Shown here in pieces: positions 1 to 64,000 of a DNA stretch of 64,000 nt. The stretch comes from Qipengyuania psychrotolerans. GTDB taxonomy: Bacteria > Pseudomonadota > Alphaproteobacteria > Sphingomonadales > Sphingomonadaceae. The first letter of the stretch is position 1. Every line of letters begins with the position of its first letter. Below the pieces are notes generated by a model that made no database searches, was not told the DNA's origin, and saw only the letters and a program-made list of their open reading frames with translations. A program made the position numbers and the translations under genes. The stretch is from positions 1,798,001 to 1,862,000 of the forward strand of contig NZ_CP081297.1 of the NCBI RefSeq assembly GCF_019711355.1, read 5' to 3'.

Positions 1-974
1 TCGTATGGTCCGAAAGCGACCGGGAAGGTCCCTATCCCGCTGCCGACAGGAAAAAACGCCTCGATCGCCGCGACCGTATCGCGCCAGAGCAGGATGCGCG
101 CATCTCCTGCAACGTCGAAGCGCGAGGCGACTTCCGCCAGCCTCGCATTGCCCGATAGCAACCACGGCAAAGCCAGCATCGCTGCCACCAGAACCGCTGC
201 TGCGCGCAGTGCGATATCGAGCATTTTTCCCATGCCTACCGATTTGAGGATCATGGCGTTGATCGCCAGGACCGGCAGGATCAGCAGGATGCCCATGCGT
301 GAGCCAGTGAGAATCGCGGCGAGCAGGAGGACACCCTGGCCGGCCAGCAATATCGGAATGCGCCGGCGCGCAACCGGACCGGGCATGGACTTGCCCGCGA
401 AGCAGGCGCTGAGCGCCAATGAGCCGATCAGCAAAACGTCGACTGCCGCATTGCGGTTGGCATGGAAAGCCGTGAGCCAGCCGCGATGGCTCAATTCGTA
501 TAACTGGAACGCGCCGTCGCCGCCGGCCAATTGCAACGCGCCAAGTGCAGCGCCCGCAACCGCGACAGCGGCAATCGCGAGGATGACAAAGCGCCTGTCC
601 CTCGATGGCAGACTGGCGGCCGCCCACATCAGCGCAACCGCCGGGACGAGCGCCAGCAGGGCGGCTAGCGTTCGCGGCGGACTGATCGACAAGGGACGCC
701 AGCTGTCTTGCGCACCGACAAGGCCCAGTGACGCCTGTTGAAGATCACGCCCGGGCAGCGCCTGCCAGATGGCAGGCGGTAGCGGCACCAGCTGGATAAG
801 CGGCAACGCCAGCAGTGCGGCGCCCAGCCAGATCAGCGGTTTGGGAATGTCATTGAGTTGGGCAAAGCCATGCTTCGGCGCCCACCACAGCCACGCGCCC
901 AGCGCGGCCACGAAGCCAAGCTGGACAATTATCTCCGCTTTGGGGCTGGGCGAACCTCCACCCCCCAGAACCAT
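1..974 (-). CDS. O-antigen ligase family (WaaL/Wzy-like) membrane protein, 3' end beyond window
   Basis: Reading the minus strand gives one open frame that runs off position 1, so the C-terminus is missing. The protein is almost entirely hydrophobic segments separated by short loops. Near the cut end it carries the pattern GSGIGTFPVAF, the G-x-G-x-x-x-F type motif that follows the large periplasmic loop of WaaL/Wzy_C (PF04932) proteins, and a HANRNA stretch lies before the middle helices. Family members polymerise or ligate surface glycans at the periplasmic face of the inner membrane. The first ATG (974) cuts into the first membrane helix, so the true start is probably upstream; a CTG at 1043, 8 nt after AGGGGG, is in frame. 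Substrate cannot be told from sequence. Confidence 0.72.
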   Translation of the reverse strand, partial: MVLGGGGSPSPKAEIIVQLGFVAALGAWLWWAPKHGFAQLNDIPKPLIWLGAALLALPLIQLVPLPPAIWQALPGRDLQQASLGLVGAQDSWRPLSISPPRTLAALLALVPAVALMWAAASLPSRDRRFVILAIAAVAVAGAALGALQLAGGDGAFQLYELSHRGWLTAFHANRNAAVDVLLIGSLALSACFAGKSMPGPVARRRIPILLAGQGVLLLAAILTGSRMGILLILPVLAINAMILKSVGMGKMLDIALRAAAVLVAAMLALPWLLSGNARLAEVASRFDVAGDARILLWRDTVAAIEAFFPVGSGIGTFPVAFGPY

Positions 975-1102
975 CGCATAAGCGAGGAAACCGGCAACGA
1001 TCAGCCCGTGACGTGAAGCCGCCTTGTAACCCCGTCTATGCAGCGATCAGTCCCCCTTGCGAGTCAGGTATTTGACCTAACCTTTAAGGTAAACAGGGGA
1101 AA

Positions 1103-2266
1103 CTACATCGAGCGGGCAATCACCATTTTCATGACTTCGTTCGAGCCGCCAAAAATGCGCGTGATGCGGCTGTCGCGGTACATGCGCGCAATCGGATAAT
1201 CATTGATGTAGCCCGCGCCGCCGTGGAATTGCAGGCACTTATCGACCACTTCGCCCTGAAGTTCGGTGACCCAGTATTTCGCCATGCAAGCCGTCGGGAC
1301 ATCGAGCTCGCCCTTGAGGTGCTTGGCGATACAATCATTTACGAAGATGCGCGCCGCCGTGCCGCGCGCTTTCAGGTCGGCCATGACGAACTGTGTATTC
1401 TGGAAATCCCAGATCGTCTGCCCGAATGCCTTGCGGTCCTTGACGAATTCCATCGTCGTTTCGAGCGCTTTTTCGATACCGTTCATCGCGCCCATCGCAA
1501 TGATCAGGCGTTCCTGCGGCAGCTCGCCCATCAGCTGGTAGAAGCCCTTCCCTTCCTCGCCGCCAAGCACGTTTTCAGCCGGCACGAAGACATCGTCGAA
1601 AAACAGTTCGGAAGTGTCGGCAGCGTCCAGCCCGATCTTGTCGAGCTTCTTGCCCCGCTGGAACCCTTCGGCACCGTCGGTTTCGAGCAGCATCAGCGAG
1701 ATGCCTTTGGCACGTTCCTTCGGGTCGGTCTTGGCCACGATGACGATGAAATCTGCCGTCTGGCCGTTGGAAATATACGTCTTGGCTCCGTTGATACGGT
1801 AGCCATTGCCATCTTTCAGTGCCGTAGTGGTGATCGACTGAAGGTCTGATCCCACGCCCGGCTCGGTCATCGCGATGGCGCTGACCAGTTCGCCGGAAAC
1901 CAGCTTGGGAAGGTACTTCTTCTTCTGCTCTTCAGTGCCGTGACGCACGAGATATGGCAGGATCACGGTGTTATGCAGGCTTGCGGCGAAGCCTTCGACG
2001 TTATGCTTCGATTGCTGGTCGATGACGACCATTTCATGCCGGAAATCGCCGCCGTGGCCGCCGTATTCTTCGGGCACCGAAGTGCCGAGAAGTCCAGCCG
2101 CACCTGCCTCGTTCCAGAACTCGCGTTCGACCTGGCCCTCTTCGCGCCATTTCAGGACGCGCTTTTCAGGAGCATGCTTTTCATAGAATTTGCCCACGGC
2201 GTCGGCGAAAATCGAAATTTCCTCGTCGTTCATGAATTCGGGCTGGGGTACGTCGATGACGGACAT
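1103..2266 (-). CDS. acyl-CoA dehydrogenase, long-chain (LCAD-like)
   Basis: A 387-aa flavoprotein of normal family length that oxidises acyl-CoA to trans-2-enoyl-CoA, passing electrons to ETF. AMTEPGVGSD at about 132-141 is the family FAD/substrate signature. The usual C-terminal catalytic Glu position is Gly here (FGGSNE, 372-377), but ELPQERL at 248-254 matches the helix-G segment that supplies the base in long-chain and isovaleryl enzymes, so the protein should be active with an LCAD-type active site (inference from family knowledge). It is the second gene of a minus-strand pair, 47 nt after the enoyl-CoA hydratase. The ATG at 2266 is the only sensible start. Confidence 0.9.
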   Translation of the reverse strand: MSVIDVPQPEFMNDEEISIFADAVGKFYEKHAPEKRVLKWREEGQVEREFWNEAGAAGLLGTSVPEEYGGHGGDFRHEMVVIDQQSKHNVEGFAASLHNTVILPYLVRHGTEEQKKKYLPKLVSGELVSAIAMTEPGVGSDLQSITTTALKDGNGYRINGAKTYISNGQTADFIVIVAKTDPKERAKGISLMLLETDGAEGFQRGKKLDKIGLDAADTSELFFDDVFVPAENVLGGEEGKGFYQLMGELPQERLIIAMGAMNGIEKALETTMEFVKDRKAFGQTIWDFQNTQFVMADLKARGTAARIFVNDCIAKHLKGELDVPTACMAKYWVTELQGEVVDKCLQFHGGAGYINDYPIARMYRDSRITRIFGGSNEVMKMVIARSM

Positions 2267-2313
2267 GGCTTGGACTTCCTCTCAGATATCTGAACTTGGG
2301 CGCGAACGGGGGC

Positions 2314-3075
2314 TTATTTACCCTTCCAGTTCGGCTTGCGCTTTTCTGCAAATGCTGCGGCGCCTTCGCGGGCGTCTTCGGACACGAAGACAGGTCCGAT
2401 CAACTGGGCCTGCTTGTCGTAGCGTTCGTCCATGGCCCAGCCGCGCGATTCCTTCATGATCTGCTTCGAAACGCGAACCGCAAGTGGTCCGTTCTCGGCG
2501 ATCTTTGCTGCCAGTTCCTTGGCACCATCAAGCGCAGACCCGTCTGTCACCCGGTTGATGAGGCCCAGTTCGTAAGCGCGATCCGCGCCAATGAAATCGC
2601 CGGTCAGCGCCAGCTCCATGGCGATGCGTTCAGGGATCTGGTCAGGCAACATCATGACGCCGCCAGCAGCAGCCACCAGGCCGCGCTTTGCCTCGGGAAT
2701 GCCGAATTTCGCATCCTTGTGCGCCACGACCAAGTCGCAGGCAATCATGAGCTCAAGCCCGCCGGCCAAGGCATAACCTTCAACCGCTGCAATCAGCGGC
2801 TTCTTTGGCGGAGCCTGCACCACACCGCCAAATCCGCGGCCTTCAATGCTGGGCGACTCGCCGCGCAGGAACCCCTTAAGGTCCATGCCGGAACAGAACG
2901 TGCCGCCTGCACCGGTCAGAATACCGACGCGTAAATCATCATCCGCATCCAGGCGGTCCATTGCCGCGGCAATGCCTTCGGCGGCGGCCTTGTTCATCGC
3001 GTTCTTGGCTTCGGGACGATTAATGGTGACGATCAGGACGCCATTGTCGACCTCGGTGAGGAGTTCCTCGGACAT
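2314..3075 (-). CDS. enoyl-CoA hydratase/isomerase family protein (crotonase)
   Basis: A 253-aa crotonase-fold enzyme, normal length. The oxyanion-hole segments are CSGMDLKGF (61-69) and EGYALAGGLEL (99-109). Both glutamates used by classical enoyl-CoA hydratase are kept: E108 in GGLEL and E128 in IPEAKRG, which favours true hydratase activity over isomerase. I start at ATG 3075 (MSEELLTEV), preceded by GGAGAGAGA; the frame stays open 29 codons further but that part does not look like crotonase. It is first in the operon with the acyl-CoA dehydrogenase and divergent from the thiolase, so the three give a near-complete beta-oxidation set. Confidence 0.9.
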   Translation of the reverse strand: MSEELLTEVDNGVLIVTINRPEAKNAMNKAAAEGIAAAMDRLDADDDLRVGILTGAGGTFCSGMDLKGFLRGESPSIEGRGFGGVVQAPPKKPLIAAVEGYALAGGLELMIACDLVVAHKDAKFGIPEAKRGLVAAAGGVMMLPDQIPERIAMELALTGDFIGADRAYELGLINRVTDGSALDGAKELAAKIAENGPLAVRVSKQIMKESRGWAMDERYDKQAQLIGPVFVSEDAREGAAAFAEKRKPNWKGK

Positions 3076-3127
3076 TCTCTCTCTCCATTGCAAATAGAAA
3101 CTGTTCTTGCGCCCTTGCTGCGGGAGG

Positions 3128-3143
3128 TTTACGCAAACGTCAA
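3128..3143. promoter_or_regulatory. candidate LiuR-like palindromic operator in the divergent beta-oxidation promoter region
   Basis: The only intergenic space between the divergent enoyl-CoA hydratase and thiolase genes (3076-3188) holds TTTACGCAAACGTCAA, an imperfect palindrome of the TTTACG-N4-CGTAAA type. MerR-family LiuR regulators of branched-chain and fatty-acid degradation genes are reported to bind similar sites, but I give the consensus from memory. No regulator gene is nearby in the window. Confidence 0.4.
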
Positions 3144-3188
3144 CCGGCAAAAGCCGCAACATTCGACAAGACGAGAGAGGAACACGCC

Positions 3189-4457
3189 ATGTCCGAAGCC
3201 TACATCATCGATGCCGTCCGCACCCCCAGAGGGATCGGCAAGCAGGGCAAGGGCGCGCTGGCCGCAATGCATCCGCAGCATCTCGCCGCAACAGCTCTAA
3301 TGGCGATCAAGGACCGCAACCATCTCGACACCTCCACGGTCGACGATGTCATCTGGTCGGTCAGCACGCAGGACGGGATGCAGGCAGGCGACCTTGGTCG
3401 CATGGCTGCGCTCGATGCCGGCTATGACATCACTTCCAGCGGCACCACGCTCGACCGGTTCTGCGGCGGCGGCATCACATCGGTTGCACTTGCCGCGGCC
3501 CAGGTCATGAGCGGCATGGAAGACTGCGTTGTCGCAGGCGGCACCGAAATGATGAGCCTCACCGCGCAAATGTCGAAGGACAAGATGGCAGCGGGCCTCA
3601 AGCCGCCAATGATGGGTAGCTATAACGAGCGCTTGATGCGCACCCACCCGCAAAGCCACCAAGGCGTATGCGGTGATGCCATCGCCACGATGGAAGGCTT
3701 CACGCGCGAAGAGCTGGATGAAGTCGGCTACCGCAGCCAGCAGCGCGCGGCGGAGGCGATGGCGGAAGGCCGGTTCGATAAATCGGTAGTCCCGGTGGTG
3801 GATGACGACGGCAATGTCGTGCTGGACAAGGATGAATATCCGCGCCCCCAGACCACTCGCGAAGGGCTTGCCGAGCTAGAGCCGGCATTCGCCAAGATCG
3901 CGAATGTCCCGCTCGACAAGAACGGCACGACCTTTGCCGGACTGGTAAACGCGAAATATCCCGACCTCGAAATCAAGCACTTCCACCATGCGGGCAACAG
4001 CTCGGGCGTGGTTGACGGTGCCGCGGCCGTCCTGGTGGCGAGCAAGGAATATGCCCAGAAGCATGGGCTTAAACCTCGTGCACGTATCGTGGCGACCGCC
4101 AATATGGGCGATGATCCGACCCTGATGCTGAACGCGCCCGTCCCTGCGGCGAAGAAAGTTCTCTCCAAGGCCGGTCTGTCGAAAGACGACATCGATCTTT
4201 ATGAAATCAACGAGGCATTCGCGGTGGTTGCAGCCAAGTTCGTGCGCGACCTCGATCTCGATTGGGACAAGGTCAATGTGAACGGCGGCTCTATCGCGCT
4301 GGGACACCCCATCGGCGCCACGGGTTCAATCCTGATCGGCACTATGGTCGACGAACTGGAACGTCAGAACAAGCGCTATGGCCTCGTCACGATGTGCGCT
4401 GCGGGCGGCATGGCCCCGGCGATCATCATCGAGCGCGTGAGCGATTTCGTCGACTGA
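3189..4457 (+). CDS. acetyl-CoA C-acyltransferase (thiolase)
   Basis: A 422-aa thiolase that cleaves 3-ketoacyl-CoA or condenses acetyl-CoA. The nucleophilic cysteine is C92 in RFCGGGITS, the substrate-loop HHAGNSSG lies near 266-273, and the catalytic pair is H373 in LGHPIGATGS and C403 in TMCAAGGMAP. Length fits degradative thiolases, a little longer than the average 390. It is transcribed away from the enoyl-CoA hydratase and probably shares regulation with it. Substrate chain length cannot be assigned. It ends 15 nt before the convergent DUF2061 gene. Confidence 0.92.
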   Translation: MSEAYIIDAVRTPRGIGKQGKGALAAMHPQHLAATALMAIKDRNHLDTSTVDDVIWSVSTQDGMQAGDLGRMAALDAGYDITSSGTTLDRFCGGGITSVALAAAQVMSGMEDCVVAGGTEMMSLTAQMSKDKMAAGLKPPMMGSYNERLMRTHPQSHQGVCGDAIATMEGFTREELDEVGYRSQQRAAEAMAEGRFDKSVVPVVDDDGNVVLDKDEYPRPQTTREGLAELEPAFAKIANVPLDKNGTTFAGLVNAKYPDLEIKHFHHAGNSSGVVDGAAAVLVASKEYAQKHGLKPRARIVATANMGDDPTLMLNAPVPAAKKVLSKAGLSKDDIDLYEINEAFAVVAAKFVRDLDLDWDKVNVNGGSIALGHPIGATGSILIGTMVDELERQNKRYGLVTMCAAGGMAPAIIIERVSDFVD

Positions 4458-4472
4458 TTGGTACTGCCAAGC

Positions 4473-4730
4473 TCAGGCGGGCCGGTCGCCCGCCTGGCTT
4501 TCCTCTGCGTCCTTGGCAAATCCCCACGAGACATTCGCCCAGGCGCGCTCGTGGAAATAATACAGTACCATCTTCGTCACCACCTCGCTGATCGCGATAG
4601 CGCCAGCCGCCTTCGCGCTGCCGGTGAAGAACCAGCTGAGCGCGAAGGTGTCGATACTGCCGAGAATTCGCCAGCTGACCGCTTTCGCAAACGATCGCGA
4701 ATGGGCCTCGCGCCCCCGAAAAAGTAGCAT
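4473..4730 (-). CDS. DUF2061 domain membrane protein
   Basis: An 85-aa protein that matches the DUF2061 pattern: AKAVSWRILGSIDTF near residues 16-30, a first hydrophobic segment, then EVVTKMVLYYFHERAW near 48-63. Two short membrane helices are likely. It is the last gene of the sulfate-activation operon, 19 nt after cysNC. DUF2061 genes are often found beside sulfate-assimilation genes, which suggests an accessory role, but the biochemical function is unknown. Confidence 0.82.
   Translation of the reverse strand: MLLFRGREAHSRSFAKAVSWRILGSIDTFALSWFFTGSAKAAGAIAISEVVTKMVLYYFHERAWANVSWGFAKDAEESQAGDRPA
4474..4503 (+). terminator. candidate terminator for the thiolase gene
   Basis: CAGGCGGG (4474-4481), a 7-nt loop and CCCGCCTG (4489-4496) form a perfect 8-bp stem followed by a pyrimidine run GGCTTTCCTCT. 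It begins 17 nt after the thiolase stop but lies inside the last codons of the convergent DUF2061 gene. The U-tract is weak. Confidence 0.45.
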
Positions 4731-4749
4731 CAGTGGTGCCCCGGCGCCC

Positions 4750-6669
4750 TTACTTGAGCGGCAGGATCTGTTTGATGATGTAATCCGCGGCTTCTTCCGG
4801 GCTCATCGCCACGGTATTGACGCGGATTTCCGGCTCTTGCGGCTCTTCATACGGGCTGTCGATGCCGGTGAAGTTCTTCAACTCACCTGCACGAGCCTTT
4901 TTGTAGAGGCCTTTCACATCGCGCTGCTCCGCGACTTCGAGCGGAGTATCGACGTGAATTTCGATGAATTCGCCCTCGCCCATCATGTCGCGGACCAGCT
5001 TGCGGTCGGCGCGGAACGGCGAAATAAATGCGGTCAGAACGATCAAGCCGGCGTCGGTCATCAACTTGGCCACTTCGCCGATGCGGCGGATATTCTCGAT
5101 CCGGTCGCTTTCGGTGAAGCCCAGGTCCTTGTTGAGACCGTGACGCACATTGTCCCCGTCGAGGAGGAACGTGTGGCGGTTCATGATCGCCAGTTTCTTT
5201 TCCACCTCGTTCGCGATCGTCGACTTGCCCGATCCCGAAAGGCCGGTGAACCACAACACACGGGGACGCTGGTTCTTCATCGCGGCGTGATCGTCACGCG
5301 TGATGTCCACCGCCTGCCAATGTACGTTCTGTGCGCGGCGCAGGCTGAAATTCAGCATCCCGGCACCAACGGTGTGATTGGTAATCTTGTCGATCAGGAT
5401 GAAGCCGCCGAGCGCGCGGTTTTCTTCGTAGGGATCGAACACGATCTGGCGATCGGTCGTGATTTCACTGACGCCGATCGAATTGAGTTCAAGCGTCTTG
5501 GCCGCAAGGTGCTGCATCGTGTTGACGTTGATTTCGAACTTGGGCTCGGCAACGGTCACTGAAACCATCTGCGAGCCGAGCTTCATCCAGTAGCCGCGGC
5601 CGACCACCAGGGGTTCTTCGTCCATCCAGACGATGGTGCTTTCGAACTGGTCCGCGACTTCGGGAGGATTGTCTGCAGCAGCCAGAACGTCACCGCGCGA
5701 ACAATCGATCTCGTCATCAAGAGTAATGGTGACGGACTGACCGGATATGGCTTGGTCAAGATCGCCGTCCATGGTGACGACTGACTTGACCGTGCTCGTC
5801 TTGCCTGAAGGCAGCGAGCGAACTTTGTCACCCGGCTTCACGCTGCCGGTCGAAATCAAACCGGAGAATCCGCGGAAGTCCAGGTTAGGCCTGTTGACCC
5901 ACTGCACCGGCATACGGAACGGCTTGCCGAGATTGGCATCGCTTCGCACTTCAACGGCTTCGAGATGCTCCATCAACGTGGGACCGTCATGCCAGCCGGT
6001 ATTGTCCGACTTGCTGGTGATGTTGTCGCCCGCAAGGCCCGAAATCGGGATGGCGGTAAAGCTTTCGATCCCGATGCTTTCAGCAAAGGCCGTGTATTCG
6101 GCGATGATGGCATCGTATTTCGCCTGGTCGTAATCGATCAGGTCCATCTTGTTCACGGCAAGGACGAGGTTCTTGATGCCGAGCTGGTGGCACAGGAAGC
6201 TGTGCCGCTTGGTCTGGACAAGCACGCCCTTGCGCGCATCGATCAGGATTACAGCCAGATCGGCGGTCGAAGCACCGGTGACCATATTGCGCGTGTATTG
6301 TTCGTGGCCCGGGCAATCCGCGACGATGAACTTGCGGTGCTCTGTCGCGAAGAACCGGTACGCGACGTCAATCGTGATGCCCTGTTCACGTTCGGCGGCG
6401 AGACCGTCGACCAGCAAGGCGAAATCGATTTCCTGCCCTTGCGTTCCGACGCGCTTGCTATCGCTTTCGAGCGCAGCAAGCTGGTCTTCGAAGATCATCT
6501 TCGAATCATAGAGCAAGCGGCCGATCAGGGTCGACTTGCCATCATCCACGCTGCCGCAGGTGATGAAGCGCAGCATGGTCTTGTGCTGGTGCTTCTCGAG
6601 ATACGCGTCGATATCCTCGGCGATGAGGGCATCGGTTTCGTAGACGGTGTCCGTTACGCTATCCGACAT
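4750..6669 (-). CDS. cysNC: bifunctional sulfate adenylyltransferase subunit 1/adenylylsulfate kinase
   Basis: A 639-aa fusion of two sulfate-activation activities in the cytoplasm. The N-terminal part is the CysN GTPase: P-loop GSVDDGKST at 39-47, DCPGHEQY switch-2 motif, NKMD specificity motif, then translation-factor-like beta barrels to about 440. From about 470 it is APS kinase (CysC) with a second P-loop GLSGSGKST at 476-484 and DGDNVRHG at 504-511. The product pathway is sulfate to APS to PAPS. Its ATG shares one base with the cysD stop (TGATG), so the two subunits are translationally coupled. Confidence 0.96.
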
Positions 6670-7577
6670 CAGAAATAGCCCTCCTGCTTTTTCTTCTCCA
6701 TCGAAGCGTCACCCGAATCCTTGTCGATGACGCGGCCCTGCCTTTCGGAGGTCGTGGTGAGGAGCATTTCCTGGATGATTTCGGGCAGCGTTGCCGCTTC
6801 GCTTTCGACTGCGCCGGTCAGCGGGAAGCAGCCCAGCGTGCGGAAGCGGATCGAGCGTTCGGTGATCTCCGGGCGTTTACCCATGACCTTTTCCAGGCGT
6901 TCGATATCGTCGGCCATGAACAACCCGCCTTCATATTCGAAGGTGGGCCGCTTGGCGGAGTAATAGAGCGGGACAATCTCGATGTTCTCGAGATGGATGT
7001 ACTGCCAGATGTCGAGCTCGGTCCAGTTGGACAGCGGGAAGACCCGGATGCTTTCGCCCTTGGTCTTCTTGGCATTGTAGAGGTTCCAGAGCTCAGGGCG
7101 CTGGTTCTTCGGGTCCCAGCCGTGGGTCGCAGTGCGGAACGAAAAAATCCGTTCTTTCGCACGGCTTTTTTCCTCGTCGCGGCGGGCACCGCCGAACGCG
7201 GCATCGAAGCCGTATTTGTCGAGCGCCTGCTTCAGCCCCTGTGTCTTCCACATGTCGGTATGCACCGGTCCGTGGTCGAACGGATTGATCCCGCGCTCCT
7301 GCGCCTCGGGGTTCTGGTGGATGAGCAATTCCATACCCGCATCATCCGCGCTCTTCTGGCGCAGATTGTACATTTCCTTGAATTTCCAGGTCGTGTCGAC
7401 ATGAAGCAGGGGAAACGGCGGCGGGGACGGATAGAATGCTTTCTTGGCAAGATGCAGCATGACTGCGCTATCCTTGCCGATGGAATAGAGCATCACGGGC
7501 TTTTCAGCTTCGGCAACCACTTCACGCATGATGTGGATGCTTTCGGCTTCAAGCCGCTGTAAATGGGTGAGGGACAT
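6669..7577 (-). CDS. cysD: sulfate adenylyltransferase subunit 2
   Basis: A 302-aa ATP-sulfurylase catalytic subunit of the PP-loop (PAPS-reductase-like) superfamily, normal length. The PP-loop is SIGKDS at 32-37 and the [13 protein letters not shown] segment is near 130-145. It partners with CysN to form APS from sulfate and ATP. It is the first gene of the cysD-cysNC-DUF2061 operon; 184 nt of noncoding sequence separate it from the amylase gene upstream and must hold its promoter. Confidence 0.96.
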
Positions 7578-7761
7578 GGAGAGATGTTCTCGAAAAATTG
7601 GTCAGTTCGGTGCGGAGCGACCGCTGAGATGGCCGGCGAGCGTTTGGCGCGCAAGCGGCTTTTGGTCGCCGGAGCGATAGGAAAATTTTGGTCCGCGCAC
7701 AATGCTTGTCGGGAGGAAAAATGCTTATCCCCAGCCCGCGCAATCGAATGTTTGAAAGCGC

Positions 7762-9168
7762 TTAGTTCGCGATGCTCGACAAAAGACGGAAGCCCCAGGC
7801 GGGCAAAGTCACCTCGTCGCCCGCCTTGAGGACAACGGGCTCGCGAGACTGAAATTCTTCGAACCGTCCCCCAGCCAGCCCATCGGCGAGCGATGCGGTG
7901 ACCGGTTCCGGCGAGAAATTGAACAGTCCCACGACCTTGTTGCCATCTTCCTGGCGGACCCAGGCGAAGACCTGCTTCGGCTTGTCTGTCACGACCTGCT
8001 GCATCCGCGCGCCCCACTGGCCATTTTCCAAGGCCGGATTGGCTTTGCGAAATTCAATCAGCTCCCCGAGCAATTCGCCGTAATTGCAACCTGCGCCCTG
8101 GCTCCAGTCGATCGGGTCCGTCTCGAAGAATTGCAGGCGTTTGGAATTGCAGGCTTCCATGCCGTTGTGGATCAGCGGCAGGCCCTCGCCGGTGAAGGAC
8201 AAGGCGGTCATGGCCTCCAGCGCCGGGCCGTAATTTTCCTGCACCGTGCCTTCCCACGCATTGCTGTCGTGGTTCTCGATATAGGTCATCCGCATGGCCT
8301 CGCGCGGCCACAGGCTCTCATTTTCGGCATAATACCCATAGAAGCTGGTGGCATCGCCCTTGCCCTGCGCCACGTTCTTCGTGGTGTTGTGCCAATCCCA
8401 GGCATAAGTGGCGTCGAAGGCGGAGTGATGGAATGCAGTTTGCTGCACTTCGCCGAGCATGAAGACAGGACGAATGGCGGTCAGCCGCTCGCGCATGGTT
8501 TCCCAAAAGTCGAGTGGGACATACCCCGCCACATCGGCGCGGTATCCATCGACGCCAAACTCGCGGACCCAATACTCCATTGCCTCGCCCACATGCTGGC
8601 GCACGCCGGGCTTTGACCAGTCGAGGTCGATGATGTCGGACCAATCCCACCACGGTGTCGGCCGAAAATCGCCGTCCCAGGTCTTTTCGTACCAGTCCGG
8701 ATGCTCTGTTCGCAGCGCATTGTCCCAGGCCGTGTGATTGGCCACCAGATCGAGGATTACCTTGAAGCCTTGTCCATGCGCAGCTTCCACGAAATCCCGG
8801 AATTCTTCTTCGGTCCCGAATTCCGGATTTACGCCGTAATAATCCTGTACCGAATAAGGGCTGCCCAGCGTGCCTTTTCGGTTCTCCTGACCGATCGGAT
8901 GGATCGGCATAAGCCAGAGAATGTCCACGCCAAGTTCCTTCAGCCGCGGCAGTTCTTCCTGCGCAGCACGAAAGGTGCCCTCTTCGGTGAAATGGCGCGT
9001 ATTGATCTGGTAGAGGACCGCATCGCGCGACCATTCAGGATGCTCGATCGAAACTTTGCTGTGCAGTTCCCACTCAGTTGCAGCAGGCTCGTCGGCCGTG
9101 CCGCTCATCGCGAGGGCACTGCCCGCTAGCAGAGCCGCTGCGGCGGCTCCAACGAATAGCTTACGCAC
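7762..9168 (-). CDS. exported GH13 alpha-amylase family enzyme
   Basis: A 468-aa glycoside hydrolase with a signal peptide (about residues 1-20, ending SALA). The GH13 barrel is complete: DLVANHT (140-146), nucleophile D212 in GYRADVAGY, acid/base E240 in FMLGE, and D301 in IENHD. It should cleave alpha-1,4 linkages in the periplasm or outside the cell; the fine specificity (maltogenic, neopullulanase-like) is unresolved. It overlaps the MFS gene by 8 nt and ends a minus-strand lacI-MFS-amylase gene run. Confidence 0.93.
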   Translation of the reverse strand: MRKLFVGAAAAALLAGSALAMSGTADEPAATEWELHSKVSIEHPEWSRDAVLYQINTRHFTEEGTFRAAQEELPRLKELGVDILWLMPIHPIGQENRKGTLGSPYSVQDYYGVNPEFGTEEEFRDFVEAAHGQGFKVILDLVANHTAWDNALRTEHPDWYEKTWDGDFRPTPWWDWSDIIDLDWSKPGVRQHVGEAMEYWVREFGVDGYRADVAGYVPLDFWETMRERLTAIRPVFMLGEVQQTAFHHSAFDATYAWDWHNTTKNVAQGKGDATSFYGYYAENESLWPREAMRMTYIENHDSNAWEGTVQENYGPALEAMTALSFTGEGLPLIHNGMEACNSKRLQFFETDPIDWSQGAGCNYGELLGELIEFRKANPALENGQWGARMQQVVTDKPKQVFAWVRQEDGNKVVGLFNFSPEPVTASLADGLAGGRFEEFQSREPVVLKAGDEVTLPAWGFRLLSSIAN

Positions 9169-10699
9169 GGGCTTCCTCCCCTGGCACGGTCACTCGCAGC
9201 ATGGCGAAGGCAGCAATCGTCCAGCTCGCCGCCGCGAACAGCATCGTCCAGATCGGATCGTCCGGGAAGAAGGCGTTCATCACGCTGCCCATCACGGTCG
9301 CCACGAGCAATTGCGGCACCACGATGAAAATATTGAACAGCCCCATGTAGATACCGAGCTTGGCCTGCGGCAGACTGCTGGCCAAGATCGCATAGGGCAT
9401 CGCGAGGATAGAGGCCCAAGCAATGCCTTTGAGTATCTCGCAGACAAGCAGCAAATTGGGATCGCGCAGCACGAAATAGCCAAGGAAGCCGAGCGCACCC
9501 AGCAAGAGACAGGTCATGTGCGTGCGCGCCTTGCCGATGCGTCTCGATAGCACCGGCAACACCGTCAGCGCGGCGACTGCGGCAACCGCATTTTGCACCG
9601 TGTAGATCAGGTTCCACCAGTTCGCGCCCTCGTTATATGCGGCGGTGGTCGGATCGGGGCTGCCATAGAAATACTGTGACACGATCGGGCCGGAATATAT
9701 CCACATTATAAAGAGCGATGACCAGCTGAAGAACTGGACCAGTGCGAGCTTCTTCATCGTGTCCGGCATGCCGGAAAAATCGCCGACAATGCTCGACAGC
9801 ATATTGGCATGCTTGCCCTGCTTCGCCATCGAAATGCCGATAGCGCTGAGAACTCCGTAGACGGCAAGAAGGCCCCCGAGCAGGTAGATTTCTTTCTCCA
9901 GCCCGAGCGGGCTGACACTCGCTATCACGGCCAGTCCGGCAGCAATCCACAGCACGGCAGAACCGTAGGTTTTCGCGGCCAGCGCACGCACGCTCTGACC
10001 CGTTTCGACTTCCCGCTCGGCCTCGAAGGCGGCCATTTCTTCCGGGCTGTATTCCTTGGTCGAGACGACCGTCCAGCCGATCGCCAAAAACAGCGCAGCG
10101 CCTCCTGCCCAAAAGCTCCATTTGACAGTGTCGGGTATCTCGCCAGCCGGGGCGATATTGCTTACCCCGAACTGTTCCAGCAGCCACGGGAAGATTGCCG
10201 CAACCACGGCCCCCGCTCCGATAAAGGCAGTCTGAACTGCATATCCGGTCGCGTGCTGCGACTTGTCGAGCATGTCGCCGACGAATGCACGGAACGGCTC
10301 CATCGAGATGTTCAGGCTTGCATCCAATACCCACAGCAGCGCAGCAGCGAACAACAGCGGCGCACCAAAAGCCGGGGCCAGCGGCATCAATAGCAGTGAG
10401 ATTGCGGCAAGGATTGCACCGGTCATGAAGTAGGGCCGGCGGCGGCCAAAACGATTCCAGGTCTTGTCCGAAAGATGGCCGATAATTGGCTGGACAATCA
10501 GGCCGGTAAGCGGCGCTGCAACCCAGAGCGCAGGAAGATCGTCGAGCGATGCGCCCACGGTCTGGAAAATCCGGCTCATGTTCGAGTTTTGCAGCACGAA
10601 CCCGATCTGGATGCCAAAAAAGCCAAAGCTGATGTTGGCAAGCTGCCCCCAGCCCATCTGCGGTTTGCGCGCCTGGGTATTTGCGGCCGAAGTCGCCAT
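9161..10699 (-). CDS. MFS sugar transporter (maltose/sucrose SLC45-like)
   Basis: A 512-aa protein with about 12 membrane segments. The first cytoplasmic loop GHLSDKTWNRFGRRRPYF (near 70-87) is the typical MFS motif and strongly resembles GPH/SLC45-type disaccharide:proton symporters. It likely imports maltose or short maltodextrins across the inner membrane for the cytoplasmic alpha-glucosidase. I start at ATG 10699, 9 nt after GGAGAGG; the open frame goes 26 codons further but has no hydrophobic or family-like sequence. It is downstream of a LacI-type operator candidate and overlaps the amylase gene. Confidence 0.9.
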   Translation of the reverse strand: MATSAANTQARKPQMGWGQLANISFGFFGIQIGFVLQNSNMSRIFQTVGASLDDLPALWVAAPLTGLIVQPIIGHLSDKTWNRFGRRRPYFMTGAILAAISLLLMPLAPAFGAPLLFAAALLWVLDASLNISMEPFRAFVGDMLDKSQHATGYAVQTAFIGAGAVVAAIFPWLLEQFGVSNIAPAGEIPDTVKWSFWAGGAALFLAIGWTVVSTKEYSPEEMAAFEAEREVETGQSVRALAAKTYGSAVLWIAAGLAVIASVSPLGLEKEIYLLGGLLAVYGVLSAIGISMAKQGKHANMLSSIVGDFSGMPDTMKKLALVQFFSWSSLFIMWIYSGPIVSQYFYGSPDPTTAAYNEGANWWNLIYTVQNAVAAVAALTVLPVLSRRIGKARTHMTCLLLGALGFLGYFVLRDPNLLLVCEILKGIAWASILAMPYAILASSLPQAKLGIYMGLFNIFIVVPQLLVATVMGSVMNAFFPDDPIWTMLFAAASWTIAAFAMLRVTVPGEEARA

Positions 10700-10719
10700 A
10701 CGATCAATCCTCTCCCCGG

Positions 10720-10737
10720 CCGGGCTGTTTTGCCCGG
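10720..10737 (-). other. leader hairpin before the MFS gene
   Basis: CCGGGC (10720-10725), loop of 6 and GCCCGG (10732-10737) form a perfect 6-bp stem between the candidate operator and the ribosome binding site of the MFS gene. No U-tract follows, so it is not a clear terminator for lacI; it could stabilise the leader. Confidence 0.35.
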
Positions 10738-10781
10738 TCACGAAAGGATGGCTCGCACGAAGTACCATCATGCGCAAACAC

Positions 10782-10796
10782 GTATACGAATACGTA
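10782..10796 (-). promoter_or_regulatory. candidate LacI-family operator upstream of the MFS-amylase genes
   Basis: On the minus strand this reads TACGTATTCGTATAC. It matches 12 of 15 positions of TGCGTATACGTATGC at 11967-11981, in the same orientation relative to the gene it precedes, and lies 83 nt upstream of the MFS start. Both copies are in the only two promoter regions of the glucan locus, which points to the adjacent LacI regulator. Confidence 0.55.
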
Positions 10797-10801
10797 ACAG
10801 C

Positions 10802-11833
10802 TCAGGCTTTGGCTGTACTGCCTCTGATCACGAGTTTTCCGGGCAGCTTGTGCGGAGTGACTTCGCGGTCCGCAATCTGTGACAGAAGCGCATCTACCAG
10901 GCTTTCGCCCGCGCCCCTCACATCCTGCGTTACCGTGGTGAGCGGCGGCGTGGTCAGGCTTGCGGCGGGGATGTCGTCGAACCCCACGACGGCAATGTCG
11001 TCAGGCACCTTCTTCCCGGCATCTGCAAGAGCGCGCATCGCACCGATCGCGATCAGATCGCTGGCAGCGAAAATGGCGTCGCAATCCGCGCCGCTCTCCA
11101 GCAATTTTCGGGCCGCACAATACCCTGCCTCTTCGGTCGTTATCGCGTCGAAGCGCGGTGGGGGAGGCAATCCGGCATCTTCGGTCACTTCTCTCAGGCC
11201 AGTGAAACGTCCGAGAAACTCCGGGCAAGTCTCGTCAGCTTCGCCTAGGAATGCGATCTGCCGCTTACCAATTTCGAGCAGGTGCCTGCCGACCAGCCGC
11301 CCAGCGTCGACATTGTCGGTTCCCACGGTCGCTCCGCTGGAATCCAGGCTGACCGAACCCCATCGCGCGTAGTGAGTGCCCTGTGCGACCAGCTTTTCCA
11401 GCTTGGGCGTGTATGTCGTGTAATCTCCATAGCCGAGCAGGATCAGGCCGTCTGCCCGGTGGCTGTCCTGATACTTGACGTGCCAGTCATCTTCCATCCG
11501 CTGAAACGAAATCAGCAAGTCCAGGCCCCGGTCCGCGCAGGCCCGGGTGATCGACCCCAGCATGGCGAGAAAGAATGGATTGATCATGCTTTCATCGGGA
11601 GTGGGATCTTCGAAAAACAGCAGCGCAATCGTGTTCGATCTTTGCGAGCGCAACGAGGATGCGTTCTTGTCGACCGTGTAATTGAGGTCGCGCGCGATTT
11701 GCTGGATCTTCTGACGGGTCTGCTCGCTCACGGAGCGATCTCCGCGCAGCGCACGGCTGACGGTTGGCTGCGAAACTCCGGCAGCATAGGCAATGTCGAA
11801 ACTGGTCGGACGACCAGTCGGCTTGCGTCCCAT
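10802..11833 (-). CDS. LacI family transcriptional regulator of the alpha-glucan locus
   Basis: A 343-aa regulator of standard LacI length. The N-terminal helix-turn-helix is clear (DIAYAAGVSQPTVSRALRG at about 13-31), followed by a hinge helix and a periplasmic-binding-protein-like sensor domain (ending around VVGFDDIPAA). It probably senses maltose or maltodextrin and controls both the MFS-amylase pair and the divergent receptor operon (inference from position and paired operators). I start at ATG 11833 behind GGAGGAGAG rather than 10 codons upstream. Confidence 0.93.
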   Translation of the reverse strand: MGRKPTGRPTSFDIAYAAGVSQPTVSRALRGDRSVSEQTRQKIQQIARDLNYTVDKNASSLRSQRSNTIALLFFEDPTPDESMINPFFLAMLGSITRACADRGLDLLISFQRMEDDWHVKYQDSHRADGLILLGYGDYTTYTPKLEKLVAQGTHYARWGSVSLDSSGATVGTDNVDAGRLVGRHLLEIGKRQIAFLGEADETCPEFLGRFTGLREVTEDAGLPPPPRFDAITTEEAGYCAARKLLESGADCDAIFAASDLIAIGAMRALADAGKKVPDDIAVVGFDDIPAASLTTPPLTTVTQDVRGAGESLVDALLSQIADREVTPHKLPGKLVIRGSTAKA

Positions 11834-11966
11834 CTCTCTCCTCCAGGCCGCACCAGCAGCCATGGCCCGCGACCATAAGCCTATCCCGATAAAAGTGCCA
11901 TGCCCGAGGCAGCCAGCCCGCTAGAATCATGTGACATTTGGGCACCGCGCAGATTTGGCGGACGGT

Positions 11967-11981
11967 TGCGTATACGTATGC
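11967..11981 (+). promoter_or_regulatory. candidate LacI-family operator upstream of the TonB receptor operon
   Basis: TGCGTATACGTATGC lies in the 272-nt divergent region between lacI and the receptor, 125 nt before the receptor ATG. The CGTATACG core is shared with the site at 10781-10788. It could control both the receptor operon and lacI itself. Apart from this site I see no well-formed -35/-10 pair in the divergent region. Confidence 0.55.
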
Positions 11982-12105
11982 TGTCTTCCGCCGCCCCCCA
12001 ACCAGCACGTATCAAAACTGTCATACAGGCCGAAGAGAAGCTGCCTGTGGGGTATTTGAGCCGGACCTCGGCAAACAGGGGGCGGCCATCTGGGAGAGCA
12101 AAGTA

Positions 12106-14901
12106 ATGGCATTTCGCAAGCATCTTGCCGGGAGCACCAGCGTTCCGGTTCTGGCCCTCGCACTCGTCGGCGGTTTTACTCCGTCCATTGCCGCTGCGCA
12201 AAGCACGCAGCCGGCGACCACGGTCCAGGAAGAAGAAGGCCAGCCGGTCGACGATGCGGACACGGACGAATCTGCGGTCATCATCGTCAGCGGCTTCCGC
12301 GAATCGCTTGCATCGTCGGTCGCGCAGAAGCGCAACAGCGACCTCATCCTTGAATCGGTCACGGCGGAAGACATCGGCAAGCTGCCCGACGATTCCATCG
12401 GCGAATCGATCGCCCGCCTCCCCGGCGTAACATCGCAGCGCCTCAATGGCCGCGCCAACGTCATCGCCATTCGCGGCCTTGGCCCGGACTTTTCGCAGAC
12501 GCTTCTCAATGGGCGCGAGCAGACCTCGACCGGTGACAACCGCGCAGTCGAATTCGACCAGTATCCCTCGGAAGTCGTCAATCAGGTGCTCGTCTACAAG
12601 AGCCCCTCTGCCAGCCTCGTGGGCCAGGGCCTTGTCGGTACGATCGACATCCGCACCATCCGCCCGCTCGAGACGGGTGAAACGATCTTCGCCATCGGTG
12701 CCAAGGGTTCGTACGCGGACATCGGTGCGCTGAACGCAGGTTCGAAGGAATTCGGTTACCGCGCCAACGCAACTTACGTAGACCAGTTCGCTGACGACAC
12801 GCTCGGCATCGCGCTTTCGGCTGCCTATACCGACGAGCCGTATCAGCTGCAGGAATTCAATGCCTGGGGTTATGCGGGCAGCGGCGAACCGGGCAGCCCC
12901 TTCGTCATCGGCGGCAACAAGAGCTTCGTCACTTCGACACAGCTTACTCGTCTCGGCTTTAACGGCACGCTGCAGTGGGAAGCATCGCCCACGCTGATGG
13001 TCACACTCGACGGGTTCTATTCGAATTTTGACGATGACCAGTCCAAGCGCGGCATCGAGCTTCCGCTCGGCTTTGGCGCTTTCGGCACGACCTTCGACCC
13101 CTCGACCGCAACCGTTGTCGACGGCCCATTCGGCGGCTTTGCCGAACAGGGCACCTTCGAAAACGTCGAAGGCGTAGTCCGCAACGACGTGTTCCAGCGC
13201 GAAGCAGACCTCTATTCCGGTGGCCTGAACCTCAATTATGAAGGTGACGATGGCTGGAGCGCGTTCTTCGACATCGGTTTCTCGCGCACCGATCGCAACG
13301 AGCTGAGCATCGAAAGCTATTCCGGCACCGGCTACAACGCTGGCGTCGGAGCGACCGATACCATCCAGTTCTTCTCGGACGAAAACGGCACGAGCTTCGA
13401 TCCCACGCTGGATTACAGCGACCCCAACCTGATCGTCCTGACCGATCCGCTTGGCTGGGGCGGCAGCCGCATCCAGGCCGGTTACTACAACAATCGCATT
13501 ATCAAGGACGAACTCTACCAGTACCGCCTCGGCGTTGCGAAGGACATCGAGAGCTTCATTTCGAAAGTCAGCTTCGGCCTGTCCTATACCGACCGTTCCA
13601 AGAGCCTGACGCCGGACGAATTCTTTGTTTCGCCCGCCAATGGCGCGACCGAAATCGCCATCCCGAGCAGCGAGCTGCTCCGTCCGACAGACCTCGGCTA
13701 TCTCGGCCTCGGCCCGATCGTCAGCTACGATGTTCGCAACCTGATTGCAGATGGCACGCTGGTGCTCGACGCGAACGACAGCAACGATATCCCGGCCAAG
13801 GCTTACGGAATCACCGAAAAGCTGATGACTGCATACCTTCAGTTCGACGTGCAGCAGGACCTCGGTTCAGGGGAATTGACCGGTAACTTCGGCGTGCAAG
13901 CCGTGAACACCGAACAAAACTCGACCGGTGTCGCATTTACGAACGTTGACGGTCTTCCGGGCGACGAAAGGGTCAATCTCTCGCTCGGCGACAATTACTG
14001 GGACATCCTTCCCAGCGCCAACCTGTCGCTGCGCTTCGATAGCGGGTGGGTATTCCGCCTTGCTGCCAGCCGCCAGATCCAGCGTCCGCAGCTCGATGAC
14101 CTTCGTGTCGCCATCGGTTACGGCATTGTCGAAACCAACAACGGCCAGAGCCCGACCGGCGAATATCCGTACATCTCCGGCGGCGGCGGCAACCCGGTTC
14201 TGCGTCCGTACCGGGCCAATGCCGTCGATTTCAACATCGAGAAATACTTCGCTGGCGGCGCTGGCGTGATCGCAGCCCAGCTCTTCTACAAGGATCTGGT
14301 CAGCTACATCGATGGCGACGTGCAAGTCTTCGACTACAGCACCTTCCCGCTTCCCGCAGGCAATGCGCCGGCAAGCCCGATTGGTCTGCTGTTCTCCGAA
14401 GTGAACACGGGCGGCGGCAATTTCTACGGCGCTGAGCTTTCGGCAACGGTTCCATTCGACGTTTTGACACCGGCGCTCACCGGCTTCGGCGTGACCGGCG
14501 GCCTTGGCTACACCAAGACCGAGATCGAGAACGCACAAGGCGAAATCGACCAGATTCCCGGTTACTCGAAGTGGGTCGCCAACGGCACGCTGTACTATGA
14601 TCTCAACGGCTTCAGCGCCCGCGGCAGCGTTCGCTACCGTTCGGAATTCCTCGCTGACTTCACCGGCTTCGGCGGAAATATCGTTCGCCGTCTGGCCCGT
14701 GCAGAAACTATCGTCGACGCGCAGATCGGCTATGAATTCCAGCCCGGTAGCGCGCTCGAAGGCCTCTCGATCTACGTGCAGGGCCAGAACCTGACGAACC
14801 AGCCCTTTGTATCGCAATTCGACGTACCTGAACCGCGAGCGGTGATCGATTACCAGGAATACGGACGCCGGTTCCTCGCCGGGTTCACCTACAAGTTCTA
14901 G
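12106..14901 (+). CDS. TonB-dependent receptor for alpha-glucans
   Basis: A 931-aa outer-membrane receptor. It has a signal peptide ending near SIAAAQ (about 31), a TonB-box-like segment SAVIIVSGF (near 58-66), a plug domain (EDIGKLPDDSIGESIARLPGV, within 85-115), and a large barrel ending in YKF with the typical terminal Phe. It should import malto-oligosaccharides across the outer membrane using TonB energy. No SusD partner is present, as usual in Proteobacteria. I start at ATG 12106 behind GGGAG, because the open frame upstream (to 11938) covers the promoter region and has no signal peptide. Confidence 0.94.
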   Translation: MAFRKHLAGSTSVPVLALALVGGFTPSIAAAQSTQPATTVQEEEGQPVDDADTDESAVIIVSGFRESLASSVAQKRNSDLILESVTAEDIGKLPDDSIGESIARLPGVTSQRLNGRANVIAIRGLGPDFSQTLLNGREQTSTGDNRAVEFDQYPSEVVNQVLVYKSPSASLVGQGLVGTIDIRTIRPLETGETIFAIGAKGSYADIGALNAGSKEFGYRANATYVDQFADDTLGIALSAAYTDEPYQLQEFNAWGYAGSGEPGSPFVIGGNKSFVTSTQLTRLGFNGTLQWEASPTLMVTLDGFYSNFDDDQSKRGIELPLGFGAFGTTFDPSTATVVDGPFGGFAEQGTFENVEGVVRNDVFQREADLYSGGLNLNYEGDDGWSAFFDIGFSRTDRNELSIESYSGTGYNAGVGATDTIQFFSDENGTSFDPTLDYSDPNLIVLTDPLGWGGSRIQAGYYNNRIIKDELYQYRLGVAKDIESFISKVSFGLSYTDRSKSLTPDEFFVSPANGATEIAIPSSELLRPTDLGYLGLGPIVSYDVRNLIADGTLVLDANDSNDIPAKAYGITEKLMTAYLQFDVQQDLGSGELTGNFGVQAVNTEQNSTGVAFTNVDGLPGDERVNLSLGDNYWDILPSANLSLRFDSGWVFRLAASRQIQRPQLDDLRVAIGYGIVETNNGQSPTGEYPYISGGGGNPVLRPYRANAVDFNIEKYFAGGAGVIAAQLFYKDLVSYIDGDVQVFDYSTFPLPAGNAPASPIGLLFSEVNTGGGNFYGAELSATVPFDVLTPALTGFGVTGGLGYTKTEIENAQGEIDQIPGYSKWVANGTLYYDLNGFSARGSVRYRSEFLADFTGFGGNIVRRLARAETIVDAQIGYEFQPGSALEGLSIYVQGQNLTNQPFVSQFDVPEPRAVIDYQEYGRRFLAGFTYKF

Positions 14902-14910
14902 GGCTCCTCC

Positions 14911-14996
14911 GGCCGGGCGGGGTTTGCGAAAGCAGGCTCGCCGTCCGGCCACTCGTCTGCCGGGAAATGCTGTTCCCAAGATGGCTTTCCCGGCAG
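14911..14996 (+). other. two tandem mRNA hairpins between receptor and halogenase genes
   Basis: Hairpin A pairs GGCCGGGCGG (14911-14920) with CCGTCCGGCC (14941-14950), 10 bp with one G-U. Hairpin B pairs CTGCCGGGAAA (14957-14967) with TTTCCCGGCAG (14986-14996), a perfect 11-bp stem. There is no U-tract, so they look like stabilising or attenuating structures that could keep receptor mRNA more abundant than the downstream operon. Confidence 0.6.
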
Positions 14997-15015
14997 GCTC
15001 CAATAGGGTGAGCTT

Positions 15016-16533
15016 GTGACCGAAGAGAGTTCCTTTCGCATAGTGATCGCCGGGGGCGGTACAGCCGGCTGGATGGCCGCTGCGCTGCTTGCGCGCTTCC
15101 TGCCTTCCACGCATTCGGTCACGTTGGTCGAGAGCGCAGACATCGGCACAGTCGGTGTCGGCGAAGCGACGATTCCGCAGATCCGCTATATCAATCACGC
15201 ACTCGGCCTCGACGAAGCCCAGTTTCTTCGCGAGACCAAGGGCACCTTCAAGCTGGGTATCGAGTTCAACGGCTGGCGGCGCGAGGGCGAGGCATACATG
15301 CATGCCTTCGGCCCCGTGGGGCGCGGCCATGGCCTGCTGCCGTTCCATCACTACTGGCTGCGCGCCAAGCAGCTTGGCATCGCGAAACCGCTGGCGCACT
15401 ATTCGCTCAATGAAACGGCTGCGCGCTCGCTCAAGATGCGGCGCGGATCACGGACCCCGCGCTCACCGGAAATGCCATATGCCTACCACTTCGATGCCGG
15501 GCTCTACGCCGCGTTCTTGCGGCGGTATGCCGAAGGCCGCGGCGTTGTTCGCATCGAGGGCACTATCGGGAATGTCGAACAGGACAGCGCTACCGGGTCG
15601 ATCACCGCCCTCACACTGGGCGAAGAACGCCGGATCGAAGGCGATTTCTTTATCGATTGCACCGGTTTCCGCGCACTCCTGATCGAACGCACGCTGAAAA
15701 CCGGGTTCGATGACTGGACGGATTACCTGCCTTGCGACCGGGCGATGGCTGTCCCTTCCGACAATGGCGGCGATTTTACGCCCTACACCCGCTCGATCGC
15801 GCGAAGCGCAGGTTGGCAATGGCGCATCCCGCTCCAGCACCGCATCGGCAATGGTCTTGTCTATTCATCCGCGCACTTGTCGGACGAAGATGCTGCCGAA
15901 ACACTCTTGGCTAATCTCGACGGCGCTCCGCAAGGCGATCCACGTCCGATAAGTTTCACCACCGGCAAGCGGCGCAAACACTGGAACGCCAATTGCCTCG
16001 CACTGGGCCTTGCGGCCGGGTTCATGGAACCGCTGGAATCCACCAGTATTCACTTGGTCCAAAGCGCGGTCAGTCGGTTCCTTTCGGTCCTGCCGGGCGC
16101 CGAGGCCGACCCCGCCATTCGCGATTGGTTCAACGGTCAGGCGGATTTCGAGTGGTTGCGCATCCGTGATTTTCTCGTTCTTCATTATTCGGTCAACGAA
16201 CGTGAGGGAGAGCCCTTGTGGGACGCTGTTCGGCACATGAAAAAGCCGGACACTCTGGTGGCCAAGCTGGAAAACTGGCGGGCTGCCGGATTTATTCACC
16301 GCGAGCACGAGGAGCTTTTCACCGAAGTCGGGTGGTTCCAGGTGCTTGCCGGTCAGGGTTTGGAGGCGCGCTCCTACAACCCCCTCGCCGATGCGCTGAG
16401 CGAAGATGATCTGCGCAGCCTGCTCGGTAGTATCGAGGCTGCCTGCGCGGAAGAGGCGCGGCAAATGCAATCCCACAGCGAATTCCTCAACAAATTCGCA
16501 AATCTCCCTCCCCATCAGGACGCAGTCGCATGA
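15016..16533 (+). CDS. flavin-dependent halogenase-like protein (tryptophan halogenase family), copy 1
   Basis: A 505-aa PF04820 flavoprotein. It has the FAD-binding GGGTAG at 13-18, GVGEATIP at 47-54, a lysine at K79 (the position and number of the catalytic Lys in PrnA-type enzymes), the halogenase WxWxIP motif as WQWRIP at 267-272, and FMEPLEST at 336-343. All key features of an active halogenase are kept, but the substrate is unknown and tryptophan is only the family name. Start is GTG 15016 after AGGGTGAG. It lies between the receptor and the amylases and overlaps the next gene by 4 nt. Confidence 0.88.
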   Translation: MTEESSFRIVIAGGGTAGWMAAALLARFLPSTHSVTLVESADIGTVGVGEATIPQIRYINHALGLDEAQFLRETKGTFKLGIEFNGWRREGEAYMHAFGPVGRGHGLLPFHHYWLRAKQLGIAKPLAHYSLNETAARSLKMRRGSRTPRSPEMPYAYHFDAGLYAAFLRRYAEGRGVVRIEGTIGNVEQDSATGSITALTLGEERRIEGDFFIDCTGFRALLIERTLKTGFDDWTDYLPCDRAMAVPSDNGGDFTPYTRSIARSAGWQWRIPLQHRIGNGLVYSSAHLSDEDAAETLLANLDGAPQGDPRPISFTTGKRRKHWNANCLALGLAAGFMEPLESTSIHLVQSAVSRFLSVLPGAEADPAIRDWFNGQADFEWLRIRDFLVLHYSVNEREGEPLWDAVRHMKKPDTLVAKLENWRAAGFIHREHEELFTEVGWFQVLAGQGLEARSYNPLADALSEDDLRSLLGSIEAACAEEARQMQSHSEFLNKFANLPPHQDAVA

Positions 16534-18371
16534 TCCGCCAGTCTCTCCCCCTCATCGCCCTAGCAATAGCTGCGTGCGCCAATGCACAGCCTGCGCCGGT
16601 CAGCACTGCGCCAACCGAGGGAACCAGCTTCCGTGAACGCCTGCCCAGCGAGGAGATCGTCTATTTCGTCCTGCCCGACCGGTTCGAGAACGGCGATCCG
16701 AGCAATGATCTGGGTAACTTCAGCGGCGGTCCGATGGAAACCGGGTTCGATCCTGCGCACAAGGGGTTTTTCCACGGGGGCGATCTGAAGGGTCTGACGG
16801 AGCGGTTGGACTATCTCGAGAACCTGGGCGTCACCGCAATCTGGTTCGCCCCGATTTTCCAGAACAAACCCGTCCAGGGCACACCTGGCAATGAAAGCGC
16901 TGGCTATCACGGATATTGGGTGACGGATTTCACGCGGCCGGACTCGCATTTTGGCTCGCGCGATGAATTCAAGGCTTTCGTCGATGCCGCCCATGCGCGC
17001 GGGATGAAAGTCTATATGGACATCATCACCAACCACACTGCCGACGTGATCCTGTATCTGGAAGGCGATGAAAGCGGCTATACCTACCGCAGCAAGGGCG
17101 ACTTTCCCTATTCCCGCAAAGGCGGCGTCAACGGCGAACCAATCAATGACGGCTTCCTGGGCGATGAAGTGCGAACGGCCGAAAATTTCGCAAAGCTGAC
17201 CGATCCCGCATATGCTTACACGCCGACTGTTCCCAAGGCTGAAGCCGATGTGAAGGTCCCCGCCTGGCTCAACGATCCGATCTATTACCACAACCGCGGC
17301 GACACGACCTTCAGCGGAGAAAGCAGCCGGCAGGGTGATTTCGTGGGGCTGGACGATCTGTTTACCGAACACCCCCGCGTGGTCGAGGGCATGATCGAGA
17401 TCTATTCGGCCTGGATACGCGACACCGGCGTCGACGGCTTCCGCGTCGACACTGCCCGTCATGTAAACCCGGAATTCTGGCAGGCGTTCGTGCCCGCGAT
17501 GCTGGAGACTGCGCGCGAAAACGGCATTCCGAACTTTCATATCTTCGGCGAAGTTTACCGCGACAATCACGACAATGGCTACATCGCACAGTACACGCGG
17601 CGCGACGGTTTTCCTGCCGTGCTCGACTTTGCATTCCAGCAGGCCATCCGCGAAACAGTGAGCCAGAAAAAGGGCACTTACATTCTCAACGAATTGTTCG
17701 ATGGCGATGTCCTTTACGAAGGCGGCGAAGAAGCGGCGCTTACAATGCCGACCTTCCTTGGCAATCACGACATGGGGCGCTTCACGACCATCCTGCGGTG
17801 GGACAATGAGGAAATCTCCAGCGCCGAAATGCTCGCCCGCACGAAGCTGGCGCACGCTATGCTCCTGGCGCTGCGCGGATCGCCCGTCGTCTATTACGGT
17901 TCCGAGCAAGGGTTCGTGGGCGATGGAAACGATCAGGCCGCTCGCGAGGACATGTTTCCCAGCCTCACCGACAGCTATAATGACAACCAGCTGATCGGTA
18001 CCGATGCCACCACAGCGGACAGCAATTTTGACGAAAGCCATCCGCTGTTCCGACTAATCGCCGAACTTTCGGCAGTCCGCCGTGCGCACCCTGCACTGCT
18101 TCGTGGACGCCAGATAGTGCGGCATTATGGCCAGGAACCGGGCGTGTTTGCAGTGAGCCGTTTCGATCCGGAGAATGGCGGCGAATATCTCGCGGTTTTC
18201 AACACAAGCGATGCGGCGCAAACGGCCAATGTAACGCTTGGCTATGACGCTCGCAGCTTTGAAGCGCTTGCCGGCTCCTGCCCAGCAGCAGTTTCCGCTC
18301 CCGGCAGTGCCGCGTTCTCGCTTCCCGCCTTTGGCTGGGCGATTTGCCGCGTTTCGGAGACTGCCGAATGA
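16530..18371 (+). CDS. lipoprotein GH13 alpha-amylase
   Basis: A 613-aa GH13 enzyme with a lipoprotein signal (LAIAAC, Cys16), so it is probably anchored to the outer membrane. Catalytic residues are D307 in GFRVDTARH, E341 in HIFGEVY and D414 in GNHDMGRF. Long insertions follow TNHTAD (168-172), giving a total length above that of simple amylases; a beta-sandwich C-terminal domain ends the protein. It should cut polymer or large dextrins near the receptor. ATG overlaps the halogenase stop (ATGA). Confidence 0.92.
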   Translation: MIRQSLPLIALAIAACANAQPAPVSTAPTEGTSFRERLPSEEIVYFVLPDRFENGDPSNDLGNFSGGPMETGFDPAHKGFFHGGDLKGLTERLDYLENLGVTAIWFAPIFQNKPVQGTPGNESAGYHGYWVTDFTRPDSHFGSRDEFKAFVDAAHARGMKVYMDIITNHTADVILYLEGDESGYTYRSKGDFPYSRKGGVNGEPINDGFLGDEVRTAENFAKLTDPAYAYTPTVPKAEADVKVPAWLNDPIYYHNRGDTTFSGESSRQGDFVGLDDLFTEHPRVVEGMIEIYSAWIRDTGVDGFRVDTARHVNPEFWQAFVPAMLETARENGIPNFHIFGEVYRDNHDNGYIAQYTRRDGFPAVLDFAFQQAIRETVSQKKGTYILNELFDGDVLYEGGEEAALTMPTFLGNHDMGRFTTILRWDNEEISSAEMLARTKLAHAMLLALRGSPVVYYGSEQGFVGDGNDQAAREDMFPSLTDSYNDNQLIGTDATTADSNFDESHPLFRLIAELSAVRRAHPALLRGRQIVRHYGQEPGVFAVSRFDPENGGEYLAVFNTSDAAQTANVTLGYDARSFEALAGSCPAAVSAPGSAAFSLPAFGWAICRVSETAE

Positions 18372-19954
18372 GCGGGGTGCTGCCTTGGTGGAAGGGTGCG
18401 GTAATCTATCAGATCTATCCGCGCAGCTTCATGGATTCCAACGGGGACGGTATCGGCGATCTCCCGGGCATCACCCAGCGCCTGCCGCACATTGCCGACC
18501 TGGGTGCGGATGCGATCTGGATATCTCCCTTCTTCAAATCCCCCATGAAGGATTTCGGCTACGACGTAGCTGATTACTGCGATGTCGATCCGATTTTCGG
18601 TACGCTGGCGGATTTCGATAAAGTCGTCGCCCGGTCGCACGAGCTTGGGCTCAAGGTCCTGATCGACCAAGTCTATTCGCACACCTCCGACGAGCATAAA
18701 TGGTTTACCGAAAGCCGTTCCAGCCGCCACAACGACAAGGCTGACTGGTATGTCTGGGCCGATGCCAAGCCCGACGGCTCTCCGCCTTCGAACTGGCAAT
18801 CCGTTTTCGGTGGTCCTGCGTGGACGTGGGATGCCAGGCGGGGGCAGTATTACCTGCACAATTTCCTCAGCAGCCAGCCGCAGCTAAACCTGCACAATGC
18901 CGATGCACAGCAGGCGGTGCTCGAAGTGATGCGTTTCTGGCTGGAACGCGGTGTCGACGGATTCCGGATCGATGCGCTCAATTTTGCGATGCATGACCCA
19001 CAGCTGCGCGACAATCCGCCCGCCCCTGCCACGAATAAGCCGCGCACGCGCCCGTTCGATTTCCAGCTCAAGACCTACAACCAGAGCCATCCGGATATCC
19101 CGGCGTTCATCGAACGAATTCGCAATCTGACCGACGAATACGACGGTATCTTCACCGTTGCCGAAGTCGGCGGCGATGATGCCGTGCGCGAAATGAGGGC
19201 CTTTACCCAAGGCGAAACCCATCTCAATTCGGCTTACGGGTTCAACTTCCTTTATGCTGACGCCTTGACGCCCACCCTTGTCTGCTCGGCCTTGGCCGAA
19301 TGGCCGGACGAGCAGGGACTGGGCTGGCCGAGCTGGGCGTTTGAAAACCACGACGCGCCGCGCGCGCTGAGTCGCTGGTGCAAGCCGGAAGACCGCGAGG
19401 CTTTTGCCCGGCTCAAGACGCTCCTGCTGATGAGCCTGCGGGGCAACGCCATCCTTTATTATGGAGAGGAGCTCGGCCTTATGCAGGTCGATATCCCGTT
19501 CGACCAGCTCCACGATCCCGAAGCGATTGCGAACTGGCCGCTCACCCTTAGCCGCGATGGTGCGCGTACACCGATGCCTTGGGACGAAAGCGACTGCGCC
19601 GGTTTTGGCAGCGAGACCCCTTGGCTGCCCATCGGAGATCACAACCGCGATCTGGCGGTCGAGTTGCAGCGAGCATCGGCGTCATCCCTGCTCGCCTCCA
19701 CCAAGACTGCGATTGCGCTGCGCAAGACGAACCCTGCCCTGCACCACGGCCGTATCGCGGACTGCACGCATGACGGCGATTTGCTGGAATTAACGCGGGA
19801 GGCAGATGGGCAACTGCTGCGTTGCCGGTTTAATCTGGGCAGCGACCAGATCGACTGTTCCGACTGCGAAGGCGAAGTACGGCTCGCGATCAACGGTGCC
19901 AGCACGACATCCCTGCCCCCCTACTCAGCCATCATTCTGGAGCTTGAAGCTTGA
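18368..19954 (+). CDS. cytoplasmic GH13 alpha-glucosidase
   Basis: A 528-aa enzyme of the oligo-1,6-glucosidase/alpha-glucosidase group. The N-terminus AVIYQIYPRSF (11-21) with NGDGIGDL is typical. Catalytic residues are D202 in GFRIDALNF, E266 in FTVAEVGGD and D329 in FENHDAP. It has no signal peptide, so it should hydrolyse imported maltose and dextrins in the cytoplasm. Start ATG 18368 overlaps the previous stop; the frame stays open 8 codons upstream but those are inside the upstream gene. Confidence 0.93.
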   Translation: MSGVLPWWKGAVIYQIYPRSFMDSNGDGIGDLPGITQRLPHIADLGADAIWISPFFKSPMKDFGYDVADYCDVDPIFGTLADFDKVVARSHELGLKVLIDQVYSHTSDEHKWFTESRSSRHNDKADWYVWADAKPDGSPPSNWQSVFGGPAWTWDARRGQYYLHNFLSSQPQLNLHNADAQQAVLEVMRFWLERGVDGFRIDALNFAMHDPQLRDNPPAPATNKPRTRPFDFQLKTYNQSHPDIPAFIERIRNLTDEYDGIFTVAEVGGDDAVREMRAFTQGETHLNSAYGFNFLYADALTPTLVCSALAEWPDEQGLGWPSWAFENHDAPRALSRWCKPEDREAFARLKTLLLMSLRGNAILYYGEELGLMQVDIPFDQLHDPEAIANWPLTLSRDGARTPMPWDESDCAGFGSETPWLPIGDHNRDLAVELQRASASSLLASTKTAIALRKTNPALHHGRIADCTHDGDLLELTREADGQLLRCRFNLGSDQIDCSDCEGEVRLAINGASTTSLPPYSAIILELEA

Positions 19955-21987
19955 TCCGCCATATCGTCCTGATGCTCACTGCGAGCCTGCTTCCGATTAC
20001 CGCCGCGCAGGCGGAAACTGTCACCTCGCCAGATGGCCGCATCAGCGTCACTCTCGATGCTGATGGAGAAGGCATTCCCTATTACGAAGTGGCCCGAGAC
20101 GGTGTGCCGGTGATTGCCAAATCCAATCTCGGCTTCACGTTCACCGATGCTGATCCCATGCGCCGCAATTTCGAAGTGGTCGCGTTCCGCGAGGAAAGCC
20201 ATGCAAGCACCTGGGAACAGCCTTGGGGCGAGCGTCAGTGGGTGCAGGACATTCACAACGAACTGGCCATCACCTTCCGCCAGAAGGATGACGACGCGCG
20301 TGAAATCCTCGTCAGAATGCGTGTCTTCGACGACGGGCTCGGCTTCCGCATGGAATTTCCGGAGACCGGGCTCCAGCCTACCTACCGCATTTCCGAAGAG
20401 CTGACCGAGTTCAACATCGCGGCGGACGGCACTGCCTGGTCCATCCCTGCAGGTGACTGGAACCGGTACGAATACCTCTATGCCGAAACACCGGTCAGCG
20501 CCCTTTCGACGGTCCATACGCCAGTGACGATGGTACTGGACAACGGGCTGCACCTGTCATTCCATGAAGCGGCGCTAGTCGATTATTCGGGCATGTGGAT
20601 GAGGCGCATGGACGGCACACGTTTCCGCGCGCAACTGGCTCCTTCTCCGCGAGGGCCCAAGGTCATCCGCGACGGCGCATTCACCACCCCATGGCGCACC
20701 ATCCAGATTGCGGGCGGTCCGAAGGGACTCTTCGAAAGCAATATCATCCTGAACCTCAACGAGCCGAACAAGCTGGGCGACGTAAGTTGGTTCACCCCGC
20801 ACAAATACATCGGCATCTGGTGGGAGATGCATCTTGAAGACAGCAGCTGGGCCAGCGGCGAAAAGCACGGTGCGACCACTGAAAATGCCAAGCGCCACAT
20901 CGACTTCGCGGCGCAGCATGGCTTTCGAGGCGTCCTGATCGAAGGGTGGAACCTGGGCTGGGACGGAATGTGGTTCGGGAACGGGCGCGATTTCGACTTC
21001 ACCACCGCCTACCCTGATTTCGATATCGCCGAAGTTGCGCGCTATGCTGCAGACAATGGCGTGAAGATCATCGGTCACCACGAAACCGGCGGCAACATCA
21101 AGGTCTACGAAGAACAGCTCGAAGATGCGATGGCCTTCTATGAAAGCCTCGGGATCGATGCTGTAAAAAGCGGCTATGTCGCAGATGCAGGAGGCATCAT
21201 CGCTCCCGCAGGCGAAGGCGGCCAGGGCGAAACTTTCGTATGGCATGACGGCCAGGAGATGGTCCGCCATCATCTGAAGGTCGTGCGAGAAGCTGCCGCG
21301 CATAAAATCGCCGTGAACCCGCACGAACCGGTCAAGGATACCGGCCTGCGCCGTACTTATCCCAACTGGGTGAGCCGCGAGGGAGCACGGGGCGCGGAAT
21401 ACGATGCATGGTCAGTACCGAAGAACGATCCTGGACACGTTCCGGAACTCATCTTCACCCGATTGCTGTCGGGCCCGATGGACTACACTCCCGGAGTGTT
21501 CTCGCTTGAAGGTCGCGGGGCGACTGCTCCCGATTTGCCCAGCACGCTGGCCCGCCAATTGGCCTTCTATGTCGCGATCTATTCGCCCATCCAGATGGTG
21601 GCGGACTTGCCAGAAAACCTCGCGAAATATCCGCGCGCGCTCGACTTCGTGAAACGCGTTCCGGCCGATTGGGCCGAGAGCTTGCTGGTTGACGGCAAGG
21701 TCGGAGAATATGCGGTCATCGCGCGGCGCGATCGCGGCACTTTGAACTGGTACGTCGGAGCAGTAACCGATGCCGAGGAACGCCAGGCCAGCGTGCCACT
21801 GACCTTCCTCGATCCCGGCAAAAACTACCGGGCGACAATCTGGCGCGACGGTGCGACGGCGGATGGACTTGGAGCGGATCGTCATGCGATGGAGGTGGAC
21901 ACAATGACCGTAACATCCGTCCAAACGCTCGACCTGCGCCTTGCCCCTGCGGGCGGATTTGCGATCGAGTTCGTGCCCGAAGGGTGA
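19951..21987 (+). CDS. exported GH97 glycoside hydrolase (alpha-glucosidase, SusB-like)
   Basis: A 678-aa protein with a signal peptide (to about ITAAQA, 21), an N-terminal beta-sandwich, a barrel and a C-terminal sandwich, the GH97 architecture. HHE378T, NPHE459P and REGARGAE483Y match the glutamates of the inverting SusB group (compared from memory), suggesting inverting alpha-glucosidase rather than the retaining galactosidase type. It should act in the periplasm. The start is TTG 19951, which overlaps the previous stop (TTGA); no other start gives a signal peptide. Confidence 0.88.
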   Translation: MIRHIVLMLTASLLPITAAQAETVTSPDGRISVTLDADGEGIPYYEVARDGVPVIAKSNLGFTFTDADPMRRNFEVVAFREESHASTWEQPWGERQWVQDIHNELAITFRQKDDDAREILVRMRVFDDGLGFRMEFPETGLQPTYRISEELTEFNIAADGTAWSIPAGDWNRYEYLYAETPVSALSTVHTPVTMVLDNGLHLSFHEAALVDYSGMWMRRMDGTRFRAQLAPSPRGPKVIRDGAFTTPWRTIQIAGGPKGLFESNIILNLNEPNKLGDVSWFTPHKYIGIWWEMHLEDSSWASGEKHGATTENAKRHIDFAAQHGFRGVLIEGWNLGWDGMWFGNGRDFDFTTAYPDFDIAEVARYAADNGVKIIGHHETGGNIKVYEEQLEDAMAFYESLGIDAVKSGYVADAGGIIAPAGEGGQGETFVWHDGQEMVRHHLKVVREAAAHKIAVNPHEPVKDTGLRRTYPNWVSREGARGAEYDAWSVPKNDPGHVPELIFTRLLSGPMDYTPGVFSLEGRGATAPDLPSTLARQLAFYVAIYSPIQMVADLPENLAKYPRALDFVKRVPADWAESLLVDGKVGEYAVIARRDRGTLNWYVGAVTDAEERQASVPLTFLDPGKNYRATIWRDGATADGLGADRHAMEVDTMTVTSVQTLDLRLAPAGGFAIEFVPEG

Positions 21988-23480
21988 AAGACAACCACCC
22001 TCCCCACGTCGTCGTTCTGGGCGGCGGCAGTGCCGGCTGGATCACCGCTTGCCTGCTCCACCAACAGTGGGCCAAGCGGGGCGGGCGCGTTACTGTGGTG
22101 GAAAGCCCGGCCATCGGCATCATCGGTGTCGGCGAAGGCTCGACACCTCAGCTCAAGGCGTTCTTCGATCACCTGGGCATCGCCGAAAGCGATTGGATGG
22201 CGGCCTGCGATGCGACCTACAAGCTCGGCATCCGCTTTTCCAGATGGAGCGAGCGCGAAGGCTGCGAGAGCTATTTCCACCCCTTTCCGGGGCCGGTCGA
22301 CCTTCATAGCGAACCCGGCTTCACCCACAATTGCGCGCTGCGCCGCCGCGGCTTCGATGTACCAGCGCATCCCGATGACTGGTTTCTCGCTGCACGATTG
22401 GCCGAGGATTGCAAAAGCCCCGAGCCGAGCGCAAACTTCCCATTCCCGCAAAGCTATGGCTACCACTTCGACGCACACAAACTCGGGGCATTCCTGCGCG
22501 ATTGGGCCGTGCCGCGCGGCATCGTCCATCACCAGCTGAAAGTCGAACACGCGGAAGTTGGCGACAGCGGCGATATCGCAGCGCTCATTTGCGAAAATGG
22601 GGAGCGGATTGAGGGCGATCTGTTCGTCGATTGCTCAGGCTTTGCAGCCTTGCTCGCACAGCAGAAGCTGGGTGAGAGCTTCATCCCGTTTGACGACAAT
22701 CTCTTCAATGACCGCGCCGTAGTCATCCCGACGCCCCACTCCGGTCCGGTGAAACCGCAAACCGAAAGTATCGCGATGAACGCCGGTTGGCGCTGGGCCA
22801 TCCCGCTGACCACGCGGGTCGGCAATGGTTACGTCTATTCTTCAAAGCATATCTCTGACGAAGAAGCCGAGACCGAGCTGAGGTCAGCGCTGGGCCCGGG
22901 CGCAGAAGAGGCTGACGCGCGGGTCTTGAAAATGAAAGTCGGGCGGCTGGAAAAAAGCTGGACGCGCAACTGCCTCGCGGCGGGACTGGCGCAAGGCTTC
23001 ATTGAGCCGCTCGAGGCGACAGCGCTGCACATTGTGATCGCGACAGCGCTCGACTTTGCCAGCGCTTATGAAAGCGGCGGCTTCACGGATCAGCACAGGG
23101 CTGAGTTCAACCGCCGTATCGCCGCACGCTATGATGGGATCCGCGACTATATCGTTGCGCATTACCGGATGAACCAGCGACACGGCACACCGTACTGGCG
23201 TGAAAATGCCTCGAACCAGGCGCTGTCCGACAATCTCAAGGCAATGATGACCGCGTGGTTCACGCAAGTGCCTGTGACCGAAGCCAATGCTAGGATCTAC
23301 GGCGCGAACCCGGCCTATCCCTCGATGAGCTGGCACGCACTGTTCGCTGGCTACGGGACGTTTCCTCCCGCCGCGAAGTTGCAAGCGCTGCCTACAGACG
23401 TCGAAGCCGCTGACATCGAAGGGACGCGCGCAATGCTGTCTGCCTGCGCGCGCAACTTCCCCGATTACAAACCGGTCTGA
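21984..23480 (+). CDS. flavin-dependent halogenase-like protein (tryptophan halogenase family), copy 2
   Basis: A 498-aa paralogue of the product at 15016-16533. It keeps GGGSAG (13-18), GVGEGSTP (48-55), the equivalent Lys K80, and WRWAIP (269-274). The EPLEST segment is EPLEAT here (341-346), so the Ser next to the catalytic Glu in PrnA-type enzymes is Ala. It may still be active or may have altered chemistry. The start is GTG 21984, overlapping the GH97 stop (GTGA). It is the last gene of the receptor operon and ends 9 nt before a convergent gene. Confidence 0.86.
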   Translation: MKDNHPPHVVVLGGGSAGWITACLLHQQWAKRGGRVTVVESPAIGIIGVGEGSTPQLKAFFDHLGIAESDWMAACDATYKLGIRFSRWSEREGCESYFHPFPGPVDLHSEPGFTHNCALRRRGFDVPAHPDDWFLAARLAEDCKSPEPSANFPFPQSYGYHFDAHKLGAFLRDWAVPRGIVHHQLKVEHAEVGDSGDIAALICENGERIEGDLFVDCSGFAALLAQQKLGESFIPFDDNLFNDRAVVIPTPHSGPVKPQTESIAMNAGWRWAIPLTTRVGNGYVYSSKHISDEEAETELRSALGPGAEEADARVLKMKVGRLEKSWTRNCLAAGLAQGFIEPLEATALHIVIATALDFASAYESGGFTDQHRAEFNRRIAARYDGIRDYIVAHYRMNQRHGTPYWRENASNQALSDNLKAMMTAWFTQVPVTEANARIYGANPAYPSMSWHALFAGYGTFPPAAKLQALPTDVEAADIEGTRAMLSACARNFPDYKPV

Positions 23481-23489
23481 ACCACCCTA

Positions 23490-24452
23490 TCAAGGGACCG
23501 GAGTATCGTCCGTGGTTGCAACGGTTTCGCCCTGTACGATCTCACCCGACTGGAAGATCGGACCCTGGGTTGGAAGGCTGATGATCTCTTCCCCGGTCGT
23601 CTCGTCCTGCGTGGCGACAATCACGGGCTGCTGGCCCGATGCTGGCGGGATATCCACCGGCGCCTGGGTTTCTCCGGCGACTGTGACGGGCTGCGTGGCG
23701 GGCATGGAATTGACCACGGTTTCGCCCGGCGCAACTCTGACCGAAGGATCGAGTGGGTTGGTATATCCCTGGACCGTAGTCATGACCGTTGGCGGTCCAT
23801 ACTGCGAATCCCAAGCGGCAAGGTTGACACGGTACTGTTCGTAGGCCCGATAGAAGTCATCGAAGACCGCCTCGATCCTCGGCAACGAGCGCGCCGCAAA
23901 CACTTCGAGATCGCCAGGCTCGGCTGTCAGAGCTTCCTGGCTTACCGCGTAGGATACGTCACAGAAATTGCCCAGCGCAGGGGGCAGCGCGAAATAGTTG
24001 TAGACCTGCGTCATGTAGGAATCCTGCACGTCGCGGTAGGCTGGGCCGTACTGCTGGCGGAATTCGCTCTGCAATGCACGATTGGTCGCCGATAGCTGAC
24101 GCACGTTGCGCTTCAGGAAGGCACCGTAATTGTCGACGATCATGGTGCGTTGCGGCTCGGGACAATTAAGCGCAGCCACGTTGAGGGCCGAACGCAAATT
24201 CCAGGTCGTCTGTGCAGGTGTCAGATTGGCGTTCACCGTCTGGCGCACACCATCTGTGGCAACCGTCGGGATCGTCATGCCCATCGCTGCACCCATCGGC
24301 GGGGCCGGACGCGGCGGAATGATCACGGGCGCGGGCGGCGGCGGCGGGGGTGGCGGAGGAGGCGGAGGAGGCGGAGTTGTGCAGGCAGCAACAGCAAGAA
24401 GACCGCCGACAATCGCGGCGAGACGGATGGTAGTGTTCGAATTGCTGCTCAC
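23490..24452 (-). CDS. polyproline lipoprotein of unknown function
   Basis: A 320-aa protein with a lipoprotein signal (LAVAAC, Cys24), then 14 consecutive prolines (27-40), a Pro-rich stretch, and a folded mostly helical region (about 70-235) with cysteines near 94 and 163. The C-terminal 80 residues are rich in Thr, Val and Gln. I do not recognise the domain. The proline tract would need EF-P for translation and could let the protein reach across periplasm or peptidoglycan. Start is GTG 24452, about 10 nt after GGAGG. Confidence 0.75.
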   Translation of the reverse strand: MSSNSNTTIRLAAIVGGLLAVAACTTPPPPPPPPPPPPPPAPVIIPPRPAPPMGAAMGMTIPTVATDGVRQTVNANLTPAQTTWNLRSALNVAALNCPEPQRTMIVDNYGAFLKRNVRQLSATNRALQSEFRQQYGPAYRDVQDSYMTQVYNYFALPPALGNFCDVSYAVSQEALTAEPGDLEVFAARSLPRIEAVFDDFYRAYEQYRVNLAAWDSQYGPPTVMTTVQGYTNPLDPSVRVAPGETVVNSMPATQPVTVAGETQAPVDIPPASGQQPVIVATQDETTGEEIISLPTQGPIFQSGEIVQGETVATTDDTPVP

Positions 24453-24551
24453 GGAGCGCGACCCTCCTTCAGGAAATGCGAATTCATTCTACGCGGACAG
24501 TGATTGACCGGCGATGAAGCCTTGTAAAATTCTCTAGCGCCGCGTGCGGAC

Positions 24552-24588
24552 AAAGAAAATGCCCGAGGTGCAAGATACACCCCGGGCA
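24552..24588 (-). terminator. intrinsic terminator after the Bax-inhibitor-1 gene
   Basis: On the minus strand, an 11-bp stem (TGCCCGGGGTG against CACCTCGGGCA, one mismatch, 7-nt loop) is followed by ATTTTCTTT. It starts about 35 nt after the stop of the gene at 24624. Confidence 0.75.
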
Positions 24589-24623
24589 CGTTCAAACGAC
24601 TCATTCCTGCGATCGGTTGCGCG

Positions 24624-25406
24624 CTACTCGCGGTTGCCGAGGAACTGTAGCAGGAACATGAAGAGGTTGATGAAGTCGAGATAAAGGCTGAATGCGCCCA
24701 TCACGACGGCCTTGGCGGCGTATTCCGTTCCGCGAACGAACGAATATTCGTTCTTCAGGCGCTGTGTATCGTAGGCGGTAAAGCCCGCGAAAATCAGCAC
24801 GCCGAGGATATTGATCACCAGACCCATCGCGCCGGACTGGAAGAAGAAGAAGTTCAGCAGCATCGCGACCATAATGCCGACGAGGCCCATGAGCAGGAAG
24901 CTGCCCCAGCCCGACAGGTTCTTCTTCGTGGTGTAGCCGAACAGGCTCAGACCGGCGAAAGCGGCAGCCGAAGCGAAGAACGCAGTGGCGATCGATTCAC
25001 CGGTGTAGGTGGCGAAAATCGTCGACATCGACATGCCGAACAGCACCGCAAACGACCAGAACATGATCTGGAGCGTGGTCTTGCTGAAGCGCTGGATACC
25101 GCCAAAGCTGAGGACGAGGATAAACGCCAGCGGCGCCAGCGAGATGATCCAGCCCAGCATGGTCGGGCTGACGGCTGCGCCATAAGGCGTCTGCGTTACA
25201 GTATACGCTGCATTGAACAGCGGCGTATTGACGAACAGCAGTGCGACGATACCCGTCAGCAGCACGCCGGATGCCATCATGTTGTAGATCGACAGCATAT
25301 GCTGACGGAGACCCGCGTCGAATGTCGTCTGGCGGGAAACGGCGTCGCCCGCGCGCGGCACAGACGAAGTCGCCTGGATGCGGTCGGTGTCGTTCCAATC
25401 GGACAT
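24624..25406 (-). CDS. Bax inhibitor-1/YccA family membrane protein
   Basis: A 260-aa integral membrane protein with about seven hydrophobic segments after a 35-residue soluble N-terminus. The segments and the C-terminal EYAAKAVVMGAFSLYLDFIN pattern (ending in LFMFLLQFLGNRE) are typical of BI-1/YccA proteins, which act as inner-membrane pH-sensitive channels or FtsH modulators. Start ATG 25406 follows GGGAG; an in-frame ATG 12 codons upstream is less likely. It is a single-gene unit with its own terminator. Confidence 0.92.
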   Translation of the reverse strand: MSDWNDTDRIQATSSVPRAGDAVSRQTTFDAGLRQHMLSIYNMMASGVLLTGIVALLFVNTPLFNAAYTVTQTPYGAAVSPTMLGWIISLAPLAFILVLSFGGIQRFSKTTLQIMFWSFAVLFGMSMSTIFATYTGESIATAFFASAAAFAGLSLFGYTTKKNLSGWGSFLLMGLVGIMVAMLLNFFFFQSGAMGLVINILGVLIFAGFTAYDTQRLKNEYSFVRGTEYAAKAVVMGAFSLYLDFINLFMFLLQFLGNRE

Positions 25407-25552
25407 TGTTTCTATACTCCCATGCGCAGCGCGAATTCGCACTGTGCTTCTGCAGGGAATATCGGGGTTATTTCGGCATTTTTCAAGTGAAACCGGATTG
25501 AACTTGCCTAATGGAAATCAACCATTTGCGGTGACTTGATCGGCAGCCGCGT

Positions 25553-26056
25553 TCAGGCTTCGCCGGCAGGGTCCACCATCGCCGCCTCAAGTGCGTCCCG
25601 CGGGCTCTTGTCGCCCCACAGGACAAACTGGAACGCCGGATAGAACCGGTCGCATTCTTCCACCGCGATTTCGACCAGAGCCTGCGCCTGCGAAAGGCTG
25701 AGCAAGCCCTCGTCGCCCAGCATGGTGCCGTTTCGATAAAGCAGCACGCCGCCGTTCGACCATACGTCGAAATGCCCCAGCCACATTTGCTCGTTGATGA
25801 GGGACAAAAGTTCCTCAGCAGCGGCGCGCTTTTCGTCCGGAACGCGGATTTCCGGCAGGCATAGCAGTTGGAGAACCTGGTCCTCCGCCCGCCAGACGCA
25901 GCGCAATTGATATGTTGTCCAGCTGCCCTGGACCTCGCCACTCATCTCTTCGTTCGACGAGCCGCAAGGCCAGCCGCGCGCCTCGAACAATGCCATCAGC
26001 ATGTCGAGCGGAGCAGAGTCTTCCTCTGCCTCGAAACGACTTTCTTCGGTTTTCAT
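25553..26056 (-). CDS. YbjN domain-containing protein
   Basis: A 167-aa soluble acidic protein that matches the YbjN (PF10722) pattern: a type-III-chaperone-like alpha/beta fold with WTTYQLRCVWRAEDQVLQL near 46-64 and NEQMWLGHFDVW near 87-98. YbjN-type proteins are linked to stress or secretion phenotypes in enterobacteria, but the role here is unknown. It stands alone, with 145 nt before it and 146 nt after it and no signal found in either. Confidence 0.82.
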   Translation of the reverse strand: MKTEESRFEAEEDSAPLDMLMALFEARGWPCGSSNEEMSGEVQGSWTTYQLRCVWRAEDQVLQLLCLPEIRVPDEKRAAAEELLSLINEQMWLGHFDVWSNGGVLLYRNGTMLGDEGLLSLSQAQALVEIAVEECDRFYPAFQFVLWGDKSPRDALEAAMVDPAGEA

Positions 26057-26201
26057 TGCGGCGATCCCGTGGCTCTCATGCAGGCCTTGTGCAGCCCCGC
26101 AGGCGGGCTTGGCAATCGGGCTCCGGAAGCGTGCTGGGGAGAACCGAAGCGCCTTGTGTATACCCTGTGCACAAGCCCAAACTTACGGACTGAAACACCT
26201 C

Positions 26202-27797
26202 TTAATCGAGCGGCAGGATTTCCTGGCCTTCATCGCTCGAGAACGGAAAACTGTCGATTCCCAGCTCTTGCAGGCGGTTCACCATCGCCCGCGCTGCGTC
26301 GCGCGATTCGTATGGTCCGGATAGCAACCGGTTCGCCTCGCCCCACGGGGTCACGAATGGCCCCTTGCCCGTCAGTGCATCCTCTGACTGGCGGGAAATA
26401 CGGCGCCAGTCGAAACCCAGGGCTTTGATATCGCGCCCGGTAGCGACCTGTACCCAATGGCGTGCGGGGTGCGCAGGCGGCGGCGGTGCGGCCACTTCGC
26501 GCGGCGCTGCGATCCGGGTGATATCGACTGCGCCCGCGCTTGGTGACGCCGTGGTCTGGGCGAGGTTGAAGTCTGAGAATGCGTCCGCCACGCTTGAAAC
26601 TTGTGGGGCTGGCCGGGTTTGAGCTGCCGGGGCAGCAACCGGTACACTTGCCACCACGACCGGCGCTTCCCGCACCGGCGCTGAGTTCATTGGCGCTGAG
26701 TTTACTGGCGCAAGTTCGCCTTGCGGCCTGGGCTGCTCTGCGCGCGCCATCGCCGGCGCCGGAGCTGGAACTGGTGTTGGTGTCGCAGCCGGACCGGGTG
26801 TCGGCGTTTGCCCGGCCTCTGCCCGGCGGCTTGTCACCGAACGCGAAAATGCGGGTGTCGAACTAGTCTCAGCGCGCCGCGCTGGCTTGGCAGAGGCTGG
26901 CTCTTCACTGGGTTGCTGGCGCGCCCGAGCCCGTTCGAGCTGGGACCCCATTACCGGCCCCTGCGGTGCCAAAGACGCATCCGCTGTTCGCACCGCTGAA
27001 CGGTCGTACGCGGCAATGGCCGGATCATCGCGCCCGATGGCGGCCGTTCGCGGGAAGACGCCGAGATTTCCGGCGGCGGCTTGCTGCGCCGAGGTGAGCC
27101 GCGGCATATAGCGAAGGTAAGGCTCTACCCGTGATGCCATCCGGGGTTGCATCATGTCTTTGGCAATTTGCACCGCAGCCTCGGTGTCGCCCAGAACCGC
27201 GAGTCCGAAAGCCCGTGTGCGAAAGGCCGCGTTATCGCCCTCTTGCAACAATGGCAGCAGGGTTGCCTCGAACCCGGCACTGTCGCCCAGGATCGCCTGA
27301 TTGAGCGCCAGATTACGGCGAACGCTGGCGTTTTCGCCCTGCGCAAGTGCGATCCGGTACTGCTCCTGCGCGCTGGCGGCATCGCCGACTAGATCGAAAG
27401 CGAGCCCCCGTTGCTCGGCCATCCGGGCCGGAGCCACTCCTGCCCTTTCTGCTTCCGCAAAAAGGAGCAGAGCCTCTACCGGGCGGCGCGACATCGTATA
27501 GGCGTTGGCCAGTCCCAGCGTTACGCGCGGGTTGCTTGGAGAAATATCCTTTGCCCGGCCAAAAAAGCCAATCGCAGCCGGAATATCTCGCAAGGCCAAG
27601 GCCGCCTCACCCGCATCCAGCAAGGCGCTGACATCGCCAGAATCGCGCGCCAGTCTTTGCAGGGCGGAATTCAGCTGCGCCGTCCCTTCAGCCGGGAGCG
27701 CCTGGACAACCTCCTGGGCCTTTAACGGCAGAGCTGTAACGGCCAGCGCCAGCATGGCCGAGCTGTAGACACCGCGTCTGAAAATCGATCGGTTCAT
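26202..27797 (-). CDS. TPR and SPOR domain exported protein
   Basis: A 531-aa protein with an N-terminal signal sequence (to about PLKAQ, 27), TPR-like helical repeats from about 35 to 230, a Pro/Ala-rich linker (about 290-430) and a C-terminal SPOR domain (about 440-531, starting HWVQVATGRD). SPOR domains bind denuded septal peptidoglycan, so the protein should act at division sites. This fits its place directly behind ftsZ, 46 nt downstream and in the same direction. Confidence 0.85.
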   Translation of the reverse strand: MNRSIFRRGVYSSAMLALAVTALPLKAQEVVQALPAEGTAQLNSALQRLARDSGDVSALLDAGEAALALRDIPAAIGFFGRAKDISPSNPRVTLGLANAYTMSRRPVEALLLFAEAERAGVAPARMAEQRGLAFDLVGDAASAQEQYRIALAQGENASVRRNLALNQAILGDSAGFEATLLPLLQEGDNAAFRTRAFGLAVLGDTEAAVQIAKDMMQPRMASRVEPYLRYMPRLTSAQQAAAGNLGVFPRTAAIGRDDPAIAAYDRSAVRTADASLAPQGPVMGSQLERARARQQPSEEPASAKPARRAETSSTPAFSRSVTSRRAEAGQTPTPGPAATPTPVPAPAPAMARAEQPRPQGELAPVNSAPMNSAPVREAPVVVASVPVAAPAAQTRPAPQVSSVADAFSDFNLAQTTASPSAGAVDITRIAAPREVAAPPPPAHPARHWVQVATGRDIKALGFDWRRISRQSEDALTGKGPFVTPWGEANRLLSGPYESRDAARAMVNRLQELGIDSFPFSSDEGQEILPLD

Positions 27798-27808
27798 GGC
27801 TTTCCCAT

Positions 27809-27827
27809 GCAGCGTCTGAAACGCTGC
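27809..27827 (-). other. hairpin between ftsZ and the SPOR gene
   Basis: GCAGCGT and ACGCTGC form a perfect 7-bp stem with a 5-nt loop, 17 nt after the ftsZ stop. On the minus strand no U-run follows (ATGGGAAAG), so it may attenuate or process rather than terminate. The opposite strand has a TTTT run but no gene ends there. Confidence 0.45.
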
Positions 27828-27843
27828 GGGGTTTTCGAGTACC

Positions 27844-29562
27844 TTACTGGTTGTTCTGACGGCCGAGGAAGCGCGGGATATTCAGCGAACCGCTGCCGCC
27901 TTCGTCATCATCCTCGTCATCGCCGTCATCTGACCCGCCTTCAGGAGCACCCGAACCGCGCGAGAGGTTGGCCATGCGTTCGAACAGAGTGCTACCCAGC
28001 GCGGCATTGTCACCTCCGCCGGATGCACCGCCGCCAAGGATCGACTGCTTGCGGCTAGGCTTGCTTGCCAGCGGGCTTTCGCCCTCGGCAAGCTGGTCTG
28101 TGCCAAGCTGCAATTCGTCGTGACCGGCGTCGCCTTCACCTCCAAGCGGCTCGGAAAGATCGAGCGGCGGGCGGTCATCGTCATCGCCTTCGTCGGTCCA
28201 GCCATCGCCCGCGTCTGCGGAGGCGAAATTGCCATCTTCGGCAGGCGAAGGAACACCTTCGCCATCGTCGCCGTACCCGTCGAAATCGTCGTTTTCATCG
28301 TTACGCAGGCCAGCGAGCGGGTCGACGATACCGTCGACATCGTCATCTTCCTCGTCTTCGTCACCGAAATCGGCGGCGCTGGCAGGAGACAGTCCGGCTG
28401 TGTTGAATTCACTGCTTCCGGCCGTGACCGCATCATCAGCCGAATATTCGTCTTCCGGATCTGCGGAAAGGCCTTCGCTGAGCTCGAACGGCTCGTCTTC
28501 GGCGACGCTCTCGCTCGGCAGGTCGAGGACCGGACGCTGGGGTGCGCGGGCATCCGACATCGAGAAACTGCGCGTCGGGGCAGAAGCTGAAGAGCCGCTT
28601 TGTTCAATGCCCGTAGCAACCACGGAAACGCGGATCTTGCCATCGAGGTCGGGGTTGAATGCACTACCCCAGATGATGTTGGCGTCTTCGTCGACCAGTT
28701 CGCGAATGTGATTGGCCGCTTCGTCAACTTCGAGCAGCTTCATGTCTTCGCCGCCGATGATCGAGATGATAACACCCTTGGCACCCGCCATGCTGACACC
28801 GTCGAGCAGCGGGTTGGCGATGGCATGTTCGGCAGCTTGGAGGGCCCGATTGTCGCCTTCGCCTTCGCCGGTACCCATCATTGCCTTGCCCATTTCCTGC
28901 ATCACCGAACGCACGTCGGCAAAATCGAGGTTGATGAGGCCGGGCATGACCATGAGGTCGGTGATCGAACGCACGCCTTGCTGCAGCACTTCGTCGGCCA
29001 GCATGAAGGCTTCCTTGAAGGTCGTTTCGGCCTTCGCCACCAGGAACAGGTTCTGGTTGGGGATCACGATCAGCGTATCGACGTGCTTCTGCAGTTCTTC
29101 GATGCCGGCTTCAGCAGCCTTCATCCGGCGCGAACCTTCGAACAGGAACGGCTTGGTCACAACGCCGACCGTCAGCACGCCCTTCTTGCGGGCAGCTTCT
29201 GCGATGACAGGTGCAGCACCGGTGCCGGTACCGCCGCCCATGCCAGCCGCGATGAAGAGCATGTTGCAGCCTTCCAGCGCATCATCGATGTCTTCGACCG
29301 TTTCTTCTGCCGCCGCCTTGCCGACTTCGGGGCGAGCGCCAGCGCCCAGTCCGCCGGTGATATCCGGGCCAAGCTGGATGCGCTTTTCCGATGATGAGGT
29401 CGAGAGCGCCTGCGCATCGGTATTTGCGACGAGGAATTCCACGCCTTCAATCTCGGCGGCCATCATGTTTGCGATAGCGTTGCCGCCAGCGCCGCCAACG
29501 CCGATGACCATGATTTTGGGACGAAGATCGTCGCTGGATGCCGGGCCGATATTGATGCTCAT
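27844..29562 (-). CDS. ftsZ: cell division protein FtsZ
   Basis: A 572-aa tubulin-like GTPase that forms the Z-ring. The core (about 1-320) has [11 protein letters not shown] near 23-33, the tubulin signature [10 protein letters not shown] near 108-117 and the T7 loop [11 protein letters not shown] near 210-220. The rest is an unusually long, strongly acidic linker (about 330-555) ending in the conserved membrane-tether peptide [10 protein letters not shown]. coli FtsZ is 383 aa; long linkers are known in alphaproteobacteria. It is last in the dcw cluster but has its own 133-nt leader region. Confidence 0.97.
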
Positions 29563-29695
29563 TGAGCTTTCCTCAAAGTAAAAAGTCGTCTGAAAACGTT
29601 TATGTCACAACTCGCGCACAAAGCGAATCGCTAAGCCGAAGGTAAACAGCCTTATCCACAAGGCCTAAAGCTCGCGTTACCCTGCGTTACAAGCA
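29563..29695 (-). promoter_or_regulatory. ftsZ upstream region with DnaA box, GANTC site and phased repeats
   Basis: Between ftsA and ftsZ lie a perfect DnaA box TTATCCACA (29652-29660), a GAATC site (29625-29629, CcrM GANTC type) and two GCGTTAC copies exactly 10 nt apart (29674-29680, 29684-29690). In Caulobacter DnaA and CcrM methylation control ftsZ, so a similar circuit is plausible here. This is the only large gap in the division cluster. Confidence 0.5.
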
Positions 29696-30988
29696 TCAAA
29701 AGTATTCTTTGACCGCTTGCATGACGCGGTTGATCAAACCCAGTCCGGTATAACGCTTGGTTGGCTGGTAACTTGGCCCGATGGAGCGGATGTCTACCGG
29801 TTCTTCGGAAGCGTAGAGGCACAGGCCCGCAAGTGTCGCAAATCCCGGCGTTGCATGGGCTTCCGGAAGGCCGCGCAGTGCAGGCGGTTTCCCGGTGCGC
29901 ACCGGCATTCCCAACGCTCCTTGCATGAACTCCGCGACGCCGTGCAATTCGGCGCCGCCGCCGGTCAGCACGACCTGACCCCCGCTTGCACCGGAAAAGC
30001 CCATCGCCTTCAATCCCTTGCCGATCTCGGACGTCATCGCACCCAGTCGATCCGTCACCACCGAAACCAGTTCGGCACGAGGTATGCGGTTGTGTTCGTC
30101 CGATCCGCGCGCTGGCTGACCCGATATCTCTTCATCGGGGGCGTTAACAGGGATCATTTCGCGGTGGTCGCTTGGCGTCGCGATGGCGGAGCCGGACACG
30201 CACTTGAGCCGTTCCGCCTGACTGCGCCGAATGCCGAGCGATGATGCAAGCGCATCGGTGATATCGTTCGAACCTATGGGGATGGAGCGAAGGCCAAGCA
30301 GCATCCCGCCAGCATGGACCGAGACATTGGTCACCTGTGCGCCAATTTCGACCAGCGCCACGCCCAGATCGCGTTCTTCGCCGCTCAGGCAGGCGTAGGC
30401 GGCGGCGAGCGGGCTTGCCACCACGCCTTCGACATCGAGGTGTGCGCTTTGCACTGCCTCGATCAGGTTCTTGACTGGTGCACCCTCTGCCAGGGTAACG
30501 TGGATATCGACGCCCAGCGATTCAGCGTGAAGGCCCGTGGGGTTCGCGATCCCATGAGCTCCGTCGAGCGTGTAATGCGCCGGTTGGGCGTGCAGCACCA
30601 TGCGGCCGTCGGGCTGGATGTGATCTCGCGCTGCAAACAGCAGATGTTCGATGTCGTCTTCGTCGATGCGGCGCCCGCCGATAGCGATTTCAACGCTCGC
30701 GATCTTGCTGGAAAGCCCGGCCCCGGCGCAGCCGATCCAGACGCTCGACACCGAGGTATTTGCGTTGGCTTCCGCTTTTTCCACTGCATTGCGGATGGCA
30801 AGCGTCGCAGCGCGCATATCGGTTACATAACCGCGCTTGATTCCTTCGCTCTTGCGGTGGGAAGATCCGAGCACGACCATTTCCCCATCTTCCGACTGGC
30901 CCATGATCATGGCGGACACACGGAAGGAGCCGATGTTCACCGCTCCGAAAACGCGGTTGACCCGCGGAAGAGGTGCTGCCGAGGCCAT
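29696..30988 (-). CDS. ftsA: cell division protein FtsA
   Basis: A 430-aa actin-like ATPase that tethers FtsZ to the membrane. The N-terminus RVFGAVNIGSFRVSAMI matches phosphate-1, VVLTGGGAELHGV near 340 the adenosine motif, and the C-terminus ends in an amphipathic helix (INRVMQAVKEYF), the usual membrane anchor. Start ATG 30988 shares one base with the ftsQ stop (TAATG). An ATG 14 codons upstream lies within ftsQ and is less likely. Confidence 0.96.
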   Translation of the reverse strand: MASAAPLPRVNRVFGAVNIGSFRVSAMIMGQSEDGEMVVLGSSHRKSEGIKRGYVTDMRAATLAIRNAVEKAEANANTSVSSVWIGCAGAGLSSKIASVEIAIGGRRIDEDDIEHLLFAARDHIQPDGRMVLHAQPAHYTLDGAHGIANPTGLHAESLGVDIHVTLAEGAPVKNLIEAVQSAHLDVEGVVASPLAAAYACLSGEERDLGVALVEIGAQVTNVSVHAGGMLLGLRSIPIGSNDITDALASSLGIRRSQAERLKCVSGSAIATPSDHREMIPVNAPDEEISGQPARGSDEHNRIPRAELVSVVTDRLGAMTSEIGKGLKAMGFSGASGGQVVLTGGGAELHGVAEFMQGALGMPVRTGKPPALRGLPEAHATPGFATLAGLCLYASEEPVDIRSIGPSYQPTKRYTGLGLINRVMQAVKEYF

Positions 30989-31884
30989 TATTCCGCGCTC
31001 ATCCCGCGTGGACACGGGCCATCCTTGCAACGCAGATAGGCCCGGTCCGCAACGCGCATGTCAATCGCGACGGCCTTTCCGCCGATTAGCCGGTTGCGCC
31101 CGTCCATCTCGGCAAATTTCACCAGTGCTGCGGGACCCTGGTCGCCTTCTGGAAGGGCCAGCATCTGCCCAGTTTTGAAAGTGAGGTTCCAGCGGCGATT
31201 GCCAACCCATTCGGCAGCCACGATCTGCGGTTTCAGAGCCGGTGCCGAGCCAAGCAAGCGGCCCAGATCGGCGACCTGCTTCTGCGCCCCGGGGCCGGAA
31301 ATGAGCAGCATGCCTTCAGCAGCCTTTGCCGAAACAGGCTCGAGCTCCTGTCCTTCGGGATCGACCAGCATCAGGCGGTCCGGTTTGACCAGCACTGCGT
31401 GAGGTTCACGCTCGACGATATCGATCCGCAGCGTATCGGGAAGTTGGCGCGACACCCGCGCATCCTTGACCCACGGCAATTCGAGCAGCCGGTCGCGTAT
31501 CTCGGCAATCTCCACCAGCGGCATGGGCCGATCGGTTTCGCCGAGCACGCGCTGATAAACGACCTGCTCGCTCATACGGTCTACGCCCGTCACCCGCACC
31601 TTGCGCACTTCGTACCCGGCGCGGCTGGCGGACTTCGCCAATTCCGACTTGGCCAGCTCCGGCACGCCTGCATAGCTCGCCACGGTCCAGGCGATGCCCA
31701 AACCCGCCGCCACGATCAGGAACAGGAAGAACTTGTGCCACTGCTCTTCGGTAAAGGGCAGAGCAGTCATAGCCCGGTCGAGGAGTCCCGAGGTGTGCCG
31801 CTTGGCTGCCCGCGCCTTCTGGCTGCGACTGCGCGCAGCGGTTGAACGCCGCACTCCTGTGGGTTTGCGTTTGACCTTAGCCAT
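30988..31884 (-). CDS. ftsQ: cell division protein FtsQ
   Basis: A 298-aa single-pass division protein. A basic cytoplasmic N-terminus (1-55) precedes one membrane helix (FFLFLIVAAGLGIAWTV, about 57-73), then a POTRA domain (VRKVRVTGVDRMSEQ) and a beta domain. It links FtsL/FtsB and FtsI to the ring. Start ATG 31884 overlaps the ddl stop by 8 nt. An upstream in-frame ATG (31968) would lie deep in ddl and is rejected. Confidence 0.94.
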   Translation of the reverse strand: MAKVKRKPTGVRRSTAARSRSQKARAAKRHTSGLLDRAMTALPFTEEQWHKFFLFLIVAAGLGIAWTVASYAGVPELAKSELAKSASRAGYEVRKVRVTGVDRMSEQVVYQRVLGETDRPMPLVEIAEIRDRLLELPWVKDARVSRQLPDTLRIDIVEREPHAVLVKPDRLMLVDPEGQELEPVSAKAAEGMLLISGPGAQKQVADLGRLLGSAPALKPQIVAAEWVGNRRWNLTFKTGQMLALPEGDQGPAALVKFAEMDGRNRLIGGKAVAIDMRVADRAYLRCKDGPCPRGMSAE

Positions 31885-32860
31885 CACGCGCATCCTGCCT
31901 GCTGGCAAAATCGCGCAGTGCGGCAGCGATAATCGTCTCCACCAGCTCGCCGTATTCCATGCCCGCAAATCTTGCCTGTTCTGGCACCAGGCTGAGCGGC
32001 GTCATGCCCGGCTGCGTATTGGTCTCAAGGACGAACAGACCGTCTTCGCCCTGTTCGTCATCCCAGCGGAAGTCCGTGCGACTGGTGCCTTTGCAGCCCA
32101 GCAAATTGTGCGCCTTGAGCGCGATTTCGAGGCACAGTTTTTCGATCTGCTCCGGTATTTGGGCCGGACAGATATGGTCGGTCATCCCGTCAGTGTATTT
32201 GGCGTTGAAATCGTAGAAGCCGCTTTTCGGCTTGAGCTCGGTCACGGCCAGCGCACGCGGCCCGTCCTCGAAATCGACCACCGCCGATGTCAGCTCCAGC
32301 CCGCGGATAAACGGCTCTGCCAGCAATTCGCCAAAGTCCTGCCAGGGGCCCTTGGCGTCCCTCGCGATCGGATTGCCGTAGTTGCCGTCATCGGTGACGA
32401 TGGCGACACCGACCGAGCTGCCTTCATTGACGGGTTTCAGCACATAGGGGCGCGGCATGGGATCGCGTTCGAACAGGTCTGCGCTCTTGACGATGCGCCC
32501 ACCGGGCATGGGGATGCCATGCGGGACCAGCGCCTGCTTGGTGAGCTGCTTGTCGATGGCGACTACCGAAGTAGCGAGACCGGAATGCGTGTAAGGCACA
32601 CCCATCAGATCGAGCATGCCCTGCACCGTGCCGTCTTCACCCGGAACGCCGTGGAGCGCGTTAAACACGACGTCAGGCGCAGCCTCAGCGATACGCGCGG
32701 CAACCTGCCGGTCCATATCGATCCGGGTGACCTTGTGCCCGCGCTCTTCCAATGCCTTGGCCACGCCCTCGCCGGACATCAGGCTGACGGGGCGTTCATT
32801 GGCCCAGCCGCCCATGAGGACGGCGACGTGGAGTTTTTTGTCCAGGACGCTCACGCTCAT
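31877..32860 (-). CDS. ddl: D-alanine--D-alanine ligase
   Basis: A 327-aa ATP-grasp ligase that makes the D-Ala-D-Ala dipeptide. VAVLMGGWANERPVSLMSG near 12-30 is the N-terminal signature, GTVQGMLDLMGVPYTH lies near 87-102, and the C-terminal ETNTQPGMTPLSLVPEQA is the family metal/ATP site. Start ATG 32860 shares one base with the murB stop. Confidence 0.96.
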   Translation of the reverse strand: MSVSVLDKKLHVAVLMGGWANERPVSLMSGEGVAKALEERGHKVTRIDMDRQVAARIAEAAPDVVFNALHGVPGEDGTVQGMLDLMGVPYTHSGLATSVVAIDKQLTKQALVPHGIPMPGGRIVKSADLFERDPMPRPYVLKPVNEGSSVGVAIVTDDGNYGNPIARDAKGPWQDFGELLAEPFIRGLELTSAVVDFEDGPRALAVTELKPKSGFYDFNAKYTDGMTDHICPAQIPEQIEKLCLEIALKAHNLLGCKGTSRTDFRWDDEQGEDGLFVLETNTQPGMTPLSLVPEQARFAGMEYGELVETIIAAALRDFASRQDARDG

Positions 32861-33822
32861 TATGGCCTCCCTACCCGCTGGATTTCCCATTCAAGTTCGA
32901 CGCCCGAATGCGCATAGACACGGCGGCGCACCTCTTCACCCAGACCTTCGATGTCTGCGCTGGTCGCATCGCCGGTATTGATCATGAAATTGGTATGCTT
33001 TTCGCTCACCTGCGCGCCGCCCATCGTGAGGCCTCGGCAGCCTGCTGCATCGACCAGTTCCCAAGCTTTCTTGCCGGGCGGGTTCTTGAAGGTCGAACCG
33101 CCGGTCTTGGTGCGCAGCGGCTGGGAATTTTCGCGTGCTTCGGCGATGCGGTCCATTTCAGCGCCAATTTTCTCGGGATCGCCAGGCACGCCCTGGAAGC
33201 GCGCAGAGACCACTACTGCGCCTTCGGGCAATGCGGAATGGCGATAGCTGTAATCGAGGTCTGCCGCGGGCAGCGTGACCAATTCTCCGCCGGGCATGAT
33301 GACATCGCAATCGATCAGCACGTCCGACACCTCGCGCCCATAGGCGCCGCCATTCATGCGCACGAAACCGCCGACCGTGCCCGGGATGCCGCGCATGAAT
33401 TCGAGCCCCGCAACACCTTCATCGCGCGCTGCACTGGCAACGAGTATGCCGTGTGCGCCGCCGCCACAGGTCACGACCTGCTCGTCGATATCGACATTTG
33501 CAAACGGTTTGCCCAGCTTGATCACTACGCCGGGTACGCCCCCGTCACGGATGATCATGTTCGAGCCAAGGCCCAGCGCCATAACCGGCAGGTGGCCGTC
33601 GAGCCGTTCGAGAAAAAGCTTTAGGTCGTCGAGATCCTCTGGCTCGAACAGCCAATCTGCACAGCCGCCAGTCTTGAACCAGACGAGTTTTGCCAGCGGC
33701 GCCTGCGATTTCAGCGAGCCGCGCAAGCCATCGGTTGACACGGGCGCGCTGACGCTGCCCTCGACTTCGCAGTCCGGGGCCATACCGCTATCCCAATTGG
33801 GGACGTCGTCCGGCTGCTGCAT
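32860..33822 (-). CDS. murB: UDP-N-acetylmuramate dehydrogenase
   Basis: A 320-aa FAD enzyme that reduces UDP-GlcNAc-enolpyruvate. FKTGGCADWL near 49-58 and LGLGSNMIIRDGG near 80-92 bind FAD, and GSTFKNPPGKKAWELV near 241-256 carries the catalytic Ser. Start: either ATG 33822 (TGATG with the murC stop) or GTG 33825, one codon upstream; both fit the overlap style of the cluster. Confidence 0.96.
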   Translation of the reverse strand: MQQPDDVPNWDSGMAPDCEVEGSVSAPVSTDGLRGSLKSQAPLAKLVWFKTGGCADWLFEPEDLDDLKLFLERLDGHLPVMALGLGSNMIIRDGGVPGVVIKLGKPFANVDIDEQVVTCGGGAHGILVASAARDEGVAGLEFMRGIPGTVGGFVRMNGGAYGREVSDVLIDCDVIMPGGELVTLPAADLDYSYRHSALPEGAVVVSARFQGVPGDPEKIGAEMDRIAEARENSQPLRTKTGGSTFKNPPGKKAWELVDAAGCRGLTMGGAQVSEKHTNFMINTGDATSADIEGLGEEVRRRVYAHSGVELEWEIQRVGRP

Positions 33823-35243
33823 CACGCGCCGCGCTCCTCAATTATCGCGTCGGCTAGGCCTGCCGCCCATTTCGTGATGTCACCGGCTCCAAGGCACACG
33901 ACCATGTCGCCCTGCTCGATTTCATCAGCGAGCACTCTTGCGAGATCGGCGCGGTCCTCGACCGTCGCCACGGACCGGTGTCCGCGCGATTTGATTCCGG
34001 CGACCAGTGCGGCTGCATCGACGCCTTCGATGGGGTCTTCGCCTGCCTCGTAGACCGGCGTGACATAGACCACGTCCGCTTCGTTGAACGCGCTCTGGAA
34101 ATCATCCATCAGATCGCGCAGGCGAGTATATCGGTGCGGCTGCATGACGGCGATGACACGGTTTTGCGCCGCTTCGCGTGCAGCGCCGAGAACGGCACGA
34201 ATTTCCACCGGATGGTGACCGTAATCGTCGATGATCGTGACCTTGCCTTCGCGGGTGGGCACTTCGCCGACCTTGGTGAAGCGGCGGCGCACACCGCCAA
34301 AGCTGGAAAACCCGTTACAGATGACTTCGTCGGGACAACCCATCTCGATCGCGACTGCAATCGCGGCAAGCGCGTTCTGCACGTTGTGGCGGCCCGGCAT
34401 GGGCAGGTTGACGTTCTCGATCCGGCGATCTTCTTCGCCCCGTTGGCGCACGATCACATCGAACCGGTTTCCGCCTTCGTGGGGCTGGACGTTCACGCCG
34501 CAAATATCGGCCTGCAGGCTGAAACCATATGTCGTCACCCGGCGGTCGCGGACCTTGCCGATGACGGCCTGAACCTCGGGATGATCTATGCACAGTATGG
34601 CCGCGCCATAGAACGGCACATTGTGAATGAATTCGACGAACGCGTCCTTCACCCCGTCAAAATCGCCGTAATGGTCGAGATGTTCGGGATCGATATTGGT
34701 GACGACGGCAATTGTCCCGTCCAGACGCAGGAAGCTGCCATCGCTTTCGTCCGCCTCGACAACCATCCAGTCACTGTCACCGAGGCGCGCGTTCGACCCG
34801 TATTGCTCGATAATGCCGCCGTTGATGACGGTGGGGTCGACATGTCCTGCATCAAGCAGCGCGGCTATCATGCTGGTCGTGGTGGTCTTGCCATGCGTTC
34901 CTGCCACCGCAACAGTGGACTTCAGGCGCATGAGTTCCGCGAGCATTTCGGCCCGGCGCACAACGGGAATGCGGTTTTCCAATGCGAAGGCCACTTCGGG
35001 GTTGGTCCTGCGCACCGCAGTGGAAGTGACAACCACGCCGGCACCTTCCACGTTTTCAGGAGCGTGGCCAATTTTGACATCGATCCCCTGGCTGCGCAGG
35101 CGTTCGACCGCCGGGCTATCGTTGATGTCGGATCCCTGGACGCTGTAGCCGAGGTTCTTCATCACCTCGGCAATACCGGACATGCCGATACCGCCAATGC
35201 CCACGAAGTGGATCGTGCCGATGTCGGTAGGGACACCCTTCAT
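33822..35243 (-). CDS. murC: UDP-N-acetylmuramate--L-alanine ligase
   Basis: A 473-aa Mur ligase adding L-Ala to UDP-MurNAc. The N-terminal [12 protein letters not shown] (11-22) binds UDP, the P-loop is [10 protein letters not shown] near 113-122, and [10 protein letters not shown] near 340 is the ligase catalytic/metal segment. Length is normal. The ATG overlaps the murG stop by 4 nt. Confidence 0.97.
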
Positions 35244-36436
35244 TTCGATATCTCCTTGGAGGCGCCCTGTCCGGCAGGCGCGCCCTGCGTTGCGCCGCGC
35301 GCATTGTTACCGCCGACACGAATGACGTCCATCATGTCTGCACCGCCGAAGCTTTCGATGAGATCGGCCAGATCTTCCACCGCTTTGGGGCGTCCGCAGT
35401 TCCATGCCGCGTGCGCCGCGTTGGCCAAGGCCTTGGGGTCATCGGCCAGCACGCGAATTTGCTTGGCGAGCTCTTTCGCCTCGAACTTTTCCTGGCGCAC
35501 CATTCGGGCACCGCCCGCTTTTACCATTTCGCGGGTGTTGGCGGCCTGGTGGTCGTCGGTCGCGATCGGCAGAGGTATCAGAATGCCCGGGCGGCCGACC
35601 GCAGTCAGCTCGGCAACAGTCGAAGCACCGGCGCGTCCAATGAACAGATGCGCATCGGCCAAGCGGGTGGCCATGTCTTCGAAATACGTCGCAAGCTCAG
35701 CCGGAATGCCGTGATTGCGATAGCGTTCGCGCACCGTGTCGAGGTCTTCTGCGCGGCACTGCTGGGTTACCTGCAACCGCTCGCGAATGGCGGGCGGGAG
35801 CATGGCAAGGCCGTCAGGTACGACTTCAGACAGCACGCGCGCGCCCTGGCTGCCCCCGGTGACCAGCACACGCAGCAAGCCGTCCTCGCCATATGCGGGG
35901 AACGGTTGTTCACGCAGCGACAGGACGCCTGCGCGCACCGGATTGCCGACAAGGTGGGTCTTCACCTCGTGCTTGGGCTTGAGCCGCTGCACATCAGGAT
36001 AGGCCGTGGCGATCGCATCGACACGGCCAGACAGCAGCCGGTTCACCCGGCCGAGCACCGCATTTTGCTCGTGAACGACCGTCGGGATGCCGGCAGACGT
36101 CGACGCCAGGACTGCGGGAAGCGAGGGATAGCCGCCGAAACCCACGACCGCGCTAGGCTCGAAACTTTCGAACAGACGCAGCGCCATCTTGCGGCCTTCG
36201 AGGACCGAACGGAAGCCGCGCAGCCATTGAAGCGGATTCTTGCCGAAACGGCCAGCGGGCAGGACATGCGCGGGCATGAAGTCGGGCTTGCCCGGGATTT
36301 CGGCCCCGCGCTCGTCCGTTATCAGCGCCACGTGGTGTCCGCGGCGGTCCAGTTCGGCTGCCAGCGCAAAGGCCGGGAGAAGGTGCCCGCCGGTCCCTCC
36401 TGCTGCGAGGACATAATGTCGGTTGGATGTCGTCAT
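35240..36436 (-). CDS. murG: UDP-GlcNAc:lipid I N-acetylglucosaminyltransferase
   Basis: A 398-aa peripheral membrane GT28 enzyme converting lipid I to lipid [12 protein letters not shown] at 13-22 is the first G-loop, GFGGYPSLP near 99-107 the second, and [12 protein letters not shown] near 192-203 the third. The C-terminal tail after about 365 is longer than usual and low-complexity. Start ATG 36436 overlaps the ftsW stop (ATGA). Confidence 0.97.
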
Positions 36437-37701
36437 TGGTAGATATCGCGCGAGAGCGGCGAGGGTTTATCGGTCATCTTTTCCGACTGCCCGAAACCGA
36501 TCAGATCGCCAAGCCCCCGCGTGGACCTTTTCAAGTACGGATTACGCCGCGTGATCGCAATCAGCAGGCCGATGGCCAGGCACACGGCAATCGTGGACGA
36601 CCCGCCATAGCTGACCAGCGGCAGTGTCATGCCTTTCGACGGGAAGAGCTGGAGGTTCACGAGGATATTGATGAACGCCTGACCGCCGAGCAGGGCGACA
36701 AGGCCCGTCCCTGCCAGCAGCGCAAACAGATCATCTTCGTCCACCAGCCGCATCAGCACCCGCACGACGATGGCGAGATATAGCAGGACGATCAGACCGC
36801 AGGCGATCAGGCCGAATTCTTCGCCGATAACCGAGAATATGTAGTCGGTATGCGCTTCGGGCAGGCTCATCTTGCGGATACCGAGGCCGTAACCCGCACC
36901 GGTCCACCCGCCTGCCAGAATGGTGCGGCTGGCAAGGTCGACCTGGTCGAACGCCGTACCGCCGCCAAAGAAAGCGTCGATACGGTGGCGCGCGTTGTCA
37001 TAGAGGAAGTAAGTCGCAGTGATCCCTGCAATGCCGCCGCCAATTACCCCGCCGAGCCGCTTTACCGGCACTCCGGACAGGACCACCATCACGAACCACA
37101 CTCCGCCGAACAGGATCGTCCCGCCAAAGTTGGGTTGCAACATCATCAATGCTGCGATCAGCACCAGCAGGGCAGTGGCGATCACAAGAACCGGCAAGTT
37201 CGGATCACGCATTCGCCACGACAATATCCACGCCATCGCAATGGCAAATCCGGGCTTGAGGAATTCGGAGGGCTGGAACTGGAAGCCAAGATTGATCCAG
37301 CGCCGCGCGCCATTGATCTCGACACCGATGAAAGGGACCAGAAACAACAATCCGATCATCCCGCCAGCCAGCACCACGCCAAGACGGCGAGCATTCTCGC
37401 GGCTGAGCATCGAAACGCCCAGCAAGACACCAAGCGCAAGCATCTGCCAGGTGACATGGCGATAAAAGAAATACAGCGGGTCGAGCGTGGTGCTCGATGT
37501 GGACAGGCGCCCTGCGCTGGCCGGACTTGCGGCGGCTACGGCGATTGTGCCCAACGTCATGACGAGCAGGACGAGCCCGAGCAGCACGCGGTCGATCTCG
37601 CGCCACCAGATCTTGAGTTCGCTCCAGCGGGAAATCTTGCCGCTCGGGATATGCGCAGGCTTGCGTTTCGCGCCGGGAACATAGGGCTGCATGGTGCTCA
37701 T
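36433..37701 (-). CDS. ftsW: SEDS peptidoglycan polymerase FtsW
   Basis: A 422-aa SEDS glycosyltransferase with about ten membrane helices that polymerises lipid II at the septum with FtsI. ARRWINLGFQFQPSEFLKP near 174-192 and the GQAFINI and LPLVSYGGSS motifs near 350-380 are diagnostic. Start ATG 37701 ([10 protein letters not shown]) overlaps the murD stop by 4 nt; the longer open frame (to 37953) is antisense-like arginine-rich sequence inside murD and is rejected. Confidence 0.96.
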   Translation of the reverse strand: MSTMQPYVPGAKRKPAHIPSGKISRWSELKIWWREIDRVLLGLVLLVMTLGTIAVAAASPASAGRLSTSSTTLDPLYFFYRHVTWQMLALGVLLGVSMLSRENARRLGVVLAGGMIGLLFLVPFIGVEINGARRWINLGFQFQPSEFLKPGFAIAMAWILSWRMRDPNLPVLVIATALLVLIAALMMLQPNFGGTILFGGVWFVMVVLSGVPVKRLGGVIGGGIAGITATYFLYDNARHRIDAFFGGGTAFDQVDLASRTILAGGWTGAGYGLGIRKMSLPEAHTDYIFSVIGEEFGLIACGLIVLLYLAIVVRVLMRLVDEDDLFALLAGTGLVALLGGQAFINILVNLQLFPSKGMTLPLVSYGGSSTIAVCLAIGLLIAITRRNPYLKRSTRGLGDLIGFGQSEKMTDKPSPLSRDIYQ

Positions 37702-38978
37702 TTCAGCCCCTCGACCAGTTCGCGGAAATGATCGCCGCGCTTTTCGAAGTCGGCATACTGGTCGAAGCTGGCGCAGGCTGGCGAGAGGAGGACGGTGTCG
37801 CCCGCCTCGGCCTTGGCAGCTGCACTGGCGACCGCGCGGTCGAGCGTTTCGCACTGCTCCACCGGCACGCGGCCTTCGAGCAATGTGGCGAACTGGGGTC
37901 CGGCCTTGCCGATGGTGTAGGCGGCTTTCACGTGTGGCAATTCGGCCTCGCACTCGCCCAGCCCCGGCTCCTTGGCGAGCCCGCCGAGGATCCAGTGGAT
38001 GTTGTCGAACGCCGCGAGTGCAGGGGCAGAGGCAGCGGTGTTGGTGCCCTTGCTGTCGTTTACGTAGGCGACACCGGAGATTTCGGCGACCCGCTGCATT
38101 CGGTGCGGGAGGCCGGGGAATGTGCGCAAAGCCTGATCAAGGCTGCTTTCCGGGATATCGAACCAGAATGCTGTCAGGATTGCCGCGCTAACATTTTCCC
38201 TGTTGTGAGGGCCTTGAAGGCTAGGCCAGTCTGGCTGATCCGGATATTCCTGCCTAGTAACTGGCTGCGCTGATTCAAAGAAGCGCTCGTAGGCCGCTGA
38301 ACTCGCGGCGTCGCTCGTTCCTATGAGCTTCAGCCCGTCTGCCTCTTGCATCTCGAATAAGCGGATTTTAGCCGCCACATACTTTTCGAAATCACCATCA
38401 TACCGGTCCAGATGGTCGGGCGTCACATTTAAAAGAACCGCAATATAGCAATCGAGCGAATAGGTCAGGTCGATCTGGTAGCTGGACAGTTCCAGCACAT
38501 AAACTCCGCCCGCGGGCAGCGGCTCCTGCTCGAGGATCGGCAGGCCGATGTTGCCGCCCATGGTGGTCGGCACGCCTGCGGTCTTGAGGATGTGGTGGAC
38601 CAGCGCGGTGGTAGTCGATTTGCCATTAGTGCCGGTAATGCCGACAACCTTGTGCGGCGGCAGGTTCGCCCGCGCCTGTGCGAACAGTTCGATGTCGCCG
38701 ATGACCGGCACGCCAAAGCTGTCGGCATGCGGCTTAATCGGGTGGGTGTTGAGCGGGACACCGGGGCTGACAACCACACCAGCATAGCCGGTCAGGTCCG
38801 CTTCCAAAGGATCGCCAATCGCGCAGCGGCCGGCGAAAGGCTCGCGCGCTTCGGCGCGGTCGTCCCACACCAGCACGTTCGCGCCCGCCGCCAGCAAAGC
38901 CTCGACCGTCGCCCGGCCGGACCGCGCGAGGCCGAGCACCGCGTATTTCTTGTCCTTCCAGGCAGGTGAAGTGATCAT
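37698..38978 (-). CDS. murD: UDP-N-acetylmuramoylalanine--D-glutamate ligase
   Basis: A 426-aa Mur ligase adding D-Glu. [10 protein letters not shown] near 12-21 is the UDP site, the P-loop is [12 protein letters not shown] near 112-123, and VNDSKGTN near 306 is the late catalytic segment. Start ATG 38978 overlaps the mraY stop (ATGA). The open frame continues 118 codons upstream into mraY but is not Mur-like. Confidence 0.96.
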
Positions 38979-40045
38979 CTCAGCTTGAGCGTCGCGAGCC
39001 CCAGGAGTGCGAGCACGATGGCCACGATCCAGAAGCGGATCACGACCTTGCTCTCGGACCAGCCGAGCTGCTCGAAATGGTGGTGGATGGGTGCCATGCG
39101 GAACACCCGCCGCCCCGTGCGCTTGAACCAGAAGACCTGGATGATGACCGAAAGCGCCTCGAACACGAACAGTCCGCCGACGATCGCCAGCACGACTTCG
39201 TGATGCGTCGCAACCGCGATCGCGCCAAGCGCACCGCCAAGGGCGAGTGATCCGGTATCGCCCATGAATACAGCGGCGGGCGGTGCGTTGAACCACAGGA
39301 AGGCAAGGCCCGCACCCATGATGGCTGCACACAGGATGGCCAGTTCGCCTGCACCCGGTACATGCGGGATTCCCAGATATGCGGAATAGTCCACGCGGCC
39401 GACGAGATAGGCAATGATCGCGAATGTGCCAGCTGCAATGATCACCGGCATCGTCGCCAGCCCGTCGAGACCGTCGGTAAGGTTCACGGCATTGCCCGCG
39501 CCAACGATGACAAAGGCGGCAAACAGATAGTAAAATGGCCCCAGTTCGATCCCGAAATCATTGACGAACGGGACGTAAACGAAGGTGTTGATCTGGCTGA
39601 CGATGATCCAGCTGGCGGCACCGGCAACGATGAATTCGAACAACAATCGGGTGCGGCCCGAAACGCCCTTGTGGCTGGCCTTGGTCACCTTGTCGTAATC
39701 GTCGAGGAAACCGATCAGACCGAAGCCGCCGGTCACGGCAAGGCAGGCCCAGATGAAGGGGTTGGAAAGGTCCATCCACAGCAGCATCGAAATCGTCAGG
39801 CTGACGAGGATCATCAACCCGCCCATCGTCGGCGTGCCAACCTTGGCAAGGTGCGTCTGCGGTCCGTCTTCGCGGATCGGCTGGCCTTTGCCCTGCCGCA
39901 CGCGCAGCATGTCGATGAAGCGCGGGCCGATCAGCAGTCCGATCAGCAGCGCAGTGAGCAGCGTCGCTCCGGCACGCGCCGTCTGGTAGCGGACCAGATT
40001 GAACAGGCCTTCGAAATTGAAATACTCGGCGAGGAGGTAAAGCAT
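38975..40045 (-). CDS. mraY: phospho-N-acetylmuramoyl-pentapeptide-transferase
   Basis: A 356-aa membrane enzyme with ten helices that makes lipid I on undecaprenyl phosphate. [11 protein letters not shown] near 72-82, FLDDYDKV near 113-120, [14 protein letters not shown] near 185-198 and the HHHFE motif near 321-325 are all present. It starts 18 nt after murF, the only small gap between murF and ftsW. Confidence 0.97.
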
Positions 40046-40063
40046 CGGGCCGCGCGGGGCCTC

Positions 40064-41530
40064 CTATTCAGGGCGAGTGAAACGGTCCACGAGGCGGCCG
40101 AGACCGACCGAATTGGAGCCTTTCACCAGCACCGCGTCGCCCGCCACGATACCGAAGTCTTCGAGCAGCTCCATCGCCTCGTCAGCGGTGTTGCAATGCT
40201 CCCACTCAAGCGGCTTGCCAAGCGAGTTTAATACGGGTTTCCCCAGTTCGCCCGCCAAAGCGCGCATCTCGTCGCCAACCAGTACCGCAAAGTCGATGTC
40301 GGCGGCGATAATATTCTCGGCCAGCGCGGCGTGGAACTTCGGCGCAAAATCGCCCAGCTCCTTCATCGCGCCGAGCACTGCAATCCGCCGGGTGGACGGT
40401 GTAGCACCCAATTGTGCGAGCGTCGCACGCATGCTGGCGGGATTGGCATTGTAACTTTCATCGATCATCAGCGCCTTGCCGCCCGGAACGGCGATGCCGA
40501 GCCGTGCGCCGCGTCCCTTGAGGCCACCCATTTCCGCCAGCGCGAGGCCAGCGGCTGCCATGTCTCCGCCTGCCGCGCGTACTGCAGCCATAACGGCGAG
40601 CGAGTTCGCCACCCAATGTTCGCCCGGTTCGGCCACCGTATAGCACAGACGGCCCGTGTCGAATTCGCACGTCACGAGACTGCCGCCATTTGCGCTGGGT
40701 ATCGCATCGAGAAGGCGCATATCCGCGTGGCGCGCCTTGCCGAAGCTGACGACCTTCGCACCGGCGCGCGTGGCGGCAAGCCTTAGCTGGTCGTAATATT
40801 CGCTGTCTGCGGGGATGACTGCAGTTCCGCCGGGTTCGAGGCCGGCGAAGATTTCCGCCTTGGCATCGGCGATGGCTTCCATGGAACCGAGGTTTTCAAT
40901 GTGTGCAGGTGCGATTGTCGTGATGACTGCCACATGCGGGCGAACCTGCGTGGTCAGCCCTTCGATCTCTCCGGCGTGGTTCATGCCCATCTCGAAGACG
41001 CCGAAACGGCTGCGCGCGCCCATCCGTGCGAGGCTGAGCGGGACGCCCACGTGATTGTTGTAACTACGCGTGGAACGGTGCGCGGCGCCCCTGCTGGCGC
41101 GTTCCAGCGACGCGAAGATAGCTTCCTTGACGCCGGTCTTGCCGACCGAACCGGTCACGCCAATGATGCGCGCCTGCGTGCGGCTGCGGGCAGCCTTGCC
41201 CAGCGCTTCGAGTGCAGCGGTAGTGTCGGCGACAAGTACGTGCGGATAATCCACCGGGCGGTCGACCAAGGCAGCGGTCGCGCCATTTTCGAATGCCTTG
41301 TCGAGGAAGCGGTGGCCGTCCATTGCCTCGCCCTTCAACGCCACGAATAGATCACCGTAGACTACATCGCGGCTATCCATTTCGACGCCTGCAACCTGGA
41401 AATCGCAGCTGGCAGTGCCGCCCGTGGCGGCAGCAATCGCATCCGCACTCCACAGCGTCAGCGGCAGCCGATCGCGCGGATCCTTCGGCCATTCCACGAA
41501 GGCAGGGTGACGGAGAATTGCAGCGCTCAT
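40064..41530 (-). CDS. murF: UDP-N-acetylmuramoyl-tripeptide--D-alanyl-D-alanine ligase
   Basis: A 488-aa Mur ligase adding D-Ala-D-Ala. The P-loop is TGSVGKTGVKE near 125-135, with MGMNHAGEI near 196-204 and DESYNANPASM near 353-363 as ligase motifs. The first 30 residues are a small extension before the N-terminal domain. ATG 41530 overlaps the murE stop (ATGA). Confidence 0.96.
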   Translation of the reverse strand: MSAAILRHPAFVEWPKDPRDRLPLTLWSADAIAAATGGTASCDFQVAGVEMDSRDVVYGDLFVALKGEAMDGHRFLDKAFENGATAALVDRPVDYPHVLVADTTAALEALGKAARSRTQARIIGVTGSVGKTGVKEAIFASLERASRGAAHRSTRSYNNHVGVPLSLARMGARSRFGVFEMGMNHAGEIEGLTTQVRPHVAVITTIAPAHIENLGSMEAIADAKAEIFAGLEPGGTAVIPADSEYYDQLRLAATRAGAKVVSFGKARHADMRLLDAIPSANGGSLVTCEFDTGRLCYTVAEPGEHWVANSLAVMAAVRAAGGDMAAAGLALAEMGGLKGRGARLGIAVPGGKALMIDESYNANPASMRATLAQLGATPSTRRIAVLGAMKELGDFAPKFHAALAENIIAADIDFAVLVGDEMRALAGELGKPVLNSLGKPLEWEHCNTADEAMELLEDFGIVAGDAVLVKGSNSVGLGRLVDRFTRPE

Positions 41531-42999
41531 GCGTTACCTCTTGCGATTTGCGCCGCGCATTCGCGTGCGACTTCCACGTCGTCGAAGGGAAGGACCTTCA
41601 TGTTTTCTCCCGATCCGATGATCTGACCCTGTTCGTGGCCTTTGCCTGCGACGAGCACGATGTCGTCACGGCCGGCTTCTGCGATGGCGGCACATATCGC
41701 GTCGCGGCGGCCGCCTATCTCTCTTGCTTGGGGCGCACCTTCAAGGACTGCGCGGCGGATATCCGCAGGATCTTCACCGCGCGGATTGTCATCGGTCACA
41801 ATCACCACGTCGCTTGCCTTTGCGGCGGCTTCGCCCATCGGTGCGCGCTTGCCGTGATCGCGGTCGCCGCCAGCCCCGAAAACCGTAATCAGCTTCCCTC
41901 CAACATGGGGACGAAGCGCGGCGATTGCGGCTTCCAAAGCGTCGGGCGTGTGGGCGTAATCGATATAAACCGGCGCGCCGCTGGGCGCGATGACCGCACG
42001 TTCGAGGCGGCCGCGGACGGGCTGGAGACGGGCAACGGCATCCCACACCAGGCCCGCGTCTGTGCCGGTGGCAAGCGCCAGACCGGCGGCAGTCAGCGCG
42101 TTGGATACCTGATATGCTCCGATCAAAGGCAGGTTGATCGTCCTTTCCGTGTCGCCATGCCGAACGGTGAGCGATTGGCCCAGCTGGGTCGGCTCACGCT
42201 TGACGAGGCAGATGTCTTCGCCGGTTTCGCCGACAGTCATGACTTTCAGGCCGCGCTTCCTGGCATGTTCCACAACGCGGGCGTTCCAGTCGCTTCCGTC
42301 GAGCCAGATCACGGCGGTCGCGCCGTCGGAAACCACTTCGTCAAACAGCCGCATCTTGGCCGCGAAATAGTCTTCCATGTCCTTGTGGTAATCAAGGTGG
42401 TCGCGGCTGAAGTTGGTGAAAGCGGCCGCTTCGACCGGCACACCTTCGTTGCGCGACTGCGACAATCCGTGGCTTGATGCTTCGTAGGCGACGTGGGTTA
42501 CGCCTTCGCGTGCGAGCCCGCTCATATTCGAAAGGAAAGTCACGATATCAGGCGTGGTCAGTCCGGTGGACACGCTTTCATCTGGCGTCGTGACGCCAAG
42601 CGTACCGATACTGGCGGCGCGTTCACCGGCCATGCGCCATATCTGGCGCGTCATTTCCGCGGTGGAGGTTTTTCCGTTGGTCCCGGTGACGGCCACGATG
42701 TGTTCCGGAACCGGCGTAAAGAATTGCGCCGCGAGCTGGGCGAATGCCCTGCGCGGATTGGCGGCGGCAATATGGACTGCGCCTTCAACCACTGCTTCGG
42801 GACGTGCGACAACCGCGATGGCACCGGCATCAATCGCTGCGGGAATGTAATCCTCGCCATTGACGACGCTGCCTTGGAACGCGCCGAAGACGGTGCCCGG
42901 GGCAACCTTGCGATTGTCGATCGCAAAGCCGGTCACATTCGCATCGCAATCACCTTCGCACGCGAGGCCGGCGTTGTCGCATAGCTTGCCCAGCTTCAC
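41527..42999 (-). CDS. murE: UDP-MurNAc-tripeptide synthetase (meso-DAP adding)
   Basis: A 490-aa Mur ligase. The P-loop is TGTNGKTSTAEM near 103-114 and the amino-acid specificity motif is DNPR (VTDDNPRGED, about 408), which marks meso-diaminopimelate rather than lysine. The start is GTG 42999 (GTGA overlap with the ftsI stop); the 42-codon upstream extension is arginine/histidine-rich sequence out of the ftsI frame and is rejected. Confidence 0.96.
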   Translation of the reverse strand: MKLGKLCDNAGLACEGDCDANVTGFAIDNRKVAPGTVFGAFQGSVVNGEDYIPAAIDAGAIAVVARPEAVVEGAVHIAAANPRRAFAQLAAQFFTPVPEHIVAVTGTNGKTSTAEMTRQIWRMAGERAASIGTLGVTTPDESVSTGLTTPDIVTFLSNMSGLAREGVTHVAYEASSHGLSQSRNEGVPVEAAAFTNFSRDHLDYHKDMEDYFAAKMRLFDEVVSDGATAVIWLDGSDWNARVVEHARKRGLKVMTVGETGEDICLVKREPTQLGQSLTVRHGDTERTINLPLIGAYQVSNALTAAGLALATGTDAGLVWDAVARLQPVRGRLERAVIAPSGAPVYIDYAHTPDALEAAIAALRPHVGGKLITVFGAGGDRDHGKRAPMGEAAAKASDVVIVTDDNPRGEDPADIRRAVLEGAPQAREIGGRRDAICAAIAEAGRDDIVLVAGKGHEQGQIIGSGENMKVLPFDDVEVARECAAQIARGNA

Positions 43000-44741
43000 T
43001 CGCTTGCCTCCGGAATGAGCGGCTTGATGGCCGAGATATCGATGTCGCGCGTATCGTCCGGCCTCACGCCGATCAGCGGGCCGATGCGGGGAACCAGACG
43101 GCCGACGATGGGCGCTGCGTTCCATGCCGCGGTCCGCTGGTACGAACTTGCCAGCGTGCCGCGCGGTTCATCGAGCATGGCGACGACCACATAGCGCGGA
43201 CGATCCATCGGGAAGGCAGCCGCGAAGGTCGAAACCAGAGCGGTCTTGCGGTAGCCATTGGCGCCAGGCTTCTCTGCCGAGCCGGTCTTGCCGCCGACAC
43301 GGTAGCCGGGCGCATCAGCGTTGCGGCCGGTGCCATAGACCGAAATCGCCCTGAGGATCTGGCGCATCCGGCTCGAAGTTGAAGCCTTGAAGACCCTGCG
43401 GCCCTTGGGTGCCTCGCCAGGACCGAGTTTCTTCAGCGTGGCCGGACGCCAGATGCCGCCGTTGACCATTGCGGCGTAAGCGCTGGCGAGATGCAGGGGC
43501 GATACGGCAATGCTGTGACCGAAGCCGACTGTCATGTTCGTCAGTCGCGGCCATTTCTCGCCCGGCCAGATCGGGAACCCCTTGGCGGGAAGTTCGATAT
43601 GCGGACGCTCGTTCATGCCGAGGTCGATCATGTACTGGCGCAGGCGTTCCGAACCCATCTCATCGGCGATGCGCGCAGTGGTCGTGTTCGATGAGTGGAT
43701 CAAGGTTTCGACCGCGTTGAGAGTATTGCCCATTGCGTGACTATCGCGGATTGTGAAACGCCCGACTTTCACCGGCGTCGCGTCATAACGTTTCCCCAGG
43801 TCGCGGATCGTGCCGGAATCGATGGCGGCCGCAACGGTGAGGGGTTTGAAAGTGGAACCCAGTTCGTAAACCTGGTTGGTGACCCGGTTGAACATCAACT
43901 GCTGGCCCTGCTCGTCGATCTTGTTGGGATCGAATTCCGGCAGTGATGCCAGCGCAAGCACTTCGCCTGTGTCTACGTCCAGCACGATGCCCGCACCGCC
44001 CTGTGCCTGGGTCAGCTTCATGCCGCGACGAAGCTCATCCTCCAGTGCGCCCTGCACTCGCACGTCAACCGACAATGCGACCGGCGTTCCGCGGGTTTCG
44101 GGATTGCTGAGATGCTCGTTCAGCACCTGCTCCATACCGACACGGCCCGTACCATCCGCCGCGACATAGCCAAGCACATGCGCGCCCATCTTGCCTTGCG
44201 GATAATGGCGGTCCTGTTCCATCGGAACTTCGAGCGCCAACTCGCCAATTTCCTGCACCTGATTGGCTTCTTCAGGCAGCAAGCGGCGGCGCAGATAACC
44301 CTGCTTGCCGGAAGCCAATTGAGCGGTCAGCTTCGCCTCGTCGAGATCAGGGAAAATCGCGACGAGTTTCTGCGCCACGCTTCGCGGCGAACCCACAAGC
44401 GGTTCACCTTTCTCTCCCAAGGCCTCGGGATTGAACCACAGCGCGTAGGCCGGAAAGGCGCGCGCCATTGGTACGCCGTTGCGGTCGGTGATTTCGCCGC
44501 GTGGCGGCAACAAGGCGTCAGCCAGCGTAGTGGCGCGCGCTTCTGATCCGTTCATGCCAAGATACGAAATGCGGAGGAGCGCGATGATCGCCACGAAGGC
44601 GAATACCACGACAATCCAGAGAAGCCGCCAGCGGGCAAGATCGAGCGAGCGCTGGCGCAGCGTGACCAGTTGCACTCGCCCGCTTGCGACAGCCATGCTT
44701 ACAGCGCCCGGTCCGCCATGAATGGCGGAAAAAGCGTTCAC
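42996..44741 (-). CDS. ftsI: septal peptidoglycan transpeptidase FtsI (PBP3)
   Basis: A 581-aa class B penicillin-binding protein with a single N-terminal membrane helix (about 41-60), a pedestal domain and a C-terminal transpeptidase. The active-site Ser is in GSTFKP near 292-297, SSNTTT (SxN) near 350 and KTGSAEK (KTG) near 478. It cross-links septal wall with FtsW. Start is GTG 44741, overlapping the ftsL stop. Confidence 0.97.
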   Translation of the reverse strand: MNAFSAIHGGPGAVSMAVASGRVQLVTLRQRSLDLARWRLLWIVVVFAFVAIIALLRISYLGMNGSEARATTLADALLPPRGEITDRNGVPMARAFPAYALWFNPEALGEKGEPLVGSPRSVAQKLVAIFPDLDEAKLTAQLASGKQGYLRRRLLPEEANQVQEIGELALEVPMEQDRHYPQGKMGAHVLGYVAADGTGRVGMEQVLNEHLSNPETRGTPVALSVDVRVQGALEDELRRGMKLTQAQGGAGIVLDVDTGEVLALASLPEFDPNKIDEQGQQLMFNRVTNQVYELGSTFKPLTVAAAIDSGTIRDLGKRYDATPVKVGRFTIRDSHAMGNTLNAVETLIHSSNTTTARIADEMGSERLRQYMIDLGMNERPHIELPAKGFPIWPGEKWPRLTNMTVGFGHSIAVSPLHLASAYAAMVNGGIWRPATLKKLGPGEAPKGRRVFKASTSSRMRQILRAISVYGTGRNADAPGYRVGGKTGSAEKPGANGYRKTALVSTFAAAFPMDRPRYVVVAMLDEPRGTLASSYQRTAAWNAAPIVGRLVPRIGPLIGVRPDDTRDIDISAIKPLIPEASE

Positions 44742-45250
44742 CGCGCCACCTCAGCCGAAGCGAGGGAAGCCTTGGTCGGCTGTGACAGGCGCTGCGCCAG
44801 AGTTGTAGCGAGGCCGTTTGCGGCTTCTCGCCTGGCGACGGCGGGAGGTTGTTCCTCCTCGCCGAGCCAGTCCCCGAAGATGCTCTCTTCGTTTTCGCCC
44901 TGGCTGACAGGGCGAAGCATCGCGACACGGATGGGCTGCGGGGCATTGATACCGCGCGGAGTTCCCAGCGCGGCAAGTTGGCGCTCCTGCTCGACGTATT
45001 GGTCGGCGCGGGGCGCGGAATAGCCAAACTCGACCTGGTTCCATGCAGCAAGCTGGTGCTGGCTGGCGCGGGTCTGGAATTCGGTTTCAAGCATCAGCTT
45101 GGAATGTTCGGCGGCAATGATCTGCCGTTCGACCAGGCGGACTTCGCTCTTCACTGCGTTCACCTTGAAGGTGAGCGCGAGCAATGCCGCCAGGCACGCG
45201 CCCAGCGTAAGCAGCCAGCCGATCTGACGGACGCGGGAAGACTGGAACAT
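44738..45250 (-). CDS. ftsL: FtsL-like cell division protein
   Basis: A 170-aa bitopic protein: one membrane helix (WLLTLGACLAALLALTF, about 12-28) followed by a coiled-coil-like stretch (30-65) with the AWNQVEFGYSAP segment seen in alphaproteobacterial FtsL. The C-terminal Ala/Glu-rich tail of about 70 residues is longer than in E. coli (121 aa total). Assignment relies on topology and position between rsmH and ftsI. ATG 45250 shares one base with the rsmH stop. Confidence 0.85.
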   Translation of the reverse strand: MFQSSRVRQIGWLLTLGACLAALLALTFKVNAVKSEVRLVERQIIAAEHSKLMLETEFQTRASQHQLAAWNQVEFGYSAPRADQYVEQERQLAALGTPRGINAPQPIRVAMLRPVSQGENEESIFGDWLGEEEQPPAVARREAANGLATTLAQRLSQPTKASLASAEVAR

Positions 45251-46188
45251 TACGCTGCCTCCCTTGCCGGCGCGCCGGTACGCGCCGCGTGGCGCAGAAC
45301 GGACGAGCGGGCACGCGGATTACGCTCGATCTCGGCTTCGGACGGCTTGATCGCCTTGGACACGGAGGTGAAGACCGGATCGCGCTGCGCTGCCATCGGG
45401 ACATGACGCGAGGCGCTTGGGGTTGAAGATGCCTCGCGCAGGAAGCGCTTGACGATCCGGTCCTCTAGGCTGTGGAAGCTGACCACGGCAAGGCGGCCCC
45501 CTTCCCTCAGCAGGTGTTCGGCAGCCGACAGCCCTTGGGACAGTTCGTCGAGCTCGCCGTTCACGTGAATTCTGATGGCCTGGAATGTGCGGGTGGCCGG
45601 GTCTTTCTTGTCGTGCGGCTTGTAACCCAGCGCCTTGCGCACCACGCGCGCCAGTTCACCGGTGGTTTCCAGCGGGCGCGCGGCCACGATGGCGCGGGCA
45701 ACGCGGCGCGACTGACGCTCTTCGCCGTATTGGTAGATAACGTCGGCGATCACCGATTCCTCGGCAGTGTTGAGGAAATCAGCCGCGGTTTCGCCGTCCT
45801 GGCTCATCCGCATGTCGAGCGGGCCGTCAGCCGAGAAGGCAAAGCCCCGCTCCGCCTGGTCGAGCTGCATCGAAGACACGCCGATATCCATGACAACGCC
45901 GTCGACCTTGGCAACGCCGGCCGACGTCATGACATCAAGCATGTCGGAAAACCGGCTCGGGTGAAGAATTAGGCGGGGCGGAGTTTGCTCCGTCTCCCGC
46001 CATTTGCGACCCGAAGCAATAGCATCGGGGTCTCTGTCGAATGCGTGTACGGTCGCGCCGCGGTCCAGCAGGGCGCGGGTATAGCCGCCAGCACCAAAGG
46101 TGGCGTCGATAATCACGTCGCCCGGTTGCGGATCGAGTGCGTCAACGACCTCGTCGAGCAGGACTGGAATGTGAGGCGCGCCGTTCAT
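45250..46188 (-). CDS. rsmH: 16S rRNA (cytosine(1402)-N(4))-methyltransferase
   Basis: A 312-aa SAM-dependent methyltransferase (MraW). [13 protein letters not shown] (6-18) is the N-terminal signature, [14 protein letters not shown] near 29-42 the SAM site, and [11 protein letters not shown] near 102-112 another conserved element. It is second in the dcw cluster; its ATG overlaps the mraZ stop by 4 nt. Confidence 0.97.
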
Positions 46189-46670
46189 TTGGACTTCGCC
46201 TTTGCTTCAGCGAGGAAGCTTTCGCAGGCAGCCTTGGCACCTGCCCAGTCGTCACCCATTTCAGCGAGCTGCTCGGGGTTCCACAAGGTGAAGAAGCGCC
46301 CGCCGCCCTGGAAATACAGACCGCCGTCGATCCGGCCAAGGCTGCGCAGGTGGTCGGGCATCACGAAGCGTCCGCTGTCATCGAACGGCATTTCCTGAAA
46401 GCCGAACAGCTGGCTGGCGCGCGTGTCGCGGTCGAATTCCTTGCCGAGGCGCACTGCCATCTCTTCTTCACGGTCGAGTTGGGCATTGAGTTCGTCTTTG
46501 CGCGACAGGCCGAAACCGACGAGGCAGTTCCAGGTCGGGTGCTTCATCAGGCAGAGCACGCGGCCGTCGCTGGATTCCTTGAGAGCCTTGCGGAAGATCG
46601 GCGGAAGCACAAAGCGGCCCTTGTCGCCAGCAGGCGAGTAGGCTTGTCCGCTGTACCCTCCGAATTGCAC
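46185..46670 (-). CDS. mraZ: division/cell wall cluster transcriptional repressor MraZ
   Basis: A 161-aa protein with two SpoVT-AbrB repeats: [16 protein letters not shown] in the first and [15 protein letters not shown] in the second, the paired D-x-x-G-R-F pattern of MraZ. It represses the dcw promoter by binding repeated GGG motifs. I choose GTG 46670, 6 nt after GGGGG; an ATG at 46703 would add 11 residues but has the G-run directly against it. It is the first gene of the cluster. Confidence 0.9.
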
Positions 46671-46828
46671 TTTCCGCCCCCGTCCCCGGTTCGTGTTCAA
46701 CATCCCCTGTCGGACAAAGCTTCTCCGCCCCGGCCAAGCGCGTGCTCGGTCGGCTCGCTCAACTCGTTGATTGAACGCGCAAAGACAGTGGCTGTCCGAT
46801 GTCATGAAGAATTACCGCGTGTGAGGCG

Positions 46829-46862
46829 GGGATGGAAGGGAAAATTGCGGGATTTTACGGGA
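46829..46862. promoter_or_regulatory. candidate MraZ-binding repeats upstream of mraZ
   Basis: Four GGGA copies lie on the plus strand at 46829, 46838, 46849 and 46859, that is every 9-11 nt or about one helical turn, some 160 nt upstream of mraZ. MraZ of E. coli binds three TGGG(A/G) repeats at 10-nt spacing. The repeats here are on the strand opposite to the gene, which differs from E. coli. Confidence 0.45.
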
Positions 46863-47006
46863 TAACCCAGTAAACTATTGATTTAAGGTGATTAAATTAT
46901 TGAAATGAGGACGTGAGAGGTTTCGACTTTGTTAAGGCAAGTAACGGATTTCCGCGGGTTTTTCGATTCCGGAGATCGCGCGACCAAGCCAAATCCCGGG
47001 TTTTCC
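46863..47006. other. AT-rich noncoding region upstream of the dcw cluster
   Basis: No gene fits the space from 46671 to 47012. It holds a perfect ATTTAA-N5-TTAAAT palindrome (46881-46897) in a strongly AT-rich stretch that stands out from the GC-rich surroundings, and likely the main dcw promoter reading toward mraZ. I cannot place -35/-10 boxes with confidence. Confidence 0.4.
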
Positions 47007-47032
47007 CGCGACTCAACGATGTTGGAGTCGCG
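47007..47032 (-). terminator. candidate terminator at the end of the lipoprotein gene
   Basis: CGCGACTC (47007-47014) and GAGTCGCG (47025-47032) form a perfect 8-bp stem, which extends by AAC/GTT with one bulge. It overlaps the last codons and stop of the gene at 47013. The minus strand lacks a clear U-tract afterwards. Confidence 0.4.
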
Positions 47033-47765
47033 ACAGTAGCGATTCCAGTGCAGCGCGGCGTTCGCCTGAGTCCTTGTCGGTGTCGAGGACCGCGGCATCG
47101 GCGATCAGGACCGCCGATCCATCGCCAATCTTGCAATCCGCAATCAGGTTCTGCGCCGACAAGGTGCACGATGCTTGGGCTTCGCCATCCAGAACGGCGA
47201 ACTGACCGGCAAGCTCCACTGGCAGATCGCTGCGTCCGGCAGGGATGATCCGCTCGTCACGCGGCTGGGTATCATCGAATTGCAATTCCAGGCCCCACCG
47301 CGCCAGGATGGGCGAGATCAGCACCACGTCGAACGGCCTGCGCGGATCGCCCAGGCCGAATTCGGAATGCTGGGTAAGAAAAGGATCGGCAAAAATCAGT
47401 GCCTGCCCTCCGTCACGCAGCCAGCCATCCAGCGCCACGTTCTCGGACGGAGCCAAGGCGCGCGGCTGTGCAAGGACGATCCGATCAAGTCCGGCAAGCA
47501 CATCAGCTTCGAGTGTATCGAGAGGGATCAGTTCAGACCGCGATTCCAGCACTTCGCGAACCCAGCTTGGTTCTTGTGCCCCGTCTTGCAGCATGGTCGC
47601 AATGTCTTCGCCGTCGCTCCAATAGATCGGCAGCGAAGTGAACAGTCCGAGCTTTTCCGTGCTGGCAGGAGCGACTTCACGTCCCTCGCCATCCCCTGCC
47701 GAGCAGGCAGCGAGCAGGAAGACCAGACATGTCGAAACCAGCTTATTCGGCAGTCGAAGGTGCAT
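47013..47765 (-). CDS. putative lipoprotein with GldG-like (ABC_transp_aux) domain
   Basis: A 250-aa protein with a lipoprotein signal (FLLAAC, Cys21). The mature part starts LGLFTSLPIYW and contains a Rossmann-like region (DRIVLAQPRALAPSENVALD, then GGQALIFADPFLTQ) that resembles the domain found in GldG/ABC-type auxiliary periplasmic proteins; this is a pattern impression, not a firm match. It overlaps the upstream gene by 23 nt. Start ATG 47765; the 54 codons upstream are in the other gene. Confidence 0.6.
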   Translation of the reverse strand: MHLRLPNKLVSTCLVFLLAACSAGDGEGREVAPASTEKLGLFTSLPIYWSDGEDIATMLQDGAQEPSWVREVLESRSELIPLDTLEADVLAGLDRIVLAQPRALAPSENVALDGWLRDGGQALIFADPFLTQHSEFGLGDPRRPFDVVLISPILARWGLELQFDDTQPRDERIIPAGRSDLPVELAGQFAVLDGEAQASCTLSAQNLIADCKIGDGSAVLIADAAVLDTDKDSGERRAALESLLSRLQHR

Positions 47766-48108
47766 TGCCGCTACCCTGTTCGGGTACAACCGCCGGATTT
47801 TGCGCTGGCGTGGGCGCGCGTTCGGCTGGAAGGTCCGGCACCACGCCGGCCTCGACCAACGGATCCGCTTGCGTGGGGGCCGCGCTAGGTTCTGTCGTGG
47901 CAGCAGCCGAAGGCACAGACGAGGCATCGACCTCTCTCGCTCGGTCCTGGACCAAGCTGGCCAATCCGACGAGCAGGACCATCAGAACCACGCCCGCTAT
48001 GCCGATCTGCAAACGGTGAACGGCCTGAGCCCTCGTTCCGCCCAGCGGCACGTCGGGAAGGCCGCCCAATTGCGGCTTGCTGGATGACAGATCGAAATAA
48101 CGCGGCAT
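47743..48108 (-). CDS. small single-pass membrane protein of unknown function
   Basis: A 121-aa protein: basic/polar N-terminus (1-33), one membrane helix (about 34-54, IGIAGVVLMVLLVGLASLV), and a low-complexity Ala/Pro/Glu-rich tail. I do not recognise a domain. It sits between cysK (32 nt gap) and the lipoprotein gene it overlaps, so the two are likely co-translated and may form a membrane pair. Start ATG 48108 gives the membrane helix near the N-terminus; the longer frame runs into cysK. Confidence 0.65.
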   Translation of the reverse strand: MPRYFDLSSSKPQLGGLPDVPLGGTRAQAVHRLQIGIAGVVLMVLLVGLASLVQDRAREVDASSVPSAAATTEPSAAPTQADPLVEAGVVPDLPAERAPTPAQNPAVVPEQGSGNAPSTAE

Positions 48109-48140
48109 TTTCACGATTCTGCGCTCCTTCGCCGCTGGCG

Positions 48141-49157
48141 TCAATCCGAAGTCTTCAGCCAATCGAATACCGGCAGCCCCTTCGCTTCCAGCCATTCGCG
48201 ATTGTAGAGGGTGGAGAGATAGCGAAAACCGGTGTCGCACAGGATTGTGACGACACGGGGACGCTCACGCCCTTCGGCAACCAGTTCCTTGCCCAGCGCG
48301 ATTGCGCCGGCTACATTGATGCCGCTCGAAATGCCAAGGCACAGGCCCTCTTCGCGCAGGAGGCGGGCGACCCAGTGCAGCCCTTCTTCGTCCGAAATAC
48401 GGAACTGGGTGTCGATCGGTGCGCCTTCCAGATTGCCGGTGATGCGGCCCTGCCCGATACCTTCGGCTACAGAAGACCCTTCGGCCTTAAGTTCGCCATG
48501 CGCATAGTAGCTGTAAAGCGCAGCACCATGCGGATCGGTGAGCGCGATCTTTACGTTCTCGTCGAATTCCTTGAGGCCCATGCCGACGCCGGCAATGGTG
48601 CCGCCCGTCCCGGCTGCGCAGGTGAAGCCATCGATCTTGCCGCCGGTCTGTTCCCAGATTTCCTTGGCGGTGCCCTCGATATGCGCCTTGCGGTTGGCCG
48701 TGTTGTCGAACTGGTTGGCCCAGATCGCGCCCTCGGTTTCTTCTGCCAGGCGGCGCGACGTGTGCACGAAATGGTTGCTATCGGCGAACTTGGTGGGCGG
48801 AACGGTCACCAACTCTGCGCCAAGCGCGCGCAGCGTGTCCATCTTCTCCTTGGACTGGTTGTCCGGCATCACGATGATCGTGCGATAGCCAAGTGCGTTG
48901 GCGACCAGCGCAATGCCAATCCCGGTGTTGCCCGCGGTGCCTTCCACCACGCAGCCGCCGGGCTTCAGTTCGCCCCGCGCTTCTGCATCACGGATGATAT
49001 AGAGCGCGGCCCGGTCTTTTACCGACGCGCCGGGATTCGTAAATTCGCATTTGCCGTAAATATCGCAGCCGGCTTCCGCGCTCGGTCCTTCAAGCCGGAC
49101 GAGCGGCGTATTGCCGATCAGGTCGAGCGTATGCTCGCGAAGAGGTATCTGTGTCAT
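48141..49157 (-). CDS. cysK: cysteine synthase A
   Basis: A 338-aa PLP enzyme making cysteine from O-acetylserine and sulfide. The PLP lysine is in TNPGASVKDRAA near 40-51, EGTAGNTGIGIALV near 71-84 is the substrate loop, and GTGGTIAGVGMGLKE near 183-197 holds the phosphate. Length fits alphaproteobacterial CysK. It is the biosynthetic partner of the cysD-cysNC sulfate genes 40 kb away, though not in their operon. Start ATG 49157. Confidence 0.93.
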   Translation of the reverse strand: MTQIPLREHTLDLIGNTPLVRLEGPSAEAGCDIYGKCEFTNPGASVKDRAALYIIRDAEARGELKPGGCVVEGTAGNTGIGIALVANALGYRTIIVMPDNQSKEKMDTLRALGAELVTVPPTKFADSNHFVHTSRRLAEETEGAIWANQFDNTANRKAHIEGTAKEIWEQTGGKIDGFTCAAGTGGTIAGVGMGLKEFDENVKIALTDPHGAALYSYYAHGELKAEGSSVAEGIGQGRITGNLEGAPIDTQFRISDEEGLHWVARLLREEGLCLGISSGINVAGAIALGKELVAEGRERPRVVTILCDTGFRYLSTLYNREWLEAKGLPVFDWLKTSD

Positions 49158-49199
49158 GTTGCAGCAAGTAGGCGCGCGCGCGCCTGCTCGCAAACAACA

Positions 49200-49517
49200 T
49201 CAATCTTCAGGGGCGATAGTAACCTTCAACCCGTCAAGTTCACTGCCGAAGGGAATCTGGCAGGACAGGCGCGAAGTCTCGACCCGGTGTTCAGTCGATT
49301 CCAGCAGGTCGTCTTCGTCTTCGCTCATTTCGGGGAGCTTGTCCTTGAACGCGGGATCGACATGGATGTGGCACGTCGCACACGAACAGCAGCCGCCGCA
49401 CAGCGCCAGCAGTTCGTCGAAGCCGTTGTCGCGGATCGCTTCCATGACAGTGAGGCCGTCTTCGACCTCGATCTCGCTCGTATCGCCTTCGCGGGTAGTG
49501 ACGATCAACTTGGGCAT
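49200..49517 (-). CDS. 2Fe-2S ferredoxin (adrenodoxin-type fold)
   Basis: A 105-aa ferredoxin. The cluster ligands are C40, C46, C49 and C86 (C-x5-C-x2-C then LSCQIP), with two extra cysteines C43 and C44 inside the loop. HIHVDPAF follows as in adrenodoxin/putidaredoxin-type proteins. It could serve a P450, ring hydroxylase or Fe-S assembly; none of these is in the window. It lies 42 nt upstream of cysK on the same strand and diverges from the alkA-like gene. Confidence 0.92.
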
Positions 49518-49598
49518 CGATTGCTTATCCTTGTTGCCTCGCCCGCATCGCGGGCCTTATGCGTTGCGCTGCTATTCAAACTGAAGCGGGAGCGCAAG

Positions 49599-50216
49599 GT
49601 GGGCCTGACCAATTCGCAATTGCGCGAGCATCTGGATGCAGTGGCAGCCAGCGATCCCGTCGTGGCTGGCGCGCTGGAGCGTTGCGATTATCCCGAAGAA
49701 CGCATTCGCCCGACCGGATATCGGACTTTGCTGCGCACAATCGTGGGCCAGCAAGTCAGCGTTGCTGCGGCAGCGTCGGTCTGGAACAAGCTCGAAGTGG
49801 AACTTGGCGAGGACTTGCAAGCAGGCGAACTGCTCGCGCGGGATTTCGACACTCTCCGCGCCTGCGGCCTGTCCCGGCAGAAACAGGGCTATGCCCGCTC
49901 GTTATGCGAACTGGTGGCACAGGGCGAACTCGATCTCGATAACCTGCCTGCCGATGATGAAGAGGCGATTGCCGAACTCATCCGGATCAAGGGTATCGGT
50001 CGCTGGTCGGCGGAAATCTACCTGCTGTTCGCCGAAGGGCGCCAGGATATCTGGCCCGCCGGCGACCTCGCAGTGCAGGAGGCTGTCGGGCGATTGCTAG
50101 AACTGCCGGAACGGCCGAGCGAGAAGGAAACCCGGGCATTGGGTGACAGGTGGCGGCCCTACCGCGGCGCCATGGCCATCTTTACTTGGCACACCTACAA
50201 CAACGCCGCGCTTTAA
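49599..50216 (+). CDS. DNA-3-methyladenine glycosylase II (AlkA-like)
   Basis: A 205-aa HhH-GPD base-excision glycosylase removing alkylated purines. The helix-hairpin-helix is KGIGRWSAE at 131-139 and the catalytic Asp is D156 in PAGDLAV. It lacks the N-terminal domain of E. coli AlkA (282 aa), as in the short bacterial group. Start is GTG 49599, 6 nt after GGGAG; the frame stays open far upstream because cysK is antisense to it. Confidence 0.9.
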   Translation: MGLTNSQLREHLDAVAASDPVVAGALERCDYPEERIRPTGYRTLLRTIVGQQVSVAAAASVWNKLEVELGEDLQAGELLARDFDTLRACGLSRQKQGYARSLCELVAQGELDLDNLPADDEEAIAELIRIKGIGRWSAEIYLLFAEGRQDIWPAGDLAVQEAVGRLLELPERPSEKETRALGDRWRPYRGAMAIFTWHTYNNAAL

Positions 50217-50237
50217 AGCGCGCGAAGGAGAGACGAG

Positions 50238-51044
50238 ATGAGCGAACGCAAGGCAATTTTCATCACGGGCGGCGGGTCCGGTATCGGCCGCGCGATCGCA
50301 TTGAGGTTTGCTGCCGAAGGCTGGTTTGTCGGCCTTGGCGACATCGATCAGGCAGGCATGGATGAAACACTCCACCTGATCGAAAACGGCTTCACCTATA
50401 CGCACAAGTTCGATGTCCGTGACCGCGATGCGTGGGACAAGGCGCTGGACGGCTTCGCCACGGCAGCAGGTGGCCGGATCGATGTGCTGGCGAACAATGC
50501 AGGCATTCCGCTGGGCGGAGCGCTGATGGAGAATTCGACACAAGAGATCGAACGCTGCCTCGACATCAATTTGAAAGGCGTGCTGTTCGGCGCTCAGGCC
50601 GCTTATCCATATCTGCTGAGGACCGCACCAGGCTCGTGCCTCCTCAACACCGCGAGCGCGGCAGGCATTTATGGCACCCCCGGGGCAAGCGTTTACACGG
50701 CGACCAAATTCGGCGTTAAAGGCATTACAGAAAGCCTCGACGGGGAATGGGCGGACGAAGGCATCAAGGTCCGCTCGCTATGCCCCAGCTTCATCGATAC
50801 CCCGCTGCTCGACCACACGCCCAACGCCCAGTCGAACGAAGGCATCCGCCAGCGCGTGAAGGATGCAGGGCTGGAGATCACACCCGTCTCGGAAGTGGCC
50901 GATGCGGCATGGGACGCGGTTCATGGCGACAAGCTGCACACGCTGGTAGGCAAAACCGCCAAGAGCATTGCGTTCGGCGCCCGTTGGATGCCGGGCCGCG
51001 TGCGCAAGCAGACCCGCAGCAGCCTGAGGCCGCTGGGCAAATAG
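50238..51044 (+). CDS. SDR family oxidoreductase
   Basis: A 268-aa Rossmann oxidoreductase. The cofactor motif is TGGGSGIG at 10-17, NNAG at 86-89, and the catalytic set is S140, Y153 and K157 (YTATK). NAD or NADP preference is suggested by D35 (GDID) after the second strand, favouring NAD. The substrate is unknown. It lies 21 nt after the glycosylase gene and 11 nt before the esterase gene, all on the plus strand. Confidence 0.92.
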   Translation: MSERKAIFITGGGSGIGRAIALRFAAEGWFVGLGDIDQAGMDETLHLIENGFTYTHKFDVRDRDAWDKALDGFATAAGGRIDVLANNAGIPLGGALMENSTQEIERCLDINLKGVLFGAQAAYPYLLRTAPGSCLLNTASAAGIYGTPGASVYTATKFGVKGITESLDGEWADEGIKVRSLCPSFIDTPLLDHTPNAQSNEGIRQRVKDAGLEITPVSEVADAAWDAVHGDKLHTLVGKTAKSIAFGARWMPGRVRKQTRSSLRPLGK

Positions 51045-51055
51045 GGATAGCAATC

Positions 51056-52099
51056 GTGATTCTACGCCGACTACTGCCTTTGGCAGCGCTGCTGTTTGCC
51101 GGACCTGCGCTGGGCGAAATGCCTGCGAGCGAGCCCTACGTGCTTGGCCAGACTTACACGGTCCAAACTGCCATTCTCGAAGGCGAAACCCGCAAGGTCA
51201 CGGTCCGCCTACCGGTGGAATACGACGCCGATGCGGAACTGCATTTCCCGGTGGTCTATGTCCTCGACGGCGGACCCGAGCAGGATTTTGCGCATATTGC
51301 AGGGATCGCACAGAGCCGGGAGATGAACTATTCGTTCGAACCCTTCATCGTGGTGGGCATCCAGAGCGTAAATCGCCGCCACGAGCTGTCACCGGCGGTC
51401 GCTGATCCCGCCCCTTACGAGGAAGCTTTGCGCGCGACGCCCGGCGGCTCGGCCAAGTACCGTCGCTTCCTGCGCGAGGAACTCAAACCATTGATCGAGG
51501 CCAATTTCCGGACCGACGGGCACGATGCGGTCATGGGCGAATCCCTCGCAGGTTTGTTCGTGGTCGAAACGCTGCTGGAAGACCCGGCGCTGTTCGACGA
51601 TTATATCGCCATCTCTCCGTCCATGTGGTGGGAAACAATGAAGTACGGGCGCGAGGCCGCAGATTATCTCGCGCGTCATCCAGCCGGAAAGCGCCGTCTC
51701 TACCTGACCAGTGCCAATGAGGGCGACTGGCACCGGGAGGGCACCGAACGGCTCGTCACTGCGCTGCGCAACGATGCGCCGGAAGGTCTGGAATGGAGCT
51801 TCGTCGACGCCGGCAAAGCCGAGACCCACGGGACGCTATATCACCCGATGGCGCTGGACGCATTTCGGGCGCTGTATGGAACGCCCAGCCGCGAATACCG
51901 CAGCTACCCGCTCATTGGCGGCCCCGAAATTGCCGAGCGAACGGCTGAAGAAAACGCATTGCTCGAGAGCGAGTGTACGCGTGAAAACAGCATCCGCATG
52001 ACACCGGAGACTGCGGAGCGCGCGCGCGAGGCGATCTACTACAAATGCCTGCTGCTCGAGCTTGGCCCCACCCCGCGCGAGAGCAGCAGCGCCGATTAA
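51056..52099 (+). CDS. exported alpha/beta-hydrolase esterase (PF00756 type)
   Basis: A 347-aa protein with a signal peptide (about 1-20, ending PALG). The fold is that of the esterase D/IroE family: [12 protein letters not shown] near 66-77 and nucleophile S163 in GESLAG. It should hydrolyse an ester or siderophore-like substrate in the periplasm, which cannot be told from sequence. Start GTG 51056 gives the signal peptide; longer frame lies within the SDR gene. It overlaps the convergent pterin dehydratase gene by 4 nt. Confidence 0.85.
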
Positions 52100-52389
52100 A
52101 GAAGCGCGTCGATCTTGCGCGCCATTTTGACGTCCCGCAGGCTCAGCCCGCCAGCATCATGCGTGGTCAGGGTGATTTCGACACGGTTGTAGACGTTGAA
52201 CCACTCGGGGTGATGATCGCGCGTCTCGGCGATCATTGCCACGCGCGTCATGAAAGCGAAGGCTTCGGAAAAGTCGGCAAACTCGAATTTGCGCTCGATT
52301 GCATCGCCATCACGGGCGAGCGACCATTCGGGCAGCGCACTCAGCCAGCTGCTGCGTTCTTCCTCGGTGAGTTTCTCGATAGAAGTCAT
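52096..52389 (-). CDS. 4a-hydroxytetrahydrobiopterin dehydratase
   Basis: A 97-aa PCD/DCoH protein. The active-site pattern [15 protein letters not shown] at 58-72 and [12 protein letters not shown] at 75-86 is complete. It recycles pterin cofactor for aromatic amino acid hydroxylases, although no hydroxylase gene lies in the window; a moonlighting role in molybdopterin or regulation is possible. Its stop codon overlaps the esterase stop in a shared TTAA. Confidence 0.94.
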
Positions 52390-52443
52390 GCGCGAATCTC
52401 TCCTGCTTGTCGCTGGCAGCGCTTTTGCCTATCGCTCCCGCCC

Positions 52444-53025
52444 ATGCAAGCGCGCCTCGCAGCTACTGACCTCGCCTGCCGCCGCGGCGAGCGGCTGCTT
52501 TTTCGCGGCCTGTCATTCGATTGCCAGCCGGGATCCGCGCTGCATATTGCGGGCGCAAACGGGATCGGAAAGTCGAGCCTGATCCGGATCCTCGCCGGAT
52601 TGCTGCGTCCATTTGCCGGTGAGGTAGAGAGCGAGGGAGCGATGGGGCTGGTAGATGACCGCCTCGCCCTCGATGCCAATCTGCCGCTCGGCAAGGCCTT
52701 GGGGTTCTACGAGAAGCTCGATGGATGCTGCGACCCAGGTCGGTCCGCGCACTTACTCCAGCTCGAAGCATTGATGGACGTGCCGGTGCGCTACCTGTCG
52801 ACCGGTCAGAAGAAACGCGCCGCGCTTGCCAGATTGCTTAATCGGGGTTGCCCGATCTGGCTGCTGGACGAGCCGCTCAACGGTCTCGACGCGCAGGCAA
52901 CCGCCAGCGTTGAAGCGCTTGTCGCGCAGCACTGCGCAGGCGGCGGCATTGCGGTTGTCGCCTCTCATCAGGAAATCGCCCTGCCCGGCGCGCGCACGAT
53001 CGATCTTGCGGAGTATGCGGCATGA
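52444..53025 (+). CDS. ccmA: heme ABC exporter ATP-binding protein CcmA
   Basis: A 193-aa ATPase of the cytochrome c maturation exporter. Walker A is GANGIGKSS near 38-46, signature LSTGQKKRAAL near 118-128, Walker B IWLLDEP near 138-144, and the H-loop VASHQ near 179. It drives release of heme from CcmE with CcmB. Start ATG 52444; an upstream ORF on the same frame covers the antisense pterin dehydratase. Confidence 0.93.
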   Translation: MQARLAATDLACRRGERLLFRGLSFDCQPGSALHIAGANGIGKSSLIRILAGLLRPFAGEVESEGAMGLVDDRLALDANLPLGKALGFYEKLDGCCDPGRSAHLLQLEALMDVPVRYLSTGQKKRAALARLLNRGCPIWLLDEPLNGLDAQATASVEALVAQHCAGGGIAVVASHQEIALPGARTIDLAEYAA

Positions 53026-53681
53026 GCGCCTTTGCCACATTGCTGCGCCGTGATCTCGGATTGCTACTGCCCGGAGGGCGCGGCGGCGCAGGCATCCTGC
53101 CGCTATTGTTCTTCCTTGCCGTGGCGATGCTTTATCCCTTCGCCGTCGGACCCGATGCGCAGCTCCTGGCGCGGACCGGCGGAGGCGTCATCTGGGTCGC
53201 CGCATTGCTTGCGGCCATCCTGCCGCTGGAAAAGCTGGTGTCGGCCGATCTGGAAGCGGGCGTGTTCGATCAGCTGCATTTGCGCGGAGTGAGCGAGGAA
53301 TGGGCAATGGCGTCGCGCCTGATCGCGCATTGGCTGGCGTTTGCGCCGCTCCTGCTGTTGGCCGCGCTCCCCGCAGCCGCACTGCTTGGCTTGTCCGCGG
53401 ACACAACGCGAACCGTATTGCTTGGGCTGGTGGCCGGCACTCCGGGCCTCGCCGCTGTCGGCCTTGCCGTTGCTGCGCTGACCGCCAGCCTCAGAGGAGG
53501 GGCAGCTCTTGCAGGTCTGATGGTGATCCCGCTTGCCGTGCCGATATTGATTTTCGGCGCTGGCAGCCTTGCCCGGCCTGACCCCAGCGGCTTGCTGCTC
53601 ACAGCGGCGATAAGTCTTGGCCTTTGCGCCATCGCACCGATTGCTGCCGGTTCGGCGCTGCGTGCTGCGCGGGAAAATTAG
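53022..53681 (+). CDS. ccmB: heme exporter protein CcmB
   Basis: A 219-aa membrane protein with six hydrophobic segments and the family pattern LRRDLGLLLPGG at 7-18 and LEKLVSADLEAGVFDQL near 67-83. It is the permease of the CcmAB heme release system. It overlaps ccmA by 4 nt. No ccmC or ccmD follows, so the rest of the ccm genes must be elsewhere. Confidence 0.94.
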   Translation: MSAFATLLRRDLGLLLPGGRGGAGILPLLFFLAVAMLYPFAVGPDAQLLARTGGGVIWVAALLAAILPLEKLVSADLEAGVFDQLHLRGVSEEWAMASRLIAHWLAFAPLLLLAALPAAALLGLSADTTRTVLLGLVAGTPGLAAVGLAVAALTASLRGGAALAGLMVIPLAVPILIFGAGSLARPDPSGLLLTAAISLGLCAIAPIAAGSALRAAREN

Positions 53682-53793
53682 GGCCCGCTATTCTCAAAAT
53701 CGGCGCAATTCTACAATCAGAAGCAATTGTCGGCTGTTAGTTCTGACGTGGCAGTAGTATGCTGCTTGCTGGACTTGGCAGGGGGCCGAAGCG

Positions 53794-54372
53794 ATGGAAA
53801 ACGGACAAGAATTCGTCGATTACTATGCGCTTTTGCAAGTCAATCCGACGTGCGACGCGAAAATTCTGGAAAAGGCGTATCGGCATTTCGCCCATATGTA
53901 CCATCCCGACCACCGCGAAACGGCAGACATCGAGAAATTTCAGGCAATTAACGATGCCTATCGCGTCCTGAGAGATCACAAGAAGCGCGCCGAATACGAC
54001 CGTGTCCACCACATTCACAAGGCCGATGAAACGCCCAAATTCAAGTTCGACAATGAAATCCAGATCGACGAGCAATCGGCGATAGACGATGCGGAAGCGC
54101 ATGAGAAAATCCTGCACTTCCTTTACAAGAAGCGCCGCGAAACGCCCGGCGATGCGGGTGTCATCGGATTTTACGTGCAGGAAATGCTGGGTTGCTCAGC
54201 AGAAAGCTTCGAATTCCATTCGTGGTATCTGAAATCGAAGGGCTTCATCCAGATTACCGAACAAGGCACGCTGGCCATCACCATTGAAGGCGTCGACCAC
54301 GTAATTTCGACCAGCCGCAAGTCTGAAAGCGAAAGGCTGCTTATCTCTCAGTCGGCCGACATCACCGAATAG
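53794..54372 (+). CDS. J-domain protein with a helical C-terminal region
   Basis: A 192-aa protein. Residues 8-67 are a J domain with the HPD motif at 37-39 (YHPDH), so it should stimulate a DnaK-type ATPase. It has no Gly/Phe or zinc domain. The C-terminal half (about 100-192, with CSAESFEFHSWYLKSKG) looks like a winged-helix-like fold that I do not recognise. It stands alone with 112 nt upstream and ends 22 nt before the convergent map gene. Client unknown. Confidence 0.85.
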   Translation: MENGQEFVDYYALLQVNPTCDAKILEKAYRHFAHMYHPDHRETADIEKFQAINDAYRVLRDHKKRAEYDRVHHIHKADETPKFKFDNEIQIDEQSAIDDAEAHEKILHFLYKKRRETPGDAGVIGFYVQEMLGCSAESFEFHSWYLKSKGFIQITEQGTLAITIEGVDHVISTSRKSESERLLISQSADITE

Positions 54373-54394
54373 ACGGTGCGACCATCACCCCCGC

Positions 54395-55222
54395 TCAATA
54401 CGGCGGCTGGTGCAGGCCTTTCGGGCTTTCAGTGAAGATTTCCACGCCCGTTTCGGTGATCCCGATCGAATGTTCGAACTGAGCGCTCAGGCTCTTGTCG
54501 CGCGTGACCGCGGTCCATCCGTCGCGCAGCAGTTTTGCCTGCGGGCGGCCTAGATTGATCATCGGCTCGATAGTGAAGAACATGCCGGGCTTCAATTCCG
54601 GTCCGGTTCCCATGCGGCCTGTGTGGATTACCTCGGGCGCATCGTGGAACAGGCGGCCCAGGCCATGTCCGCAAAATTCCTGCACCACGCCGTAGCGGTG
54701 CTGGCGGGCATGCGCTTCGATGACTGCGCCAATATCGCCCAGCCGTGCGCCGGGCTTCGATGCGGCCTCGATGCCGAGCATGAGGCATTCGTAAGTCACA
54801 TCGACCAGCTTGCGCGCCTTGAGCGCTACGTCGCCGACAAAGAACATGCGGCTGGTATCGCCGTGCCATCCATCGAGCAGCGGCGTAACATCGACATTGA
54901 CGATGTCGCCATCTTTCAATGCCTTCTCGCTCGGAATGCCGTGGCAGATCACATGGTTGATCGAGGTGCAGCAGCTGTGCGCATAGCCGCGGTAACCCAT
55001 CGTGGCTGGAACAGCTCCGCCGTCCAGGGTCATGGTGCGGACAAGATCGTCGATCTCGCCAGTGGTCACGCCCGGTTTCACGAAGGTGGTCAACTCGTCG
55101 AGGATTTCTGCGGCCAGCCGCCCGGCCTTGCGCATACCCTCAAAACCTTCCGGCCCATGGAGTTTGATCGTACCGTCGCGGTAGACGGTCTGTTCGCTGT
55201 CGATTACCTGATATTCGGTCAT
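54395..55222 (-). CDS. map: type I methionine aminopeptidase
   Basis: A 275-aa metalloprotease removing N-terminal Met. HSCCTSINHVICHGIP near 89-104, the metal ligands in NVDVTPLLDGWHGDTSR near 114-130, and FCGHGLGRLFHDAP near 183-196 fit the family. Start ATG 55222 (MTEYQVID); an in-frame ATG 4 codons upstream is possible. Confidence 0.96.
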   Translation of the reverse strand: MTEYQVIDSEQTVYRDGTIKLHGPEGFEGMRKAGRLAAEILDELTTFVKPGVTTGEIDDLVRTMTLDGGAVPATMGYRGYAHSCCTSINHVICHGIPSEKALKDGDIVNVDVTPLLDGWHGDTSRMFFVGDVALKARKLVDVTYECLMLGIEAASKPGARLGDIGAVIEAHARQHRYGVVQEFCGHGLGRLFHDAPEVIHTGRMGTGPELKPGMFFTIEPMINLGRPQAKLLRDGWTAVTRDKSLSAQFEHSIGITETGVEIFTESPKGLHQPPY

Positions 55223-55263
55223 GCGCGCCCACATAGCGATTGCACGCGCAAATTGCGAGCAGA

Positions 55264-56082
55264 TCAGCGCTGGACGCGAAATGCCTTGGCATATTGCGGT
55301 TTCACAGCATCGAGAACCGACCCTGTGACTGGGAAATTCAGCTCGTAGGCGCCCTCGGCATAAGGACCCGCGACATAGGGGCCGAAATAGATCCCGATCC
55401 GGTCGAAATACTCACCATCGGAAGAACCAACGAAGACGCTTGCCTCGTCGAGGCCAGGGCAGTCATTGAAGATATCGCCACTCGACCGGTCAACCGGGGC
55501 GCCGCGCTTGCTTTCCCGTTTCTGATTTAGCGTGTTGCACAGAGCAGTGCCGAGCGCGTTTTCCAGCGCCACGGGCGAATTGAACAATTCTATGCCGTCG
55601 ATGCCGACCTTACCCTCGCGGTCCCAGACCATCGAGCCGCGCCCGTAATTGCCATGCGCTCCGCCAGTGTAGAGGTAGTTATCGAAAGACAGGCTCAGCC
55701 AGCCGGGGATCTGGGCAACGACCTTCCACTCGGTTTCATAACCGCGGTTGATGCAACTGATGCAGTCGCTTGGGAATTCGTTCCGCGAGCGGTCCCATTC
55801 GGCCTTTTGTTCGGCCAAGGCGGCATCGCGCTCCTTCTGCAATTGCGCAGCCAGTTCAGGGATTGCGGAGATTTCTACAGGCCAGCTGTAAGCGAACTCT
55901 CTAACCGCCTCGCCGACCTTATCGTTATCTTCGAATTGCACGCCAACGATCTCGGTTTGCGTCTCGGGAGTTGCCGTCGCCGAAGCGCGCTGCGGATCGT
56001 TTTCGACCCGCGCAGGGTCCGGCGCTGGCGAGCAACTGGCACTCGACAGCGCAAGTGAAATCAGGAACAGGCGTTGTCGCAT
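55264..56082 (-). CDS. DUF3298-type putative lipoprotein
   Basis: A 272-aa exported protein with a hydrophobic N-terminus and Cys17 (a weak lipobox). The middle has a DUF4163-like strand region, with two Cys in DCISCIN near 106-112. The YTGGAHGNYG pattern near 138-147 is diagnostic of DUF3298 (RsiV-like/PdaC-associated). The function is unknown; related domains bind lysozyme or act on glycans. Start ATG 56082; it is divergent from the leucyl aminopeptidase gene with only 44 nt between. Confidence 0.8.
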   Translation of the reverse strand: MRQRLFLISLALSSASCSPAPDPARVENDPQRASATATPETQTEIVGVQFEDNDKVGEAVREFAYSWPVEISAIPELAAQLQKERDAALAEQKAEWDRSRNEFPSDCISCINRGYETEWKVVAQIPGWLSLSFDNYLYTGGAHGNYGRGSMVWDREGKVGIDGIELFNSPVALENALGTALCNTLNQKRESKRGAPVDRSSGDIFNDCPGLDEASVFVGSSDGEYFDRIGIYFGPYVAGPYAEGAYELNFPVTGSVLDAVKPQYAKAFRVQR

Positions 56083-56126
56083 ATCATTTCCATGCCCGAG
56101 ACCACATTCGTACGGGGTACACTATA

Positions 56127-57515
56127 ATGGCCGATACATCCGCTCTCATCCAGCCCGATCAGGGCCAAGATGCCATCCTTATCCACCTTGTTAACAAGGA
56201 CGGGTTCGAAAACTGGGCGAAAAAGCTGTCAGCCGGTCAGCGCGAGGCCCTGAAGGCCCAGAAATTCGACGGGTCGGGATATCAAACCGCGATCGTTCCG
56301 GATGGTGACAGCTGGTTCGCGGTCGGCGGCGTCGCCAATCCGGACGAGCTTTCAAGCTGGTGCATGGCCAAGCTGGCAGAAGTCTTGCCGGAAGGCACCT
56401 ATCGCCGCGCCAATGGTGAGCCGGGGCCCGCGATGCATGGCTGGCAGGCCGCGCAGTATACCTTCGAACGCTACAAGAAGCCCGACAACCCGACCGGGCC
56501 GCGTGTCCTGCTGACCAAGCAGGCAGGCAGGATCGATGCGGCGATTGCCGAAGCCGATGCACTGCGTCTCGTGCGGGATCTGGTGAACACTCCGGCAGAG
56601 GACATGGGTCCGGCCGCGCTCGAGGAAGAGGCTGAAAAGCTCGCCAAGAAATACAGTGCCGAGTTGCGCGTCGTGCGCGGCGATGCGCTGGAGCAGGATT
56701 ATCCCATGGTCCACGCGGTGGGCCGTGCAGCAACCCGCAAGCACGCACCGCGCCTGATCCACCTCACCTGGGGCAAGGAAAGCGATCCCGTGCTCGCTAT
56801 CGTGGGCAAAGGTGTGTGCTTCGACAGCGGCGGTCTCGATGTGAAGAGCGCTGCGGGAATGAAACTGATGAAGAAGGACATGGGCGGTTCGGCCCACGCG
56901 CTCGCGCTGGCCGGGCTCATAATGGGCGGCAAATTGCCGGTCCGGCTGCACATGATTGTTCCCGCAGTCGAGAACGCGATTGCAGGCAACGCATTCCGCC
57001 CGGGCGACGTGCTGTCGTCACGCAAGGGCATTACGGTCGAGATCGGCAACACCGATGCCGAAGGCCGCCTGATCCTTGGCGATGCGCTGACCCGTGCGAG
57101 CGAGGAAAAGCCTGACCTCATCATCGATTTCGCAACCCTTACCGGGGCCGCCCGCGTGGCGCTCGGTCCGGACTATCCGGCCCTGATGGCGCGCCGCGAT
57201 GAAACGGCGCAGGCGCTCATCGAAGCGGGCCGTAAAGTCGATGACGAACCCTGGCGCCTCCCCCTGCCCGACGCCTATAGGGAATGGCTCGTCTCGGACA
57301 TTGCCGACACTAACAATGCGCATGGCAATGCCTTTGCCGGAGCCAGCGTGGCAGGTCTCTTCCTCGACAAATTTGTCGGCGAAGGGCTCGACTGGGCCCA
57401 CTTCGACACGTTTGCATGGCGACCGACGGCCAAGCCGGGCCGGCCCAAGGGCGGCGATGCCTACGGTCTGCGCGCTTCATGGCACATGCTCAAAGCGCGC
57501 TATGCGGGGACATGA
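56127..57515 (+). CDS. pepA: leucyl aminopeptidase (M17)
   Basis: A 462-aa cytosolic metallopeptidase of family M17. Metal ligands are in GKGVCFDSGGLDVKS near 228-242 and the family signature NTDAEGRLIL at 308-317. Length is slightly below E. coli PepA (503). I start at ATG 56127; the frame is open 52 codons upstream, but this would lie in the antisense of the lipoprotein gene. A TATAAT string overlaps the start and is not a likely promoter for this gene. Confidence 0.92.
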   Translation: MADTSALIQPDQGQDAILIHLVNKDGFENWAKKLSAGQREALKAQKFDGSGYQTAIVPDGDSWFAVGGVANPDELSSWCMAKLAEVLPEGTYRRANGEPGPAMHGWQAAQYTFERYKKPDNPTGPRVLLTKQAGRIDAAIAEADALRLVRDLVNTPAEDMGPAALEEEAEKLAKKYSAELRVVRGDALEQDYPMVHAVGRAATRKHAPRLIHLTWGKESDPVLAIVGKGVCFDSGGLDVKSAAGMKLMKKDMGGSAHALALAGLIMGGKLPVRLHMIVPAVENAIAGNAFRPGDVLSSRKGITVEIGNTDAEGRLILGDALTRASEEKPDLIIDFATLTGAARVALGPDYPALMARRDETAQALIEAGRKVDDEPWRLPLPDAYREWLVSDIADTNNAHGNAFAGASVAGLFLDKFVGEGLDWAHFDTFAWRPTAKPGRPKGGDAYGLRASWHMLKARYAGT

Positions 57516-57593
57516 AATTGGCGTGCCTTGCGAGATTAGCCAAGCGAGGCTAAGCGCCCGGGCTTGTATTAAAGATCAATCCAGACAGGTTTC

Positions 57594-57947
57594 GTGAGCG
57601 AAGACGCCAGCTATTCCCTGCCAGAAGGCATAGTCGGACTTAAAGGTCCGGTTGACCGGCCCGCGCCCGGGACCTTGCCGCTGCGCGGCGATCTGGCGCA
57701 TATCGCGCTGGCTGGACGCTATCTGGCTGCGCATTATGTCGTCCCGATGAAACGCCGGATCGGCGACGCCGACGTAGTGCTGAAACTGGCCATGCGGGAT
57801 GACGGCGACGACGGCGCGACGCTGGATGCATGTTCCGACGTCGAACTGCTCGATATTGCCGGTGACTGGGCCTGGATCACGCACGGACCCAACGGTCCGA
57901 GCGGTTATGTAAGGCTTGGCGTTCTCGCCGCTGACGGCGGTGCATAG
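57594..57947 (+). CDS. stand-alone bacterial SH3-domain protein, C40 peptidase N-terminus-like
   Basis: A 117-aa soluble protein. It matches the N-terminal SH3 module that precedes NlpC/P60 (C40) peptidases in sphingomonads: ALAGRYLAAHYVVPMKRRI near 40-58 and GDWAWITHGPNGPSGYVRLGVLA near 89-111. The peptidase domain itself is absent. In related genomes the full-length enzyme often follows pepA, so this may be a shortened remnant or a domain that works alone. GTG start 57594; it overlaps argC by 8 nt. Confidence 0.65.
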   Translation: MSEDASYSLPEGIVGLKGPVDRPAPGTLPLRGDLAHIALAGRYLAAHYVVPMKRRIGDADVVLKLAMRDDGDDGATLDACSDVELLDIAGDWAWITHGPNGPSGYVRLGVLAADGGA

Positions 57948-58875
57948 CGTTTTCATCGACGGCGCGGCCGGCACAACCGGCCTCGAGATTGCCGCGCGGC
58001 TGGAAGGCCGCAGCGAGTTCGAACTGATTGTGCTGGAAGATGCCAAGCGCAAGGATGCCGCCGCCCGCCGCGATGCGCTGAATTCTGCCGATATCGCGAT
58101 CCTGTGCCTTCCCGACGACGCGGCAATCGAAGCCGCGAACATGATCAACCCGTCGAGCGGAACCCGGGTTATCGACGCCTCCAGCGCCCACCGTACGGCT
58201 GCTGGCTGGTGCTATGGCTTCCCCGAACTGGTCGGGCGGGAACGTGTGGCCGAAGCGCGGCGCGTGTCGAATCCCGGCTGCTACCCCAGCGGGTTCCTGG
58301 CGCTTGTCGCACCGCTCGTCCGTGCGGGCCTGCTGCCCAATGACTGGCCTTACACGGTCAATGCGGTGAGCGGGTATTCTGGCGGCGGCAAGGCGCTCAT
58401 CGAACGATTCGAACAGGACGGCGCCCCAGCATTCCGTTCTTACGGATATGACATGGCGCACAAACACCTGTCCGAAATGAAAGCGCATGCCGGCCTGAAG
58501 CATAGCGTCATCTTCGCACCTTCAGTCGTTCCGGCTTATCGCGGGATGATCGTTGAAATACCGCTCCATCTCGGAGCCATGGCGGACAACCCGCATGCCG
58601 ATGCCCTGCGCGCTTCCCTGCACAAGTTCTATCAGGGTTCGGCGGTAGTATCTGTCCATGACAAGGGCGCTGTCGGCGAACTGCTACTTGAAAAGAACGC
58701 ACCCTCTTCCGACGCGATGGAGCTCTTCGTGTTCGGCAACGAAGGCGGCTGGCACGCCAGGCTGGTCGCCCGCCTCGACAATCTCGGCAAGGGCGCGAGC
58801 GGTGCAGCGGTCCAGAATCTCAACCTGATGTGCGACTTGCCCGAAACGGCTGGCCTCGTCCTTCCCGCTGCCTAA
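57940..58875 (+). CDS. argC: N-acetyl-gamma-glutamyl-phosphate reductase, type 2 (short form)
   Basis: A 311-aa NADPH enzyme of arginine synthesis. FIDGAAGTTGLEI at 5-17 binds cofactor and the active-site cysteine is C114 in SNPGCYPSGF. The short length fits the type-2 (ArgC2) group, clearly different from the about 350-aa type 1. The start is GTG 57940 just before the SH3 gene stop; a TTG 8 codons upstream is possible but less likely. Confidence 0.94.
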   Translation: MHSVFIDGAAGTTGLEIAARLEGRSEFELIVLEDAKRKDAAARRDALNSADIAILCLPDDAAIEAANMINPSSGTRVIDASSAHRTAAGWCYGFPELVGRERVAEARRVSNPGCYPSGFLALVAPLVRAGLLPNDWPYTVNAVSGYSGGGKALIERFEQDGAPAFRSYGYDMAHKHLSEMKAHAGLKHSVIFAPSVVPAYRGMIVEIPLHLGAMADNPHADALRASLHKFYQGSAVVSVHDKGAVGELLLEKNAPSSDAMELFVFGNEGGWHARLVARLDNLGKGASGAAVQNLNLMCDLPETAGLVLPAA

Positions 58876-58904
58876 TTTCTAGGCAGCCCGCGATCAGCTT
58901 TTAA

Positions 58905-59387
<483 letters not shown>

Positions 59388-59448
59388 CATCCCGGCCCCG
59401 CAATCCGCTGCGGCCTCAATACGAACAATCCCAAACGGAGATCATCTA

Positions 59449-60858
59449 ATGGCAAGTGCAACCGATGTCCTGAAACGTATCAAGGACGAAAACATCGAGT
59501 GGGTCGACCTTCGCTTCACTGATCCCAAGGGCAAGTGGCAGCACCTGACCATGGTCGCCAAGACGCTGGACGAAGACCAGCTTGAAGACGGCCTGATGTT
59601 CGACGGTTCTTCGATTGCGGGCTGGAAGGTCATCAACGAAAGCGACATGATCCTGCGCCCTGATCTCGACCGCGTATATGTCGATCCGTTCAGTGCAGAA
59701 CCGATGCTGATCATGTTCTGCGACATTGTCGAACCTTCGACCGGCGAACTGTATTCCCGCGATCCGCGTTCCACCGCCAAGCGCGCCGAAAGTTTCGTGA
59801 AGAGCACCGGTATCGGCGATACGATCTACGTCGGCATGGAAGCCGAGTTCTTCATGTTCGACGATGTACGGTTCGAAGACGGCTATGCCGGTTCGGGCTA
59901 TGCCATCGACGACATCGAACTGCCGACCAACACCGGCAAGGAATACGAAAGCGGCAACCTCGCCCACCGTCCTCGCGCCAAGGGTGGCTACTTCCCCGTA
60001 GCCCCCGTAGACAGCGCAGTCGACATCCGCGGCGAGATGGTCTCCACCATGATCGAAATGGGCTTGCCATGTGACAAGCATCACCACGAAGTCGCCGCTG
60101 CCCAGCACGAGCTGGGTGTCACATTCGCGACGCTGGTCGAAACCGCCGACAACCTCCAGATCTACAAGTATGTCGTCCACCAGGTCGCGCATATTTACGG
60201 CAAGACCGCTACTTTCATGCCCAAGCCGATCAAGGACGATAACGGCAGCGGCATGCACGTCCACATGTCGATCTGGGACGATGGCAAGCCGACTTTCGCA
60301 GGCAATCAGTACGGCGGCCTCAGCGAAAACTGCCTTTATTACATCGGCGGTGTGATCAAGCACGCCAAGGCGCTGAATGCCTTCACCAACCCGACCACCA
60401 ACAGCTACAAGCGCCTTGTCCCGGGTTTCGAAGCACCGGTCCTGCTGGCCTATTCGGCACGCAACCGTTCGGCTTCGTGCCGCATCCCATACGGTACGGG
60501 CGACAAGGCCAAGCGCGTGGAATTCCGTTTCCCCGATGCGATGGCCAACCCTTACCTCGCCTATTCCGCGCTGATGATGGCCGGCCTCGATGGGATCCAG
60601 AACAAGATCCACCCGGGTGAAGCGATGGACAAGAACCTCTACGACCTGCCGCCAGCCGAACTGGCTGACGTGCCGACGGTTTGCGGTTCCTTGCGCGAAG
60701 CACTCGAAGCACTCGAAGCGGATCACGAATTCCTGCTCAAGGGCGACGTGTTCAGCAAGGACCAGATCGAAGCATATACCGAACTGAAGTGGGAAGAAGT
60801 GCTGCGCGTCGAGACAACGCCGTGCGCGGCCGAGTTTGACATGTATTATAGCTCTTAA
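59449..60858 (+). CDS. glnA: glutamine synthetase type I
   Basis: A 469-aa GSI enzyme, normal length, making glutamine from glutamate and ammonia. [10 protein letters not shown] near 49-58 is the N-terminal signature, [10 protein letters not shown] the metal site, [10 protein letters not shown] near 264-273 the ATP signature, and NLYDLPPAE near 396-404 the Tyr adenylylation loop. It follows glnB, giving the common alphaproteobacterial glnBA pair. Confidence 0.98.
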
Positions 60859-60925
60859 TCGCTATATTTCAGATTGATACATGACCGCTTAATGATTTTG
60901 GCTTAAAGCATCCCAATCACCGAGA

Positions 60926-60965
60926 GGGCGTCCGGAGCGATCCGGGCGCCCATATTCGTTTCGTG
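60926..60965 (+). terminator. candidate terminator after glnA
   Basis: GGGCGTCCGG and CCGGGCGCCC form a 10-bp stem (one U-G) with a 6-nt loop, followed by ATATTCGTTTCG. The U-tract is imperfect. It lies 68 nt after the glnA stop. Confidence 0.6.
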
Positions 60966-61023
60966 TGCTGTTTGCCTGACGAAATCGGTTGACTGGGCCG
61001 ACCAGCCAAAGCAGCCTAATCTC

Positions 61024-61548
61024 ATGAAAAAGCTACTTCCGGCGCTGGTGATGACCCTCGCGGTTTTGGCGGGAGGATGCCGGGAAGGATCAAGTGCACC
61101 TGACCTCTTCGATCAGAGCCTTGAAGCGCAAGCCGCCAGCAAGTTGCTTGAACCGGCGGGCTGGGTAACGGACCAGGCCGACCTGCTCGACCCTCAGGTA
61201 GAGCGCGACATCGCAGCGCGGCTGCAATCGCTCGAGAATAACACAGGACATCAGATCGCTGTCGTGACGGTCACGTCACTTGAGGCTGCGGACATAGCTC
61301 AATTTACCGATGATCTTGGCAACCGCTGGGGTGTTGGCCAGAAAGAATTTGACGACGGCGTTGTCATCTTGGTGGCCCCGAACGAGCGCCAGGTGCGAAT
61401 CTCGGTGGGTGACGGACTGCGCAGCGCCCTGACCGACGAATTCTGCCAGGACGTGATAGAAACCAGAATGACTCCGCATTTTTCTCGCGGAGATTTCGTC
61501 CAAGGTATCACCTCGGGCGCCGACGCCCTGATCGCTCGGCTGGACTGA
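61024..61548 (+). CDS. TPM domain lipoprotein
   Basis: A 174-aa protein with a lipoprotein signal (LAGGC, Cys19). The mature part is a TPM (YgcG-type) domain starting WVTDQADLLDP, with VVTVTSLEAADIAQFTDDL and NRWGVGQKEFDDGVVILV near 82-119. TPM proteins are membrane-associated with debated phosphatase or photosystem-repair roles. The usual C-terminal membrane segment is missing. It is a single gene. Confidence 0.85.
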   Translation: MKKLLPALVMTLAVLAGGCREGSSAPDLFDQSLEAQAASKLLEPAGWVTDQADLLDPQVERDIAARLQSLENNTGHQIAVVTVTSLEAADIAQFTDDLGNRWGVGQKEFDDGVVILVAPNERQVRISVGDGLRSALTDEFCQDVIETRMTPHFSRGDFVQGITSGADALIARLD

Positions 61549-61648
61549 ACTGCCACGCCGTCAGTCCGGAATGGTGATCTTGCATTTTCCTACTGGCGCA
61601 AAACATGCCTAATCCCCTCACCTCAATTCCAAACGAGGTGCCTGAGCC

Positions 61649-62257
61649 ATGAACCGTAAACCCATCTTCGACGCCTTCCGCCGCGTGCTGGGCCGCAAGT
61701 TTCGCCAGTCGGAGGTGGAGGCAATCGATGACGCGATCGATAAAGCCATCTCGGCGAGTGCTGATGATTTCCACCAGGACAGTGTTCCAGGTGTTCCATC
61801 GCGCAGGATCGGTCCCGGAGGCCTCCAACTCATCAAGCAGTTCGAAGGTTTCGCGCAGGTACGACCGGACGGGAGGGTCGAAGCCTATCCCGACCCAGGC
61901 ACCGGCGGCCAGCCTTGGACCATCGGTTGGGGATCGACAGGGCCCGGCATCGGGCCCGACACGGTCTGGACCCGCGCGCAGGCCGACGCGCGTTTCGAAG
62001 CCGATTTGACAAGATATGCAGCAGAGGTCGCGGAAGCGATCGGCGATTGTCCCACCAGTCAAACCCAGTTCGATGCTCTTGTCAGCTTTCACTACAACAC
62101 CGGGGCCATCAAACGCGCGACGCTGACCAGGCTCCATTGTGCCGGCCAGTTCGATGATGCCGCGCAGGAATTTGATCGCTGGAAATACGCAGGCGGCAGG
62201 GTGCTGAGAGGACTTGTGAAGCGCAGAACCGCAGAAAAGCGTCTCTACCGCGCATAA
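61649..62257 (+). CDS. GH24 phage-type lysozyme
   Basis: A 202-aa muramidase of the T4/lambda endolysin type. Catalytic residues fit E66 in KQFEGF, D82 in AYPDPGTG and T91 in WTIGWG, with a 7-residue insertion before the Asp compared with short endolysins. No signal peptide is present, and residues 1-35 form a basic/acidic helical extension, so release from the cell would need a holin, pinholin or lysis. No other phage genes flank it. Confidence 0.88.
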   Translation: MNRKPIFDAFRRVLGRKFRQSEVEAIDDAIDKAISASADDFHQDSVPGVPSRRIGPGGLQLIKQFEGFAQVRPDGRVEAYPDPGTGGQPWTIGWGSTGPGIGPDTVWTRAQADARFEADLTRYAAEVAEAIGDCPTSQTQFDALVSFHYNTGAIKRATLTRLHCAGQFDDAAQEFDRWKYAGGRVLRGLVKRRTAEKRLYRA

Positions 62258-62294
62258 CCTGTTCGAAATCGCAAATCTTGCCAGCAGGTTAACC

Positions 62295-62320
62295 GGAACC
62301 CAAACCCACTGCGCCTCGTT
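62295..62320 (+). promoter_or_regulatory. EcfG-type general stress promoter
   Basis: GGAAC (62295-62299), exactly 17 nt, and CGTT (62317-62320) match the EcfG (sigma-EcfG) consensus GGAAC-N16-17-CGTT of alphaproteobacteria. The start codon of the next gene is 28 nt downstream behind an AAGGAG ribosome binding site. Confidence 0.65.
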
Positions 62321-62347
62321 AGTCCCTTCATACAAGGAGCTTAACAA

Positions 62348-63355
62348 ATGCGTATCTTTCTAGCAGGCACCGCCGCGCTCGCACTCGCGGCGACTGGTGC
62401 GATCGCGCAAGGTAATGGCAAGGGCAACGGTAACGGCAATGGCAAACCCGCTGCCGCCCAGACCAATGGCGGCGGCAAGTCTAAGGCCGATCGTGGTCCA
62501 GAGCGCCAGCAAAATCGCGGTAACGGCCAAGGCAATGCGAAGGCCGACCGCGGCAATGACAAGCGGCCCGTCCAAGCGGATCGCGGCAATCGCGGCAACG
62601 GCAATGGCAACAGCAACGGCAATGACCGCAGCCCCGTCCAGCGCTCAAATGGCAATGGTAACGACCGAAACGACGTCCGCATCCGCTACGATGATCGCGG
62701 CGGTGACCGGCGCAATGCAGGCAACCGCTACGACGGCGGAGGATTTTGGCTTGCCAATGATCGCAACCGAGGGCTTGTCAACGGCTGTCCTCCGGGCCTC
62801 GCCAAGAAGCGGAACGGATGCAATCCTCCCGGTCAGGTGAAGGATAGCTATCAGCGCAGCCTGTTCGGTTCGAACTATCGGCCTAGCCTGTTCGGCCTGA
62901 CCAATTACGGCCGCGGCGATTACTCATACCGTGACGGCTATCTGGTGCGCTATGGCGACCGGGGCGGGATATCGGGCTGGATCCCGCTGCTCGGCGGCGC
63001 GCTCGGTATCGGCAACATCTGGCCGACCGGATATCAGAGCTATGATGTTCCCGATTACTACGTTGATTACTACGGTCTCGGTGGCCGTGACCGGTATCGC
63101 TATGCCGACAACGTAATCTACCGTGTCGACCCCGAAGACGCGGCGATCATGTCGGTCGCAGCGCTCATCACAGGAGATGAATTCTCCGTCGGCCAACCCA
63201 TGCCGCGCGGCTATGACGTTTACAACGTCCCGTCGCCCTATCGCGACCGATATTACGATTCTCCCGATGCAATGTACCGTTATTCTGATGGCTACGTGTA
63301 CCGCGTCGACCCGGAAACACGTCTTGTAGCCGCAGCAATCGACTTGCTGACCTGA
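62348..63355 (+). CDS. exported Asn/Gly-rich protein of unknown function
   Basis: A 335-aa protein with a signal peptide (about 1-20, ending AIAQ). The next 95 residues are low-complexity Gly/Asn with basic and acidic residues (GNGKGNGNGNGK and similar). From about 115 on a Tyr/Gly/Arg-rich region has a CPPGLAKKRNGCNPPGQ motif with two Cys near 142-160 that I know from RcnB-type or hypothetical sphingomonad proteins, then a strand-rich end with repeated YRVDPE. The function is unknown. It is preceded by an EcfG-type promoter, so it is likely a stress protein (inference). Confidence 0.75.
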   Translation: MRIFLAGTAALALAATGAIAQGNGKGNGNGNGKPAAAQTNGGGKSKADRGPERQQNRGNGQGNAKADRGNDKRPVQADRGNRGNGNGNSNGNDRSPVQRSNGNGNDRNDVRIRYDDRGGDRRNAGNRYDGGGFWLANDRNRGLVNGCPPGLAKKRNGCNPPGQVKDSYQRSLFGSNYRPSLFGLTNYGRGDYSYRDGYLVRYGDRGGISGWIPLLGGALGIGNIWPTGYQSYDVPDYYVDYYGLGGRDRYRYADNVIYRVDPEDAAIMSVAALITGDEFSVGQPMPRGYDVYNVPSPYRDRYYDSPDAMYRYSDGYVYRVDPETRLVAAAIDLLT

Positions 63356-63368
63356 GGAAATTCACGCG

Positions 63369-63932
63369 ATGAAAATGACAAGAAATCACTTCGCCCATGT
63401 TTTCGCGATCGTCGGTCTGGCCGCGCTGCCAGCGTGCAGCGATGCGACCGATAATAATGCTACAGACGGCGTCACATCTGGTGACGTTAACCTGACGCTA
63501 GCGGCCGCACTTGGCGACTCGGACGATCTGGGCACCTTGACTGGTGCCGTCGCCAACGCCGGTCTCAATGCTGTGTTCGATGGCGCCGGTAGCTACACGC
63601 TACTGGCTCCGACCGACGCCGCGTTCGAAGCGCTCGGGGAAGATGGTAAAACCCTTCTTTCCGAAGCTCAGAAACCGATCCTGGTCGGCATTCTGCGCGA
63701 GCATGTTCTGCCGGGCCATATGCGGCCTGAAGATATTTCCGCTGCAATCGATAAGGCGAACGGCTCGGTCACAATGACTACCCTTGGCGGCGGTGAAGTT
63801 ACCTTCACGCGCGATGGCGAGACATTGACTGTTACGAATTCGGCAGGAACCACTGCTGCCTTCACCGGAACCGCTCTTGCGGCGTCCAACGGCGTCGTGA
63901 TCCCGATCGGGACCGTGCTGACGCCTCAGTAA
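63369..63932 (+). CDS. fasciclin domain lipoprotein
   Basis: A 187-aa protein with a lipoprotein signal (LAALPAC, Cys23) and one fasciclin domain (about 55-187). YTLLAPTDAAFEAL near 80-93 and ILREHVLPG near 112-120 are typical conserved blocks, and the end GVVIPIGTVLTP fits. FAS1 lipoproteins mediate surface adhesion in many bacteria. It follows the Asn/Gly-rich gene by 13 nt and may be co-transcribed with it. Confidence 0.9.
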   Translation: MKMTRNHFAHVFAIVGLAALPACSDATDNNATDGVTSGDVNLTLAAALGDSDDLGTLTGAVANAGLNAVFDGAGSYTLLAPTDAAFEALGEDGKTLLSEAQKPILVGILREHVLPGHMRPEDISAAIDKANGSVTMTTLGGGEVTFTRDGETLTVTNSAGTTAAFTGTALAASNGVVIPIGTVLTPQ

Positions 63933-64000
63933 TCCCGGCTGACTTCAGCCACGATACTTTCGCGGCCGATGGTCGAGACGCTCGCGAGCAGCGATAGCCA
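63926..64000 (-). CDS. C-terminal end of an unidentified protein, gene extends past window
   Basis: On the minus strand a frame enters at 64000 and reads to a stop at 63926: 24 residues with the end SIVAEVSRDY. It overlaps the fasciclin stop by 7 nt. Too short to name. It could be a chance frame, but there is no other explanation of the strand and no stop in the visible part. Confidence 0.35.
   Translation of the reverse strand, partial: WLSLLASVSTIGRESIVAEVSRDY

Follow-up and report, generated by a model that had tools for sequence, protein, structure and literature searches.

QhpG is a flavin monooxygenase whose substrate is a protein-bound Trp residue. A halogenase working on Trp within a peptide has a precedent in MibH of the NAI-107 pathway (PMC5945002, PMC7336383). 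According to the same papers, free Trp is not halogenated by BrvH or Xcc4156, whose sites are open, and the authors propose peptides as substrates (PMC5945002, PMC7336383); BrvH shows low brominating activity towards free indole (PMC5945002), and what BrvH and the enzymes of this class from Xanthomonas act on natively is described as not known (PMC7336383). The gene-context terms looked for do not occur in the Xcc4156 and BrvH papers, and our literature search recovered no paper on a link between PF04820 proteins and TonB receptors. On the side of sugar uptake, the CUT loci (sux, mal), Caulobacter MalA and the X. citri starch system bring together a LacI regulator, an MFS transporter, a TonB receptor and alpha-glucan enzymes (PMC1790865, PMC10714752), with no halogenase mentioned in the available text of either source.

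Here, we describe a locus from a window of 64,000 nucleotides of Qipengyuania psychrotolerans (contig NZ_CP081297.1, positions 1,798,001 to 1,862,000) that combines the same components but, unlike the CUT loci, has a halogenase placed between the receptor and the enzymes. Its features, in window coordinates, are:

7762..9168, minus strand: GH13 alpha-amylase-family enzyme of the divergent arm (PF00128, 119.8 bits)
9161..10777, minus strand: MFS sugar transporter (PF07690/PF13347; TIGR01301 at 85 bits against a cut-off of 511)
10802..11863, minus strand: LacI-family regulator (PF00356, PF13377)
11938..14901, plus strand: TonB-dependent receptor (TIGR01782, 523.9 bits against a cut-off of 310)
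12865..12867, plus strand: codon of the second candidate Trp, W310 of ORF 11938 (QEFNAWGY; Trp in 69/77)
13456..13458, plus strand: codon of the candidate target Trp, W507 (LTDPLGWGG; Trp in 77/77 halogenase-adjacent clade receptors, with five tandem ones removed as described below)
14902..15015, plus strand: receptor-H1 gap holding two strong hairpins (folding against shuffles)
15016..16533, plus strand: H1, PF04820 flavoprotein of the BrvH/Xcc4156 class (599 bits; closest PDB entries 9luq, 6y1w, 6frl)
16530..18371, plus strand: GH13 enzyme with a lipoprotein-like signal, judged by eye at the N-terminus (PF00128, 216.9 bits)
18368..19954, plus strand: GH13 alpha-glucosidase-like enzyme, by eye without a signal peptide (PF00128, 407 bits; ATGA overlap)
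19951..21987, plus strand: GH97 enzyme with a signal peptide, by eye (PF10566, PF14508, PF14509)
21984..23480, plus strand: H2, second PF04820 flavoprotein, of another subclass (425 bits)

The receptor scores above the TIGR01782 cut-off and is surrounded by LacI, MFS and glycosidase genes, in the manner of a CUT-locus receptor; its start is likely the ATG at 12103. In the same operon are two intact PF04820 flavoproteins (H1, H2), two GH13 enzymes and one GH97 enzyme, with 114 nt separating the receptor from H1 and a 4-nt overlap at each of the H1/GH13, GH13/GH13, GH13/GH97 and GH97/H2 junctions, provided that the second GH13 starts at ATG 18368, the start taken here, and not at TTG 18344. This bears out an earlier description of the DNA, in which amylase, glucosidase and GH97 genes were flanked by two halogenase-like genes behind a TonB receptor. 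The divergent LacI-MFS-GH13 set (11863 down to 7762), absent from that description, is also part of the locus, and the LacI-family protein is its probable local regulator. The genome encodes four PF04820 proteins in total, as two pairs, each receptor-linked; the second cassette carries SapC and Cupin_8 and is adjoined by the sole match to the flavin reductase PF01613 in the genome. The original prediction had further raised the possibility that the enzymes modify an aromatic ligand or some defence compound, and halogenases do occur in antibiotic clusters. However, nothing in the locus points to either: the neighbors are a regulator, a transporter, a receptor and glycosidases, with SapC and Cupin_8 in the second cassette, and no biosynthetic gene was recognized among the proteins scanned. 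Hence, we regard the production of a halogenated antimicrobial in the presence of glucan as very improbable.

H1 and H2 score far above the PF04820 cut-off of 21 bits, and, as the same prediction had it, both keep the FAD glycines, the Lys (K79 in H1, K80 in H2) and the WxWxIP motif, in the forms WQWRIP and WRWAIP respectively (WLWDIA in H3), along with the Glu of the PLE motif. They are only 36% identical and differ in their nearest solved relatives. H1 matches its best PDB chain with 499 bits, and Xcc4156 (6y1w) and BrvH (6frl) over its full length with 466 and 430 bits; these closest relatives and its short substrate loop place it in the BrvH/Xcc4156 class, for which the present locus names a receptor partner and a candidate Trp. 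The second substrate-loop region of H1 aligns gap-free to Xcc4156, and thus an open site would be expected; judging by this region, H1 is devoid of the long lid loop of the free-tryptophan halogenases PrnA and RebH, Xcc4156 being lid-less as far as its available description goes. The best PDB matches of H2 are Trp 5-/6-halogenases (304 bits; BrvH 252), and it is, by alignment only, about 6 residues longer than H1 at the lid-loop region. MibH, whose structure we take to be 5uao, matches H1 weakly (208 bits versus 499 for the best chain) and is not a close relative; moreover, its peptide is an antibiotic, whereas the proposed target of H1 is a transporter. Matches of H1-H4 to QhpG (NF049967) are likewise weak, at 32.7-39.2 bits, so far below the cut-off of 240 that they are not QhpG members.

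The catalytic Lys is kept in 117 and the Glu in 119 of 129 relatives, counted on earlier gene calls that missed some halogenases; one or both are lost in nine paralogs, all in clusters of two to four halogenases. While such losses would fit a flavoprotein serving as a sensor of redox, oxygen or halide, or as a receptor chaperone that makes no modification, the prevalent retention of both residues and the flavin reductase gene adjoining two cassettes render this reading improbable. These two are among 177 halogenase loci, and the reductase was set aside as a general cassette part.

Across genomes, the halogenases are consistently linked to TonB receptors. In 290 alphaproteobacterial genomes, an H1-like gene lies no more than 2.3 kb from each of the eight receptors of this kind, and a receptor is located within 3.5 kb at 71 of the 97 halogenase loci of the order, with the halogenase downstream on the same strand in 55 of the 71. 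The two genes are at most 300 nt apart in 68 of 80 named loci, which were collected by halogenase sequence. The link recurs in Beta- and Gammaproteobacteria and spans receptors beside GH13/97, GH3, GH16, GH10 and GH20 genes, and other halogenase loci carry SapC or Cupin_8. Halogenase-receptor pairing, assessed on earlier gene calls that missed some halogenases, agrees for 46 of 54 nearest neighbors, whereas 300 within-genome shuffles gave 16.4 on average and 29 at most. The association is not due to chance: its presence across three proteobacterial classes and the excess co-occurrence leave chance neighbors or hitchhiking genes with a practically negligible probability. Thus, of the cross-genome co-occurrence anticipated at the outset, the part concerning receptors, including the operon-like overlaps, holds well, whereas GH13/GH97 genes are found at only 22 of the 97 loci. 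Consequently, the view that the halogenases belong to glucan use as such is not supported, complete alpha-glucan operons also occurring without an adjacent halogenase (L157, L255, L256); their partner is the receptor and not starch. Similar neighborhoods had been named for three genera: they are present in Caulobacter (L188, which is from C. vibrioides DSM 9893, L241 and L243) and at one of three Xanthomonas loci (L194), the gene model having found no receptor at L201 and L239, but none of the 80 named loci shows them in Brevundimonas.

The AlphaFold2 model of the receptor (pLDDT 85.9, pTM 0.84) has TonB receptors as its best PDB fold matches. By its strand list, W507 (numbered from ORF 11938; W452 counted from ATG 12103) sits in the outer loop 435-459 of the model, and the W310 site is near the outer end of a strand. 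Both, together with a third Trp, are invariant among the 120 nearest homologs listed. Within the alpha-glucan clade, all 77 halogenase-adjacent receptors carry the outer-loop Trp, a count from which the second receptors of five tandem pairs, which lack it, were removed by hand after the loss had been seen (77/82 if included); it is also missing from L157 and L158, receptors without an adjacent halogenase. The W310 column has Tyr or Phe in the eight of the 77 without Trp, and F, S and L (5) in receptors without a halogenase of their own. The L157 operon has the same alpha-glucan genes but is halogenase-free, and the Trp is present in none of the 120 listed homologs of its receptor; in a search of 23 genomes without a strong PF04820 match, only the L157 receptor fell near the alpha-glucan clade. 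Related receptors are not independent, and the contrast within this clade rests on few evolutionary events.

These data also bear on the possibility that the enzyme instead modifies a glycosidase or the transporter of the operon, with the receptor Trp retained for glycan binding. These proteins also transit the cytoplasm, a Trp in an outer loop is able to stack on sugars, and the two receptors of the Sphingobium V4 and Novosphingobium RL4 plasmid operons keep both Trps with no halogenase adjacent, an observation that also counts against the receptor as substrate (the other plasmid halogenase of Novosphingobium RL4 has its own receptor). However, GH13/GH97 genes are missing at 75 of the 97 halogenase loci, in the stretch read, and the L157 operon, despite its equivalent gene content, has lost none of 41 conserved Trp columns across GH13b, GH13c, GH97 and MFS while its receptor lacks the Trp, which makes this alternative quite unlikely.

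More widely, halogenase-adjacent receptors are richer in Trp (mean 11.5 versus 7.5) with comparable Tyr (33.0 versus 33.3). Among 372 dipeptides WG ranked first, being present in 41/44 halogenase-adjacent versus 20/44 control cluster representatives, with a p-value (1.5e-6) that overstates independence in view of receptor kinship, halogenase adjacency switching about 10 times on the receptor tree. As controls we took 60 of the 74 receptors listed at a distance from any listed halogenase, with 14 left out; receptors under 780 aa were excluded from the dipeptide and shared-column tests and what rests on them, and six receptors separated from a halogenase by over 3.5 kb were omitted from the former. 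The motif [NG]WG, picked after the dipeptide scan, is present in 36/59 receptors beside H1-class enzymes, 2/14 beside other classes and 0/64 without a halogenase; plain WG is also found in 11/14 and 34/64 of the latter two groups. The WG-type motif falls in different loops in different clades, and a scan using earlier gene calls that missed some halogenases found no Trp column, in the plug or the whole receptor, common to all halogenase-adjacent receptors. Anchoring of two loops by strand pattern caught 45/59 H1-class-adjacent, 3/14 other-class and 17/64 halogenase-free receptors, of which 45, 3 and 8 respectively have Trp in one loop or the other. Hand-made motif classes (57/75 versus 2/64 receptors) were set aside as they had been devised with the receptors already in view, and many distant loci were missed. 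The 13 receptors with a double-Trp pattern have one (three receptors), two (three), three (one) or four (six) halogenases nearby, and the other 62 have one or two, which is suggestive of the Trp count tracking, though not strictly, the number of nearby halogenases. For H2, with 12 of 82 receptors counted as linked, a covarying Trp was rejected: Tyr and Phe columns ranked first, the best Trp column reached 9/12 versus 19/70, and all columns are confounded by kinship.

Alternatively, the substrate could be a small aromatic, an indole or phenol imported or made during glycan use, with the receptor linked only as the importer of this compound or of the glycan. Where their function is known, PF04820 enzymes mostly act on small molecules, and the low activity of BrvH on free indole would be in line with this. 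Yet the association with receptor Trp residues, and the spread of the link over receptors with such different glycosidases, among which no common aromatic pathway was noticed, argue that it is rather unlikely.

The evidence instead points to the receptor as the halogenase substrate, and suggests that at least one of H1 and H2 alters a single surface Trp of its partner receptor, and not a sugar or defence compound. For H1, we put at slightly under an even chance a mechanism in which it modifies an outer-loop Trp of its nascent receptor. It would be a flavin-dependent halogenase, or a related oxygenase, that works in the cytoplasm and is dedicated to the receptor encoded just upstream, acting on the indole side chain of the unfolded chain before export, most likely at W507 or else at W310, and adding Br, Cl or OH. 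Once the barrel has folded, the altered Trp would be displayed on an outer loop, with a possible role in tuning the binding of glycans or in protecting the receptor. H2 might likewise be a modifier, aimed at another target, and the SapC and Cupin_8 proteins of sister cassettes are potentially fellow receptor-maturation enzymes. With somewhat greater reserve, we propose that many proteobacterial sugar receptors bear an outer-loop Trp that is halogenated (or hydroxylated) prior to export by a dedicated PF04820 enzyme, often with SapC and Cupin_8; this would amount to a so far unknown way of maturing a transporter and would give the BrvH/Xcc4156 halogenases their native role. If true, chemical editing by the cell would extend to outer-membrane receptors, with a bearing on TonB uptake of glycans, and many so-called tryptophan halogenase genes adjoining receptors would be explained.

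Finally, the stretch 14885-15025, covering the gap between the receptor and H1, folds with an MFE of -74.4 against a shuffle mean of -53.3 (z -5.2), and its hairpins could possibly act as a step-down in expression.

The constant genomic partner of the PF04820 halogenases is the TIGR01782 TonB-dependent receptor. Among the 97 halogenase clusters read, 71 contain such a receptor within 3.5 kb, with the halogenase located 3' on the same strand (55), divergently (14) or in other arrangements (2). SapC (27/97 clusters versus 0/60 receptor loci without a halogenase), Cupin_8 (26/97 versus 1/60) and GH13/GH97 (22/97 versus 2/60) are each linked far less often, and it is thus the receptor that emerges as the constant element. 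The original prediction of halogenases built into an alpha-glucan operon behind a TonB receptor is real and broader than first described; its receptor part stands, whereas the starch enzymes are not a constant partner. Across 60 genomes of the order, at least 98 of the 137 strong PF04820 matches listed (score of at least 300 bits) lie within 6 kb of a receptor; this is a lower bound, obtained against the 150 TIGR01782 receptors among the matches listed. Similarly, 80 named loci from Alpha-, Beta- and Gammaproteobacteria, located through the halogenase sequence, have a receptor within 300 nt in 68 cases and GH13/GH97 in 49. A receptor-first search independent of the halogenase, scoring up to three candidates per genome, recovered a window-like receptor in 8/290 alphaproteobacterial genomes (E up to 1e-60), and all eight encode an H1-like gene within 2.3 kb, once convergently. 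Of ten plasmid records (receptor at least 94% covered, identity at least 33%), eight place a halogenase within 1.4 kb and two have none adjacent. In the literature searched, with preprints and most subscription papers outside its scope, we found no earlier report of a halogenase-receptor link.

At 26 halogenase loci our receptor model detects none inside 3.5 kb. A few of them have a receptor farther away, and others may represent something else. Five receptor-less neighborhoods (L036, L058, L071, L077, L104; PF04820 at about 450-465 bits) share several unassigned gene families and may represent a separate system.

The window operon, part of a 2.74 Mb genome, and the related features are as follows:
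11938-14901, rightward, TIGR01782 receptor (likely start ATG 12103)
15016-16533, rightward, H1, PF04820 flavoprotein
21984-23480, rightward, H2, second PF04820 flavoprotein
rightward arm, in order: TonB receptor, H1, GH13, GH13, GH97, H2
leftward arm, in order: LacI, MFS, GH13
second cassette of the genome: receptor, halogenase, SapC, Cupin_8, halogenase, LacI, MFS, then a GH3-like gene (cluster c0)
L007:6310-6966 (G000:C1:1968435-1968866), divergent, PF01613 flavin reductase, sole match in the genome, adjoining the second receptor-halogenase cassette

The four PF04820 genes of this genome form two pairs. The named protein closest to the window receptor carries an Erythrobacter / Qipengyuania aquimaris label (93%). 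The receptor/H1 gap (14902-15015) holds two very stable hairpins, which may keep enzyme output below that of the receptor. In a congener (G039) a PF01613 homolog (L068:8553-9143) lies directly 3' of a halogenase gene after a 40 nt gap; a flavin reductase is present at 2/177 halogenase loci, and was therefore rejected as a general part of the cassette.

Both enzymes retain the FAD glycines, the conserved Lys and WxWxIP, as originally predicted, and additionally a PLE motif; no signal peptide was seen by eye in either. They share 36% identity: H1 belongs to the BrvH/Xcc4156 class and aligns with Xcc4156 gap-free in the second loop region, while the best matches of H2 are Trp 5-/6-halogenases (304 bits; BrvH 252 bits). 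According to the BrvH and Xcc4156 papers (PMC5945002, PMC7336383), free Trp is not halogenated by either of these solved enzymes. The lid loops seen in Trp halogenases are missing from both, their active site is open to solvent, and the authors proposed larger substrates, even peptides. A substrate encoded next door, namely the receptor itself, fits these features. Receptors and neighboring halogenases covary (66 pairs; Mantel r 0.39 versus a mean of 0.08 and maximum of 0.22 in 1000 within-genome shuffles) and their nearest neighbors agree in 46/54 cases (mean 16.4, maximum 29 in 300 shuffles); joint inheritance of the cassette would give an identical pairing pattern. Our best reading, predicted tentatively and at slightly less than an even chance, is of a receptor-dedicated enzyme that would modify a Trp of its partner receptor.

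Using representatives of 60% identity clusters, of which none was mixed, we compared 44 receptors adjacent to a halogenase with 44 that have none nearby. The most enriched of 372 dipeptides is WG (41/44 versus 20/44, p 1.5e-6) and the top tripeptide YNW (24 versus 4), with NWG (14 versus 0) and GWG (11 versus 0) also enriched; receptors average 11.5 versus 7.5 Trp and 33.0 versus 33.3 Tyr. Kinship among the receptors matters to this test: halogenase adjacency changes about 10 times on a 206-tip receptor tree versus 54 with shuffled labels. The pattern [NG]WG, picked after the scan, occurs in 36/59 receptors beside H1-class enzymes, 2/14 beside other classes (boundary of our choice, 41% identity to H1) and 0/64 without a halogenase; plain WG occurs in 57/59, 11/14 and 34/64, respectively. 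Since [NG]WG is absent from most receptors next to halogenases of other classes, the Trp-modification idea in its present form does not extend to H2-like enzymes.

Within the alpha-glucan clade, the position of W507 (ORF 11938 numbering; W452 from ATG 12103) is Trp in 77/77 halogenase-adjacent receptors, tandem second receptors counted apart, and is their sole fully invariant Trp even as loop length varies. A second candidate, W310, is Trp in 69/77 and Tyr or Phe in the other eight. At the W507 position, Val is found in the second receptor of each of five tandem pairs, and Gly (L157) and Tyr (L158, whose genome G045 has halogenases elsewhere) in the two relatives without an adjacent halogenase; all of these also lack the W310 Trp. 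L157 is informative here: it has the operon (LacI, MFS / receptor, GH13, GH13, GH97), but GH13 follows the receptor with no halogenase in between, and the matches listed include no strong PF04820 gene from its genome (G054). L157 loses 0/41 of the Trp columns at least 93% conserved in GH13b (5; 38 operons), GH13c (15; 42), GH97 (13; 27) and MFS (8; 33). A W507-equivalent Trp is found in 0/120 homologs of the L157 receptor among the matches listed, most with a loop gap; therefore its absence reflects one clade and not many events. The 120 nearest window-receptor homologs among the matches listed all have W507 and W310, and equally a third Trp.

Sphingobium V4 and Novosphingobium RL4 weigh against the receptor Trp as substrate: their plasmid operons lack a halogenase yet keep both Trps, in receptors 66-67% identical to halogenase-adjacent ones. 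The other halogenase of RL4 among the matches listed, on a plasmid, has its own receptor. Either the halogenase was lost recently, or its task falls to another enzyme, or the Trp has a role of its own.

An AlphaFold2 model of the window receptor (40 sequences, pLDDT 85.9) has TonB receptors as best PDB fold matches; a sequence search of the PDB matched no chain. W452 falls within 435-459, a stretch between two strands (block 451-460, pLDDT 88). Since the following strand ends in a four-residue turn (482-485), strand alternation in our reading of the strand list would place this loop on the outer side. In other receptor clades the Trp-Gly motif lies, by sequence position, in the next outer loop.

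Eight loci combine receptor, SapC and halogenase without Cupin_8 (L015, L030, L038, L042, L056, L066, L082, L098); their halogenases share only 31-39% identity with H1 and H2, none of our Trp motif patterns fits their receptors, and some of the loci have GH20 or glucokinase genes nearby. Among 129 halogenase relatives, the catalytic Lys is retained in 117 and Glu in 119; of the 12 lacking one or both, nine are in clusters of two to four halogenases, two are distant single genes and one is a truncated frame. Such a degenerate paralog, possibly a pseudoenzyme partner, occurs in one pair and in eight of the ten clusters that have three or four halogenase genes (together L011, L016, L019, L023, L024, L041, L059, L080, L087).
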